64,000 bases of DNA, taken from positions 3,410,001 through 3,474,000 of the forward strand of contig OX596340.1 of the NCBI GenBank assembly GCA_951394405.1, read 5' to 3'. A program made the position numbers and the translations under genes. Source of the DNA: Coprinellus micaceus (Eukaryota > Basidiomycota > Agaricomycetes > Agaricales > Psathyrellaceae). Of the stretch, positions 1 to 64,000 are shown in pieces. Each line of letters starts with the position of its first letter. The first letter of the stretch is position 1. The notes beneath the pieces were generated by a model. The model saw only the letters and a program-made list of their open reading frames with translations. It was not told the origin of the DNA and did no database searches.

Positions 1-358
1 TGAGCTTCTCTTGGTCCCCTGCTGCTTCCTTGTCGCTCGGGAGGAGCCTTGGGGCGTCGGGGTATGCCTCGTCGAGGTACTTCGCAATCAGGAAGGATTC
101 GGAGACTTTGGCTTTGACTGCGCCTGTCTCATCATCGAGGTCGAGGATCGCGGGGACGGTGTAGCCCGGGGTTCCGTCGGGCTTCGTCTTGCTGGGGGGG
201 ATACCGTGTTTCTCGAGAACCGGTGCGATCTCGGGGTATTCGATCCATTCGGTCTTGTAGGGGACCCCTTTGTAGTTGAGCGACAGGCGCGCCTTCCACG
301 AGTTTGGAGACCATGCCTTCCCGGGGACTGAGGCTGGGACGTCGAAGAGAGTGATCAT
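1..358 (-). CDS. Glutathione S-transferase, Ure2-like, N-terminal part (cut by window edge)
   Basis: The frame is open from an ATG at 358 to the window edge (119 residues) and starts MITLFDVPASVPGKAW, followed by RLSLNYKGVPYKTEW, YTVPAIL and IAKYLDEAYPD. This is the thioredoxin-fold (GST_N) half: glutathione binding is expected at the VPAIL cis-proline and the Glu/Asp-Ser region before IAKYLDEAYP. In this family the enzyme conjugates glutathione to electrophiles or acts as a peroxidase in the cytosol. A TATA-like TTTATA (reads TATAAA on this strand) lies near 421-426, about 60 bp upstream. It is close in sequence to the GSTs at 30411 and 44883. The alpha-helical C-terminal domain is outside the window, so intactness is unknown. 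Confidence 0.85.
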   Translation of the reverse strand, partial: MITLFDVPASVPGKAWSPNSWKARLSLNYKGVPYKTEWIEYPEIAPVLEKHGIPPSKTKPDGTPGYTVPAILDLDDETGAVKAKVSESFLIAKYLDEAYPDAPRLLPSDKEAAGDQEKL

Positions 359-984
359 GATCGCAATTCGGGTGATGGGGTGGGTTTAGTTGTTATCAGA
401 TTGCCACGGAAGTGAAGACCTTTATACTCCTCGTTCTTAACTTCTTAGTGACCATGGTCATGGAGACCTGGGGAAGTTACGTTTGGGCTTCTTGCGGTGT
501 CTTTTGCTGACTATGCAAAGCGCTGCGCGGGGCTGCGGTCCCATCGATCCCGGTTCCATCGTGTCGTGAAAGAGGCTCTATAAGTTAGTTTGCACCCCAG
601 CTCGCACCTCCCCATGCCGCAAACCCCGACCCTTTGCAATTCTGGGCGCTCTTCTTCATCGGCGATATACCGTCTATGGGTTACTCATCTCCACGATGTA
701 TTCAAGGATCCTGGAGATGTTACGACAGATGACAAAGATTAGAAGGCATTCGATTGAGTCCACACCAAGCGAAGAACCTGGGGTTCGAGGAGCACCTGAC
801 AGAGATCGAATAAACCCGAGTCGGCAGTCACGGGTCTGTGATTGCAGGAGTTAGCGGATTACCGGCCAACACCGCCCGGGCGCCTAAACTCATTGGCCAT
901 GGCCTTGCATCGCGGTAAATCGGTCACGGTAGATCACAACAAATATTACACAGGCAATGCTAGTGTATTAGAAGGATAATATTT
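359..984. other. Gene-free stretch
   Basis: Apart from the GST promoter at its left end I see no coding exon with family similarity and no repeat. Short open frames lack support. Confidence 0.5.
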
Positions 985-1214
985 ACGATTGATAGTAATA
1001 ATGATATGGTGGAGGAATGAGCCGGATGGCAATGGAAGGTCGAAGGGGAGATGTTGGACGCCTGTCGGGATATAGCGAAGGGGACCTTCACTTCAAGCAG
1101 TCTGGTTGGGGCATCTGCGGCGTAAGGCCATGTCAGCGTCAAAATCAATCTGATACCAGGCTCTTCTCGAGTCTACTCACCAAGATTGACGCTGGCGAGC
1201 TCGAGCTCATCGCA

Positions 1215-1403
1215 CTAAGCGATGGTGCAGTAAGTTCCGCCACCCTGACCGTTCGGGTCCTCGTTATCGGTGGGGAGGTCCTTGGCGAAGACGACGCAGT
1301 AGGTTCCGCCGCCCTGGCCGTTGGGATCCTCGGCGTTGGTGGGGATCTTAACGGGGGCGGGGGCCTTGTCGGCGGTGAGGGAGATGGTGGCGAAGGAGTC
1401 CAT
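1215..1403 (-). CDS. Pheromone-like CaaX precursor with two tandem peptide copies (copy 1)
   Basis: The 62-residue protein begins MDSFATISLTADK and carries the motif EDPNGQGGGTYC twice: once internally followed by VVFA, and once at the C-terminus, where it ends in the CaaX box CTIA. Basidiomycete mating pheromone precursors are short, have no signal peptide, often start MDxF and end in CaaX for farnesylation, AxxX removal and carboxymethylation, after N-terminal cleavage near a charged pair. All of this fits here. The odd part is the internal copy, whose cysteine is not at a chain end. A TATA element lies about 70 bp upstream. It is nearly identical to the gene at 14732 (two substitutions: Ala/Thr near residue 5 and Lys/Arg near residue 41). 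No STE3-type receptor is in the window, so a mating role is not shown; it may be a pheromone-like gene outside the B locus. Confidence 0.78.
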   Translation of the reverse strand: MDSFATISLTADKAPAPVKIPTNAEDPNGQGGGTYCVVFAKDLPTDNEDPNGQGGGTYCTIA

Positions 1404-1470
1404 TGTTTGGTTGGTAGTAGTTGCTTTGGTGAGAGGCAGACTGCTGGGTTATCGATGGAAAGGTGCCCAA

Positions 1471-1478
1471 TTTATAGG
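1471..1478 (-). promoter_or_regulatory. TATA box of pheromone-like copy 1
   Basis: On the minus strand the sequence reads CCTATAAATTGGGCACC; the same string stands upstream of the second copy at 14654. Spacing to the ATG is about 70 bp. Confidence 0.7.
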
Positions 1479-2230
1479 GAAAACCCCTCGCGCATTGACC
1501 GACTCGCAGATCCGCCAACAACTCAGCACTCTGAGAGGTTTATTGTTCCATCTTACCGGCTAATTTGCGATTTAGCGGGCGATTCAATGTGTGTACAAGA
1601 CGAGAAAAGCGGGAATTGACAGGTCCGTTAAGCCCTACAACCGAACAATTAAGACTGGGGGCCATCCCTAGATTCACCTCGCAAACAGCCTGCGGTCAAA
1701 TTTCTGCAAGGACCTGCGTGGAGGGGCTGCTCCACTTTCCTTGACCCTCTGGTCACGGCCTCGGTACCGGCGGTCGTGTTTGGCAGGAAACATGGACCGC
1801 GCGTCGTTACGCGAAAGTAATTGACGGGGACGATCGTCCCATCCGGCTTCCATGACGTCATTACCAGCCTTATTGTTCTCGCTTGGGCGCTTATTGTTTT
1901 TACCTGCTATTCAGTTGAGCTTTAGTAGGGGTTGAATGCTATGGGATACACCCACAGTTGCGGGTAGATTGTTTGTGTACTGATATTCTTTGACCGGGAC
2001 GGCTATGTATAACAATTTGAATAAAGGTGAATGATCGGATCTCATTTGGGGTCCGACTCCGAAATCTCCGGCATTGCCTGAGATAATGGCCGGGGTCACG
2101 GTATGGCGAAGTGGTGGGTCCTTGGAGAGCTGCGCCAGGCTATGAGGAAGGGTAGGAGCCGAAGGCGATGAATTAGTGCGTCGCCGTAAGATCCCTGACC
2201 TGACTTGAGGCCAACTTGAGGCGTCCCCAC
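1479..2230. other. Intergenic region with one GGGCGCTTA motif
   Basis: No supported gene. GGGCGCTTA occurs at 1885-1893, about 480 bp upstream of pheromone-like copy 1. Confidence 0.45.
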
Positions 2231-3056
2231 ACCCATATACGGTTGGCCGGATGTTCATGGTTCGATTTCAGGTGAAAGATCCCGCACGCAGCCACGACCG
2301 ACCGGCCGTTGCCGAGTCGGTTCCCGCTCCCACATGAGCGCCTATATGGGCGAGGACGAAGCCTCCTGGGCTCCCAGGATACCAAATATGGATGGTAGCG
2401 CTCTATGTAGACCCTGGAGGATGTAATACATCGTTCTATTTGACTTAGACGAGGGGGAAACACCTGTAAACGGAAATATATGCGGATTGACGTCACTCAG
2501 GGATGGTTTCCCCGTGCATAGGACGCGGCATGGGTCAAATAGAGGGTTTGAAGCACCTGGTAGAGACAATAGCTTGATGAAAATGGCTCTATATCATTGT
2601 AGAACTATGGAGGCAGTTGCCTAAGGAACTAGAAGGACCTGCAAACACCACTGCTGCGATATTTGTAGGCGTTTGGGTCTGGAGAAGGACGTTCCTCTGA
2701 AGGGAAGGGGCGCATTCGGGGATCTACCAGAGTATGAAAGTGAGGGCGAGGAGGATCGAAACCCTGGAGACGTTGTCGGTCCCGGAGAAGAACATGAGGC
2801 CTAGGTGGGGTTAGTTACCATTTATTTTCGTTCCAGACTGTTTCACCCCTCTTCTGACCTTTAAAAGCAAAATAAATAAGCTCTATATACTACATCTATG
2901 CGAAATATGGCCCTCGCAGAGCGGGGAGTCTAACGGAAGGCTCGTTCTCGCCCAGATAGGCGCTCGTGGGGGAGCGGGAATCGACTCGGCAACGGCCGAT
3001 GCGGGATCTTTCACCTGAAATCGAACCATGAACATCCGGCCAACCGTACCCATATC
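2231..3056. mobile_element. Foldback / MITE-like element with about 125-bp inverted arms
   Basis: The arm at 2231-2366 is the reverse complement of 2934-3056: both contain GGTTGGCCGGATGTTCATGG and, further in, CAGGTGAAAGATCCCGCA and GCGCCTAT. The left arm has an insertion of about 18 nt after CCCGCA. About 570 bp lie between the arms and hold no recognisable transposase, so it would be non-autonomous. I could not define a target-site duplication by eye; outer ends are approximate. Confidence 0.7.
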
Positions 3057-3826
3057 ATTGTGGGCAATTGTTCTAAGTACCAACTCATTGTGACAGCTCC
3101 GAACATCTATATCCAACTCGCAGTGTGCATGCAAGGACCCGCTCGCACTGATTGGGCCAGTGGGTCCAAGGCACCGGACCTGCCCCTGGTCTTGCGCTCC
3201 GCACAATTCAAGCAAGCCTGCGGCGCAATACAGTCTCCCGGGAACTAAGGAAGGCGAGGTGTGCCTGACCAATTGTCCAGGGTGAATGCCAATCATGTGG
3301 GTAGAAAGGATCGATCAGAGAGTACAGAGTAGGTTCAGTCGGGAATGGGGTATTAACCCACACTCAATCTTGCGATCGCGAGGTTTTTAGAACAAGAACG
3401 TCTCGGTCAGATGAGGGATTAATTATAACATTCTGGATGGGTTCCGGGTTCAATAATTCAGGGAGACCCGCCTGCAGATACAGTTCGATAGGGATTCTCG
3501 ACAAGCTTGGGTTCGAATGGTAGTCAGTGATGTCGCAGACGGGCCAGCAGGCTGTACTCACCAAGCGACCATAAAATCAGACAGACATCGGTAAAGGAGA
3601 GTTTGACGAATGAACGAATGTTTACGAGTTGGTGAGAAAGCCCTGGGTCCGAGTCGGTTGGCTTCAATGCATGGGCCTCATCCCACCACAGACCCCACAC
3701 CTCTTGATGGTGGTCGTTGGCGATACCGATCCATGATCCGACAGGCAGAGACAAGTCCACACCCATGCTAATTCGGAGAAATCGCAGAGCCAGAAGTGTT
3801 TGGGGCGACGGTCCGCGTCGGGAAGG
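3057..3826. other. Gene-free stretch
   Basis: Only short unsupported open frames; I see no repeats or conserved motifs. Confidence 0.4.
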
Positions 3827-4492
3827 TTAGGCGAAGGAGGGTTGTTCACGCAGTGTCGAAGAGGTTCCCGAAACGCAGGAGAAGCAAGTAGTTTGAGCTC
3901 CGGGGTGGGTATAGAGGTAGGGTAATCCTACGAGGAAAAATAGATCGTCAACGAAACGAACAAAAAGCCGTGTTTCAATACCACATACCGTGAACCTTTC
4001 GCTGAAGGTCTGCTTCACCGACGTAAATAACGGAGAAGATTCCAGCTCCGTCGTGCTCCCAGTGGTCAAGAACTGCAACACCCCCTTCCATAGCGCGTAT
4101 AACAGCAGCAATATCGCCACGACCGCGAAGATATCGGGCACCAGCCACGATATACTACCAGATGACTTGGCGCTGGGCTTCAACCTGGCCGCGCTGTTCT
4201 GGTCGATGTGCCAGTTATTTCTTGAGGAATCTAGCTGCCCGAGCCTAGAATGCGTGTCTAAATGTCTGTACATCGTATGGAATGAGGGTGGGGATGAGGT
4301 CTTGAATCCATAGGAGGAGTGGGGCTCGAGCATGTTTAGACTCGTCATTGAACCTCCTTTCGAGCCTGAATGTACCGGACTGGGTGCTAGACAATATATC
4401 GCGTGGCCTTCGTGGAGTTGTATGCCATAATTGGTCTCCAAGTACCTCTTGTAGAGGAGTACGGCGGCCAGGTAGAGGAACAGGGTCAACAA
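3827..4492 (-). CDS. Hypothetical membrane protein or relic
   Basis: This open frame of up to 221 residues has three hydrophobic stretches: a Leu-rich one near the start (LTLFLYLAAVLLY), one near residues 115-135 (IFAVVAILLLLYALW) and a shorter one near 185-200 (FFLVGLPYLY). The layout recalls part of a mushroom multi-pass protein, but I recognise no family. Real exon limits are unclear, since GT-AG pairs inside could remove the hydrophilic middle. It may be a fragment. Confidence 0.3.
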   Translation of the reverse strand: MLTLFLYLAAVLLYKRYLETNYGIQLHEGHAIYCLAPSPVHSGSKGGSMTSLNMLEPHSSYGFKTSSPPSFHTMYRHLDTHSRLGQLDSSRNNWHIDQNSAARLKPSAKSSGSISWLVPDIFAVVAILLLLYALWKGVLQFLTTGSTTELESSPLFTSVKQTFSERFTVCGIETRLFVRFVDDLFFLVGLPYLYTHPGAQTTCFSCVSGTSSTLREQPSFA

Positions 4493-5226
4493 GTACTGGG
4501 GAGTTCCCGCCGGAGCCTGGCTCGGAGTTTGCCGGGTACACGTGATCGCGCGTCGTCAATCCCGCCACACGTCCAAATCTGGCCAACGCGATGGCGGTTC
4601 CACGCCGACGCGGGGTTCTTCCCTTCCACCACCATCTCGAGACTCGCCCACCTGGTCCTCTCCTGGCCTCACCCATTCGACGCTCATGCGCAGCTACACG
4701 CGCAGGCGCGTTTGCTACGATTCTCTGCCATATCCCGCCTAAATAGTCAGCTCAAGCCCACTAGTTGGGAGGGGTATAGCAGGCAGTTGCTATCTATCGA
4801 TTGTGACGGAGGGCCTGTCGTCCAAGGGGCTTCATTCGATCATAAAGGTACGCATTCACTTCACAAGAAGGCGATGAAATAACTGCGGCTGATATTCTAT
4901 GATTGTAGCGGGTCACTAGTGACAGTAGCACATACGATGTGAATGTTATGTGACCACCTGACTGTGTGGACTGTGTGGACAGCGCCTGGAATAGTCTGTC
5001 TCATTACAGGCTCAAAGTTTCAATTGGGCAGCCTGACTGTGTGTAGGGAGGCCATGAGGCGTGTGTTGTGGAACGCGAGGACAAGGTGTGTTATCTCCCG
5101 TCCTCGTGTATTGTGCACTGGAGGGCTTACTTCTGTCTCGAAGGCCTACGTTTCTCTCTGGGCTCCTCCTTTCGTTCCTTTGACCCTCACCTTTGCTCAC
5201 CCGACGAAAAGCCCCTCCCATCGCCG
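4493..5226. other. Gene-free stretch
   Basis: No supported gene. A short direct repeat of GACTGTGTG sits near 4962-4980. The right end should hold the promoter of the SDR gene. Confidence 0.4.
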
Positions 5227-6296
5227 ATGATGCCCCACCCAAAGCGCGGCTCGTCGACCCTGATCTCGGGGTTCATGAACGCCCTCAAACCGTCTAGCAG
5301 ACTCGAAGTTCCAGCTTCGACACCACCCTACTCCCGGAAATTCGCGTCTTCAGCGACGTTTCTACCTACAACCTCCCTAGTCGGTACGCTTCGTCCCCCT
5401 TTCCCTTGATTAAACTCCTCTTGACCAACTCTCTCCGTGCAGGCAAAGTGGCTGTAGTGACAGGCTCCTCACGCTCAACCGGAGCCGCCGTCGCACGCTG
5501 CCTAGGCGAACACGGCGCCAGCGTCGTCGTCAACTACGTCACAGATTCTCATTCCGCCGAAGAAGTCGTCCAAGCCATCCGGGCCAACGGTAAAGGCGGA
5601 GCCATCGCCGTCAAAGCCAATACCGCGACAGTCGAGGGCGGGCAGCTCCTCCTAGACGAGGCCATGAGGACGTTCGGAAGGATCGATATCCTGGTATTGA
5701 ATGCGGGGGTGATGGGGAGTAAGACGTTGGCGGAGCTGGATGAGGGGTTCTTCGATGTATGTTTTGAAACGAATGTGAAGGTGCCACTGTTCATGGCGAA
5801 GGCTGCGGCGCAGTTGTTGCCTGCTCGTGCGTTTATCGATTCCTGGTCGTAGCCTCGCGTAAATGCCTAACTTCTTTTACTCTAGCTGGTGGTCGGATCA
5901 TATTTTTCTCCTCAAGCCTCACCTCTGCCTCCAGTACGCTCTCTACTCTTTCCCTCGTACCCTCCTCTAACACGACATATCTCAGCCGTCCTCCCGAATG
6001 CCCTATGCTACCTCGCAACGAAAGGCGCGATCGAACAAGTTTCTCGGGTCCTGGCGAAAGACCTTGGCAGCAAGGGTATCACGGTCAACACCGTCTCCCC
6101 TGGCCCTATCGATACGCCTCTATTCCGCGAAGGCAAAAGTCAACATGTGATCGACTCGATCGCGAAGCAGAACCCGATGAAGAGGCTCGCGGAGCCGGAT
6201 GACGTCGCGCCTATCGTCGCGTTCCTCGCCAGTGAGGCGGGGCATTGGGTAAACGGGCAGAATATTAGGGTGGATGGGGTGAGTGGTTTCGGTTGA
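5227..6296 (+). CDS. Short-chain dehydrogenase/reductase (SDR)
   Basis: Four exons can be joined in frame (5227-5383, 5443-5826, 5886-5933, 5986-6296) to give 299 residues. Family marks are the Rossmann start GKVAVVTGSSRSTG (TGxxxGxG-like, with Thr in place of the usual Ile/Leu before the last Gly), NAG inside LVLNAGVMG, the catalytic Ser stretch FFSSS, the catalytic YxxxK as YLATK, and PGPIDTPLF after it. The C-terminus WVNGQNIRVDG is also typical. It would be an NAD(P)H-dependent oxidoreductase; the substrate cannot be read. Odd points: an N-terminal extension of about 53 residues before the core, which may be a wrong first exon or a targeting sequence, and a GTGAGT near 6279 that could allow an alternative last exon. 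Confidence 0.85.
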
Positions 6297-7347
6297 CATC
6301 TCATTAGCATACGGTGCTAACCGCAGCTCCTCTGCTAGGGGTTTGTTGTATGATTTCCCGCTGGGTGATGCCCTCTTTCCCCTAAATGGGCAGCTGTACG
6401 CGTTTGCTGTGAGGTGATCGCGTTGCGAGAAGGTTTGCTTTTGTGTGATTTATTCATTGGGGTCTTAATACATGATTCTTCTAACTTATGTCCTCCTTTG
6501 CGTTCTGATCATTTCATTATTCTCCCGTCCCGCTCTTCTTCGCATTCCGTTTACATACTGTATTCTCTCCATGGCTAATATACACACGATCATAAATCTT
6601 TTCATCCCCCTAACCCAACATTCAGACACACGTTGAATCCCCAACCCACCCCTCACCCTCCCTTCAGCAGGAAGCGCTCCGCGCTGCAGACACGTGTAGG
6701 GGTCGATGATCAGACGACGCGCCTTCCCGTCGTTCCCACTTCTACATCCGGTGCGCTTCCTTCCCTTTCCAGCGGCCCCCTGGCTCACCTCACGCCAGGC
6801 ACCGCAAGATCCACGTTGGAGTATGTAACTCAGGCGTGTCTTGAAGGTAATAAAGAAGGGCCTCCTGCCAGTGCGGGGGTTCGGTGGGTTCGGTGGGTTC
6901 AGAGTGCCCGCTCCAACCTCGCAAGGAAAATGGACAGGATGCAGACGATGGAGTGGTTGGCGTGTTGGTACGCAGACAGACGGATTCGCTTGCCCTGGCG
7001 GCGGGACAACCTGACCGACAACGACGGGTGTTATTGACCTGAACCCGTTTAGGGTAATGTTCCATGGAACCAGCCCGCTGCCAAGCTTCCTTGAATTGCG
7101 ATGCGGCTTTGGTTTGAAGGCGTAGATGGATGGATGGAGATGCAAAGAAACGCCACAAAGCGCCGTTATTTGTACACCCCATCCGAACTTCTGAACTGAA
7201 CCTCGCCTGTTGTACTTCTGGCCTCTCCTCTCAAACTTCGAATCCTTTTCTTCCTACCCTTAACCTTTTTGCTCTCGTCCCTTTGTCCCCTTCCTCACCC
7301 ACCACGAGTCGAGTCAGTTCCCAGGGTAAAGTCTAAGCTTGCTTGAC
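6297..7347. other. Intergenic stretch, about 1 kb
   Basis: Open frames on both strands overlap here without family similarity. A 10-bp unit GGTTCGGTGG is repeated in tandem near 6879-6900. Otherwise I see nothing. Confidence 0.4.
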
Positions 7348-9718
7348 ATGGCGCCAAATATCCAGCTTTCGTGAGTTTATTTCGTGTTTCTTGAGGTTGT
7401 TGGATGGCGCTAATGAGTGTTCGTGGGCTTATTCAGGTTTGGCCCGATGCTCATTGGGACATTCGTGAACATGATTCTGTATGGGGTACGAGGACCTAGG
7501 TACTTTGGGATGACACTGAGGCTCAACGTTGGGGCCGCAGATTCTCATCATGCAGGTGAGCCCTCCGCAAACCTGCTCTCAGTATCTTCAAGTCTAAACG
7601 CTTTCTATAGACATATCACTACTACCTCACGTACAAGAGGTACGCTACCGCGCTCCGGTTCCGCCCTTAGCCTTATTTCTCACTGTACTGCAAATTTCAG
7701 CGACCCGAAGTGGATCAAAACTCTAGTGCGTTGTGACTGTCTCTCCTAGATCTATCGCCATGGCTAAACGGCTCCGCATCGGCTTCTAGGTTTACTACCT
7801 CTTTATAGTCGAATCGCTGAACACGGCGTGCGATATACAGATGATGTATCAGCCGCTGATACAGCATTTCGGGGAGGCGGAGGCGACGAAATTCTTCCCG
7901 ATGAGTACGTCGGTTCCTATGAGAATGGTTTCGCGGCTTTCTGACTATTCGACAGTGTTCGCTGCAGGTACGGCCCCACTCACCCTGTATATTCCCCCAC
8001 AGACTCACCAAGGTCCTCGCCGTTGAACCCATCGAAATACAGAGCCTGTAGTAATCGTACGTACCCGAACCTTTGCCCATTACGCGTCGCACCTAACTCA
8101 CGGGTGCTTGGCTTTAGGTCGCTGTATCAACCCCGATCCAGTTCTTCTTCGCCTGGCGCGTGCGCCTCTTGACGAAATCCAACTGGCTCGCACTCCTCAT
8201 CTGCTTCTTCTCCATCGTGTCGTTGGGTGAGTCTTCTTTAGCTTGACGTACCCTCGCCCCTCTCCATCTCCCTCGGGCAATCCCTGTGTGGTTCTGGCGT
8301 GTCGACCACTTTCCGACGTTGAGCTTCATTGGCGGGCAGAGTGCTGCCGTTCATGCCCGCGGCTCGACGATCATAGTGATATAGTTGACTGACACCTCTC
8401 ACTCTGTCTGCTGATAGCCGGAGGGATATGGACGACAGCCCTCATCGTCAAGGTCAAGCTCTTCGCTCGGAAACAGGAGATGCACTGGTCGGCTCTCGTG
8501 TGGTTCCTTGGAGCGTGCATCGCGGATATAATCATCACGGTCGTGCTTGTCATCACCCTGGTACGTGCTGCTCCTTGATACACATCCCATACGTTTTGCT
8601 AACTCCATAATACACATTCATGCATATGATCCGTTCCTTACACACCGCTCAACGACCCCCAACGTCGGCTGGGATGTAGTCCAGGAGAAAGACAGGGTTC
8701 TCAGCAACAGATGACGCGATCCAGAAGATCATCCGGAGTAAGTCAATCTCCATCTCGTTGACTTTGACTGGGGGTGTTGACGATCGGTGGTAAAGTGACA
8801 GTACAGACCGGTGCTTTGACGTGAGTGGGCTTCATGAGATCTTCAAACCCCCGAAGCCTAACGAATGGGTCACCGATATAGTGCCCTCTTCGCCGTCGGG
8901 GATGTGGTATTCTTTATGTGTACGTCGTTGCACTATTTCTTCGACAATTCAGGCTGACGGGACCATAATACCATGCAGCGCTGGGTGTGAGTTAAAAACT
9001 TTTGCTTCGCATCCACACCTCCTGATCTCGCCGAACCGCTCCTTCACGATGTAGCGAACTGCCCTGTACGTCGAGGGTTCATTACTTCCATGCACCGCGG
9101 GTTATTGACATCAGGTTGTCGATAGGAACTTCCTATGGGATCTCGCACTCTCGAAGCTCTACGCGAACTGCCTCCTCTCCACCCTCAACGCCCGCGCAAC
9201 GATCAAAGAGTCGACTCAAGGGTCTAATGCGAGACAGAGCAACCAAGGCAATCGTCGAGCTGGGGGTGGTAGTGGGGGCGAGGCTGCGTATAATATCCCG
9301 CCTTTGGCTTCGGTAAGCATTCACTTTTATCCCATACCATTGGCCTACTTCTAGGGCTGTGAAGCTGATCGACGTAAACTTGACTGGGATAGCATATTGC
9401 GTCTTCGGCCAATACCCACTACTCCGAGTTTGAGCTCGATGAAGCCGGGATAGTGAACCTCAATCGATCGGCTACTGTGAGCGTGTTCGGAGAGAAGAGG
9501 AGTCAGAATGACCTCGAGTATGGGATTACGGTGACCAAGGTTCGTTCTCATGGGCACGCTCACTCTCCTTCTTCAGTAGATGCGAGGCGAATGAGACACT
9601 AATGGGACCTTTTTGGCAGGTTGTCGAGACACTGGAAGATCCGAGGCCCGCTGCGACGATCAGGACGGCTTCGCATTCTCACTCGCACTGTAGTGAGTAT
9701 ATCGCGTATGCGCAGTGA
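7348..9718 (+). CDS. Seven-TM DUF6534-type membrane protein (1)
   Basis: About 16 short exons encode MAPNIQLSFGPMLIGTFVNM, then YHYYLTY, the exon at 7790-7904 (VYYLFIVESLNTACDIQMMY ... KFFP), AAEPVVIVAVSTPIQFFFAW, the exon 8418-8560 (GGIWTTALIVKV ... HWSALVWFLGACIADIIITV), SRRKTGFSATDDAI, and the family signature WDLALSKLYANCLLSTLNAR near 9150. This is the plan of the large Agaricomycete DUF6534 family: seven helices, a GPMLIG start, the LxSTLNAR end of helix 7 and a variable cytosolic tail. Its function is unknown. Three exons are very small: 7541-7555, 7956-7967 and 8043-8056. The tail is rich in Ser/Gly and ends after a His-Ser run at 9716-9718. Confidence 0.85.
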
Positions 9719-11178
9719 TGTTGCGTATAGGCTCTCGCAGTATAGTTCAGGGTACAGGGGTTCTTGGGACGACTTTGGTATTCTTGTTCGTATTAGAACG
9801 CTATTTATCTTGGCATTGCCCTGTAGCGTATGGGTCTGTAGCATATCTTCCTTCTGTTTCTAACATGTAACCTCCGCCGATGGCTGGGCCTTGGGATGCA
9901 CGGTACCTCCGGGCGAATGACTCGGAGTGCTTGTTGAAGTTGAAGTGGCGGCGGACGAATTCACCCCGGCGGCACAATAACAGTACGAGCGACACTCTTT
10001 TTCTCTTTCCATCTTTAGACTTATCCTGAATTAGTCTGCAACCTACCATCCTCCCGCTAAGCGCCTACAATAACCAAGGCACGACTCGGAAGATAGCGGC
10101 TCCACGAGGAAAATTACATCGTCTCCTGCAATTGGCTTGAATTGTGTGGAGCGCGAAGGCTCGGGAAGGCTAACGCGGCTTGGGCCATCGATAGAATATG
10201 TAGGTCCCTGCCATGTACATGCTCATTGTGAGCCGGAAGGGGGTTGCTCGCTTCACTCACAATGACTTGGTCGGAGGATGATTGTGAACGGCGCCCGACT
10301 GGAACTCCAAGAACAAGCCGATACTACAGGTTGGGTACGCCGGGGTCGCAGCTGTGAACCCGCCAGGACCCTCCCCATTGTGAGGCCCCCCCAGTCTATA
10401 TATTCGACTCGACCATGGCCACCGGTCACCGATGGGACTCCGGGAAGTTGTTCAGGTCGCATGGGCCCAAAACCGGATGCCAGCTTTCAACCAGCTTTCC
10501 AGCTTATTGTTTTTGAGCTGATACCCGCTCATAAAGTGAATTTCGGATGCATAGGCAACGAGGCATTCAATGCACGCTAACGCCTCACCTGGGCGGGACT
10601 GCCGGACCAGCACTACCTAAATAGGCGCCCAAGCTGAAAACAATAAGACGGTTGATGGCATGAAGGCCAAGGCGCAGGGTGATAGTGCAACGGGGTTTCT
10701 TCCGTAAAGGCTTCTCCGGTCCATGCTTCCTGCCAGTCATACAATATCTCGGTGCCGCACTGGGCATCCTGGGAGGAGATTAGATAGTCAAAGCAAAGCG
10801 GATCCTTCCTCAGTCGTCCGGGTCGCTCTAGGGTCGTTGAAAGTAACATGAATATGGTCACCGGAGCCTAATTGTTTCATTGTAGGGCATATCGGACCTT
10901 CCGCCATGTCCCAATGCGATCCCATTCACCGGTGTCCCATGGGCTCCACAGATTGAATTCGAAATTTCATGAATTGACCGAAAGACAATAAGTGGGGAGA
11001 CGCAACGCCCGCGAGCGATCCGACCAGATGACTAAGCGGACAGCCACTCAAATCATGGCAAATATGCCACTCCTCGTCTTGTCGCACTCGGTGAGTTAAT
11101 AGCAAGTAGATAGAAGGGAAAAATATATTCAAATGGCATACTGGAGGTGTATGGGACCCATAGAAGAAATAAAAGTGA
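9719..11178. other. Intergenic stretch, about 1.46 kb
   Basis: No supported gene. Its right part flanks, and may include, the left end of the two-ORF element; I could not find terminal inverted repeats by eye. ATAGGCGCCCA occurs near 10620. Confidence 0.4.
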
Positions 11179-14098
11179 TTAATAGTGGTCATCATGGTAG
11201 TCATGCTCGTAATTCCCGTCAAATGCCTCAGACACCCCCATTGTCAACGGCGCAGAAGGTTGCAAGTCGGAGACCTGGGCTGCCAAACGACTATTATACC
11301 TCTCCACAGCCTTCCTCAGCGCAGCCACCTTCTGCTCCTTACGCTTTACGTCACTCTTCATGGGAACCTTTTCAGGTATATCAAGGGCACGCTCAGCATC
11401 ACGATGGAACTCGAGCTGCTTGTCGAGCTCCTTACAACCGAGGCTATTAATGCCAGAATCCTCGAGAATGAGGTTCCTACTCGTCTCCATAATGGCAGCC
11501 CTCGTATCTGCTGCCTTCTGAGCCTTCTTTAACTCCTTTTGTCGACCCTCCTCCGCCTTCTGCTTGTCTGCTTCGGTTTGGGCCTGTTTCATCAGAGTCT
11601 GGAACTTACTTGCATCCCGGACTCGAGCAACATTGCGCATATGAGCACCGTCCTCCTCTTCAGTAAGGACATTCGTAATGAAGTCCTCTGTACCATTTAT
11701 CGCGGCCGACTTCGATGAGTTAAACTTGTGAAGAGTTTCGGCCACCCGGATCCGCTGGGCTAGTCTCCACGCCCCTAGTGCACCCTCGTTGACGTCGTTG
11801 GTGGAAGGAAAAAAGAGTTCCTCTCGTTCTTCAGTGCTGAGCTTGTTGATAGACCCTCCTTCCTTGAACTCATCCGAGAACCGTTCCACAAATGCAGCCC
11901 TAGCGCCGGTCGCAAACGCTTTAACGGCGGTGTCCAAATCAGGAAGTATGGGCGCCAATTTGTGACACGCCGCAAAGACATCGACAGCGTAGGCTTCTGG
12001 CTCCTCTTGATCGATAAATGCGTCCTTGAGGCTCGTACTTGATGTTGTCCAGACCTTCGGATTTCCGATTATCAGTGTAAGGAGGTCCACCTTCTGTTTA
12101 AAGAAGGACTCGAGGTCAAGGAGGTTGGGGTGGCGGCGAACATAGCGCATGAATGGGCGTGAGACGGCAGCATTGTACAGGGCAAGAACAGCAAGTTCTG
12201 TGAGGGTGGGGATGTCTGACAGGGCCGCATTGAAGTTGTGTTCGATGTTGGTGAAAGGTCGGTCCTTCTTTCGACGTAAGTGGGGCATGAACCCAAGGAA
12301 GCCGTCGAGGTGCGTCAAAATGACACCTGCTGCTTCTCCGTGCGAACCGTATCTGGTGTTGCTGACATCGGGATATGGGACATTCTTTCCATACCAGTCA
12401 TGCATCCAGAACTTGTAGGTGTCTTGCTGACCTTTCTTGGTGTCCGAGTTGTTGCAGATCATCCCCCCGAGCTCAGTTGCCTTGCTTCCGCCACGCTTTG
12501 ACACATCGAATGCACGCTGCTGGTCTGTAGTCATCGGCTCTCCCTCTCCGCCACCAGACGCCCCAGAGAGCACCTGCGCGTTCTCCTTGTTCGCAAGGAG
12601 CACTGGTGGCGTTCGATTTTCGAATCCCCATATCTCCTGCAACACTTTATCCCCTGCCTTGAAGCAGTTGAGGTCCTTGTGCATGCAGCATCCAGTACGG
12701 ATGAAGCGACAGAGTTTCTCTCTGTCGGCACTCGGGAGGTTCTCCACCACCTGCTTTCCAACCTCTCGGACAATGGCAGCATGATACTGGGCTCGCTCAT
12801 CCTCGCTGAGACGATCCCATGCCTCCTGCCCACCCTTCGACTCGATTTGCTGCGCCTTCAATGCCAGAAGAAGTGCGACAATGCGATGGTTATCCATTGC
12901 AAACAGAGCCTCCTCTCCCATGCGTTGGTAAATCACCTCGAGCTTCCAGGTCTCAAGGATGCGATGGCTCTTCTTCTGGTCGGCAGCATGGTCTCCGCTC
13001 GTTCCGATGAGCTTGTACGCAAAGTCGTCAGGGTCGAACCGAAGCCCTAAGCGTTTGGCTAATGGGCTCTCATTGAATACGTTTGCGAGCTCCTGGAGTC
13101 GCGCTCGAAGCCCTGCAACTTGTGTCTCGCTGGTGTGGTCCACAGAGGTCGCAACTCCGAGGCTACGCATTACCCAGCGGGGCTCTGCGTCTGGGTTGTT
13201 GTAATCGACGACCTGGAGGGCGATGTGACGAGCTTCATACTCGATGTGGCGATGTGAGGTTGAATCCGAGCTGAATGTAAGCTCTGAGGGAAGGGTGAGC
13301 TCGCAAACATCTCTGGATTTATAGATGAGACTCACTGCTCGCTTTTACCATTTCCAACGTTATCTGGATGTCGGAAGCGACACCACCTTCGAGAACGCAA
13401 CGGTGGACTGTCCGAGGGCCCATAACACGATCCATATCCACACCCAGCACCCCAGCAACCTCCTTCAACGCAAACCCGACCTTGTCCTCAGCCATCCCAG
13501 TCTGCACGAGGTAACGTGCCAGCGCCCTTGCTTGTCGAGTATAGACACCCTTCCTAAACGTTCTGAAGGTGCGCGGACGGGTTTTTAGGAGGTGGTGAAG
13601 CTTCTCCTTCAGCTTGCGTCTCGCATAGAGCAAACGCTGCGTTCGCTTTCGAAGAACAGTCCGATCCCTAACTAATTCCTTCCTTGCTTCTGTCAGCCTC
13701 GCAATTCTGTCTCTCAGCGTGCTAACCTCGCGCTCCAGCTCCTCCTTCGTTCTCTTAGCCTCCTTGGCCAACCTCTCAAAGGCAATTCGTGCCCTGCGCG
13801 CCTCTTCTCTCGCCCCCTTCGCATCTCCCTTCAGCTCTACAACTGCCTTCGCTGTTCTCTTATTCTTTCTCCTCTCATTGTATAGCTTCGTCTTGTAGAC
13901 TTCTATTTGCTTCTTGAGAAGATGAAGACTCTCCTGGACGTCAGTTTCATTCGAAATCTTCGTCGGGCGCTTGCGAGTAGGCTGTGTGCCAGGCTCATCG
14001 ACGGCAGCATGACCGCGTTTGGCTGCACGCGCATTGGCTAGCGCGTCTAGCTGCTTTCGGGAGCTTCCCTGGCGGCGTTTTCCGTGTGTGCGACCCAT
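11179..14098 (-). mobile_element. Large protein of an unclassified multicopy basidiomycete element
   Basis: Two overlapping minus-strand frames (14098 down to about 13319, and 13335 down to 11179) form one protein of about 970 residues. The first part starts MGRTHGKRRQGSSRKQLDAL, is basic, and has a long Lys/Arg/Glu coiled coil. The second holds FSSDSTSHRHIEYEARHI, GDHAADQKKSHRIL, CCMHKDLNCFK, DVSNTRYGSHGEAAGVILTH and PSTNDVNEGALGAW. I recall similar uncharacterised proteins as abundant repeats in Agaricales genomes; conserved His/Asp/Glu in such blocks would suit an RNase H-like transposase, which is inference. The frames join if a 25-nt GT-AG segment at about 13318-13342 is removed; this is unusually short for an intron, so a frameshift is the alternative. 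An upstream in-frame extension to 14323 is possible. Confidence 0.6.
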
Positions 14099-14652
14099 AC
14101 ATGTTTGAATATATGCTAGAGACGCGTTAGACGCGAGGGGCTGGGAAATGAAGGGGTGTTTGGGGGGTACAGAGCCAGTCGCAGTCCAGCGGGGGTCGCG
14201 TCTTGGGCCAGTTACGTAATCAAATTGGCGCGTCTGGGCTGCGATTTTTGTGTGCAAAATTGTGGGGTCAACACTCAGCTCACGGCTTCGTAGCTTCGCA
14301 TAGAGGGTCTGATAAGGATACACTTGGATATCTACATCTCCTTTTTCCTGTAGTCAACGCACAGATGTAGAATGGGTGCGGCATCGGCGCTAAAAGCACG
14401 CCAAATCGGGAATCGGCTTGGAGGTGTCCAGCCCCCCATACTTTTGTGGCGAAATACACCTTAATCGGCATAGATCGAGTCCAAACGCGTTCAGAATTGT
14501 GATTTTCCTCCAAAGCCGACTCGATCAGGTGTGCCTAAACATGTATAAACATCATCAGGCTTTCGCGGGTGTTGCGTCTCCCCACAATAAGGATCTGCAC
14601 GATGCATGAATATTGGCTCTGAGCACTTGAGACACCGCGTAGAAGCCCATGT
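14099..14652. other. Stretch between element ORF and pheromone-like copy 2
   Basis: No supported gene. It probably contains the element's 5' end and the distal promoter of the pheromone-like gene. Confidence 0.4.
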
Positions 14653-14655
14653 GCC

Positions 14656-14662
14656 TATAAAT
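14656..14662 (+). promoter_or_regulatory. TATA box of pheromone-like copy 2
   Basis: TATAAAT, within CCTATAAATTGGGCACCT, lies about 75 bp upstream of the ATG and is conserved with copy 1. Confidence 0.7.
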
Positions 14663-14731
14663 TGGGCACCTCTTCATCGATAAGTCCTCAGCAGCTTGCC
14701 CTACCCCGAAGCAACTACTACCAACCCAGCA

Positions 14732-14920
14732 ATGGACTCCTTCACCACCATCTCCCTCACTGCCGACAAGGCTCCCGCCCCCGTCAAGATCCCCACCAAC
14801 GCCGAGGACCCCAACGGCCAGGGCGGTGGAACCTACTGCGTCGTCTTCGCTAGGGACCTCCCTACCGATAACGAGGATCCCAACGGCCAGGGAGGCGGAA
14901 CCTACTGCACCATCGCTTAA
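14732..14920 (+). CDS. Pheromone-like CaaX precursor with two tandem peptide copies (copy 2)
   Basis: The 62-residue protein starts MDSFTTISLTADK and ends GGGTYCTIA. As in copy 1, EDPNGQGGGTYC appears twice, separated by a linker with VVFA and DLPTDN. The start is set at the MDSF methionine rather than an in-frame ATG 12 codons upstream, because copy 1 aligns from MDSF and the upstream part shows no conservation. Ser, Lys/Arg and Asp/Glu around the linker could serve as processing sites. The mature peptide of the second copy would be a farnesylated Gly-rich Tyr-Cys peptide if the family's usual processing applies. Confidence 0.78.
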   Translation: MDSFTTISLTADKAPAPVKIPTNAEDPNGQGGGTYCVVFARDLPTDNEDPNGQGGGTYCTIA

Positions 14921-15140
14921 ATGCGATCTCAACCTCATCAGCATCGGCCTTGGTGAGTACCGCTGCTGCGCTCACATCGGAGTATTCAGGCGCTCATACA
15001 TCCCTTATAGATGCGCTGACACTTGGTCTGACTGCCCGAAATGCCAGTCCCCGTCATCGGACGCAAACGCTACCATCTCTTCGACCTTCACTCGCCATCT
15101 GGCCCCTTCATTCAACATATCATTATTATTATCGGTTATC

Positions 15141-15733
15141 AATGTTGTACTTGTAACAAGATTGCATTGTCTCTGTAGTATTAGTCACGAGATACCAGAA
15201 TCAACTCACTACGATGCAAGATCTCCCTAGGCGTCCAGTTTGGAGGCCACTCGTCGCCAGATTTGAGAGTTCGCGGTGAGAGCCAGTCGCGCACACGCCA
15301 CGAGGGTCTGATAAGGATCATGAGAGCGAATGCCCTTTTTGAACTTTGAGCCCGACGTCATGGCCAGTGCTTGACTCCGAACGGTCACCTTGCTCTACAC
15401 CGTCTTTCTCCTACTTCCATCTCCTGAAATGTCAGAACGGTAATAATCTTCCCCACCCGGCTCCTAGACTCTTGGTCACCAGATTGGATCCCAACGTTTC
15501 TGGTTGATACCGATCTTTCTGGGGATGCTCCTGGTGGCTCTCAACTGCATACGGTTCCGATTCTCCCTCTCTAGGAGGCCAGCTGAGTCATCATGGGGTG
15601 AACGCGCGTACCAGGGTGTCCATGCAGAAACCGTATATAAGTGACCTTGCTCAGGCTCCATATCGACTCCGACTTCTGCGCATCTTCATCTGAACTCAAA
15701 CCTCACTCCGCCACTGTCACTGTACCACTGACA
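15141..15733. other. Promoter side of the divergent GST
   Basis: No gene seen. A TATATAA at about 15634-15640 stands about 100 bp upstream of the GST start. Confidence 0.5.
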
Positions 15734-16629
15734 ATGGGTTCTATCCAAGGCGTAGCAGACCTCGACCAGACTCGCATTACGCTCTTCGACCTTGATTCTA
15801 CGCTGGATGGTCCTGACCACGAGAAAGCTTTCTCGTGTTCCACTTGGAAAACGAGGTGCGAGGACCTGATATAAACCCTCAAAGGAACCAATGAGACTCA
15901 CTGTGCACCTCTAGGTATGCTCTAAACTTCAAGAAGCTCCCCTTTACAACCGTCTTCCTGGACTTCGTCGACGTCGAAGGGGTTTGCGAACGTCTCGGAG
16001 CGGAACCCACTATCCGATACAAGCCTCCAGGCTCCGACGAGGAGAAGATCATTTACACAGTCCCAGTCATATACGACCCCAAGACTGGACGTGTGGTGTC
16101 CGAGTCGCTCGCTATCGCCGAGTACCTGGACGAAGCGTACCCAGCTCCTGAGTACCCCATACTCTTCAAACCAGGGACCAAAGGGCTCACCCGAGCCTTT
16201 GGAGCGGCTATCGACCGAATTCCCACCGTCCTTCCGACTCTGTACCCCTTCCTTCTCCCCGCCACGTTCCCCATCGTGAAGGACACCAGCAGGGAGTACT
16301 TCCGGACGACCCGAGAGGCAGCCTTCAATAGAATCAGTGGGGGAAACAAGAAGCTGGAAGACGTATACCCCAAAGGAGACGAGAGGGTGGAGGCATGGGC
16401 CAAAGTGCGAGGAGCGTTGGCTGTTATTGAGGCATGGTATGCGGCCGAGGCAGGGCAGTGGATTATGGGGAACAGCCCTTGTTACGCTGATCTAGTCGTC
16501 GCTGCTTATTTGATCTGGATGAAGAAGATATTCAAAGAGGATAGCGAGGAGTGGAGGGACGTGAAAGAGTGGGATAATGGGAGGTGGGGGAAGCTACTGG
16601 ACGCGTGCAGCGTCTACGAAACTCTCTAA
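15734..16629 (+). CDS. Glutathione S-transferase, divergent Ure2-like
   Basis: Two exons (15734-15855, 15915-16629) give 278 residues. The N-terminal thioredoxin-like part has ITLFDLDSTLDGPDHEKAFS, KTRYALNFKKLPF, YTVPVIYD and SLAIAEYLDEAYP; the C-terminal helical part has WIMGNSPCYADLVVAAYLIW, the GST_C N-cap/hydrophobic core, and DNGRWGKL near the end. It shares the EWxxVKxWDxGRWxxL ending with the GSTs at 30411 and 44883 but is clearly more distant. A role in glutathione-based detoxification or peroxidase activity in the cytosol is expected; the substrate is unknown. Confidence 0.9.
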
Positions 16630-16725
16630 TGCCTTGATAGCTAATATAATGCGAGCTGTATAACTCCGAATAAGATATCCGAAATCGGCGGCCTGACAGA
16701 CGGTGCTTACCTTGGCATGCCCCCC

Positions 16726-17242
16726 TCATGTAAAGGGGACGATCATGGAGCCAGTATCAGGCGTCGCGCAAAACCCATCACTCATCCACGCGAGGCAGTT
16801 CGCCAGTTGAGTGCAAGGGTCTCCGCAATTCTGCTTTGAGCAAAACGCAATGGGACTGGATGCTTGGATGCATGCGGTGCCCGGCGCGTTGACACAAGCG
16901 GCATTCCCGTTGTATACGGTGCACGTTCCTCCGCAGGTCCCCCCGGTTCTTAGGGTACAGTAGACGAGCCGAGTGCTCTGTGCTCCGCGTTTTCTCAGGG
17001 TACCGGGGATGTTGGGTTCGGCGCCGACGAATTTGAGGGTTGCGCCGGTGTTGGCGATCCAGTGATCGAGTTCTTCGTCGCTCATGACTCCCCGGGCGGC
17101 GGGCTGGCATCCGACAGGGCAATTAACACACAGACCTGTTGCCTTTGAGGTAGCCACTTACGGTGCTCAGGTCTGCTGCAAGTACAAGTGAAAGAGTGGA
17201 AGTTACTGCTGTAAGGACTGTGAAGGGCTTGAGAGAAACCAT
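16726..17242 (-). CDS. Small secreted 10-cysteine protein (copy 1)
   Basis: Exons 17162-17242 and 16726-17103 give 152 residues. The first exon is a signal peptide: Met-Val-Ser-Leu-Lys followed by a hydrophobic run (LSLVLAA). The mature part opens with PAARGVMSDEELDHW and holds ten cysteines in VYC, TCGGTC, AAC, TAC, FC, NC, PC, NC and FC contexts, enough for five disulfides. The highly similar VYNGNAAC segment is shared with the neighbour at 18035, 0.8 kb away in the same orientation, so the two arose by tandem duplication with the same phase-0 intron. I do not recognise a named family; an extracellular role is inferred only from the signal peptide. GGGCGCTTA lies at 17720. Confidence 0.8.
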
Positions 17243-18034
17243 TCTGGTGTACTGGCGAGCGCGCAAGGTCAATGCGAAGAGAGAGGAGGGAAAGAGGCTG
17301 ATCGCGAAAATCTCTATTTGGAACAAGATTGAAATGTGTCAAGGTTTGATGCTGAAACGAACGGGGCAGGGGCAGTGCCTTGTGGGCGTCCTGTGGGTAC
17401 GGTCCAGTGTTTCTCCAAGTCAAATACATGATTGCCGCGATAATGGGATCGTAGGTTTAGACGACTTAAACGGAGTGCGCGAAATTTATAGGTCTATTAA
17501 CTCTAAAAGGCGCACGCTGGAGTGGTAGGGAGGAGCATCTGGCAGCACAGGAGCCTCGGATTGTATGCGCGCCGATCCTCGGGGATCCCGGATGATGCAA
17601 AATACATGGGGTTAGTAGGGGAAGATTATCCAATGGCTTGGGTGTGACATTCAAAACCGTTGGAAATCTCCCCGGCGACATCTGACGGTTGCTGAGAATA
17701 AGCGCCGGCCCTGAGCCCTGGGCGCTTAAGTTGGATCCCACGGCACGGCGTTGTAATCACATCGGCATCACCAAACCAACATCATTTAGCATTCAGGGTA
17801 TACAATGGAGTCCATACAACATAACGAGGAGATAAAATGAACGTGTATATAGGGGTTTTATGTTTCTGTGATTCAAGGAACGAAATATGAATTGGAAGAG
17901 GAATATCGGAAGGATCTCCGGTGCTTCCGCAAGTGAATTTATCTTGGGCCCTCATACATCAGCTGAAACTCGGAAACATAAATTATTAGTTCATGTGGGC
18001 GCTGAGCTGAAGGGGAGCGCATACCTGTGATAGC
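17243..18034. other. Spacer between the tandem secreted-protein genes
   Basis: It holds the promoter of copy 1 (a TATAAAT-like sequence on the minus strand near 17478 and GGGCGCTTA at 17720-17728) and the 3' region of copy 2. No other gene seen. Confidence 0.5.
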
Positions 18035-18553
18035 CTAGGTCCAGGGAACGATGATCGACCTGGTCGCGGGGGTGTAGCAGAAGCCATCGTTCAACCACTC
18101 CCTGCAGGACGAAAGCTCGGTGCACGGAGTTGCGCAATCGAAGTTGGAGCAGAAAGCGAGCTTAGTCGTCGCTTGGAGACAGGCAGTATCCGGGGCCCTA
18201 AGGCAAGCCGCATTCCCGTTGTACACTGTACACTTTCCACCACAATTCTGGCCGAAGCGCTGGCTGCAGTAGACGACGCGGGTGACCTGAACTGCCTGGT
18301 CCTTGAGAGTGCTGGGGGGATTGCCGACACGGCCAACGAATGTGAGCTCGGCATCTGTGGTGGCGAGCCATTGGTCGAGCTGAGCGTCCGTCATCACTCC
18401 GTGCGGGGCCTGGAGAAACACAAGCGCTCAGTCAGCATTGCGAAGCACTGTAAGGGGAAAAGGGAAAGGCCTAACGGGAGTTGGGGTCGCCGCCACGAAA
18501 GAAATTGCGGAGAAGACGAAAGGTAAGATCGCGTTGATGTTGCAGAGCTGCAT
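18035..18553 (-). CDS. Small secreted 10-cysteine protein (copy 2)
   Basis: Exons 18476-18553 and 18035-18409 give 150 residues. The signal sequence starts MQLCNINAILPFVFSAISF and ends near AATPTP; it is followed by APHGVMTDAQLDQW, then a cysteine pattern matching copy 1 (VVYC, NCGGKC, NAAC, TAC, FC, DC, PC, SC, FC). The C-termini also match (SIIVPWT against SMIVPFT). A TATAAAAG on the minus strand at about 18613-18620 lies about 60 bp upstream. Mature parts are diverged while the cysteines are fixed, which suggests an old duplication under structural constraint. Confidence 0.8.
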
Positions 18554-19503
18554 TGGTTATCTGGCTGCTGGGGAGCTGTGCGGCACTGCAACTACCTGGC
18601 AGTTAGGAACGGCTTTTATACCTGTCCAATTGATTGGCTATGTTATTCCTATAATATCCTCTGGGTCATAGCTCAGGAGCACACGGGAAATTGGTACTTG
18701 CGAGGGAGCGCATTGTGTCCGTAGTATGACAGGGAGAGAAGAGAGACTTGCTCCTTCGTATGCTTCCATTCGATGTGCCCTGGGATTTTGAGAGGATCCT
18801 CAACTTAACGCAAAGATTCTATGGCTTGGACCTCACTTGGCGCTGATGCTCGTATGGATATCAGCCATTAGAAGCTCATGAATCTTAAGAATTCACCCAA
18901 AGTGCACCCCCAATTCAAAGGCATCTGCCTCGTACCCTCTCGTCTGGTGTGTAGTATGGACTGGTCCCGTCGTTCGGGATCGAAAAAGCAAACTCACCTT
19001 GACAGTGTTGGGAATACTGGGCGGAATAAATACCCCCACGTAGGTTCGACAGTTACAATTATATACTTAGTGAGTGTGCGTCGGGCCAAAGGCAGCCGCG
19101 CGAGCTGTTGTCAATTCGAAGGGTGTTGGCCGGTCTCAGGGTGGTGATCTACACAAGACAAAATCAAACTTTATTTTCGCAACAAGTATTGCTGCTTGCT
19201 TCTCTACCTTCCTTCGACTGGTGGGATGTTGGCTTTGGCAAAGGAAGGACGAGTTAGGGCCCCGTCGTGGGTCCTCAGTGCTCCGGCATCACCGTATGCC
19301 AACCGTCTTCGGATATATTTCCCCGAAGATCGGCGACTGGGATCCTGGGTGATGCGGTACAATCGGTCAGAACGATCCTCGTAGGAATTTCGAAGAGATA
19401 AGTAGAAAAGGTTCAGCATTCAGAACTAACATATTTGAAACATCTGAATTTGGGGGATTTCCCATGAACCACGATGCGAGCCTGGTGAACGTAGTCCTGT
19501 CTT
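18554..19503. other. Gene-free stretch
   Basis: Apart from the copy 2 promoter I see no supported gene or repeat. Confidence 0.45.
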
Positions 19504-20424
19504 CTACCAAATAGTGTGCCCCGGTATTTCCTTGCGGCAGGAGATCGAAGGGGGTCTGAGAAGAGTAAATTGAGGAGCCCCTCTCTCTCCACTGGTCACT
19601 TCTGTCTTCGTCTGAGAGCTCTTGAAATTGTCATGACTTCTGGCACCAACCGAGGAAAAGCTGAAGCTCGAGTATGCTCTTTTCGGAGGGCTTGGATTTG
19701 GCACAGCAGAAGAGTGGGGTGGCTGGCTTCCGAGAGGGCTGGGGACGAGCGGAGCAAAACGAGACGCCCGGGTTGGAGTGGAAGGCCGTGAGCCAGGGGG
19801 AGAATCAGAAGGAGCACAAGATAGTCGAGCGATGGGAACGGGATTCGAAGGGGTACCGAAAAGAGATGGGACAGCGGGGAAGGAAGACACGAGAATTGCA
19901 GACATCATGTCGTCGATGATAAGAGGACGAGTAAGCCCGGCTCGAGACTGGCGTCCGTCAGAAGAGCAAGCATCTTCAGGAGGCATCATGGAGAAGCTGA
20001 AGTCATCGTCGAACAGATCGTCAAGACGAACAGGAGATGAAACACCCGGAGAGGAAGGAAATAATGGAGAGAAAGGAGACGGCGGTGAGGGAGGTAAGGG
20101 AGAGTCGGGGACCTCTGGATCGAAGTCGGTGGAAACGAGATCAGGGTGGCTTCGCCACTCTTCTATCGGCTTGCGACGTTCGTTGAGCATACTGGAAACC
20201 GTACGCGGGGAGAGAGGCACAGTAGGACTAGGGGTAGCACTTGGGCGAATTGTGCGGTCGCTGTCAGAGTCGGAATAATGGTCGTCCCACTCGGATCGCT
20301 CGAGCTCAGACTCGGTGAGAAACGGGGATTCGAAGATTAAGACCGCAGGATCTTTATTGAATTCTTTGCTGAAAGCCCTGGGGAACTGTTCTTGTCGCCG
20401 ACCAAGGCTGGAGGTAAAATTCAT
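19504..20424 (-). CDS. Low-complexity Ser/Pro-rich hypothetical protein
   Basis: A single open frame of 306 residues from ATG at 20424. It begins MNFTSSLGRRQEQFPRAFSK and has acidic stretches (SEWDDHYSDSDSDR; LDDLFDDDFSFSMMPPED), a Pro/Ser run (PPSPPSPFSPLFPSSP), a possible amphipathic stretch near IIDDMMSAILVSSFP, and Ser-Pro sites throughout. No signal peptide, membrane segment or known domain is visible. Composition is that of a disordered, phosphorylatable protein, perhaps nuclear; that is inference. Confidence 0.55.
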   Translation of the reverse strand: MNFTSSLGRRQEQFPRAFSKEFNKDPAVLIFESPFLTESELERSEWDDHYSDSDSDRTIRPSATPSPTVPLSPRTVSSMLNERRKPIEEWRSHPDLVSTDFDPEVPDSPLPPSPPSPFSPLFPSSPGVSSPVRLDDLFDDDFSFSMMPPEDACSSDGRQSRAGLTRPLIIDDMMSAILVSSFPAVPSLFGTPSNPVPIARLSCAPSDSPPGSRPSTPTRASRFAPLVPSPLGSQPPHSSAVPNPSPPKRAYSSFSFSSVGARSHDNFKSSQTKTEVTSGERGAPQFTLLRPPSISCRKEIPGHTIW

Positions 20425-20942
20425 GGGCGGTCGGATAATCTAGGATGTTATGTGGGTCAAAAATTTCGCGGAGTTCGATGGGTCATTACCAAAACCCACC
20501 TACCTCGGTGGCTACAGAGCATACAGGGGAATATGTTTTTTAACCCCATTATTCGAGCAGCTTTTATACCTCGCACAATCGAACCCATTGTAGTCCTGTT
20601 GTGGCCTTACCATAGTGACTAGTGCCAGTGTAAATGGGTCGGCAAACAGTATTTGCTTTGCCATACTCTACGATCGACCCCGTTTTGCAGTGGCCTTGGC
20701 CTACCACCAGAGCCGCAGACGCCAGAGAGAGAGGCGAGCGGCACCACAATATTTGCCAGTCAAAGCACCGGTGGGGATAAACTGAGTCGTGATGACCTGG
20801 CACTGGGGAAGGCTTCGAAAACAAACAAAGCACTGAGCAATGCCAAGACCAAACAATGTTGTGGCTGTGCATCAAAATTTGGGTCACGATCTGCTCATCG
20901 TTGTCCGCAACGACCACGACCCCTTGCTCGTCGTTCACCAAA
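20425..20942. other. Divergent promoter region before eIF3e
   Basis: No gene seen. It separates the low-complexity gene and the eIF3e gene, which are transcribed away from each other. Confidence 0.45.
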
Positions 20943-22601
20943 ATGGCGGAATACGATCTCTCAAGAACGACGATTCAATATCTGGATAGGCATCTCGCCT
21001 TCCCCGTCCTCGACCACCTTGCCAAAACGAGCCTCTTCCCCGAAGAGGATGTCCAGATCGCGCAATATGAGCTCGCCAAGGGGACGAACATGGTGGATTT
21101 CGCCGCCCAGCTCTTCCAGAGCGTGTGGCCAGACAAGGAGATCCCTTCTGGTGCGTTTCATCAACATCGCCTTTGGCCGATCTCGCTGACGACGACGAGA
21201 ATGTAGAGTTCGATGAGAAGCGCCAAAACGCGGTGTCGACGAACGAGAGACTCGCCCAGGAGGCCCAGGCCGTACTTGACGTTATCGAGAAGCCCGAGGT
21301 CGCCCAGGCGTTGCGCCAGGACAAGAACCAAAACTTGCAGTATCTCAAGGACAACTTCGGCGTATGCATGATCCTTCCTCCTCGTTCGCTGCGGTCTAAT
21401 ACTTTCGATGACAGTTGACCCTGCAACAAATCACCGCCTTGTACAACTTTGGCAAGTTTCAATACTCGTACGGTAGCTACGGCGGTGCTGCCGACTACCT
21501 CTACCACTTCCGAGTGTTGAGCACGGACCAGGAGCTCAACACCTCCGCTCACTGGGGAAAGCTCGCTTCGGACATCCTGACGGGTCGATGGGACGTGGCC
21601 CTCGAAGAACTCAACACCCTGCGCGAAAGCATCGACTCGCGAACCTCCGCCTCCCTCCTCGCCGCCGCCGCTGCAGCCGCCAACGCCTCCTCTTCATCAG
21701 GGTCCACGCCCGCCACGGCCGACCCCGCACTTGTCCAGCTGCATTCACGGACATGGCTCGTGCACTGGTCGCTCTTCGTGTACTTCAACCACCCCGAAGG
21801 CCGGACGCTCCTCCTCGAGACCTTCCTCTCGCCTACGTACCTCAACACCATCCAGACCGCCTCGCCCTGGGTCCTCCGCTACCTCGCCGCCGCGGCCATC
21901 CTCTCGCGCAAGGCGTCCCAGGCGGTGTACCAGCCCGGACAGACCGCGACACCGATCTCGTCGCGGGTCCGGCACGCGATCCGCGAAGTCGTGAAAGTCA
22001 TCCAGATGGAGGAGTACCAGTACACGGACCCGGTGACGCAGTTCCTGAAGGAGCTGTACGTGGAGTTCGATTTTGCGGCGGCGCAGGCGGCGCTGCAGAA
22101 GGCGGAGGAGGTGGTGGGGAACGACTTCTTTTTGGGGGACTTTAGGGAGGAGTTCGTGGATAATGCGAGGTATTTGATCAGTGAGGCGTATTGCAGGATT
22201 CATCAGAAGATCGATATTGGGGATTTGGCAGAGAGGTTGAATCTGGAGAAGGACGAGGGGGAGAAGTGGATCGTCAACCTTATCCGGGAGACGAGGATGG
22301 GCTCGGATGCGAAGATTGATTTGGAGAAGGTGCGTTCGTTCGGCGTTTACTTTGTGTTCGTTTCTCTAACCTTCTCCGGCAGGACGTCATCGAGATCAAC
22401 CGCCCACCTCAGCCCGTGTACCAGACGATCATCGAAAAGACGCGTGGGCTCTCCCTGCGTACCCAGGCCGTCGGTTCCGCGCTCGCTCGCAGTGCCCAGG
22501 CCACGCAGCAGGCGTACAGGCAGCACCAACAGGCCGTGCAGCAGCAGGCCAAAGAGAAGGCGGCGGAGGTACACCAGGCGCAGGCTGTATCTGTGAACTA
22601 A
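20943..22601 (+). CDS. int6: Eukaryotic translation initiation factor 3 subunit e (eIF3e/Int6)
   Basis: Four exons (20943-21150, 21207-21361, 21415-22329, 22383-22601) encode the eIF3e N-terminal domain (MAEYDLSRTTIQYLDRHLAF, then LFPEED and YELAKGTNMVDFA), a helical repeat region (YNFGKFQYSYGSYGGAADYL) and the PCI domain (FLGDFREEFVDNARYLISEA, then IDIGDLAERLNL and EKWIVNLIR). In this family the protein is a subunit of the cytosolic eIF3 complex that recruits the 40S subunit and mRNA. A fungal feature is an Ala/Ser-rich loop near SLLAAAAAAANASSSSG. The C-terminus is Gln-rich. The acceptor before LTLQQI and the other junctions keep frame with the family. Confidence 0.95.
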
Positions 22602-23394
22602 AACCTTGCTTTGGTTTTCTTGTTATTTGTCCCCCCTTACTTCTTGTTGTGCATCACATGAAATGTACTGATATGCATTCGATTGGGGTCTACGCTTACG
22701 CCTACTGACACTACCGTATTCACCATACCCATGCTTCAGCTTCAGCTCCAGTTTTCACTTCCTTACCCAGTGGATACCTGGGTCGTGTTATGAGCGCCAC
22801 GATTCCTTATCCTTCGTTCCTAGTTTCTTTCCGCTGCCAAGGTTGCGCCTTGAGCACCCAGACGTTTGCAGGATTTCTGGGGCTGTGTTCAAGGTGAGGC
22901 TCTTCGTTAGTGTCCGAGTTAACGTTGGTGACTGACGCTGCCAATTGCAAGTTCACACACCACCTCGAAGATGAGAGCCTTGACGACTGGCGCTCGAAAA
23001 GAAGGGATTCACGAAACCTTCGTTGTCGGTCCATCCTCGCCTTTTTGGCGGAGCCTTGACATGATGCGGTCCGCATTCTACCCCTCTCATTCGTTCAGAA
23101 ACGAGACCTTTCTTCCTCAGCCACGTTGTAACGAAGTAACGAAGCTGATCTATCCAAGCACATATATGCCCAGCCGTGGGTACCTGACATTGGATATCCC
23201 TCAGAGAAGACTCTAGAGCCTTCCTTGTATTCTGTGCGGCGGTTCGACGTGGTCTCGTGGTTTAGTTCAGATATTTAAACCTCGTCTTCTTTTGTCTCTT
23301 GTTCTTTGACAGCTTCTCTTCTCCTCTTATTTCTTGCTCCTATATCCGTCGCACATTTCCTCCACAGTTTTCGGTTCATTCTTGACGGGCAGCA
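22602..23394. other. Intergenic stretch with a promoter at its right end
   Basis: No gene supported. ATATTTAAAC at about 23271-23280 is a TATA-like element about 120 bp before the DUF1996 gene. Confidence 0.5.
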
Positions 23395-25209
23395 ATGCTA
23401 CGACTGAATCCCAGCTTACTTCTGGCTGGCCTGACCGTCCTCGCTGTCCCGAGGACGGTGTATGGGCTTATCAGGTTCCCCTGCTCGCAGTTGGTAACTG
23501 AGCGATTCGATCCGCATGTTTCTTTCTTCAGTTCTTGCCTCAGGGTTTGTGCTGATAAGGGGCATGTAGGTTGGTCACCCCGGGAGAGGTTTCGCCTCAT
23601 GTGCACCAAATAGTTGGCGGGGTACGTGGAACCCTCCCTCGTTTTCACCCCCTCAGCTATCCTAACGCTCACCTCCCCTTCCCCACGTTACAGAATGCGT
23701 ACGTCCCCTTATCTCCCATCTTCCGCTTCTCGTTGATTAGGGGTGCTCACTCTGACACAGCTTCAATCTAACCATGGACCCCGCCGCAGGCGACATTTCC
23801 AAGCTGGCTACGTGCACGACGTGTCGCTTCAAAGAAGACAAGTCGAATTATTGGACGGCGGTGCTGTATTTCAGGCATCCAAATGGGAGTTACATTAGGG
23901 TGCGACTGTTGGTGTTTCTATCGTTCAGGATGAAGAAAGCTGACATCGAGCTCAGGTACCTCAGATGGCGAACCACGGAACGGGGCCGGGTATCCAGGCT
24001 GGTGGTATGACGGTGTATTACTTCCAACCTCGGGCTCCTACGAAGAACCTTGACATCGTCCCGTTCGCACCTGTATGTCGGCTTTCCCTGTTTCTCCTCA
24101 TACATCCTCTGCACCCTATCCATTCGTGGCTAAACGCTGCTCGTATCACAGGGATTCCGAATGATCGTAGGCAACCCCATGCGCCGTGTTGACGACATCG
24201 ACCCCGACACCACCGAAGCGCATGCCTTGACGTTTAGGTGTTTCCAGGGCACCGACCCTGGGCCATTCGGTTCGCCCGGGAAGGGGCCTGAGGATTCGTT
24301 CCATCTCCCGTTGAAGATGTGCACTGGGGGTATTAGGACGAATATATTTTATCCTCAGTGCGTCTACGGCTTTCGGTGATGGTGAAGGGTGGGGGTAGCT
24401 GACACTAGCTGTACCTTTGTGTAGGTGCTGGGATGGTGTGAATCTCGATCCACCTGATCATGCTGTAAGCCCCATTTCCCTCGAGTACAATTTCTCTCGA
24501 TTCGTACCTGATAAACCTCAATTGGTGAATACAGAGCCACGTCGCCCACCCAGGTGGAACTCCCTCTACTGACGGGCTGCAATTCTTTGGTACCGACTGT
24601 CCCGACACCCATCCCGTCCGGCTCCCCCTTCTCTTCGTCGAGATCGTCTGGGATACACGCGCTTTCAACGACCCGGAGCTTTGGCCTAAGGATGGCTCGC
24701 AGCCGTTCATCTTCAGTATGGGAGATCCGTGCGTATACGTTTGCATTTTCGTTAGAGTGTCACCGTTATCAAGAGAGATCGAACCATGCTAACTGTTGGT
24801 TTCAATTAGGACGGGCTTCGGTCAGCACGCGGACTATGTCTTCGGTTGGGAAGGCGACTCGCTCAAGCGCGCGATGGATGTGTGCACAGGTGCAGACGGA
24901 CTCCCGCAGAACTGCCCCGTTCTGACGCTCCAGGATATCGACACCATGAATAGCTGTCGCCTCCCCGCTAAGGTTCCCGAGGCCGTTGAAGGGCAATGTA
25001 AGACTTTCCCTCGGAGTAGGGTTGGACTCTCTGACTGACGAATATCGGTGGTAGACCTCGACCGTTTGCCTGGATGCAACCCGGTACAGAGTGGCCCAGA
25101 GTGGGCGACGGTCGTACCAAGTTGCGACGCCCCTGCGACGACAGTGGATACGCCGTTCCCGACCGCACCTCCGCAAGCCGTCGTCCCGCCTTGGACCATC
25201 AACGTTTGA
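23395..25209 (+). CDS. Secreted DUF1996 protein (copy 1)
   Basis: About nine exons encode a signal peptide (MLRLNPSLLLAGLTVLAVPR ...), then LIRFPCSQLVTERFDP, LVTPGEVSPHVHQIVGGNAF, a Cys pair in TCTTCRFKEDKSNYWTAVLY, GGMTVYYFQPRAP, GFRMIVGNPMRR, CTGGIRTNIFYPQCWDG, HPVRLPLLFVEIVWD, and FGQHADYVFGWEGDSLKRAM. These are the core blocks of DUF1996, a family of secreted fungal proteins of unknown activity, with conserved His in SPHVHQI, DHxSHVAHP and GQHADY and several likely disulfides. Length, about 400 residues, is normal without a C-terminal WSC domain. Intron positions match the second copy, so they are tandem paralogues. Confidence 0.88.
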
Positions 25210-25651
25210 AGGATGAAGTGCTCGGTTTAGCGTTCACAAGCCTGACCTCTCCTTCCCTTGTTCTTCGAAACTCTCTAGCCCCAATTGAATGTGGATTACA
25301 GTAACGGCATCGTCCTAAGCGAGGCGGGCCGTCCTCGCAGTTTCGGCGGGGAAAATCGGTTCTTGCAAGAGACCGCTGCTTCATTAACTTCCACCAATGG
25401 TATTCAAGGGGCAATGGCCATACACGGCTTCACACTTATCAGAAGTTGATCCAAGCACCTGTTTGTCTTCCCAACGGGTGTTCCTCTGTCCGAAGGAGGA
25501 TTCAAAACGGCGATCTTCTAGGAAGAGGGCCTGCCCGGAGTCCCTTGATCTGCGAGTCAATTGCGCTTTCTGGAGCGGGGGTCGGTATATACCCTTGGAC
25601 GTTCTGACCGCCTTCTCTGCTGTCTTCCGTTTTGTTCGAATTGGCTTCACG
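25210..25651. other. Spacer between DUF1996 genes
   Basis: It holds the promoter of copy 2 with TATATA at about 25586-25591. No other feature seen. Confidence 0.5.
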
Positions 25652-27327
25652 ATGTTGCCGGCCTTGACTAAGACGCTTTTTGCTGCTCTTGCCTTGCTAG
25701 TACCCGCAGCACACGGAGCTCTCAGATTTCCGTGCTCACAGTTGGTGACCGAGAGATTCGACCCGTACGTTAATTCGGATCTGGCCCTCTGCCCCTTCCT
25801 CGTTAACCCCGTGCTCTTAGGTTGGTGACACCCGGACAGGTGTCGCCTCATGTACACCAGATTGTGGGAGGGGTATGTCCGTTCGCTCCGCCTCGTCAAG
25901 TCGTGATACTCAGTGACCCTGCCTACCGATAGAATGCGTGGGCCCTCTAGTCTCTGATAGGCTTCTTCCCAACGTTCTAACAGCTTTCTGGACAGGTTTA
26001 ACCTCTCGATGGACCCATCTGCGGGTGATATATCAACGACGGCGACATGCACGACGTGCAGGTTCAAGGAGGACAAGTCGAACTATTGGACGGCTGTCTT
26101 GTACTTCAAGCACCCCAATGGAAGCTTCATCAGGGTAAGGAATGATATGTGGGCACCCAAGGACATACCCATTGATTGTCCACGCGCTCTAGGTCCCCCA
26201 GATGGCGAACCACGGAACGGGCCCAGGACTTCAAGCAGGTGGAATGACGGTGTACTACTTTCAACCAAGAGCCCCGACCAAGAACCTTGATCTCGTCTCT
26301 TTCGCCCCCGTAAGCCCTTTCGATGACTCTAACCTAGATCGTTTAAACATTCTTCCTTACGCCCAGGGATTCAGGATGATTGTCGGAAATCCGATGCGCA
26401 GAGTTGACGACGCTGACCTCAACAGCACAGCAACTCACACGCTGACGTTCAGGTGCTTCCACGGCGACGACCCCGGACCGTTTGGGTCACCTGGCAAAGG
26501 CCCAGAGGATTCAGTCCACTTTCCGCTGAAGCAGTGTTCCGGGGGAATAAGGACGAATATCTTCTTCCCTCAATGCTGGGATGGTATAAATCTCGATAGC
26601 CCTGACCATTCGGTGAGCTAAACCCGCCTCTCTGCCCCAGGAATATTTCCGACCGACTTGTACGCCCTTAGAGCCACGTAGCTCATCCTTCCGGGAAGCC
26701 TGCCGATGATGGCCTGCAGTTCTTCGGTACAGACTGCCCAGATACACACCCCGTTCGCCTGCCGTTGCTCTTCGTAGAGATCGTATGGGATACCCGACCC
26801 TTCAACCTCCCTGAATTCTGGACGGATGAGGGCAGTCAGCCATTCATATTTAGCATGGGGGATCCGTAAGCCATTCTGTCTCTTAATAGTAGGCCGGCCG
26901 TGACATCCATTCTCATTTGGCAGAACCGGCTATGGACAGCATGGGGACTATATGTTTGGTTGGGAAGGCGATTCCTTGAAGCGTGCGATGGACACCTGCA
27001 CAGATGGCATCCCTCTTCCTGAGAACTGTAGTCCTCTTACCGTCCAGGATATCGAAACAATGAATAATTGCAGGGTTCCTGTAAAGGTACCTGAGGTGGT
27101 GGAGGGGCGGTGTGCGTAAACCTCTCCAGACCCTTCAACGCGGTCGTTTGACTGACATCCTCCTCGTTGTAGACCTCGAAAGCCTCCCCGGCTGCAACCC
27201 TGTGCAAAGAGGTCCAGAATATGCCACACTGGTGCCAGGTTGTGAGGCGGTCTCCACAACGGTCGACGCCCCGATCCCCACTGAACCGCCCTCAGCCATT
27301 ACTCCTCCTTGGCAGATCCAGCTGTGA
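25652..27327 (+). CDS. Secreted DUF1996 protein (copy 2)
   Basis: The signal peptide is MLPALTKTLFAALALLVPAA; the mature part starts LRFPCSQLVTERFDP. The blocks SPHVHQIVGG, TCTTCRFKEDKSNYWTAVLY, VPQMANHGTGPGLQAGGMTV, RCFHGDDPGPFGSPGKGPED, SGGIRTNIFFPQCWDG, FGTDCPDTHPVRLPLLFVEI and TGYGQHGDYMFGWEGDSLKR follow in order, all typical of DUF1996. It shares most residues and the exon plan with the gene 0.44 kb upstream. The Ala of QHADY in copy 1 is Gly here. The function is unknown; secretion is inferred from the N-terminus. Confidence 0.88.
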
Positions 27328-27482
27328 ACCGCAAATTCGCGCCCGCACAGCGTACGGCTCCACTGGTTGGCTAGTAGGTGCATGTGGATGTGAGCTCGCG
27401 TTACTTCTAGCATGCCTCTACGTTTATGGTGTTCTTAAAATCCAACCGAAGCTTCGTCCAAGTCCGTCCCACACGCCCAGCT

Positions 27483-29205
27483 TCAGTCCGATACTGCTGT
27501 TGTGTGTGTCGAAGTGGCTTGCAACTGGTTCAAGGTGATGTTGTATACGTTGACAATCTGAACGTCCCTCTGAGCGATGTGAAAATTGGGGTCGCGCATC
27601 TCAAAGTGATTTGCGTCTGGGAATATGTTGAAAGCCGGGTCGGGTTGATTGGGCGTCTGTCCCGCCGACACGTTGAGAGGCGTCTCGTGGTTCATCGCTG
27701 TTAGAGTGGAAGCTGACGCGATTCCAGGAGAACCAAATCGGGCCGCCGTGGTGGTAAACCTGGTGAAGGACGTGGTTGCATCTGCTCCACCCGCTTGGGA
27801 GGATGGCTGGGGCTCCCCCGACACGACTGCGCGCACAAGCTCAGAGGTTGACCTTGAGAGTGAGCTCACGATTTGGGAGACCCCGTTATCCTCGGTCGGA
27901 TTGGAATAGGCGAACCGCAAGGTCGCTCGCTGTGATGTGGGCTGTGGGCTGAGCCCCCCGCTAAGATTATGGGCGAGTTGTTGGTGGTTCACGGCTACGG
28001 TCGGAGATTCGGGGCGTTGGGGTCCAGGGACGGGAGAGTCGGTCAAATAGTGTGACAGGATGCTCCCCCAGGAGAATGGTGATGCGCTGTCCGGGGACGA
28101 GAGCGCCGAATGGGGTGGGGACATAGCTTCCCAGCGGGGACTGGAACTGACGGAGCTGAGAGGGGACTCGAGATCGGCGTCGTAACCTCTCGAGCTGGTG
28201 CGTGAGCTAGGTGCCGATACAGTTGCCGGCGAGGCGAAATAGTGGGAAGAAGCTGCGAAAGCCAACGTCGAGCTCGAGGCCGAGAACTGAGTGGTGGTGG
28301 TGGTCGTGCTCTGTGTGCTTGAACTTCTGCTTGAGCTGAAAGATATTTCGGAAATGGAGGATTCCCTGGACGTGGAGGATTGGGAATCGCCTGAGCCCTG
28401 TGTGTTTGCAGCGAAGTGAACGGTCCGCGCAGGTCTACCCACCCCCATTGGCTGATTATGAGCGTTATTCCGGTTGCGGAGAATCCCCTTCAACCTGGGT
28501 CGCTCTAAAGATTTGGTTCGTCTGCGGGTTGGGTTACGGAGGATACCCCTTGGCCTAGGGCTGTCCAGGGAGTTGGATCTTCTCCGAGGAGGGTCGTGTA
28601 ATTTGCTCGTTGTCCTTGCGCTAGAGAAGGCCACAGTGCGTCTGGGACTGGTGGTATTATCGTGGCCTTCCATAAGTGAGATTGGAAGCGGGGGTAAATC
28701 GTGTAACTGGTCTGAGAGGATGGGAGAGAGGGTTTCGTCTATGCTGGCCGTCGGTCGTCCCTCCAGCTCCCATTGGCTCGTCCAATCCTCTGCTGGCTCG
28801 TCCACATAGAGATGAGGAAACCCCTCGACCGAGTAGAATGGAAGTGGAGTGAAAAAGGGATCGAGGATGGGAGGTGGTGGCATTCCCGGCGGGAGAGTAG
28901 ATCTTGGATGCTTTGTCAGGAACCCAACGCGGATACACTCAGCGAAGGGTCCCAACGTTTTGAACGGGGTCCTATCTAATATACAGAGGGCTGTATAGTC
29001 AGCGAGACCTGTCTTGAAGTAACTGGATTGAGAGCCGGTACGTACCGCGAGCAAAGATCTCGGGGTCGTACGCCAGCTGTATCGGTTTGGGCTCCTCCGT
29101 CTGGGTATATGGTGCGACTATCGGGGGAGGCATGAGAGGATGCCCTGGATTATCACAAAGGTAGTTAGCATTCAGGGGGTTGCGCTCGAGCCTCGAGCTC
29201 GCCAA
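27483..29205 (-). CDS. Ser/Pro-rich hypothetical protein with NLR-like C-terminal motif
   Basis: Exons 29046-29205 and 27483-29008 join in frame to 561 residues. The start is MASSRLERNPLNANYLCDNP; a conserved-looking N-terminal block follows (LAYDPEIFARGLADYTALCI; RTPFKTLGPFAECIRVGF), then a long Ser/Pro/Arg-rich middle with repeated RPRxKGILRN-type elements (PRPRGILRNPTRR, PRLKGILRNRN). The C-terminus contains FPDANHFEMRDPNFHIAQRD and VQIVNVYNITLNQL. That end resembles the short Asn/Phe...Phe...Asp...Asn motif that precedes the NACHT domain in many mushroom NLR-like proteins, from my memory of those families. No known enzymatic domain. Confidence 0.65.
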
Positions 29206-30410
29206 TCAGACAAAGCTCACTGAAGAACGGAACCTGCCCATCAGGGCCTGTGTCGATAGCTCTCTGTTGTGGGCCGTCCCAGGGCGGAAAAGAGCCAGGA
29301 AGTGGGAAGTAGTTGGGTTGAGGGGGGCTGAGCATGATGGTTCAGGAAAGGGAGAGGGAAATGCCCTTGTGCTGAAAGCGTCGACGTTTTCGACGCTTTA
29401 GCGCCCGTCCGGCGTCGTGATGCCGGGATCATGGTGATGACTTGGGATGACGATGATACATCACCTTCACAAACTCTAATTGCTCGTGTATGTGGGCGCT
29501 TCCATGGCGTAGAGCCAGCGCTCGTTCTTTCGACTAATCAGCATAAATCATTGGATCCGTCCGATCTAACAGGAAACCAATACTCAGTTCTGGGGCCAGC
29601 CTTGAATCATAGAAAAATCGTGAATCATAAATTCCCTCCTCCAGCCTTCGTTCGCCCGCCCCTATCCATTTGAATCTCCGGTCGACCTTCTACCTGTGGG
29701 AGGGATCATACAGGCACTTGGCAGTAGGACCCACATCCCTTACAATTAAACAATTACTTGTGGCGACTGGGACTTTCATGTCAATTTGGAGGACCCTCAC
29801 AATCCTGAACATTTAGGGAAAGATAGTCTTTGGTTAGCCCACCTCAACACATCCTCGAATTGACTAAGCGATTGTGCCCGATACCGATGATTCTGGTGTC
29901 GCAATCCCTGCGGCGTATGGTGGGTTAGCATCCATGGACAAGGCACAGTGGCCAATTGCTCCGGAGACATACATTGACCCGAGCCGCCACGTTTCCCCAA
30001 GCCATCGCATTGGGACGCATGGGAGCCTGGAGGTCAAGTGGCTCTGAGACGATGAGGATGAAAAATGCCTCACTCTGAAGTGCTATGGAAGTCCAACGAG
30101 TCCAGCGTATAAGAAGACGTACATCGCTCAGCGCTGTACATTGTGTCGCACAAAGAGAGCCGAACGTGACGAAATAAGCGCCCGATCCAGCACAGCCCCT
30201 CGGCTGATCACGGCCGAGAGAGGATCCAACTTCCATGAATCACTTTCTCGGCTCTCTTTCTGCCTTCAAATTTGAAGGTGACATTGCTCAGTCTAATAGG
30301 GATGCCCTGATTCTCCTCCAGCTCTTTGTTAACGGATACAGCACTGTACATTTACTTTCAGACTGCCAGGCCCATGTTCTAATTCTGCCTTTCTTCACCC
30401 TTAATCCAGT
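29206..30410. other. Intergenic stretch, about 1.2 kb
   Basis: No supported gene. GGGCGCTT sits at 29494-29501 and its reverse complement at 30176-30183. Confidence 0.45.
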
Positions 30411-31196
30411 CTACGCCACGGATGCGTAGGGCTTCAGCCTCTCTACCAGCTTCGCCCACCTGCCATCGTTCCACTCCATGATGTCCGCCCATTCCTTACT
30501 GCCCTCCCCAAAGACCTTCATCGCCCACATGAAATAGCCACCAAACATGCCATCAACAAAAGTCGGCTTCTCCCCAGCGTACCATGGCCCACCATTCTTC
30601 GCCTCTTTCTCCTTCAAGGTCGCATCGAAGCCGTCGAAGCACGCCTTCGCCTGGGTCCAAAGCTCCTGCCTGTGTTCTGGGGTCAAAGGAACGTCCTCCA
30701 GCCGCTCCACCTTGTACATGTACATATCCTTGGCTCGAGCACGAGAGAAGTGTTCTTGACTCTCCTTGTTCAGGAGGCCGACGCTGCCGCATCCCAGGAG
30801 TATGAGGGTTGGGAGCATGCCATACAGCCAGGTCGCGTGAAGCTGTTCCTGCTCCTCGAGAGCGGTTTTGTCGTCGGGGAGAAGCTTGGGGGTATCTGGG
30901 TAAGCCTGGTCCAAGTACTTCGCGATGGCGAGCGAATCGAGGAGCTTCGCTTTGACAGTGCCTGTTTCATCGTCGATATCAAGGACTGCGGGGACGGTGT
31001 AGTAGGGAGTTCCATCTTCCTTCGTCTTGTATGGCGGGAAGCCGTGGCTTTCAAGGACGGGGGCGATTTCTGGATACTCGAGCCATTGGGTCTTGTATGG
31101 AATTCCCTTGAAGTTCAGAGAGAAACGGGTTTTCCAGGTGGTAGCATTCCAGGCCTTTCCAGGGATAGAGGAGGTGACGTCGAAGAAGGTGATCAT
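30411..31196 (-). CDS. Glutathione S-transferase, Ure2-like, intronless
   Basis: A single exon of 261 residues. The N-terminal thioredoxin fold has MITFFDVTSSIPGKAWNATT, WKTRFSLNFKGIPYKTQWLE, YYTVPAVLDIDDETG and LAIAKYLDQAYPDTPKLLPD; the helical C-terminal domain has NGGPWYAGEKPTFVDGMFGG and ends WADIMEWNDGRWAKLVERL. Gly-Lys and Tyr in YTVPAVL and the Ser after LLD are the expected glutathione contacts. With the genes at 1 and 44883 it forms a subfamily of near-equal length (261 residues for the two complete ones), scattered rather than tandem. It probably serves detoxification of plant or wood extractives; that is family knowledge, not shown here. Confidence 0.92.
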   Translation of the reverse strand: MITFFDVTSSIPGKAWNATTWKTRFSLNFKGIPYKTQWLEYPEIAPVLESHGFPPYKTKEDGTPYYTVPAVLDIDDETGTVKAKLLDSLAIAKYLDQAYPDTPKLLPDDKTALEEQEQLHATWLYGMLPTLILLGCGSVGLLNKESQEHFSRARAKDMYMYKVERLEDVPLTPEHRQELWTQAKACFDGFDATLKEKEAKNGGPWYAGEKPTFVDGMFGGYFMWAMKVFGEGSKEWADIMEWNDGRWAKLVERLKPYASVA

Positions 31197-31776
31197 CTGG
31201 TAGAAGCTCGCGATAGCGTTGGGTGACGGCGACGCTGGAATTTATCCTCCAGGAGAGCTTGATAGCCATCTTAATAGAATCTTAAAGGGTTGTTGTTGTT
31301 GTTAAGATTCCGAGGTCAGCAGCCATCACTGGCGCCAACCCCCAAGCCGACCTGAGAGAAAAGCCCCGTGGAGAAACTCTGCCGGCTTGGAGCCTTTTGT
31401 ATGCGATACTGGCTGCGACTGTCCTGTGTACCCATCCTTAACGAAAGACAGGGCAGAATGTCCATCCGCCAGCACCGATACGGCCGTGGGGCTCTTTAAA
31501 GCTTATTTTCGACAATTGCTGGCATGTGTAACACAAACACTGTTTGTTTCCATAAGGTTGCCAAAGGGCGGTGACATGTACATCCAGCGCTCAATGCTGT
31601 TGGACATGAGGCGGCGGGAGAGGCACCTGTCCGCCATATTATTACGTAATCGTCCCGGATGGACAGTTCCCCGTTACCCGGTCGTAACGCACGGACCAGA
31701 GACAGGGGTCGGCGGCGTGGAGCAGGGGAGTGTGGGCGACGGCGCCAACTGACGAGTGATATATTCTCGAACATGG

Positions 31777-31854
31777 CATGCCCACAGGATTTCGAACGCA
31801 ACGGTGCCCGCAGGACTTCAAATATGACGGTGCCCGCAGGACTTCGATGTAGTG
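31777..31854. repeat. Three 26-bp tandem repeat units
   Basis: Units begin at about 31777, 31803 and 31829 and share GGTGCCCGCAGGACTTC; the first unit is more diverged (TGCCCACAGGATTTCG). It may be a small minisatellite. Confidence 0.7.
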
Positions 31855-32197
31855 TGGTACGGTACGGCAGAAACAGAAACGATAGTAAGGGGCGCGACGG
31901 GCGGGAGAAGCAAAGGGTTTAGAATGGGCACGACGGGCGGGAGAAAGGCAAGGATGCGACGGCACCGACGCGAGAGCGTCCATAAAGCAAAGGAAAAAGC
32001 ATAGAAACTCACAGTACTGCAGCCCCACACGTCTGCAGCAGCGCATGAGGCACTCCAGAGTCGTCATCCACAGCTCGTCCGTCGCATCCAGCCCAGAAGA
32101 TGGATGTCGATCTGCACAAGAAGTCGGTGGAACCGTTCATGGTTTAAGTCGTCCAGGAAATCGAATTTAAGTTGTTGAGAGGGCGATATGCAAGGAA

Positions 32198-32536
32198 ATG
32201 GATCCCCCTCGCCCAGTGGTCTGGAGGTCAGAAAGTCAGAGTGGTTACCCTTCCGACGTTGTGGAGGTGATCCTCGAAAGTAGCATGGGGACGGGCTTGG
32301 TCTGCCGCCGCTCGGTAGACCCTGTAGCCAAGGTGGTGGAATACCAGGTCCTGATTCCGCCTCTTGACGCTCCTTCATTCCTTCTGCTGAGCGATCTTAG
32401 GCAAACACCTGACTCTCTCAAGAGAGTTGAATATGTCGGAACCATTGATAGGAGGCTAGTGGGAAGCCATCGGCTTTGGGTGGTGGCGGGGCGGACATTG
32501 CACGAGGGAGTAGTGGCAGTTCAAAGGAAGCAGTAG
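32198..32536 (+). CDS. Weak hypothetical ORF
   Basis: A 112-residue frame with balanced composition (for example LIPPLDAPSFLLLSDLRQ). It has no recognised domain, promoter or intron evidence, and could be chance or a fragment. Confidence 0.2.
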   Translation: MDPPRPVVWRSESQSGYPSDVVEVILESSMGTGLVCRRSVDPVAKVVEYQVLIPPLDAPSFLLLSDLRQTPDSLKRVEYVGTIDRRLVGSHRLWVVAGRTLHEGVVAVQRKQ

Positions 32537-32729
32537 TTCGTATTGAGGTATAAAGTACATTTGGGGTACGACACAACGAGCAAGAAAAGGGATAGCAACG
32601 AGAACAAGTACAGGCAAGTATACAGCTTTTCTATAATACAAACGCGTTTTAGACATGAGCACAGCAGAGCATAGCAGGGGTATACAGACGCAATAAAAAC
32701 ACAACCGACCAACTGACACCCTAACGCCT

Positions 32730-34727
32730 TCACAACGCATACCTAAACCAAGCACTCTTATCCCCAAGGCCCTCCTCCTCCACCGCCCTACTCTCCAGCT
32801 TCTCCCTCCTCACCTCCTTCCTCCTATTCTGATCCCACAGATACCACATATTCACCCCACTCACCACGAACATCGCAACTGAGAACACCAGCAGCGTCCT
32901 CGTCGCGATAATGTACCTCGGTGCAGGGGAGAGGGCGCCAAGGAGCCAAGTCGCGAGAATGCCCCCAGAGTTGGTCATGATGAAGCCGATGGCGATAGCG
33001 GTTGCCCGTCGGGTGTGGGGGGCGGCGTTGTTGGCTGACCAGGTGGAGAGGGTGGGTGCAGAGAGGTACGTGCCGGGTATTGAGAAGAAGAGGGAGGTAT
33101 ATTGGATCTTGTGGACAGGAGAGACTGGTGACAGTAGCCGTGAGCGGAGGGGCGAAGCAATTACCGGAAAGACGTACCGAGGAACATCGCAAATCCAATG
33201 ATACAGAGGACAAAGGAGAACATGCAGACGAAACCTCGGCAACGGAATCGGTCGGAGATGTATGCTCCAGCCATAGTTACTGAACCGTTAATAGTTATTA
33301 ACACTACGCAATAGAACAGTATAGCGTAGACAACGCACCGGCAAATGCGACAGCGAAGGGTGGTACGCTCATGAGTTGGGCTCTCGAAGCGGTATATCCG
33401 AGGCCAGCAACGATGGAAGGCGTAAAGCTACGAAGAAGCCTAGTTAGCCTTTCATAGAGAAACAAAAGAGTAGCAACGCACTAAGCAAGGCCATAAAGCA
33501 CAGTTCCTAGCCGAAGCTGAGTTAGCCTCTACCTAGTAGTTCAGAGGAAAGCTCACCATCCATGAAGAACACGACCGCAAGCATCCACACCTGAGGTAGT
33601 TTAAACGCCATCCCCACCTCCCTCCAGCTGAACGCATCGGCTTTCTCGTCATTTCCGGTCGCCCCATCCTCCTTGAGCTTCTGGACGACGAAATCCTTCT
33701 CCGCTGGAGAGAAGAACCGAGCGTGTGCAGGAGACCGCGGGAGGAGGAAGAATGAGCATAGTCCGAAGACGACTGTGAAGATGCCTTCGAGGATGAAGAT
33801 CCAGGACCAGCCCGGTTTGTTGCCTATACCGTGCATGTTGATGATTCCGAAGGCCAGAAGACCTGAGAAGGCGCCGGAGATTGAGGCCGCAGAGAAGAAG
33901 ATGGAGATCCTAATGGGACGCGATCAGCATTAATAAGTAGGCGGGATAAAGGGCCGGAGGCTCACCTCCATTGCAAACGCTGCCGCGGATAAAAGAATGA
34001 GAGGTAAAGAACGAGTCCTGGAAACACGCCACCTGTGAAGGGTCGTCAGCGCCTGTCCTCAAACAAACGTCTTGAGCCGCATACCCTCAAGAAGTCCGAG
34101 GAAGAAGCGCGCAACCAGAAGGCCAGAATAGCTCGTTACAACGCCTAATACGCTTTTAGAGGTCCGCGTCGCCATCGATGCGAATATGAGGCGTACCTTG
34201 TAACGTTGTTACTACACCCCATAGCGTCAACATGGTGGGTAGCATGAGATTTGGGCCAACCGTCTGAAATCATGCGTTCAGCCGCGCCCAGGATTCGGGA
34301 AACGGACGTACCTTGAGCAGTAAGTTTGACGGAAGTTCAGCGATGATATATGGGATGTATGTGACAGTCAGAGCGATGCTATACTGGTAGTTCGTCATCT
34401 TCAGGTCCTTTTGCAAACCAGCAACTCTGGCATTCCCAAGATTCGTCCGGTCCTACCCATATGCATCAGCAACCAATACGAGCCTCTAACCTCATCAATA
34501 CTCACCAAAAACGAAAGGAAGTAGAACATGGTTACCACAGGCAGAATCCACAGATCCAGCTTCAGCCAGACCCGCTTCTCCAGCGCTGGATTAGCTGGGC
34601 TCGGAGTGACTAGTCCATCGGAGGTGTGTAGCGAATGGCTTGGATACCCGGAATCAGGACTGCTCGAGTCGTGATGGCGCTTCTCTGGGTCGTGATATAA
34701 CTCTGGGCTAGAAAACATCCTATCCAT
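32730..34727 (-). CDS. MFS permease, anion:cation symporter family (Dal5/Tna1-like)
   Basis: About ten exons on the minus strand. The start is MDRMFSSPELYHDPEKRHHD; the first membrane segment is in LDLWILPVVTMFYFLSFL, followed after an intron by TNLGNARVAGLQKDLKM, the family hallmark. Further parts are YIPYIIAELPSNLLLK, RFFLGLLEGGVFPG, GWSWIFILEGIFTVVFGLCS with SFFLLPRSPAHARFFSPAEK, the central loop with FSWREVGMAFKLPQVWML, and the C-terminal half (LSTWSANNAAPHTRRATAIA, an MFS-like NxxxHTRRA signature). It is a plasma-membrane proton-coupled uptake system of the ACS family, whose members take up allantoate, nicotinate, pantothenate or similar anions. Which one cannot be read. It ends WFRYAL at 32730. 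Confidence 0.85.
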
Positions 34728-36076
34728 CTTTCACCACAAGGAGGTTGAACCACCAGCAGAACAGAGCTGACGACAACGGTGACGAACAGAGACGACAAGC
34801 GACGAGGAGGGGAAAGGAAGGAACAGTAGGAGAACGACATTCCCGGAAGCGAAGCATTATAAATACCTGGGGCGTCGAAAGGCACCACCAGCCTTGCCCG
34901 GCCGGTCTTGAAACTTCCTTTTTCGCTGGCGGGGTTAGTGTATGTTGCTTCTTTACCTTACGTGACCAGACTTCCAGCGATTCGGCGCAACGTGGGGTCT
35001 TCAATCCCCTTTGGCGCCTAGTGCGAATCCATCGCTCCCCGGACGCCTATTTCTGGACCTGAGCCAACTGAGCGCATGTTCGTAACTTCAGTTTCGGTAA
35101 GCGGACTGTAATCATACAATCCAATCAAACATGAACATCACTTCGAATAGAATAGCACTTACCTGTCGGCTTACTCAGGGGGTTTACTCGATTCAACCCG
35201 GCTTTTAGAGAAACCGAAGAACAGCGATGAAAGAGGCGCGATACGCTCAATTCTGAGAGCTCTGGGGAAATGGGCGCTTTATCTCCAAGAAACACGTAAA
35301 TTGCGCTGCGATGGTGATGGAACGAGGAAGAGAAGCGCTGGTTCGGCTCGTTCAGGCCATCCTGCGCCGGGGGTTGCCGAGGGTCGTCGGTAGGCATCGC
35401 TCTGGCCGACGGCGTTGGACATCCCGTAGAGCTATTCAGCTGCTTCAGCCTTCTAGATTCAAAGCGTGAGTTTATGCAATATATACGGATCGTTCATAGC
35501 TCGGAAGGTTACACCGCGGCAAATATTTCCGCACCGAATTGAGGCGCCGGCCTTCTCGATCAAGCGCCCACCCGATACGCCCCTATCCATGCAAGACCCG
35601 CCTCGATAATCGAAGCAATAGTGCCCTGTTGCTGGCAACGAAGCTGTGGCGAAGATCGAGCGACAACCCTCAACCCAAGCGACACGCCCTCAACTTTGCA
35701 CATCTTTGATGTTCGCTCAACGTCATCCAGAAATGGGGTGTCAAAGCAAAGCGTTCTGGACGGACCCGGGGTCTAGGCCAATTGGGTCAGCATGCACGTC
35801 CCAGAAGACCGATGTTCTGGGGGGAAGGAAGGAAGGTAAGGCTGGGTGGGGGGAAGGAAGTGGAAAACGAGGTAGTGTGTATTAGTGGCCACTGGCGGGG
35901 CTCAGCGAGCAGACGATAATTTATAATAGTTATGAAGAGCGTATCGTAAGGGACAGAAACAGTTCGGAAGACACCAGGAGTCCCAGACATACTGGAAGAG
36001 ATGGCTTGAGAAGGGCCGTACACACCGGCAGGGATGCCCGCAGAGCGAATACGTTTGTAGAATGAGCGGGAGTGGG
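34728..36076. other. Intergenic stretch, about 1.35 kb
   Basis: No supported gene. GGGCGCTT at 35272-35279 and its reverse complement at 35562-35569 face each other about 290 bp apart. Confidence 0.45.
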
Positions 36077-37979
36077 TCATATTTTGTTTCGCGTCCGGGG
36101 ATCCGAGCCCAGCGTCGCGTCGACTTCCTTCAAGTCGTTGGTTGCGGTATTGTTCTCCAAATCCGAGGTGGAAGGGAAGCGGTTCGTGCTCGTCGGTTCC
36201 ATCTCGTAACTCTGTGAGGCATACTCTTGCCCTTCTTCAAAGATCGAGTTCTACCAGCGCAGTGGTCAATTCACGGCGTACGAAGAACGATCGCACTCAA
36301 CGCCTGCTCACCTGGTGATGAAATTGGAGGTTGATACTCATAGTGCCGGTCTGTACAGGCCAAGAGTGAGTGTCTATGTAACACCAATGAGGAAGGAGAA
36401 CTCACATCGACGCCTCTCATCGGGGTTCTCTGCGGCTCGGTCCCAAACAGCAGGTTATGCTCCGCGGGCCCGTTTGCTAACCGGCCCCACGCAGCCCTGG
36501 CGTTTAGAGTCGACATCAACGCGTTGGTGTATAGCTTCCCCAACGCGAAGTCCCAGATGAAGTTTCTGTTTATTCGGGTCAGTCGGAGGTGATCAAGTAG
36601 CCGGGAAGCTGGACGTTGAACGCTGCGAGCGTACATAGTTGTGTGCTGACAATACCAAGAACGTAACGTGGCAGGGTGTCAGTAACGCAAAGAAAGAGGG
36701 AAGGATAAGCACGTACAGGAAGCAGCAGGAAACAGATAACGTCGAGCAACGCAAAGATCGCGGTCACCATCCCGGTTTGGATGGTGAGTCTAATGATCTG
36801 TGCCCGGGTATCAGTAGCTCCTCGTGCTTTGAAGCCCCACCGGCCACCTACCTTGTTAATCGCACCATCCGTACTCGAGAACCCCGTCTTCCTTCTCGAC
36901 TAAATCGTCCCGTCAGCCTTCCTTCCCCTGGGTTCCGCCAATGCCGACTCGACCACTCACCAAATACCACACCAACGACACCGTAATCACGACGTCCCCA
37001 ATCGCACTCGCGACTAGCCAAAGCATCGCTGGCCAGTGCAACTCTGGTTTCCTCGAGAACTTGCGGATTTGGGTCACGGTAACGCTGAGCCACATGCCCC
37101 CACCGAACGCAGTGAGGGCGAAGGCGACGATGATGAGGGAGAGCCAGGTGGCTTTACTGATGATTCGGATGCGCCAGGCGACGAATATTTGGACGGGGGT
37201 TGAGATGATCACGGTGAGCGCGGGTTCTTCGAGACGAGGACCATGTTAGCTCTACAGTGAATGGGGTTTTCGGAACTCTGTCAACACGAGGCATACCTGC
37301 GGCGAGCACTGCAAGAGGAAGTAAGCAACATTGCAGTATCCTCTTGACCCAAGGTTGAAAGAAAACGTACTGGTTGGGAAGAATGTGATGGCTTCTTGTG
37401 TTGCGTACCTTAGAATGAGCGGTTCGTATATCATGTGTATGTCGAGTATAGTATTGACAGTCTCAGCGAAGAAGAGGAAGAGGATCTGTGTAGCACAACC
37501 ATATCAGCCCTCGATCCTGGGGCGGACGTAAACACATGGACGGGCTCACAAAGAGGCGGATCCATGGTGGGTCCCTGTGCAGGGGAGGGAAGATTCAGAT
37601 TGGCGGCTGGAGAGTTTTAAGGTACCTGGCACACCTTTTGTACGTCTGCGCATAGACGAACGCCTTGTATAAGGTTTTCAGTGCGAGATATTACGGCAAA
37701 TGCGACAGATAGCCCCATACCTGCATCACGAGAATCTATGCGAAGCGTCTCAACAAGCTTAAGGATCGAAAGCCGAAATGAGTGGTACGCACTCCGTAAA
37801 GTATTGTGTTCAGAAATACGCCTGGGGCCAATGTTCACTTCAACGTACATTGATCACCGAGTTTGGACACAAATACCAATGAGCATTGGGCCAAACCTGA
37901 CGATAGAGGTCAGATAGGCGCAGGTAAACGAGGTTGTAGAATGGTCTACGCACAATAGAGGGATCGGTGGAGCGCCCAT
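36077..37979 (-). CDS. Seven-TM DUF6534-type membrane protein (2)
   Basis: The first exon encodes MGAPPIPLL, joined across an intron to FGPMLIGICVQT. Later exons give LYKAFVYAQTYK, ETVNTILDIHMIYEPLILRY, FFPTMLAAEPALTVIISTPV, QIFVAWRIRIISKATWLSLI, KPELHWPAMLWLVASAIGDV and the family end IWDFALGKLYTNALMSTLNA. The splice plan around FFPT|MLAAE|P uses the same tiny exon as gene 1. The cytosolic tail contains EQEYASQ-like acidic/Ser stretches and ends near NKI at 36077. Function unknown for the family. Confidence 0.82.
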
Positions 37980-39134
37980 CCTGATGATCCTGCTGTTTTC
38001 CGCCAGGCTTAGAGCCAAAACGCTTTGATTTTCATCACCGACAGCCCTCCCTGCTTTGGCGCCTGCGCGTGAAGGTCAAACACCAGTATGGGTTCGTAAA
38101 TCTAAACCTCAGCGAAAAGACGATGGGAAAGGGAAAGGAAGATCAATTCAAGTTTCCGAGCAGATATCCGTGTATCCATGTCATGCCCAAACCCAAACCT
38201 AAAATAGCACGTAACATCGTCATGCTGGGTGCCAGCACGAGGCAACGAAGCAGCCTCCCAAATACACAGAAATAGACGACCGTTCGCACATCGCCGGCGC
38301 TGAATAGCCAACCCTCAAGTACCCGCCGCAAGGTCTGATGAAACAGCCACTCTAACCCCCTTCGATAGGACTCGCGAGGCTGCCTTGTCCCTTGAGCTAG
38401 CACGAGACGAGTATCCATCCGTCTCAAGACAGACTCACTTTAGATGGAAGACTACTCCTTCTACCCCCCATTCCACCCTGCCCTGGACACACACGCCTCA
38501 GCTTCTTGTCATTCTACGCGGACATTCTGGTCGCCCTGCTGTGTTCTGAAGGGCCCTTCTTGCAGTTCCCATTGACCTCTAGGATGGACACAATGGGAAG
38601 AGCTGCAGTGTTGTGTTCGCTACCTTGTTGCCCACCTGTTCCGTAATTCGAAGTTGCAACGTGCAGAGAAGATGGACTCTATATGAAGACGAGATGGGTA
38701 CCAGAGCCTTCGTCCGGCGTTCGAGGAGCTGCGCATGGAACCATATAAGGGCCAAGTCGAAGAAACTGAGATTGGGGTACGGAAGCAAGGAAAACAAGTT
38801 GAACGAGCTCGATGATGGTGGCGGTCAAGGTGTAAAAGCCGCATCCCAACGCACATCCCCTCTTTGATTACCGGCCAGCCGGCTCTTTCCGGAGCGGAGC
38901 GACGGGCGCCTATTTGAAAGTATTTTTCCTAGTGTCGCTCGTGGACAGGGGTTCCTGGGATCATATGCGAAAGGTAAGAGGGCCACTAATGCGGCTAATT
39001 GGGACAGCCGTTTGCCGGTAGGCAGTGGTATGCCAATACATAGAGAACGACGATGGGTGAACAATTAGCAACCTTACGCTGGGTTCCGCCTACCTAGGTA
39101 GTACCCATAACCGAGGTTCTTGATGGGTATAGAT
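37980..39134. other. Gene-free stretch upstream of the FunK1 fragment
   Basis: I looked here for the kinase N-lobe and catalytic HRD loop and found neither. No other gene supported. Confidence 0.45.
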
Positions 39135-39990
39135 GCGTTCTTATTGACCTCGACTTAGCCGTTAAGACGGAGGCTGGCAAGTCCCCCGTTCCACCGAATC
39201 CTGGAATGGTGCGTACATCTTGGATACTTTCCTGCCGCGCAACCGCTAAAGGGACGAACGAAAACAGGGAACTCGGACGTACCAGTCGGTCTCGGTTCTA
39301 CGATGCCTAGACGTTCCGCCGCCCTGTTCTCCCCAAGATTACTTGGATGACCTGGAGTCGTTTTTCTACGTTCTCTGCCACATCGTGTTCGTATTCACGG
39401 CGCCTGGGGTTTTGGTGACTCGGCCACCTGAGTTTATGGAGAATTGGAACTCGGGAGACGAGAGGCACTCTGCGGTGAGCAAGACGGTGTTTGTGCTTCG
39501 TATACTTCGGGCCTCGAGACTCAACAGAGGGTTCTGGGGAGAGGCCATCGTCGAGCTCTTGAAGGAATTTCAAGCCGTCATCGGTGCGATTCTCCTCGCG
39601 AAAGACGGTGTTGCGGAAGGCATGGATTATGTGGCAGAGGAGGAGAAGCGTGCGGCGTACGAAGAGATCGCGAGCCGTGCCGGCGGTTACTTCGACAGTG
39701 TCAAGGCCGCGTTCGACAAGGCTATCCGGATGCTCGAGGAGGAAGGCCTTTGCCCAGCCGAGATGGAGCCGTACCCGGAATATTTCTTGGAACCCGTGGT
39801 TATGACCTCCATCCCAGGTCCTGGTGCTGATTCCCCCTCAGATCCGTGGGTTCCCATCGTCTACGAGTTGGAATCATCAAGGGAATCCCTCCCGCTGGTG
39901 TATAGGACTCGAAAGCGGCCTTCGGACGATAGTGACGACGAATGTGACTCCGCTTGCAGGAAGCGGCTTCGAGCTGAAGCCGCAATTTAG
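39135..39990 (+). pseudogene. FunK1-type protein kinase, C-lobe only
   Basis: The first exon piece (to 39208) has VLIDLDLAVKTEAGKSP, the activation-loop block in which Asp-Leu-Asp stands for DFG. Removing a 59-nt GT-AG intron (39209-39267) joins it to GTRTYQSVSVLRCLDVPP and DYLDDLESFFYVLCHIVFVF, blocks that are diagnostic of the fungus-specific FunK1 kinase family. An acidic/basic tail ends SACRKRLRAEAAI, a possible nuclear localisation signal. The glycine loop, the ATP-binding Lys and the HRD loop are absent upstream, so it cannot be an active kinase as it stands: either a 5'-truncated relic or a mis-split gene. The remaining frame is fully open. Confidence 0.7.
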
Positions 39991-42055
39991 CCAAATTCCA
40001 TCTCGATCTCTTGCAATGCTACTTCGTTCGTACCGTCTTGTTCAATCCGTAATTTTGCTCAAGGTTCATTGATCATTCTCCTGACCCGTTCTCGCTACTC
40101 AACTTCTTCATACACACCCATTCAGTTGTACCGTCATTGGACCTCGGACTAGATTGTACCCAACTTAGCTGCATATATATGCACCATTGGCCACATCTGT
40201 CAGGGGGCCATGGTCACGATCGCTGGCTCGACGTGACAGGAAGCCTCTAAGGTCTAACACAGACAAACACCAGTCATGTATATAACCCCCCAAACCCATA
40301 GACTTCGCTCGGTCCTTTCCATTCTTCCACCATCACATCGCTCTCCCTGGGTCCTCCCTCAAGTTTCCCGACTCGCTGCGCGATACGGCCAAAGGACACT
40401 AGAGGGAATTCTGCTGGTCCTGATGCGATCGAGGCAAGCTAATACCCTGGTTCCCTCGCTCTACATTCGCAGATACTGTAAGTCACCCACTATTTTGTTT
40501 CGAGGCGCATATAGTGACCCGAATGGTCTTTTAACGCCGTTTCTTTTCCAAGGGCGCAGGGCGATCGCTCCCGGTGCCTATGTGCTGGTCCTGGGCGCCA
40601 ATCAACAGACTATTCTTATCTGTTTTGCATCCGTTCTGGCCAACGTCGAAGCCCCAACGCGTTCAGAAGGGCATTTATCACGAGCGAGTTCTTTCATATT
40701 GGAAGTGGTATTGCCGTATGTCCGAGATTGACTCTGGTCGTCGGCGTCCCCGACCCTCTCTTTTTTTTCCTGCAGTGCGCCCACAGGGGATCCTCGTCGT
40801 AGAAGACTGACCCGAGTTCCCCTTGGGCCGGGATAGGCTCGAGTATACGACCGTGTCATTGGGTCTGAATCACAGGAACCCAAACATTAGGGTCCTTCGA
40901 AGCCGCGGCGATGTTCCTGGGCGATGAGATGCCAGAAAAGATTACGGTACCTGATTTGAGAGGTGGATCCCTCGAGCTGACTTGCATCCGATTGGTCGCC
41001 CGGGTGAGGGTAGGTGAGGATCGGGGGTTAGATGTGGGCCTCACTTTGGAGGATCAACGGGAGGGGAGTTTTGGGGAAGTGCAGAAGACCTGCGCTTCAC
41101 GAGAGTGGTGGAGAATACGAGGCCCCGATTGGCAGGAAAGATGTCTTGGGACAGCTGAGTGAAGGGAGAAGCATGGAGGCGGTGGGGTGGAATCCTGGGG
41201 GAGTGGAAGAGTTTATAATTGGAGGACTTGAATGTGGGGTCAGAGGCCATACAGTCTAGCGTTCGTGAGCTCCGCGCAGGCTGCTGGACAAAGGCAGCTT
41301 AGCTTGGGGGCTTGCATGTAGGTCAAGTGTTTAATTAACCTTCTCATTGGCTGACGCCTCGCTCTTACAGTGGAAACAACAAGGTTTTGAACGCGTCGAC
41401 GCAACGCGTTTCCTCGGCAGCCCCTATTTCGGGACAGGCACACGTGGCTACCCCACATCTCGATCCGTCCTTGGCGCGGGTCCCATGAGCTCGGCCAATC
41501 TTGGACCAATCTGGGGACAAGGCTTCAGACCTCGACGTCGAGCTAGACGACGCCTGGCGACCCTTAAGTCCATCTGACGATGGTGTAGCCAGCCCAAGCC
41601 GACCCACTGAGCGCTCAAAGCGGATATCTCAGCGCCGATATATTTCGACGTGAATCGGGGTTGATTTCGCAACACTTGAACGCTACACACGATCATCGAA
41701 CGAGTCGAAGAGCAAGCAAGCTTGAAGGTTGGCGGCATCCACAAGGGCTCCGGTGAATACACACAGGCAGTGTTCTCGGCTTACGGCGAGCAAGGTGAGC
41801 CTTCCATTTATGCGTTCATGCTTCGTGTCACCCTTACGGAAGCCCTCTCAAGTTAGGCAAAGGTCGTTTTCGTCTGGAAGTATTTCATTGAAGCTTACCG
41901 GGGGTCACAAACCATTCTCTCCCATCTTATCCACCTCTCAATCCGGCGTATCGCAGCGTCAAGACTCGTTCTTCTCATTGGTTGAAATCTCCGCAAGCGC
42001 TTCATTCCCAACGGCCGCACCTACCATCCCCATCCCTCAGCTCCAGAGCGCTACC
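39991..42055. other. Long stretch without a supported gene
   Basis: A 151-residue frame at 40276-40731 and a few smaller ones lack family similarity. TATATA-like strings stand near 40172 and 40278. I see no repeat. Confidence 0.4.
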
Positions 42056-42515
42056 ATGGCATCTGACTCGCCGAAGACTGCTCCTGCTGACTCCTCGCCC
42101 AGACCAGACCCGAGTACATCCAGGCAATCTACAACGACGCAATTGCCCCCATACACCTCTTCCTCGTCCCCTAAAGTCGCAAAGCCGCGGACATCAACGA
42201 ATCCACATACCCTTCGTCCCGGTACGAACCCGCGGCTCAAGTTGACGTTGCCGCCGCCTCCTTATCCTTATGCCTCCGCTGAGGTACTACCCGGTAACTC
42301 AGTTGGAGGAGGGGACGATGGCCTTCGGAACGAGGATGTGGGGGAGGAGGGACAGTGGTTCTGGTACGAGGGCAAGAGGGTGTACGTGGGAGGTAATCAC
42401 CGCAGAGTACAGAGTAATGCAACGAAAGGTGAGTCTGCATCCTATTCGGTCTGTTGGGACCTTTTGTTATAAGGAAGGGACACGAGTTGGGTGCTATTGT
42501 CATTCAGCACCCTAA
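42056..42515 (+). CDS. Small Pro/Ser-rich hypothetical protein
   Basis: The frame from ATG 42056 reads MASDSPKTAPADSSPRPDPS, continues with a Pro-rich segment (LKLTLPPPPYPYASAE) and the block GQWFWYEGKRVYVGGNHRR. A donor at 42429 and acceptor at 42507 would give a stop at 42513-42515; unspliced, the frame ends at 42472. Both give about 125-140 residues. An upstream in-frame extension exists to 41729. It could instead be a 5' exon of the RING gene downstream, but I found no frame-keeping splice. No domain recognised. Confidence 0.45.
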
Positions 42516-42680
42516 CTAGTCTCGTGTACTCCCTCTTTCTTCACTCTATTCAACCAGCCTACTATTAGTAGCATTGAATACTAACTGATTGTTTTTGCTC
42601 CTTCTATACCCTCATCCGCCCTTCGGACCTTGGCCCAACTCAATTGTCGATTCCCCACCTTAACAATTGGAACCTACGCC

Positions 42681-44636
42681 ATGCAAACCTTCTCCCATCC
42701 CAATCTGGATCTTCACCCAATACGGTCAACGCCTCCTAACAATCGACGGCCCTACACCTCCTCCTCTGCCTACCTCCCGACACCGCCATCCTCATCGGAT
42801 TCTTCGTCATCGGATTCCGATTCATCCTCCTCCACGCCATCGTCCCCCGACACGCCACGCAACGAACTCGACCGCGACGTCCCGTCGTCTCCTCCCCCTC
42901 CGTACCCTGGAATTTCTCCACCCGCCTCTCCCGACATGACGGTGACGATGCGCCTCCGCCACGCCCGACCGAAACCTACCGTATCGTGTTCGCCGTTCCC
43001 GTGCTACGATCCTCGGGCACCATCTTCGTCCTCCGCATCGTCCTCGGTATCGTTCTTCATGCGCCTACCTCCACTCTCCCCTATATCACCTACAACGTCT
43101 CGCCGTCGCCTTCACTCCATCTCAGAATCACCCATGGAATCTTCAGACACGCTGCCTCCGCCCGAGGATCAAGAAGTTGAGATGAACATCGGGGACGACG
43201 AATACGATTGCGGGTATGCGATGGACTTGGGGGCTGAGAGCCCCAGTCCGAGTATCGGTGGTACGCCAGGGTTGGGATCGCGATCGTCTTCCAGCTCGCT
43301 TTTCCCCTCCACATCGGTGTCGTCCATCTCCCCGTCCTCTTCGATGTCCAGCCAAGACGCTCGGCTCGCAGAAAGCATTACAAGGAAGCCTGGAGGTGCT
43401 GGAGCTGTGTATAAGCGGGAAGTCGAGTGCCAGGAAGAGGCAGGCGACAGGTTAACGAGGGAGTGGGCTGTTGCTGCTGGGATGGCGTCTGTCGTTGTGG
43501 AGCCTATGTTGTCTGGGAAGAGGTCAAGGGGACCATCTGTGTCGGCGGCCTATCCTCCCGTTACAGGGTCGACGCAAGTGAGCAGGCGGAGTAGTCGGAG
43601 TGCGCCGCAGTGGGACGAGGCGGATAGGGATTGTGGGATCTGTTTCGAGTATGCGGTTAGGCCGGCGAGAACGTTGTGTTGTGGAAAGTTGTTTTGTCAG
43701 GAACATCTTGAGGATGTGAGTTTCTCTCCCGCTTGCGCTATTTCCCTGGATGATTGCTGACCACCTATTCAGTGGCTTAGCGGGCCCAACGCCTCTGGGC
43801 TCTGCCCGAACTGCGACGCGGAGTGTTCTTTGGAGACGGACGTTCTGTCTTTGTCGGCTCCCAAGCTCGTCAAGCAGAAGTCAGTGAAATCGTCGACGGG
43901 TGGAAGGAGCTCAAGTAACACGACAAGGCGAGTCAGCTCCTCCAGACTCGGGCTCGAGCCACCATCAATAGACTCCAGAAGCTCATCGTCACAACCTCTC
44001 CTTCTTTCCGCTTCGGCATCCGTTTCCGCTGACGACCCTCCGTCACCACAACTTCCGACGTTCTCCACCACGCGCACATCTGCGGCATCGACACCATTCT
44101 CCCCAACGATGTATCTCAACGTCCCGCAACAGACGCTACTGAGCCCACCGCCGTCTAGGCCGTTTTCGAGAAGCCCCACTCCTGGTCAGCTCAGCCCTAG
44201 ATCGTTGCTTTTGACGTCGCAGCAGCAGTATGAGAGGTTGTTGGCGCAGGAACATAGACCCAGTAGTCCGCTTTCGACGAACTTGCCAATTGTGAACCCG
44301 TTTGATTCCGTTGTCGTTAGTGAAGATGTCCTGGGAGGTGCAGAAGCGCTGGGGTCGAGGCGCGGGGTGAAGAGAGAGGAGAGTGGGATGGGGTACTCGC
44401 CGGTGGAGTTTCCATCGAGTGGGAGCATTGTTGAGCTGGAGGACGGAGATACGGATTCGGAGAAGGGGTATGGGTCTGGGTACAGGGGAAAGGAGAAGGA
44501 TAATGATATGGGGATGTGGGCTGGGTTGGGCAAGGGGAAGATGGTGAAGGAGAGCGAGGCGGATCCGGCGCATGCGATGAAGCATGCTGCGAGTTTAGTT
44601 GGGTGTTTGGTGGTGTTGTACCTCGTTGTTCGGTGA
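42681..44636 (+). CDS. Tail-anchored RING-finger protein
   Basis: Exons 42681-43715 and 43773-44636 give 632 residues. Residues up to about 315 are Ser/Pro-rich and disordered. The zinc-binding part, CGICFEYAVRPARTLCCGKL then FCQEHLEDWLSG and CPNCDAEC, has the cysteine/histidine spacing of a RING or RING-like finger and is interrupted by the intron after Glu-Asp. A long Ser-rich linker follows, then a C-terminal hydrophobic segment (AASLVGCLVVLYLVV) next to the last residue, the pattern of a tail anchor in the ER or outer mitochondrial membrane. A role as a membrane-bound ubiquitin ligase is inferred. Relatives with this plan exist in Agaricomycetes, but I know no assigned substrate. Confidence 0.72.
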
Positions 44637-44882
44637 GAGATTGACATTGTGGTTTTTGCATCTACAATTTTCCTCCTCTGTTTTCGCTCATGTTTTCCCT
44701 TCTGCATGCTGGATCTCACGATCTTCCCGACATCCGTATTTGTATCGCGCTTTTGGTTCGTCGTGCTTGACATCTGTTTCTCAGTTTTCGTGCTTTGATT
44801 CCTGCTATTGTACATATATGTTTACGACCATCACGATCTCCTTTCGCGTCCAATCCTATCATCTCTTCTGTCCCTGACCACC

Positions 44883-45668
44883 TCAGTTCTTAAGTCCTTT
44901 CTCCCTCCAGTCCGCTATGCCTCGGATAAACCTTTCCCATCGCCCCCCATTCCAACTTTTGACATTGGCCCACTCCTTACTCTCCTCCCCAAGCATGACC
45001 TCCATCCAGATCAAGGAAGCTCCAACGATGAAATCCGCAAATGAGATACGGTCGCCCAAGTACCACGGCCCCTTCTCATCCGTCGCACCCAACTTGGCGT
45101 CCAAAGCGTCCAGCGCCTTCTTGGCGTCCGCCCAATGCTTCGCTTGGTCCTCCTCCGACCAAGCCCACTCCTCCACCCGGTTCACGTTGAAGAGCGGAAA
45201 GAGGTCCTGCGCACGAGCGGTGGAATAGTGGTCTTGGCTACGTTCGTTGAGTTTGGGAAGGGCAACTTTGGTCATGATGATTAGGATGGGGAGGATGCTG
45301 CGGATGTAGCCCCTGGCAAATGCTTCTTGGTCTTCTGAGGTCCCTTCAGGGATGAGTTTAGGTGTGTCGGGGTATGCCTCATCAAGGTACTTCGCGATGG
45401 GAAACGAATTCGCCATCGCGGTCTTGACTTCCCCCGTCGCATCGTCGATGTCGAGGATCGCGGGGACGCTGTAGTATCCCGACCCGTCTCCGAGCGTGTC
45501 TGTTGGCTCTATGCTGTGAGAGAGGAGCACTGGTTTGATGTCCGGGTACTCGACCCATTCAGTGCGGAATGGGAGGCCCTTGTACGCGAGGGCGAGGCGC
45601 GTGCGCCAGGGGTTGAGCGACCAGGCGGAGCCCGGAGCGGTGGAGGGGATGTCGAAGAGGGTGATCAT
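44883..45668 (-). CDS. Glutathione S-transferase, Ure2-like, intronless
   Basis: A single exon of 261 residues starting MITLFDIPSTAPGSAWSLNP, then LALAYKGLPFRTEWVEYPDI, YYSVPAILDIDD and FPIAKYLDEAYPDTPKLIPE, and ending with LGDRISFADFIVGASLIWME and WNGGRWERFIRGIADWREKG. The thioredoxin-fold and helical domains are complete. TATATAAA on the minus strand at about 45727-45734 lies about 60 bp upstream. It shares a 0.65-kb divergent spacer with the first gene of the cysteine-rich array, where one GGGCGCTTA motif is placed. Confidence 0.92.
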   Translation of the reverse strand: MITLFDIPSTAPGSAWSLNPWRTRLALAYKGLPFRTEWVEYPDIKPVLLSHSIEPTDTLGDGSGYYSVPAILDIDDATGEVKTAMANSFPIAKYLDEAYPDTPKLIPEGTSEDQEAFARGYIRSILPILIIMTKVALPKLNERSQDHYSTARAQDLFPLFNVNRVEEWAWSEEDQAKHWADAKKALDALDAKLGATDEKGPWYLGDRISFADFIVGASLIWMEVMLGEESKEWANVKSWNGGRWERFIRGIADWREKGLKN

Positions 45669-46323
45669 GGTGACTGGGAAGGGGGGGATTCTGGGGCGCG
45701 GAATGGTGATGAAATTGGTACGCTGATTTATATACCCTTGATTTGTGAAACTTTGCTTACTGATCCTTACAGATGAGGGTTCTCGTTAACCTGACTGACA
45801 TAAGCCCGCAGCATCGATATCCATCATGGCGTGGTAATAATCTAATCTTACCCTCGATGGAAGTCGTCGCGCCATTCCCGGAACCCTGAACCCCGAGTCT
45901 GAAAGTTGGACTCAGGGAAGGGTGGCGTCATCACCGGCGTGTGAATCTCAGAATGGGCGCTTATCATCACGACGGACGCTGCCTAGCAACCAGCGTCTTC
46001 TGGATCGCGTCACCAAGCACTGCCTTTTACGCGTCCTCCCCACGTCAGGGTCGGTTACGTCGCGAAGAGACGCGAGGAATCTTCCAGGTAACCCTGGGGG
46101 TCCCCGTCGTTGTCTTGGAGAAAGGTGTGCAGAGTCCCGTTAATTTTACAGCTCTCGCCACCGTCTGCCTTTTTGGTTACAGGCATGTAGTGTGGCCTAG
46201 TGTGGCGAGGGTATATTTAATGAAGGGGGCGATCATGGTGTGACTCACTCACAGAGACTTCCTCCTCCCTCAAGTCAGCCCGGCCCAATTCCTCACATAA
46301 TCCCCACCACTCTTCGGTTGACA
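45669..46323. promoter_or_regulatory. Divergent promoter region between GST and cysteine-rich array
   Basis: Contains the GST TATA (45727-45734), GGGCGCTTA at 45955-45963 and a TATATTTAA at about 46210-46218, about 110 bp before the first array gene. Confidence 0.5.
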
Positions 46324-46681
46324 ATGTGCGAGGGAATGGACTGTGGCGGTTGCGACTGCTGCTGCTGCTGTAAGTGCCCCAAAACATCCACGATAGCTCA
46401 CTGCAGCTAATCTCCTTCACTAGGTGACTGTGCGTGCTGCGACTCATTGTGGGATGCCATTGGGGACTGTGCGTGTGGATATAAGCCTCATGTTTCCGAG
46501 CTATTGTGATTGTTAATTCGCCACGTTCCTTGATATAGGTTTCAGCAACTGGGGGATAACCACGGGCGCCGGCGAGCCCAACCCCATGATGCAACGTGGA
46601 GGGGGGATGGAGGATATGGTCAATCCAGTGGTAGAGCAACAGCCTGGACACCTCACAGAGATGGACGTTCTGAGGAGGTAG
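46324..46681 (+). CDS. Cysteine-rich array gene A
   Basis: Exons 46324-46369, 46424-46468 and 46539-46681 give 77 residues. Twelve cysteines fall in the first 31 residues: MCEGMDCGGC, Asp, five Cys in a row (the last one split by the intron), DCACCDSLWDAIGDC. The tail is Cys-free: NWGITTGAGEP, MEDMVNPVVE, then QQPGHLTEM. Both introns are phase 1 and split a TGT codon as T|GT. There is no signal peptide and no membrane segment. The Cys run resembles metal-binding or S-acylated stretches, but aromatic residues and the long tail are unlike fungal metallothioneins. I do not recognise a family. The gene is the first of five in tandem, all plus strand. Confidence 0.75.
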
Positions 46682-46885
46682 CTGGTCTTTCGCGATATAG
46701 GTATCTCTCGAGCTGGACTCGCCTTTTCCCTCTTTTTTTCGATGAAGCCACTCATGTAATACGCGTCTTTTGGACTTCACATTAGACTCCGACCGGGGTC
46801 GAACCTATCACAGACCGGGGATACGCGGTAACGCGTGTTGAGCGCGCGTCCAACCTCGTTTCGCGCACGTGAGTGGAAAACAGAC

Positions 46886-46894
46886 GGGCGCTTA
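46886..46894 (+). promoter_or_regulatory. GGGCGCTTA motif upstream of array copy B
   Basis: It lies about 313 bp before the start of copy B, inside a GC-rich segment with a second GGCGCC palindrome nearby. Four of the five array copies have this motif at 260-370 bp. Confidence 0.4.
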
Positions 46895-47198
46895 GCGTCT
46901 GGCGCCCGCGCCCATGCTACGCCAGCAACTGTTAAATAGTGTCGGAAGTCCTGCTACATGGCTTCGAGTGGGCGGATATCACGCTTGGTTTCCTTGGCCT
47001 CCTTCGGATTTTAGCACGAGGGCACTGCCCCGCTCTGGAACCCCTGTTACGTGAACTGAATCGATTGTGTGCGGAGGACGCGGCAGCTCTGGGTTCAGCT
47101 TTGAGTCGGAACTTGCTCGGATATCCTCGACGCTGCTAACTCGCCACCCAGACTTTGGGCATTCATTCATTCACCCCTCCACCAGATATTCGGTCACA

Positions 47199-47584
47199 TA
47201 TGAAGGGGATGGGTGTAGCCGTTGTTACTGTTGTAGTAAGTCGCATTTTCACCGACCAAAAGGACTACAGAGCATAACATTTGCTCCACAGGTAACTGCG
47301 ATTGCCCCTCAAACATACCCATTTGTATCGGAGAAGGTATGTCCGTACCTCAGTCGCACACACATTCGTTGAGGCCACACTGACGCTGTGTTTGTTTTCG
47401 AGTGTTTTGGTGTGAGTGGACAGGCTGCAATAATGCAGCGGCGGCGGTGTACTCTACTCACCGCGACAAAAGCTCCATTAGTAGGATGGGTGCAGCCCCC
47501 TTTTGTCTCAACGCTGTGCCCACTGCCCCGTCGTTAGCGGGCTTCAGTCCGTGTCCGGGCATCCCTTCCCCCAGGCTGCCTTGA
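47199..47584 (+). pseudogene. Cysteine-rich array copy B, start lost
   Basis: The first exon remnant reads YEGDGCSRCYCC from 47199; the position of the ATG-TGT of the other copies is ACATAT here, so Met-Cys is lost. A donor GTAAGT at about 47236 and acceptor near 47291 lead to NCDCPSNIPICIGE, aligned with the second exon of copy A. A third exon after 47402 either reads CFGVSGQAAIMQRRR or, in another frame, VFWCEWTGCNNAAAAV; neither keeps the Gln-Pro...Glu-Met end. A longer in-frame upstream start exists at 47067. Most likely a decayed member. Confidence 0.55.
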
Positions 47585-47729
47585 TACAATTGCATGCGGA
47601 GAATGTGGCTCCATGCTGGCCGTTTATTTAATAGGGCCCCTACTTTGATGGGAAACTTCACTTTGCCTTTCATCCAGACCAACACCTGGCACCCCATTCG
47701 CCCACTTCTCAACTTCGAAGGGTCAGGAT

Positions 47730-48116
47730 ATGTGCGAAGGAGGTTGTGACTGCGGCGGGTGTGATTGTGGTGGATGCGATTGCTGTTGCGGTGACGGTGA
47801 GTTCGTTGTGCGATTTTCGAATGCTGAAGCGGAAAGTAATGTTCGCATTGTCATTAGGTTGCTGTGACTGCTCTTGGTGTGAAGGTATATGGAAGTGCAT
47901 AGGAGATTGTATGTTCCCCACTCTCGTTTAGTGCCCTAGACTCATCACCGTCGACTCATAGTCTGCACCCCTTGGAACGGGGTAACGCCTGGAGGAGGGA
48001 CGAACCCTTTCGCAAAACCCGTGCCAATGAACGGGATGCAAGACCTCGAGAATCTGGATCCGCTGATTGACCGGCAGCCGGACCACTTCGTAGAGATGGC
48101 AGTGCCAACCAAGTAA
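47730..48116 (+). CDS. Cysteine-rich array gene C
   Basis: Exons 47730-47796, 47858-47908 and 47962-48116 give 90 residues. Fifteen cysteines lie in the first 41 residues, arranged as repeats of Cys-Asp-Cys-Gly-Gly (MCEGGCDCGGCDCGGCDCC), then CCDCSWCEGIWKCIGDFC. The tail has TPWNGVTPGGGTNP, MQDLENLDPL, then RQPDHFVEMAVPTK. Both introns are phase 1. Exon 2 is 51 nt. A TTTATTTAATA at about 47621-47631 could serve as TATA element. The middle exon's Trp-x-x-Cys-Ile/Leu pattern is shared with A, D and E. Confidence 0.78.
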
Positions 48117-48297
48117 AGGGTAGAATTCGGCGCTAGGTTTAGGGACGTTGTATCACACTGCCGAATTTCAACGGACCTTCCACCTAGTGGTCGTGCCACC
48201 CAACAATAGGGATTGGGACATCTTCCTTAGGTATCGTAAGGCGCCTATCACCAACACAGGCGCTCGTGACTCACGGATATGATTAGCCGAGGGACAA

Positions 48298-48329
48298 GGG
48301 CGCTTGACTGAGTCTGCAACGGGCGCTTC
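48298..48329 (+). promoter_or_regulatory. Two GGGCGCTT motifs upstream of array gene D
   Basis: Copies at 48298-48305 and 48321-48328, 23 bp apart, lie about 340-365 bp before the start of gene D. Confidence 0.4.
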
Positions 48330-48663
48330 GAGTCTCCCAGGTGGCATCGGCGCCGGCGCTCGAGCTGCGTGCCGGGGATTTTGTCCCTTGAATATTGAAG
48401 ATGTAGAGCCGGTCTTCACATACGCCCGTTCGACCTCACCTCGAGCCGGATCCTTCTGAGCGACACTCCCCGCAAGCCACCAGTGAGGCCCTTCTTGTTC
48501 TCGAAACGATGGGGTGCGGTTCCCGATAAGGTGACATATGAACGGGGTATAGCCTTGTATAGCCGCGGAACCCTGCTAGCGTTAGGAGCGCCCATCTTCA
48601 CAGGCTTTCACCCTCCACCGTTTTGGCCAGTGAGTCCTGATCCCTCTTTGATCCTACCCCACA

Positions 48664-49060
48664 ATGTGCGACGACTGCAGTGGATGCGACTGCGACGGAT
48701 GCGACTGCCAAGCGTGCTGCAATTGTTACTGTGAGTAGCGGTACCTTCTACAACCAGTCCCAGTCGGGTCTAACGCATGTCTCTGCAGGTGACTGCTCTT
48801 GGTGCTTTAACTCATTCTGCGAGGCTCTTGACTACTGTGGGTCATTTTCAACCCGGGGGCGAATCGCTTCGATGCTGTCGGCTGACGTGAATGAATGGAT
48901 CACAGTTTGTAGCGTTTGGAACCCCCAGCCATCTAGAGGTAGATCAAATCCATTCGCCAGTACGACACCCCCAACAGCAGCAGCGCAAGACCAAAGTTCA
49001 AACCCCCTAATCGCACAACACCCGGGAAATCTTGCGGAAATGGCGATACCAGGGAAATAG
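48664..49060 (+). CDS. Cysteine-rich array gene D
   Basis: Exons 48664-48730, 48789-48836 and 48906-49060 give 89 residues. Fourteen cysteines fall in the first 40 residues (MCDDCSGCDCDGCDC, then QACCNCYCDCSWC, FCEALDYFC). Exons 1 and 3 have exactly the same lengths as in gene C (67 and 155 nt), and the tail shows SVWNP, SSNPLIA and QHPGNLAEMAIPGK, matching C's RQPDHFVEMAVPTK. Position and phase of both introns match. The first-intron donor is GTGAGT, the second GTGGGT. It looks fully intact. Confidence 0.78.
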
Positions 49061-49244
49061 GATACATGGCGATGGCGAGGCGGTGGTGAGGCAGTGGTAC
49101 GACATAATTGTTTGAGCCTATGAATCCCGGATAAGGCGTATAAATCTACGCGTCCCGAAATTGGAATTAAAGAACCCACATTTGGTCTGCAGACGCCGAA
49201 GATCGAAGCCCGATTGGTCAGCATCAAGCGCGCAGCTGAGGAAT

Positions 49245-49253
49245 GGGCGCTTA
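49245..49253 (+). promoter_or_regulatory. GGGCGCTTA motif upstream of array gene E
   Basis: Part of AATGGGCGCTTATAG, about 260 bp before gene E; the same AATGGGCGCTTAT string stands at 45952 upstream of gene A. Confidence 0.45.
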
Positions 49254-49503
49254 TAGTTTGCTTGGCATCCCGTTCGACGCCAAGGGCTTAATGATTGGGA
49301 CGCACCGCCATGCACTGCAGCACAATATAGGGCTGTTCAAATTAAAATGCATGGTTGCTTCGTGTTCCCAGCCCGGTGAGGCCCCAATCCAACGTGTTGC
49401 GGACGGGATAGGTTCAATAACTTTGCCGACTGACTGTGCGAGGAAGCCCCCACCTCTCCTCCTCCCACCTCTCCATTCTTAACCCAAGAACTCGTTATTG
49501 CCG

Positions 49504-49923
49504 ATGTGCGAAGGCGGATGTGACTGCGGGGGATGCGATTGCGGAGGATGTGACTGCTGTAACTGCTGTAATGCGACTGTTGCTGTAATTGCGACTGTGA
49601 CTGTAAGTCGCCTTTGCCGGAGTAGCGCGAGACGACTCCTTATTCAGCGTTTTCCACTCCCAGGGGATTACTCGTTCTGCGATTCGATATGGAAATGCCT
49701 GGTGGACTGTGAGTGCTCATCCTCCCGGGAGACAAACCAACTGACTAGAAGAACTGGCTGTCGCGTTGTGGCAGTCTGCAATTCCTGCCCGGGATCCCTT
49801 GACACTGGTGGAGGGAATTCGAATGTTGGAAGGCGGTCTGGGCCAGCATGGGGAGAGGAAGGCTTCTATGTTACTAACCGACAACCTGGCGAGGTCGCGA
49901 ATATGACGACGTTGAGAGCTTGA
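49504..49923 (+). CDS. Cysteine-rich array gene E (altered first donor)
   Basis: It begins MCEGGCDCGGCDCGGCDCC like gene C. Using a GTAATG donor at 49568, exons 49504-49567, 49664-49708 and 49775-49923 keep frame and give 85 residues with 13 cysteines; the second exon reads DYSFCDSIWKCLVD and the tail RQPGEVANMTTLRA. Using the better GTAAGT donor at 49603 breaks the frame. Between the two donors a further Cys-rich stretch (TGC GAC TGT TGC TGT) is readable only in a shifted frame, so one base seems to have been lost from a longer Cys block. Either the earlier donor rescues the gene or it is a recent pseudogene. Confidence 0.6.
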   Translation: MCEGGCDCGGCDCGGCDCCNCCNATVAVIATVTVSRLCRSSARRLLIQRFPLPGDYSFCDSIWKCLVDCECSSSRETNQLTRRTGCRVVAVCNSCPGSLDTGGGNSNVGRRSGPAWGEEGFYVTNRQPGEVANMTTLRA

Positions 49924-50607
49924 ATTTCCAACACACGAGGATGTTGAAACGTGTTGCTTCATAAAACCAAAGCCACGCGGTTTGGGCTTCCATCCAGCAC
50001 TAAAGGTGAACGCGCTTTCTCAGACGGATGTTGAAGCGAGGTCTCTCCAGCTGACCGTCGTGGAAGACTCAGTACTCAGCCATCCTGCGGTTAACCTTTG
50101 GTAACTGACGGCACGATGATCAAACCAGGAGAACCACGGTCTGGGTTTGGTCTGGGATCCGATTCGGAGTAGGTTGGTCCCGGCCTTCTCGCTTGCAACT
50201 CAGGTCGAGGTGCAGAATTCAGTGGATCTCGCCGCAATGGTTCGTTGCGTGATGCCAGTGCGGGACGCTGGCAGTCAATGAAGATGTTTGATAAATAGAG
50301 TTACGAGCGCTCGCCATATCAAGGTCCTGGCGGGCGATTCAATTCAAGCTGCCGCTGCCGTCACGAAACTCGTGCATTTGCTCACGTACCCACACCTAGA
50401 GTGGCGTCTCGGCAGGGGAACCGTGATGCCTAAAACTCAATTGAAGCCTCGACTCGCATATATGCAGGTCGTTGGGGACTTCAATGCGTGAAACGGTGGC
50501 GACAGCACCAAGCACTCTCCTTCCCGTTTCGCTCCCCCAACGCTACGACCCGCCACGACCAACGAAAGCCGAAAGCCGGAGACCTACAAGAGGGGGCAGG
50601 GAGTAGG
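49924..50607. other. Gene-free stretch right of the array
   Basis: I searched for further Met-Cys-Glu/Asp starts and Cys-Asp-Cys codon runs and saw none. The array ends here. Confidence 0.5.
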
Positions 50608-52367
50608 ATGGCGGGACAAGGAGGAGTCGACATTGTCTTGTTGTGAGTAGCCTTCTACGTGATGACTGGAGGGCCCTACCAACTCACTTGGCCGGCTAGC
50701 ACCGGTCCTTTGGTGCGTCTATCGAGCTTTTAGGCACCTCTGCAGCTCCCCGACCGCCATGGCCTCAGTTCATAGGATGCATGCTCTCGTACTTCCTGTC
50801 CGGTTGCTCTTTTGTTCAGACCGGTACGTACAGCCTTTGAGGACTAGCGCTACGGAATGTTTATCTCACCCCTGTGCACCAGTGTACTTCTTCCAAACCA
50901 CCCCAATATCCAAACGCCATAGATATGTGATCACTCTCGGTACGACACGCATTGACATGGCCCACTTTGGTAGCAGCTGGAGCTGATGTTTGGTATACAG
51001 TATCACTCGTTTCCATCGCCGAGCTTGCCAATGCAGTCATCGTCACCATCTGCCTGTTCCACATATTCTGTGTGGCTATTCCCAAAGGAGACCTCAGCTT
51101 TCAAACACCTCCGGTCGCTTTGGCGTCGCCTACTTTGAACACATTCAGTACGTCGCTCTGTCACCAAGCCTGCTTCCAATTGCTGAGAAGTGGTAACCAT
51201 TCAGTCGCTGTGTCTGTGCAGGGGCATTTCGCTCTGTGAGTTATTTCATGGCTACTAGTAGAAGAGGAGATTAAGTTACTCACACCCATACAGACGAATC
51301 CGCAAATTATCTCAAGGATCATTGGCCGGCAGAGTCATTCCGATTTTCATAGCTCTGGTTCGCCTTCGTCTACCTTGACTACGCACAAGACCTGAGGCCT
51401 GAGTGCTAACTGATGTTTCCCTCGAATTCCAGATGGGGCTTGTCCAGTTTGGCAGTACCATCGGAATTTCCTACCTAGTGGGTCGCTCCATCTGGGTCCA
51501 GGCGCTTTCAAGACTAATCCTCATGCGGTAGATTGGGGCAGCGAACAGAGAATTGGAACGCATTGCTCGTGAACTTCATCAGGGGCGCGTTGTGCTGGTG
51601 TTGTTCATCAACACCGCCCTCGCCGACATTGTCATTACGCTTACCTTGGTCTATCTCGTAAGTTCCTCCTTTACGGTGCGCTGCTGTGTATTGCTCACCT
51701 CCCCCCAGTATTCGACCTTCAGGAAGAATACTCAGAGTCGACAGTCGAAAAATTGGCTCAACAGCCTCATCTTGCATACCATTGAGAATGGCGCCATCAC
51801 ATCCTTTGGGGTTATCCTCTACTTCGCCTTCTACCTGGCCCACCCAGACAATTTAATGCACATCGGAATGTAAGTTATTCCTGTAACAGCCTATGACTGC
51901 CCCATCACTTACTCGCCCAAACACCCTTCAAGTGCATATGTCGTCTGCCGATTGTGAGTCTGTGCTTCAACAAACGGCCGTCCCTTTTCTGACTTAATCG
52001 CCCCAGGTACTCGAACGCCCTTCTCGCGTCCATCAACGCGAATCGGCGCTTCCAGCAAGAAGCTATGTCCCATTCCGAAACCAGCTTCAGTCTTCCTAGC
52101 TCCCCCAACCCTTCGGCGCGCCAGGGCGGAGCTGAAGCAGATATCCCTGAAATCAATACGACCAATTCAACAAGGAGGCAGAGTCTTTCGGAAGCTCTCC
52201 AACGATCAGTGCTGATAGGAACGTGTACGGATACAATCGAGTTTACGACCATCCACTCTTCGGCACTACCCCGCTCCAGAGACGATTGGTCGGAGGGGCA
52301 GAACATAGACGGTTACTGGAAGGATGGGGCTCTTACGAGAGAACAAATTCGGAATACCGTATCGTAA
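50608..52367 (+). CDS. Seven-TM membrane protein, DUF6534-like (3)
   Basis: About ten exons. The start MAGQGGVDIVL joins to FTGPL and then FIGCMLSYFLSGCSFVQT, the GPxxIG region of the family. Later exons give YFFQTTPISKRHRYVITLAA, DVWYTVSLVSIAELANAVIV, RIRKLSQGSLAGRVIPIFIA, LVQFGSTIGISYLVG, LHQGRVVLVLFINTALADIV, NWLNSLILHTIENGAITSFG and YSNALLASINANRRFQ, which corresponds to the LxSTLNAR signature. It is more distant from the genes at 7348 and 36077 than they are from each other. The cytosolic tail is Ser/Thr-rich and ends after LTREQIRNTVS. Function unknown. Confidence 0.78.
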
Positions 52368-52575
52368 CCTCCATAGACACGGCATTGAATCGGTTTCTTC
52401 GTGGTGTAGGCCCGCCGAGGTAATTTTGTAGGTTAGTCGCTCGTTGAACACCCGCATCGTATGTCAAGAAAGTAGAATATAGAATACATATTCAATAGAA
52501 AGAAACACATCAGAATCGTTGGGTACTTCGTAAACGTCGTTCGTAAGGCATCGCATTATGCAGGTGGCTCGGCCG

Positions 52576-54935
52576 CTACGCGAGACCTGCTTTCTCCCTA
52601 TGCTCAACCGAAACCGAAGCCTCGGCCTTTTCATGTTTCTCTACTTCCTGTTTCTCGTCCACGACACCACCCGCACTCGATTCCTCGTCAATCGACGACG
52701 AGCCGGCCGTCTTCTCAGCCGGCTCGGACGCGGTAACACCTTCGCGGCCTGCACCATCCTCGAAAGCAGTCTTCGCTTTTTCGAAGTGGGAGCCGTGATT
52801 TCTGCAAGTATGACGAAAGTGAGGTCGAGTCCACGAGACAAAGGAAGACGATCAACGTACTCAGGCCCAATGATCGTGATGAAGATAATGAAGGCTGCGA
52901 CGCATCCAATGAAGATGCCCTGGACAGTTGCGTAGTCAGGGACGTCGGTGGAGACCCCATCCTTGATGATCGTTGTCCTCATGTTTTCACCTCCAGCTGC
53001 ATACATCGATTAGCGAGGGCTGGTTACGAAGATATGATAGACGTACTGGCTTCAATTTGGGCCGACGCAGAGGATATCATCTGTTAAGGAGGTCCAACGT
53101 GAGCGGAAAGTCGCGGAAAGGGATGTTGAGCCTACATTGCCGATTTGATATGCAACACCAGGGAATGTAGCCCTGAACGCTGGTGGAGACATCTCGGCGA
53201 GCTGAATAGGGATCTGATGGGACATCTGTTCAGAATGGATTCTAGAGTGGAAAAGGGAGAAAGGCAGACGTACGACACCCCAAGCACCTTGAACACCGAA
53301 CTGAACGAAGAAGGCTCCCGCCGAGAGGGCGCTGAAAGTCGAAGGCAGGATCCAGAGAGGGATGAACGCTGTAGACAAGGTCAGAACCCGACTTCGACTG
53401 GCTGGATAATGGGCGCGAACCTCCAATCCAAAGCACGAAGATGCTATGAAGACGAGACCGTGAGTTGATACCCTGTTGGTTTGAGGAAAGACATACATGA
53501 TTGTAAGCCTCCGACCAATGTGTTGGCTGAGGTACCCAGCGATAATGCCACCACTGAAAGATGGTTATTAAATACAGTCCGCTGGTTTCGCCCGTCCTGA
53601 CATACCTGATAGCTCCCTGCAGACGGACGTAGTTCAGCATGCGGACGGATGGAAGGACAAGGATCGCTACTTACGCAGTTGCCGATAATTGTGGCGATCG
53701 TCGAATCATGAGGCGTAAAGTTCTTCGAGGTTTGAAGATACGTGGGGTACAGGTCCTGAGAGCCGTGAGAGAGGAAGTTGAAGCCTACACCGACTTAGAG
53801 CCATAACCAATTGCGGTTCAGAGAGAGGACGCACCGGTCATAAGCAGGACAGCGTAGATACACAACAGCCAGTGTGTCTTCAACATCTCCTTAATCTCCT
53901 TCAAGAAGATCCGCGTCTTCTCCCCAGTAGTCTTGTGGACGCCTCTCTGCTTCTCCTCCTCTTTCGCTTTGACGAAATACTCACTCTCGGGAAGGAACGC
54001 CCTGATCACAGCAGCGAAGAGCGACATTCCCGCTGCAGTGAAAAACAAAGATCTCCAACCGGCCGGTACGGCAGGGACCAGCTTGAGGTTGATACAAGCA
54101 GCCAGAAGATAACCAACCGCATACCCTTGCTGCAGGAATCCTGAAGCAATACCTCTGGCTTCGACTGGGAGGTTCTCGAGTGAGGTAGACGCAGCCAAAC
54201 CCCAGATTCCTCCCATCCCGATACCGAAGAGGGATCGCAGACCTAGGAACTGAGGGTAAGTCTGGACAAAGCCTGCTCCGAGCTCGAGGATGGCGACCAG
54301 GATGAGGTTGAAGACGAGGGGCCATTTGCGACCGAAGCGGTCTGAGATGACACCGAAAATAACTGCGCCGAGGGAACGGAAAAGCAGGGTGAGGGTGATC
54401 GAAGTGGTCTGGGTAGGTTTAGTCTACGTGAGCAGAGGAAATGAACTTGAACAGGGGAGCGACTCACAATGGTATGGGTCGACTTTCCAAACTGTTCCTG
54501 GAGATGGACGACACTGAGAGATACGGAGAAGAAGTCAACCGCATCACAAGTCCAGGCTAGCCATCTGGGATCGGGAGAGTCAGTTAGCGCTCGTTATCGT
54601 GATTATGGATGCGTCACGAAACAAGCAGCCCGCACTTTCGCCGACCATGTCTGACGAGCAATAATTCAATTGGCCCAGCAAACTTGGCTCGCGCCCCCAT
54701 CAGCCAAGCCCACCGTGTTCAGTACGATCGGGGACATATCGACCTCCCTTGGCAGCGATCGTGTGGAATCCCGACATCGTACATAGGCGCCCACAACTAG
54801 ACGAAGAACTCACCCAGAAAAGAACTGTGCCCACTGCAACCAAGTCAAGCTCCTGAGTACCGTCCATAGGGGCCTTGCGTCCGACCTATGCTCCTTCCGC
54901 GGGATGAGGTTGCGCAGAAAGTAAGGTAGCGCCAT
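52576..54935 (-). CDS. JEN1-type monocarboxylate transporter (MFS)
   Basis: About ten exons on the minus strand. It starts MALPYFLRNLIPRKEHRSDA, then WLAWTCDAVDFFSVSLSV, TTSITLTLLFRSLGAVIFGV, SDRFGRKWPLVFNLILVAIL (the MFS motif A), LGLRSLFGIGMGGIWGLAAS, ENLPVEARGIASGFLQQGYA and GWRSLFFTAAGMSLFAAVIR; these are hallmarks of the SHS/JEN family of proton-coupled lactate/pyruvate carriers. The second half has DLYPTYLQTSKNFTPHDSTI and FVQFGVQGAWGVVPIQLAEM with PPAFRATFPGVAYQIGN. The cytosolic tail (HFEKAKTAFEDGAGREGVTA and a Glu/Lys/Ser-rich end) fits regulation by ubiquitin, by analogy with Jen1. Stop at 52576-52578. Confidence 0.9.
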
Positions 54936-55796
54936 ATTCGATCGTTGCTAGACTCCAAAGGCCGTATGTCGCGACCGCGGATGAGAAGCAGGGAATCTGG
55001 GGAGCGGGGAGTCGACGCCGACACGGGGGTGTATCGATGTGGGGTCAGACGCGGGGTAGATTGCATTTCTTATACGACCGGTTCCTGTTGGGGGGGACCC
55101 GATCCGAAGCTAGGCTTGATTCAAATTGTGGGGAGCATTTTTGCATAAGCTTCTGAGGAGCTTCCCTGGGAATGGCTGATATGGATTCGCGATCCATGAG
55201 GTCAGGACGCTCCCAATCACCGATTCGTCCGACGTTAAAATGGGCACTCGTTCTGTGAAACGGTAGGCCTTGGCTCGTCTTGGTCCCAAAATTACCAGCG
55301 CGATGCTCCGGTAAAGAAGAGGTTCCTGACTGATTCGAACTATGGACACAATCGATTAAGTGACTTTGTAAGAAGGGTGTAGCCGGTGGGGAAGGAGAAC
55401 CACCTACCTCACCCTCTTGGCGCTCTGGAACCCCCGTACACTCGATCCTATGGCCGGCAATTTAGGCATGTAAGGGTATCCCACATCCGCATGTACGTCA
55501 GTTCGTCAAGAAGTTCACAGCAGGCCTCCGGTATTCGCCGCAATGGAACAATCACACATGGGTGCTTCCCCACACCACATACCTGGGCTATTTTTAGTAG
55601 ACTCTGGAGAAGCGATACGGATGTCCGCCTGAGGCCGCAAGGAGTACAAGAAGGCTCGCCATGTCACGCGTTGGACCTATTGAAGTCCAGATATTGGAAA
55701 GCAGGGTGAAAGAAAGAAGATAGTAATGCGATAGGAAACCAAGGACAACAGCAAACGCACACATCTCGAACCATAACGTTAAAGAACGTCTGCGGT
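54936..55796. other. Gene-free stretch
   Basis: No supported gene or repeat; ATAGGCGCCCA-like string near 54784. Confidence 0.45.
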
Positions 55797-58700
55797 TCAC
55801 CGCTTCGCCTTCTTGATACTTCTCCTGCTCTTCTTGGCGCCAGAGTCGCCATCGGACGACTTCCTCTTCTGACCCACCCCTACCGCACCACCTTCGCTCT
55901 TCGGCCCGTTCGTCGTCGTGGTCTTCAGGCTGACAACGCTCGACGTGCCTTTCGGACCACTGGCGAGGTTCTTGACTTGCTCCTCGGCAGCGGTCCAGTC
56001 GACTGCGGCGTCGTTGATTGCGTATCTAACCAAGGGGGAAGCAGTTCGTGAGTAAACGGTCAAGAAAGTCAGCCGATGGGGCTGGAGCAAAGTGAAGATC
56101 CGGGAAGATTGAAAGTGATTTGAACCTGGCGACAATCCTGGACAATCCCGGGGATGGCGGGCTCGGTAAGCAAGTAAAAGAAGAACCGAACGGAATAGGG
56201 AAGGTACGAAACAAACATAGGGGTATCTTCAAATTTCATAGTACGAACAAGACGAGGCCACTCACTTTCTCAGATCCAAACTCTCCAACATCGCCTTCTG
56301 TTTCTCCTTCAACTCCTTCTGTACATCACCTCCCGCATCCTCCAACTCCTTCTCCATCCTCTCCCCAACCGTCTTCCACTCGTCTCCCTTCTCCTTCTGC
56401 CCAACCGCAATAGCGTTCGCACCAGCAGCTGGGGCCGGCAAAGTCTTCTCCACTTCCTCCCTCCTGACTTCAGCCAGCTTCTTCCCAAGCTTCCTCACCA
56501 TCTTGACGAGGAGGGCGAGGCACTGGTTCACAGGTAGGCTGAGCTCTTTCTCGACGTCTTCTACGGTCTTGCGTTGCAGGCCAAGGGCGAGGAGGATGGA
56601 GGCTTGCACGGCGGTAAGCCGGGCAGCGCTGCCAAGGCGGGCGTTAAAGTAGAGTTGGGCGAGGGAGGGGAAGAGATCTTGTACGACGTGGAAGTCGAGA
56701 GAGTTGTTGGCGTAGGATTCGAGGCGCTTGAAGTCGAAAGGAGTGCAGAGATAGTTGAGTTCGGTGGCGGTGAGGGCGTTCGAGTCTGTAAGAACGCCAA
56801 TGAATATCGCTGTTGGGGGGAATAGATGGCAATATAATAAACGAACCTTTGGGTGCACTTCCTTCGTCCTCGGCATCAGATTTCTCTTTGGGAATGCCAG
56901 CGTTGACGGCCTCTAGGACGCTGAGGGCGGTGACACTACCGAACTCCCTGAACTTGTAGGACAAGAGGGTGAGGAACCGGCGGCGGAAATCTAGTCAGTA
57001 GGATCATGTCAGCCGATCACCTCTTCAAGCAGGGAGTAAAATCAAACGTACCTTTAGCGAACTCGTTCAGCCAGTCCAGATCTCCAGGTTTCGAGCTGTT
57101 CAACCCCCGAACCATCACACAGGTATGCTCGCCTGTGAGCTCGCTCTGGGTTTGGCGTAGGTACAGAGGAACGAACTTGGCTCGTTTCCAGAACCTACAC
57201 AGACAAAAGCACGTCAATTAAACTTTCAAACGGGATACTGTAATGCTTACCTGAGGAGCTGTGGAGTTAAACCGTAACTGACACCTAGGTAATCGAGGGG
57301 TTCAGGTCTCCGTTCAGAGAGACGCTGGAGGAGGGGAGGCATCTCTGAAGGAGCGCGGACAGTGGGCTTGTCCGTCAAGAGATCTGTTGACTGTATATCG
57401 AGCCCACGTCAGATTTATATGACGCAACGATAGAAAGGTCAATACATACCGGGTCGATAACAGGTGCATTGTCATACCCCTGGACCGCGTCCTTCATCTC
57501 CTCGTCCAAGCTCACGTACTCTCCGCTGAAGTACTCGTTCAACGCCTGGATCGACCTCGAGCCGTACCCCATGCCGGCGTACTCAGGATGGCAAGCAACT
57601 CTGACGACTCGTGCACCACTCATCCTCCCAAACCTGCTCTCCTGGAACTGCTGGCTGACAATCCACGGGATCATATCTCCCCCTGGCCTCACACCCCTAC
57701 CCAGACCCTCCAGAATTGCCTCCCGACTGACATTACCCTCCAGCGCAACCTGCAAGACCACAAGCGGTTCAGGGAGGTGTGTAACCCCGTCACTCGACTC
57801 TTGATCCTTCATCGGTGGGAGGAGAACGAATAGTTGGTGGTGCGGGGCGTCAGACATAAGTTGAAGGTCGTTCGGTTGGTTCTTATAATGAGACGCGACG
57901 TACAGCGCCATCATCCGTTGAAGGAACACCTCGCTCGCTGGGTGGAAACTGAACAGGGTGTCGCGGTTCACGTAGAACAGTTCACACTGGCTTGGGTGGG
58001 GGCACCCAGCGGCGCCGATGCCTTTCGACACCCCAGGGGTAAGGGTAGCGTCGAGGCACAGGAGGGAGTTGAGCCACTTCTCGATGTTATCCCCTGGAGA
58101 GTACCGGATGGGGGTCTCGAGTTTGATTTCCCTCAGCGAACGAGCTTTTGCTGGGGCTCCCACGAAGGCAGCGTTCTTCGACTTGGCAAGGGCGGTGGAA
58201 GTCGAGGTGGAGGTGGAGGCGTCGTTAGACGAGGCTCCAGCATCTTTGGTGAGGGATGGCCGGGTAGATTCACGGAGTTGTTGTATGAGTTTGAGGGAGA
58301 GGGAGCGTCCGGTACCTTCGTAGCCGTTGATGGTGGAGGACATGAAGACGAGGTAGGGTCCGATGAGATTACGCACGAGGGGGAGGGGGATGGCGGCTGC
58401 TTCGTCGATCACGACGAGTTCGGCCTGGCCGAGGACGTGGGCGTCTTGGGGTTGAATGTACTGTCGGGCCTTCAGCGAGGAAGTTCAATACAAGAGGTTC
58501 GACACGCACCTGGATAGTCTGCCTATGGCTCTTGAAAACATTCACCCTCACAATCGCCTTCCCAAACTCCGGATTCGTACTCTGCACAATGTCGTAGTCG
58601 AGGTGCTCCTCGTACCCCAACGCGTCCATACCCTTGAAAACGAACTCGAACACCGTCCTCAAGTTCTCCGGGCTCGGACTTGTCACGAAAATGTTGCTAT

Positions 58701-59784
58701 ACCCATGTGCGAGGGCTGCAGCCATCGCCAGACCCAGTGCCGCCGATTTACCTCGACCACGTCCCGCAGTCAACGTGACCGTCGACGACAGCGTCTTCTC
58801 AGCGATAGCTTCGATGAACGTGAGGATAGCCTGCGCCTGGTCCGTTGTCTTCGCCAGCTTGACAAGGTCCCCCGCCGGCTTCGTCTCTGACAAACTCTCC
58901 TGCAACTCCTTCAACGCCTGCCGCTCCGCCCTCATCTTCCCCTTCCCCTTCCCGCCACTACCTTCTGCGTCGTCGTCCTCGAGGGGTTGGATGTCCTTGC
59001 CCTTAGAGATGGGGAGCACATTGAGTTCGTCGTCAAGCACTAAGCAGTCGGTGCATGCCCCGAGTGAAAGGATGAACCGCTCGTTGAAACGGGCGACCAC
59101 GGAGTCGTGTGAGGAGGTGCGGTACCGCGAGTGTACGTCCATGGTCATGGTATAGAGCTGCTTGAGCGATGACATGGTTTTGAGGAGGAGAACGACCAGG
59201 CCGCCTCCTTCGACGGTTTCAATGGTTCGGGCGAGAAGGTTGGGGGTAATGGCTTCAAAATCTTGTAATACGAGCATTCCATAGGTATTTCCAAGGATCT
59301 TTTCTGACTCCTTGTAGTATCTGCATCGTAATTCAGCGTCCATCTCGAGAAAGAGAACCACGCTACCCACGTATATCGAATGTCCGTCACCGTCACGAAG
59401 ATCTCGAATGGATTTTGTTCGTTGGGCTCTCGCATGCCCTTTTTGACCTCCCGTTTGATCTTCGCCTCCCGCTTCTTACGATGTCTGCGTACACTGTCGT
59501 TAGCGGCCTCAACCTACGACAACTACTGGACTCACGTTGTAAACCCAAGATCTTTCTTGTAACACCATAGCACCGAAGGGCGGGCAGATACTCTTGCTTG
59601 TGAGAGCAAGAAGTGTAGATTGACAATCTGGGTTCACTTTAAGATCACGTCTAACATTCGTTGGGATAATATTACGCACCTGGTCCCGTCCTTTGTCTCC
59701 AACAAGTACGATAAACGACCTATGGTTTAGCTTGACATTGTTGTTGATGAGGATCGGGATGCGTGGGTCCAGCTGTTTACGCAT
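55797..59784 (-). CDS. kre33: RNA cytidine acetyltransferase NAT10/Kre33
   Basis: About nine exons, roughly 1,050 residues. The start MRKQLDPRIPILINNNVKLN is the family's N-terminus. In order: DUF1726-like part (FLLSQARVSARPSVLWCYKK; YYKESEKILGNTYGMLVLQD), helicase/ATPase part with Walker A TAGRGRGKSAALGLA and Walker B VVIDEAAAIPLPLVRN, ARE(IKLETPIRYSPGDNIEKWLN), the GNAT acetyltransferase part (RVACHPEYAGMGYGSRSIQA), and the C-terminal tRNA-binding part (DFKRLESYANNSLDFHVVQD), ending in a basic nuclear tail (KKSRRSIKKAKR). The enzyme makes N4-acetylcytidine in 18S rRNA and in tRNA (Ser, Leu) using ATP and acetyl-CoA, in the nucleolus. The start is chosen at MRKQL because upstream in-frame residues are not conserved in the family. 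Confidence 0.95.
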
Positions 59785-61195
59785 GGTTTTGAAGGTCTGG
59801 TGGAAGATGTCAACAATCTCTAGTGGGCCAGAAACCACAGAGATCTGACGACGAAGGCAGGGGAATGGCGGTTAGAAGGCAACTTGGGAGCGCCCAAAAA
59901 TTTGGCCCCTGGAGGAACCCTAACCCGACAAGCAAGTCAGCTGACCGCCAAATTGCCATTTCTGGCAACACGGCGCGAGTTCGAGTTGTGGCAGGGCGTA
60001 AGGGGGAGGCGAAGGAATTTTGGACAGTGGTAGCCGTGGTTCGATATGATTAGAAGGCCGTATCAGAGATGCTTTAGCCCCCAGGGGCCTGCCAATCGCA
60101 GCGAGAGTGAAGTCTGGGAATTGTCAGGGAAAGGAAATTAGGGCGAATGTTATATTCAGGAACAGCGAGACGATGTGAAACTGTTCACGTCATTGCCGCA
60201 AAATTCAATGCTTTCAATAAGGCATCGTTTATTTGACGTAGACGAGGGTGTTATCCTCGTAGTATCACAACTTGAAGTCGGCCTCCGGGTGCCAGTGGGG
60301 GAGGCGAGTGAGAACTAATCATGAGAGGTGGATAGGATAGTGAAGCGTGGAATGGTGAAAATAGGATATGGCTGCAGACCACGTACCGGTTTCGGCTGGG
60401 GTTTGCAGTTCCATCAGCGGGGCACAGTATCACAAGGACAAGTAAGTAATTACATGTATAACAGGTCGCCACTATGCAATCAAGCCTTGTTGCCAGGCAG
60501 GGTCCCTTGGTTTAGCTATCAACGGCGAAGTTTCAATGAGCCGAATTCCGAGAGGCTGGCTTCACGCGTTCACGAATCCTGTGCCAAAGCTATTCTGCAG
60601 TCAAATGATGAACTCGGAGCCCCCATCAACTGGGCGCTTAAACCAATATGGGTCGATATCGCTTGGGTATAGCGCTGGGGAAAGTTACGCGACTTGAACG
60701 GAATATCAAAGGAACCGCGAAAATAAGAAGTTGATTGAATGCAATGTGTACCACGAGGGCAAAGGCGGGAATCGAATACAGACGCACACGAACGTGATCC
60801 CTACTTAAGCGCGATCGGTGTGGGCGCTTGACCGAGCGCCCCGATACCCTACCATTTACCTATCGGTTCCCGTGGTGTGCTGAGGAAACGTAATTTGAAT
60901 TGGAGTTATGATACATAATGACCGAGCGACGCGAGTAAGTTAACTGCGACCGGTACGTCGGACGTTCGGGACGTCGGGGAGGGTTACAACCACGAAAAAC
61001 ACCACGTCTTGATCGCGATCGTCCAGGTCATACACGGCGTCGTCCAGAAACTGCGGCACAGTTCACCCCCTTCACGATTCAGAAGACGCAATGAAACGGC
61101 TCAACGGGCAATTATTCGTTGTAGCAAGCCTAAGCGATCGTCCATCCCTACAAACTAAACCAGACACCCAAACTCCTCACACCCCATCCCCTGCC
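59785..61195. other. Intergenic stretch, about 1.4 kb
   Basis: No supported gene. GGGCGCTT motifs stand at 60632-60639 and 60832-60839. A weak T-loop-like string near 60770 does not fold into a tRNA. Confidence 0.45.
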
Positions 61196-61820
61196 TCAGA
61201 AGAACGCAATAGGGTTCGTCTCATTCCCCAAGATCTGCTGGACCCCATCCCAATGCTCCACAAAGCAAAGCCCCTTGAACCTGAACCCATGCCAAGCCGA
61301 GAACGTCGTATTGATACTCGGGATCAAGAACTTGAAGTGAACGAATGCATATCCCTGCCCCGAAAACGAGTTGAACGGCACCATCTGCACAGATGGGTCA
61401 CTGAACAGCGCCGTCAACCGCTGGATGGCGTCCTCCCGTCCTTGTGCTGTCGCCCCAGGGCTGTGGTTGATCCATTGTCTATCTTGACATTAGTAACATG
61501 GCGGGGAAGAGGGTGAGAACAACATACCCGGGGATCCAGCGATTGAAAGAGCCCAGAATGTCTCTCTTCTTGTAGAAGAGGAGGTTCCAGTCTTCAAGTG
61601 CAGCTTGCTGACGCTCTTGGAGATAAGGCCCTGATTCTCTGGTGTCGCACACCTTGGGGGGCCATGGCCCAGGTCCAGGTGGGCGGGTGGGCTTGGAAGA
61701 GGATGTGGTCTCCGAGTTTCTCTTGGTAAGGGACTGAGGGTCGCCACCTAACACAGGCCCAAAGGCAAGCGCCAGAGTAAACAGGGACAAGAGAACCAGA
61801 CAGGAGCGGGCGAACTGCAT
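61196..61820 (-). CDS. Secreted SnoaL-like (NTF2-fold) protein
   Basis: Exons 61528-61820 and 61196-61478 give 191 residues. The N-terminus is a signal peptide (MQFARSCLVLLSLFTLALAF); a Pro-rich linker with a dibasic site follows (LTKRNSETTSSSK, then RPPGPGPWPP). The domain part reads LEDWNLLFYKKRDILGSFNR, WIPGQWINHSPGATAQGRED, VHFKFLIP, and FCVEHWDGVQQ-like CFVEHWDGVQQIL. Both WINHSP and the EHWD(G/x)xQ motif fit the SnoaL-like/NTF2 superfamily seen in fungal secreted proteins. The reaction is unknown. TATAAG on the minus strand about 65 bp upstream is a likely TATA element. Confidence 0.75.
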
Positions 61821-62515
61821 GATGGGGGATTGGAAGGTCAAGGAGGAGTCGACTGCTGGGCAGACTCCTGGGTTTGTGTGCGGTTCTTATACCCCGTTTT
61901 TGTGCGTCAGGGCAAACGGTACCATGGGACATAACGTACGTTTAAGGGGAGATCTGTCGCTGCCCCCATGACAGGCGCCTTCTCGCTGCCGTTAACAATT
62001 TGTCCTTGGATTTGTCACCGTAGTACACAAACTGCCAGTGGACAAGTGATCTCAGTGAAAGTTTCGACGAAAGCGGGTGCTGGAATCAGCGAAGTCGCCA
62101 GCTGGCAGTGGGAGAACAAGCCTTCGAGCTAGACAAGGACAACTGGCCTTGCGAATCATTCGGAAATTGTGATACCTCATTCCGGTCTTCAGTACGCACG
62201 AGGGTAGGCGGCGAGTAGGCAGACAATGAGACAGAACGTTAGAGAAGTGAAGTAAATCCCTTGCCATTTGCCTCCGTGGGGTGGTTGCCAGTGTCGAAAG
62301 AGTATGAACTTGGAAGAACCTGGAAGAACCCATACTCGGGTCATGGGACTTGGGGGTCACTGTACAAAAAAGGCACCAACTTCCCAGGGGTGGTTGCTCG
62401 CCGACCGAAATCCAAAAGAGGCCGAACTCCTTTCATACCTCCCAACCCAATCCACCCATGAACCGTGGGCTTCACTAACTCCCATAACATACCCACAAAT
62501 ATCGGACTCCGGGGG
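61821..62515. other. Intergenic stretch
   Basis: Divergent promoter region of the SnoaL-like and APH-kinase genes. A 12-bp direct repeat (AACCTGGAAGAA / AACTTGGAAGAA) stands near 62308-62332. No other gene seen. Confidence 0.45.
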
Positions 62516-64000
62516 ATGTTCTCCTTTGCAAGACTTGTGCCCTGCCTACCGAAGGCTCCTGTTTCACTTCGCTTGTCACACTCTGTGGTCAGGACTAGGA
62601 GGTTGACGCCGTCTCGTACCTTTGCGCAAAAGGCGAGCTCTGACAACGATTTTTTCAACTTCACCTCTGGGCGTTGGGTGTGAGTGGTCTTCCCACCTTT
62701 TCTATTGGGTACGTTCGTGACAATTTGGCTCATTCAACAGGTACAACGAAGCTCTTCGGCTCGCAGAACGGAGGCGCGTTTTCGACGTCGGGGGTCTACG
62801 TCGACTAGCAGCGGAGTCGGTTGGTCGAGACATTTCCGACGTTGTGACCTTTTCGAAGCTCGGTGAGGGCGCATTCAATCGTGCTTTCCTGATCACGATG
62901 CGCGACGGGTTCGAGATGGTGGCCCGCGTTCCCTTCGAACCGCTTTACTTCACGGTGGCCAGCGAGGTTGCCACTATGGATCTACTCCGTTCCTCCGGCA
63001 TTCCTGTTCCGAAGGTCTATGGTTACTCTCCTGGATTGGATAACGCAGCGAAGACCGAGTACATTCTCATGGAATACGTGCGAGGCACCTCCTTAAGTGA
63101 CGTATGGCCGACGTTCAAACAAGAGGAAGCTCGACAAGTCTTGCAACAGCTCGCTGAATTGGAGTTGAAGGTGATGTCTCTGTCCTTCCCCGCTGGGGGA
63201 AGCATCTATTACCCGCACGATCTGGAGGGCCTGGTTACAGGGAGAAAGCCCATCTCGCTCGAGGAAGACCGGTTCTGCGTTGGCCCAGATGTCAACCCAA
63301 TTTACTGGTATGGGAAACGTTCACAACTAGACGTCGACAGAGGACCCTGTACGCAAATTTTGTCTCTCAAACACACACTCATTCTCAAGCCGACTCTTTT
63401 CCGTAGACACAAGCGGCGAAGCAATGCTCGTAGCTCCAGCTCGCAAGGAACTTGCTTACCTCAAGCAGTTTGGCCGGCCGCTCTTGCCAAGATGCCGGAT
63501 GAGGAGGAAAGGGTATCACTACCAGGAACAGTCGCCCTCAGACCACGTTACGAACCTACATCGCTTTCTCCGAATGGTACCCTCGCTCGTCCGCAGCACC
63601 GATCTTGGGCGTTTTTGCATGCGCCACCCAGACCTCCGGCAGGGCAATGTCATCGTCGAGCGGCACCCTGCCGACTCCCGATCTGGATCTTGGCGAATCG
63701 TTAGCTTGATTGACTGGGAACGCACCACCATCTTGCCCGAGTTTCTCCAGGATAGCGTATCCCGACATCTCCACATCGACGGCCCCCACGATAGTATCAA
63801 CCCGGGCTGGCACCCAAACGGCACGCCTTCCCTTCCAGAGAACTTTGACCAGCTGACCGAACGCGAGCAAGGGAGGGCAGAAAACGTCTATCATCGTCGG
63901 TTCGTCAACCACCTCTTTCTACGAAGCGGGTATCCATGGCAAGGCGAGGCTTTGGATATGAAGGTCTCGCTCATTCGCGCGGTCGAGAACTGGGAGAAGC
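62516..64000 (+). CDS. Aminoglycoside phosphotransferase-like (APH/ChoK) protein, C-terminus cut by window
   Basis: Exons 62516-62679, 62741-63348 and 63407 onward. The first exon encodes a basic, Arg/Ser-rich leader (MFSFARLVPCLPKAPVSLRL) that looks like a mitochondrial targeting sequence. Next comes FFNFTSGRWVYNEALRLAER, the typical opening of mushroom APH proteins, then KLGEGAFNRAFLITMRDG (nucleotide loop), MVARVPF (ATP-binding region), YILMEYVRGTSLSDVW (hinge), the Brenner-type loop RHPDLRQGNVIVE with Asp and Asn, and LIDWERTTILPEF, the metal-binding Asp block. In this family the enzyme phosphorylates a small molecule or protein in mitochondria (as in yeast AIM9/Altered Inheritance proteins); the substrate is not known. 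The frame is open to the window end. Confidence 0.85.

Follow-up and report, generated by a model that had tools for sequence, protein, structure and literature searches.

Five units, all on the plus strand, occupy positions 46324-49923 of the window (the whole 64,000-nucleotide stretch of Coprinellus micaceus DNA that was analysed), as judged from the sequence, its splice sites and its reading frames. The first, g1 (46324-46681), encodes a 77-residue protein with 12 Cys within the first 31 residues, and its exons (46324-46369, 46424-46468 and 46539-46681) are separated by GT-AG introns of 54 and 70 nt. The third, g3 (47730-48116), encodes 90 residues with 15 Cys within the first 41 and has exons at 47730-47796, 47858-47908 and 47962-48116, with introns of 61 and 53 nt. 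In g4 (48664-49060; 89 residues, 14 Cys within the first 40), the exons lie at 48664-48730, 48789-48836 and 48906-49060, and both introns (58 and 69 nt) contain a CTRAY branch motif. Splicing is clean for these three genes. The last unit, g5 (49504-49923), yields an 85-residue protein with 13 Cys within the first 41 residues only if a weak donor is used for exon 1 (exons 49504-49567, 49664-49708 and 49775-49923). The g5 frame stays open with the weak upstream donor GTAATG at 49568; an alternative donor, GTAACT at 49559, is also in frame and gives a shorter protein, and the canonical donor GTAAGT at 49603 puts the remainder out of the family frame. Given this dependence on a weak donor, we regard g5 as uncertain and possibly frame-broken. 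All introns are phase 1 in the four models (for g5, under its weak donor). Unit 2 (47199-47336) is a relic, in which three-frame translation revealed exon 1-like and exon 2-like pieces preceding GTAAGT at 47236 and GTATGT at 47337, with neither an ATG nor a recognisable tail. The sequence-only reading had described five plus-strand units, four of them spliced to 77-90 residues with 12-15 Cys in the first 31-41, and this description holds, with the g5 model uncertain because of its weak donor.

Within the N-terminal 30-40 residues of the proteins, the 12-15 Cys form CxC, CC and CCC arrangements that alternate with Asp and Gly, and exon 2 encodes a short Trp/Phe stretch. The Cys-Asp-Cys-Gly-Gly repeats reported earlier proved literal (CDCGG) in g3 and g5 only, the corresponding sequences being DCGGCDC in g1 and CDCDGCDC in g4. 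CCC is found in g1, g3 and one relative described below (P0002), and is absent from g4, g5 and another (P0003). The Cys blocks of g4 and g5 contain tandem repeats of 15 and 18 nt.

We asked how readily such sequences arise by chance. When a Cys-dense stretch was defined as 20 stop-free residues with at least 8 Cys, five were found in the six frames of the window, four of them belonging to array genes, and none was found in any of 20 first-order Markov simulations. Over their first 19 codons, g3 and g5 encode the same peptide with nine synonymous and zero non-synonymous differences, an outcome absent from 60,000 simulated sets of nine random changes under either of two transition/transversion settings; the Cys block has thus been held constant by purifying selection. 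The decay of unit 2, the doubtful state of g5 and the internal repeats of the g4 and g5 Cys blocks could be taken to mean that the array consists of chance Cys-coding repeats or decaying sequence rather than genes. However, the empty simulations, the phase-1 introns across four models, the purifying selection between g3 and g5 and the existence of homologues elsewhere make this exceedingly improbable, and we reject chance repeats on the simulations and the purifying selection. The selection also tempers the earlier proposal that the family diversifies by tandem duplication: the tandem duplication is borne out, but the g3/g5 Cys block has been conserved.

Three relatives were identified: an annotated protein of the agaric Ephemerocybe angulata (P0003, hypothetical protein D9611_011677) and two ORFs on metagenome contigs (P0001 and P0002). 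P0003 has 87 residues and, like the array proteins, an MCDGMD start, a Cys block, an aromatic stretch and an LIDQQP-x5-M tail, which make it a family member, although its middle is far more aromatic (FWSFFAGCCYWW) and it has 11 Cys. P0001 is a collinear, unspliced homologue of g3 with a tail 75% identical, and P0002 matched g1 best (tblastn E 2.4e-16 against the 3.8-kb region). The three-exon models gain support from both kinds of relative, since the same order of parts recurs in the Ephemerocybe angulata protein and the metagenome ORF is collinear through the g3 exons and introns. The protein begins with MC in all six cases with a readable start, the P0001 ORF being in another frame there.

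Comparison of the four array proteins with the three relatives also revealed a conserved C-terminal signature that the first reading had missed, Φ-Φ-x-x-[QH]P-x(4-8)-M. Its loose form is present in 7/7 proteins, in which the spacer before the M spans 5-8 residues and the M stands 4-5 residues before the C-terminus; a strict form ([DE] and QP) fits five of the seven, g4 and g5 being the exceptions. The pattern was written after the sequences had been inspected, and the loose form arises in 0.015-0.59% of shuffled tails. A tail so constant in form and position might be the active part of a redox-sensing or partner-binding regulator, with metal binding or oxidation of the Cys block acting as the switch. 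We consider this distinctly unlikely, given that no partner or known motif was identified, that the pattern is post hoc and that its strict form extends to only 5/7 proteins.

When the genome was searched with the g1, g3 and g4 proteins, only the array was returned, each query missing some of the other units, and a search with P0003 returned nothing, the array itself included. Given these misses, distant paralogues could have been overlooked. A DNA pattern of the DC[GD/NS]GCDC type, with at most one mismatch, occurred at 10 places in the genome, seven of them inside the array; the three outside (L020-L022) were rejected as dispersed paralogues, their frames being unrelated or stop-rich. Pattern scans of prokaryote and viral contigs gave 115 and 43 matching stretches, respectively, none of which was confirmed as a relative. 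No match was obtained in Rfam at gathering thresholds or among solved structures at E<=1, and AlphaFold2 run on P0003 with two relatives gave a mean pLDDT of 43.7, which is not usable.

The four array proteins and three relatives matched no Pfam family at E<=10, and NCBIfam was likewise silent. In control searches, S. cerevisiae CUP1 matched PF11403 and a Neurospora metallothionein matched nothing, so the Pfam miss is weak evidence; with that reservation, no match to a metallothionein or CYSTM model, which would have told against the sequence-only reading, was seen. With relatives in hand and both collections silent, the array and its relatives form a genuine but apparently undescribed, tandemly duplicated family of Cys-rich proteins, as the sequence-only reading had proposed. 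The family has no Pfam model and is annotated as hypothetical in Ephemerocybe angulata. Metallothioneins described from mushroom-forming fungi have one Cys pattern in common (PMC12508003), and a second, unannotated Cys-rich family, with a conserved tail of its own, would add to the proteins that are candidates for metal handling.

No signal peptide was evident in g1, g3, g4, g5 or P0003 by a crude hydropathy test, in agreement with the earlier reading, nor did the same test reveal a classical transmembrane helix in any of the five (Kyte-Doolittle, 19-residue stretches; maximum mean 0.98). The cysteines should therefore sit in the reducing cytosol. Small, Cys-rich, tandemly encoded proteins with a conserved C-terminal peptide could also be precursors of a secreted, disulfide-linked or proteolytically processed peptide, but with a signal peptide-like stretch in 0/5 proteins, and with CCC/CCCCC runs and alternating CxC that would be poorly suited to ordered disulfides, this seems very improbable. 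Acidic residues number 7-8, and basic ones 0-1, in the Cys region of each of the four array proteins; the net charge of the five proteins computed ranges from -6 to -10.

CYSTM proteins consist of a beta-strand element and a Cys-rich membrane module connected through a linker that varies (PMC10217909). The array proteins resemble them in being small, in having an acidic residue after adjacent Cys, a hydrophobic stretch and a variable linker, and in a strand-like element (LIDRQP in g3, VVYVQQP in a CYSTM-like gene that lies elsewhere in this genome). In contrast to CYSTM, the order of parts is reversed, the Cys block being N-terminal, and there is no transmembrane-length stretch. PF12734 did not match anywhere across the array, in a search that had no known-member genome as control; it scored below cut-off (17.7 of 25.2 bits) at the CYSTM-like gene, and no alignment was obtained when part of the protein of that gene was compared by hhalign (1 column, probability 0.2%). 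CYSTM membership, which the earlier reading had also discounted, is rejected on profile and layout.

The same layout, like CYSTM turned end for end, could nonetheless describe an S-acylated, membrane-peripheral protein, with palmitoylated N-terminal Cys, Trp/Phe at the membrane interface and the tail as a cytosolic adaptor. The neighbouring Cys, acidic residue and aromatic stretch (CCDSLW in g1, CCEGFW in P0003) would suit such a protein, as would the reverse-ordered pairing of strand element and membrane module in CYSTM proteins (PMC10217909), and for the P0003 stretch GFWSFFAGCCYWWP, which is strongly interfacial, none of 2000 shuffles scored as low. The most interfacial stretches of the array proteins are ordinary, however, with 260 (g1), 880 (g3), 322 (g4) and 620 (g5) of 2000 shuffles as low, and neither PF12734 nor hhalign supports a tie to CYSTM. 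Strings of acylated Cys do not typically have Asp next to many of their Cys; this too counts against S-acylation, which we hold to be possible but rather doubtful.

Agaricomycete metallothioneins (AcMT, LbMT, HcMT, CcMT and kin) reach 35 (short) or 59 (long) residues and carry a C-terminal heptaCys, C-x4-C-x-C-x2,3-C-x-C-x4-C-x-C (PMC12508003). They are likewise small, Cys-rich and duplicated, with CxC, and can be multi-exon with short introns (AcMT1 has four exons and AcMT2 three, with introns of ~50 bp; PMC12508003). By description, the array proteins are set apart by their 77-90 residues, N-terminal block and conserved Cys-free C-terminal tail, and membership was rejected on the absence of the heptaCys, its C-x5-C variant included, from g1, g3, g4, g5 and P0003. 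The earlier argument that fungal metallothioneins are short and lack aromatics did not survive comparison with Yarrowia lipolytica. As described in PMC13107397, its fungal-IV metallothionein (Ylip_MT) combines a CCC motif and a tyrosine with a long extension devoid of Cys, and copper induces MT1-4, which are arranged as pairs of adjacent genes; the argument against a metallothionein is therefore weak. The CCC (seen in g1 and g3 of the array), the tyrosine, the long Cys-free extension and the adjacent genes partly recall the array, although, compared by description, the Cys-free part is N-terminal in Yarrowia and C-terminal here.

The best reading, to which we give about even odds, is a family of small, strongly acidic proteins that stay inside the cell, are rich in thiols and would work like metallothioneins. 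The N-terminal Cys block may enclose soft metal ions (Cu(I), Zn or Cd) in a metal-thiolate cluster, against which, or against a membrane surface, the exon 2 Trp/Phe stretch would pack; a flexible Gly/Pro linker carries the conserved C-terminal peptide, which may bind a partner or set localisation, and the tandem copies may raise dose or allow separate regulation. CxC and CCC thiols in the reducing cytosol bind Cu(I) and Zn, and the number and spacing of the Cys, the purifying selection on the g3/g5 block and the gene-level traits in common with fungal metallothioneins would all favour such a role. The absence of the heptaCys from all five proteins counts against it, as do the acidic Cys regions with 0-1 basic residues; metallothioneins usually carry Lys, balancing the anionic cluster. 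Metal binding gives no reason for the Cys-free tail to be conserved. Sequence does not distinguish between metal binding, S-acylation and a peptide precursor.

A membrane-anchored metallothionein is known as an engineered construct (PMC5451056). A natural, membrane-docked counterpart, with the architecture of a reversed CYSTM protein, might capture metal in its acidic Cys cluster at the cytosolic membrane face, anchored by the aromatic stretch and perhaps S-acylation, and hand it over through the tail to a transporter or vesicle adaptor; we offer this as an unlikely and speculative arrangement.

Sites of metal-response type were not clearly enriched upstream of the five units (TGCRCNC, 3 seen vs 1.5 expected; copper-element-like sites, 4 vs 3.2), which may count against the metallothionein-like reading. 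The divergent neighbour, ~655 bp from the g1 ATG, is a glutathione S-transferase gene on the minus strand (44886-45668; GST_N_2 and GST_C_7, Pfam E 1.5e-9 and 9.3e-30), weakly compatible with stress or detoxification. Two 8-mers are common to at least four of the five upstream regions, as reached by 26 of 2000 random sets. Of five plus-strand copies of GGGCGCTT (45955-49252), two lie upstream of unit 4 and one each upstream of units 1, 2 and 5, at distances of 259-369 bp, and g3 has none; as the window contains 14 copies in all, it is a common element of the window and not array-specific, though in excess upstream of the units.

Splice models built after reading positions 45301-51000 gave three exons with GT-AG introns of 53-70 nt in each of the plus-strand units g1 (46324-46681), g3 (47730-48116) and g4 (48664-49060), encoding proteins of 77, 90 and 89 residues, respectively. 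Splicing of the last unit, g5 (49504-49923), to an 85-residue protein requires a weak donor that closes exon 1 at 49567; use of its canonical donor at 49603 loses the downstream family frame. The copies of an 18-nt tandem repeat in the g5 Cys block (49564-49606) are out of register, and slippage or sequencing error there may have caused the frame conflict. The relic unit 2 (47199-47336) retains pieces resembling exons 1 and 2, with good donors, and on inspection neither a start codon nor a recognisable tail was present. For the spliced models of g1, g3, g4 and g5, the Cys counts and lengths of the sequence-only reading, which had proposed an undescribed Cys-rich family, were exact. Both introns are phase 1 in all four models (g5 by the weak donor), exon 2 measures 45, 51, 48 or 45 nt, and four of the eight introns have a strict CTRAY branch motif where one is expected, compared to 11% of random 60-mers.

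A six-frame scan of the window for stretches of 20 residues that lack stops and contain at least eight Cys found five, four being array genes and the fifth lying on the minus strand at about 22.5 kb; 20 first-order Markov sequences of window length contained none. The array genes are more than chance. Identity between copies was mixed (exons 56-78%, introns 43-62%) and shuffled upstream sequence reached 58-59% under the same generous alignment, indicating that the copies are old and that nucleotide similarity outside exon 1 carries little information. Across their first 19 codons, g3 and g5 encode an identical peptide, and the nine differences between them are all synonymous. In 60,000 simulated sets of nine random changes, no set was all-synonymous with either of the two settings tried. 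On sequence grounds, this is the clearest sign of selection in the array, and we infer that selection acted on the Cys block of g5 for most of the period since g3 and g5 split, whatever the present state of the g5 frame.

Three profile searches against 5.8 billion proteins (193, 496 and 185 candidates scored) recovered three relatives in all: P0001 and P0002, both ORFs of metagenome contigs, and P0003, an 87-residue hypothetical protein (D9611_011677) of Ephemerocybe angulata (Agaricales). The first search gave E 1.9e-5 for P0001 and only 9.1 for P0002, and P0003 reached 2.5e-6 once the profile included P0002, so that later profile E-values are partly circular. P0003, annotated independently, has its parts in the same order as the array proteins. 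P0002, from a JGI metagenome, is in frame throughout; it starts with MCDGMDCGGCDCCCCCC, followed by a non-family stretch, DCSCCDS..MWKAISDC, a second non-family stretch and the tail, a layout that we read as that expected of an unspliced g1-like gene. Against the 3.8-kb array, P0002 and P0003 both matched g1 (E 2.4e-16 and 1.5e-11, without low-complexity filter or composition correction). P0001, on a 960-nt contig, matched collinearly along g3: its residues 4-50 aligned with exon 1 and intron 1 in a different frame (E 8e-6), residues 36-71 with the region around exon 2 and intron 2, again in a different frame (E 0.011), and residues 70-125 with the tail (75% identity, E 8e-26). Gene layout, besides the peptide, is thus kept in another genome. 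Within the 50.3-Mb genome (17 contigs), searches with g1, g3, g4 and degenerate patterns located the family only in the array; P0003 as query gave no match at all, which limits the sensitivity of this paralogue search. A short Cys-rich, Trp-containing frame (VDDCDCCDCDCEALDWPDWPPP...) with a stop immediately before it lies elsewhere (G000:C9:2246066-2246086, minus strand) and is not clearly a family member.

In all seven proteins, the Cys-free tail closes with two hydrophobic residues (or one hydrophobic residue and Thr), two variable positions, Q/H-P, 5-8 residues and M, followed by four or five last residues (VVEQQPGHLTEM, LIDRQPDHFVEM, LIAQHPGNLAEM, VTNRQPGEVANM, LIDQQPNQLSGM, LVDSQPTGYYPTTEM, LIDQQPSTSSPM). 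The loose pattern matched 0.015-0.59% of shuffled tails and a stricter one held in five of seven proteins (exceptions g4 and g5), counts that describe rather than test, since the pattern was set after the sequences were inspected. The almost constant spacing between this pattern and the C-terminus suggests that the end is functional, and the tail, as we read it, is a conserved feature overlooked earlier, not filler.

None of the four array proteins or their three relatives matched a Pfam family at E<=10, and no NCBIfam family matched g1, g3, g4, P0002 or P0003. A strong metallothionein or CYSTM profile match, named beforehand as evidence against an undescribed family, did not occur in the array; among Pfam controls, yeast CUP1 was found and the Neurospora metallothionein was missed too. 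We set aside agaric metallothionein, whose heptaCys motif is absent, and CYSTM, whose profile had no match in the array; nor did hhalign align the family with L012, a CYSTM-like locus elsewhere in the genome (G000:C11 near 1183221) scoring 17.7 bits, below the 25.2-bit cut-off. The adjoining L012 frames (489-770 and 1117-1593) are apparently a tandem pair, with Pro-rich N-termini and a common VVYVQQPVP strand (...PDVVYVQQPVP...GGGGCCGTCCGW); one ends in GGGGCCGTCCGW. Scanned prokaryote and viral contigs gave no confirmed relative, family motif strings matched no open-licence PMC paper, and no title or abstract opening among the matches listed there describes the family.

We rank metallothionein-like action first, giving it about an even chance. 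A hydropathy scan found no signal peptide-like or transmembrane stretch beside the Cys block, which would be reduced in the cytosol and bind soft metals there, as reduced cytosolic thiols of this kind do. The main argument raised earlier against a metallothionein, that fungal metallothioneins are short and lack aromatics, is removed by the Yarrowia metallothionein, which has CCC, a tyrosine and a Cys-free extension; its Cu4 cluster is joined by all Cys, including CCC, and stabilised by the Cys-free part (PMC13107397). Net charge is -6 to -10 in the five proteins computed, and the Cys regions of the four array proteins hold zero or one basic residue. Upstream of the units, a pattern count gave no clear enrichment of metal-response patterns. 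This result, the strong acidity and the absence of the agaric motif stand against a metallothionein. S-acylation with membrane docking, which we rank second and consider rather unlikely, would suit P0003, whose exon 2 stretch is strongly membrane-interfacial (0 of 2,000 shuffles), whereas this stretch is unremarkable in the four array proteins (260-880 of 2,000). Weighing the Yarrowia analogy, acidity, motif and element results and interfacial shuffles together, we place metallothionein-like action above docking; the boldest reading, which would combine the two, is less probable still.

Five copies of GGGCGCTT lie upstream of units 1, 2, 4 and 5, and the whole window holds 14, 12 of them on the plus strand (for example at 45955, 46886, 48298, 48321, 49245 and 60632). 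Two 8-mers are common to at least four of the five upstream regions, a result equalled by 26 of 2,000 random sets. GGGCGCTT looks like a general promoter element that may be common in this fungus. The Pfam survey, covering 20 of 48 long frames, placed a divergent glutathione S-transferase gene with GST_C_7 (about 44883-45668, minus strand) some 655 bp upstream of g1, and a sugar/MFS transporter piece and a NAT10/TmcA gene downstream of the array. With two more GST_C_7 genes at 15895-16629 (plus strand) and 30411-31241 (minus strand), three lie inside 30 kb as a loose cluster adjoining the array. A 26-nt tandem repeat of 2.7 copies occupies 31779-31847.
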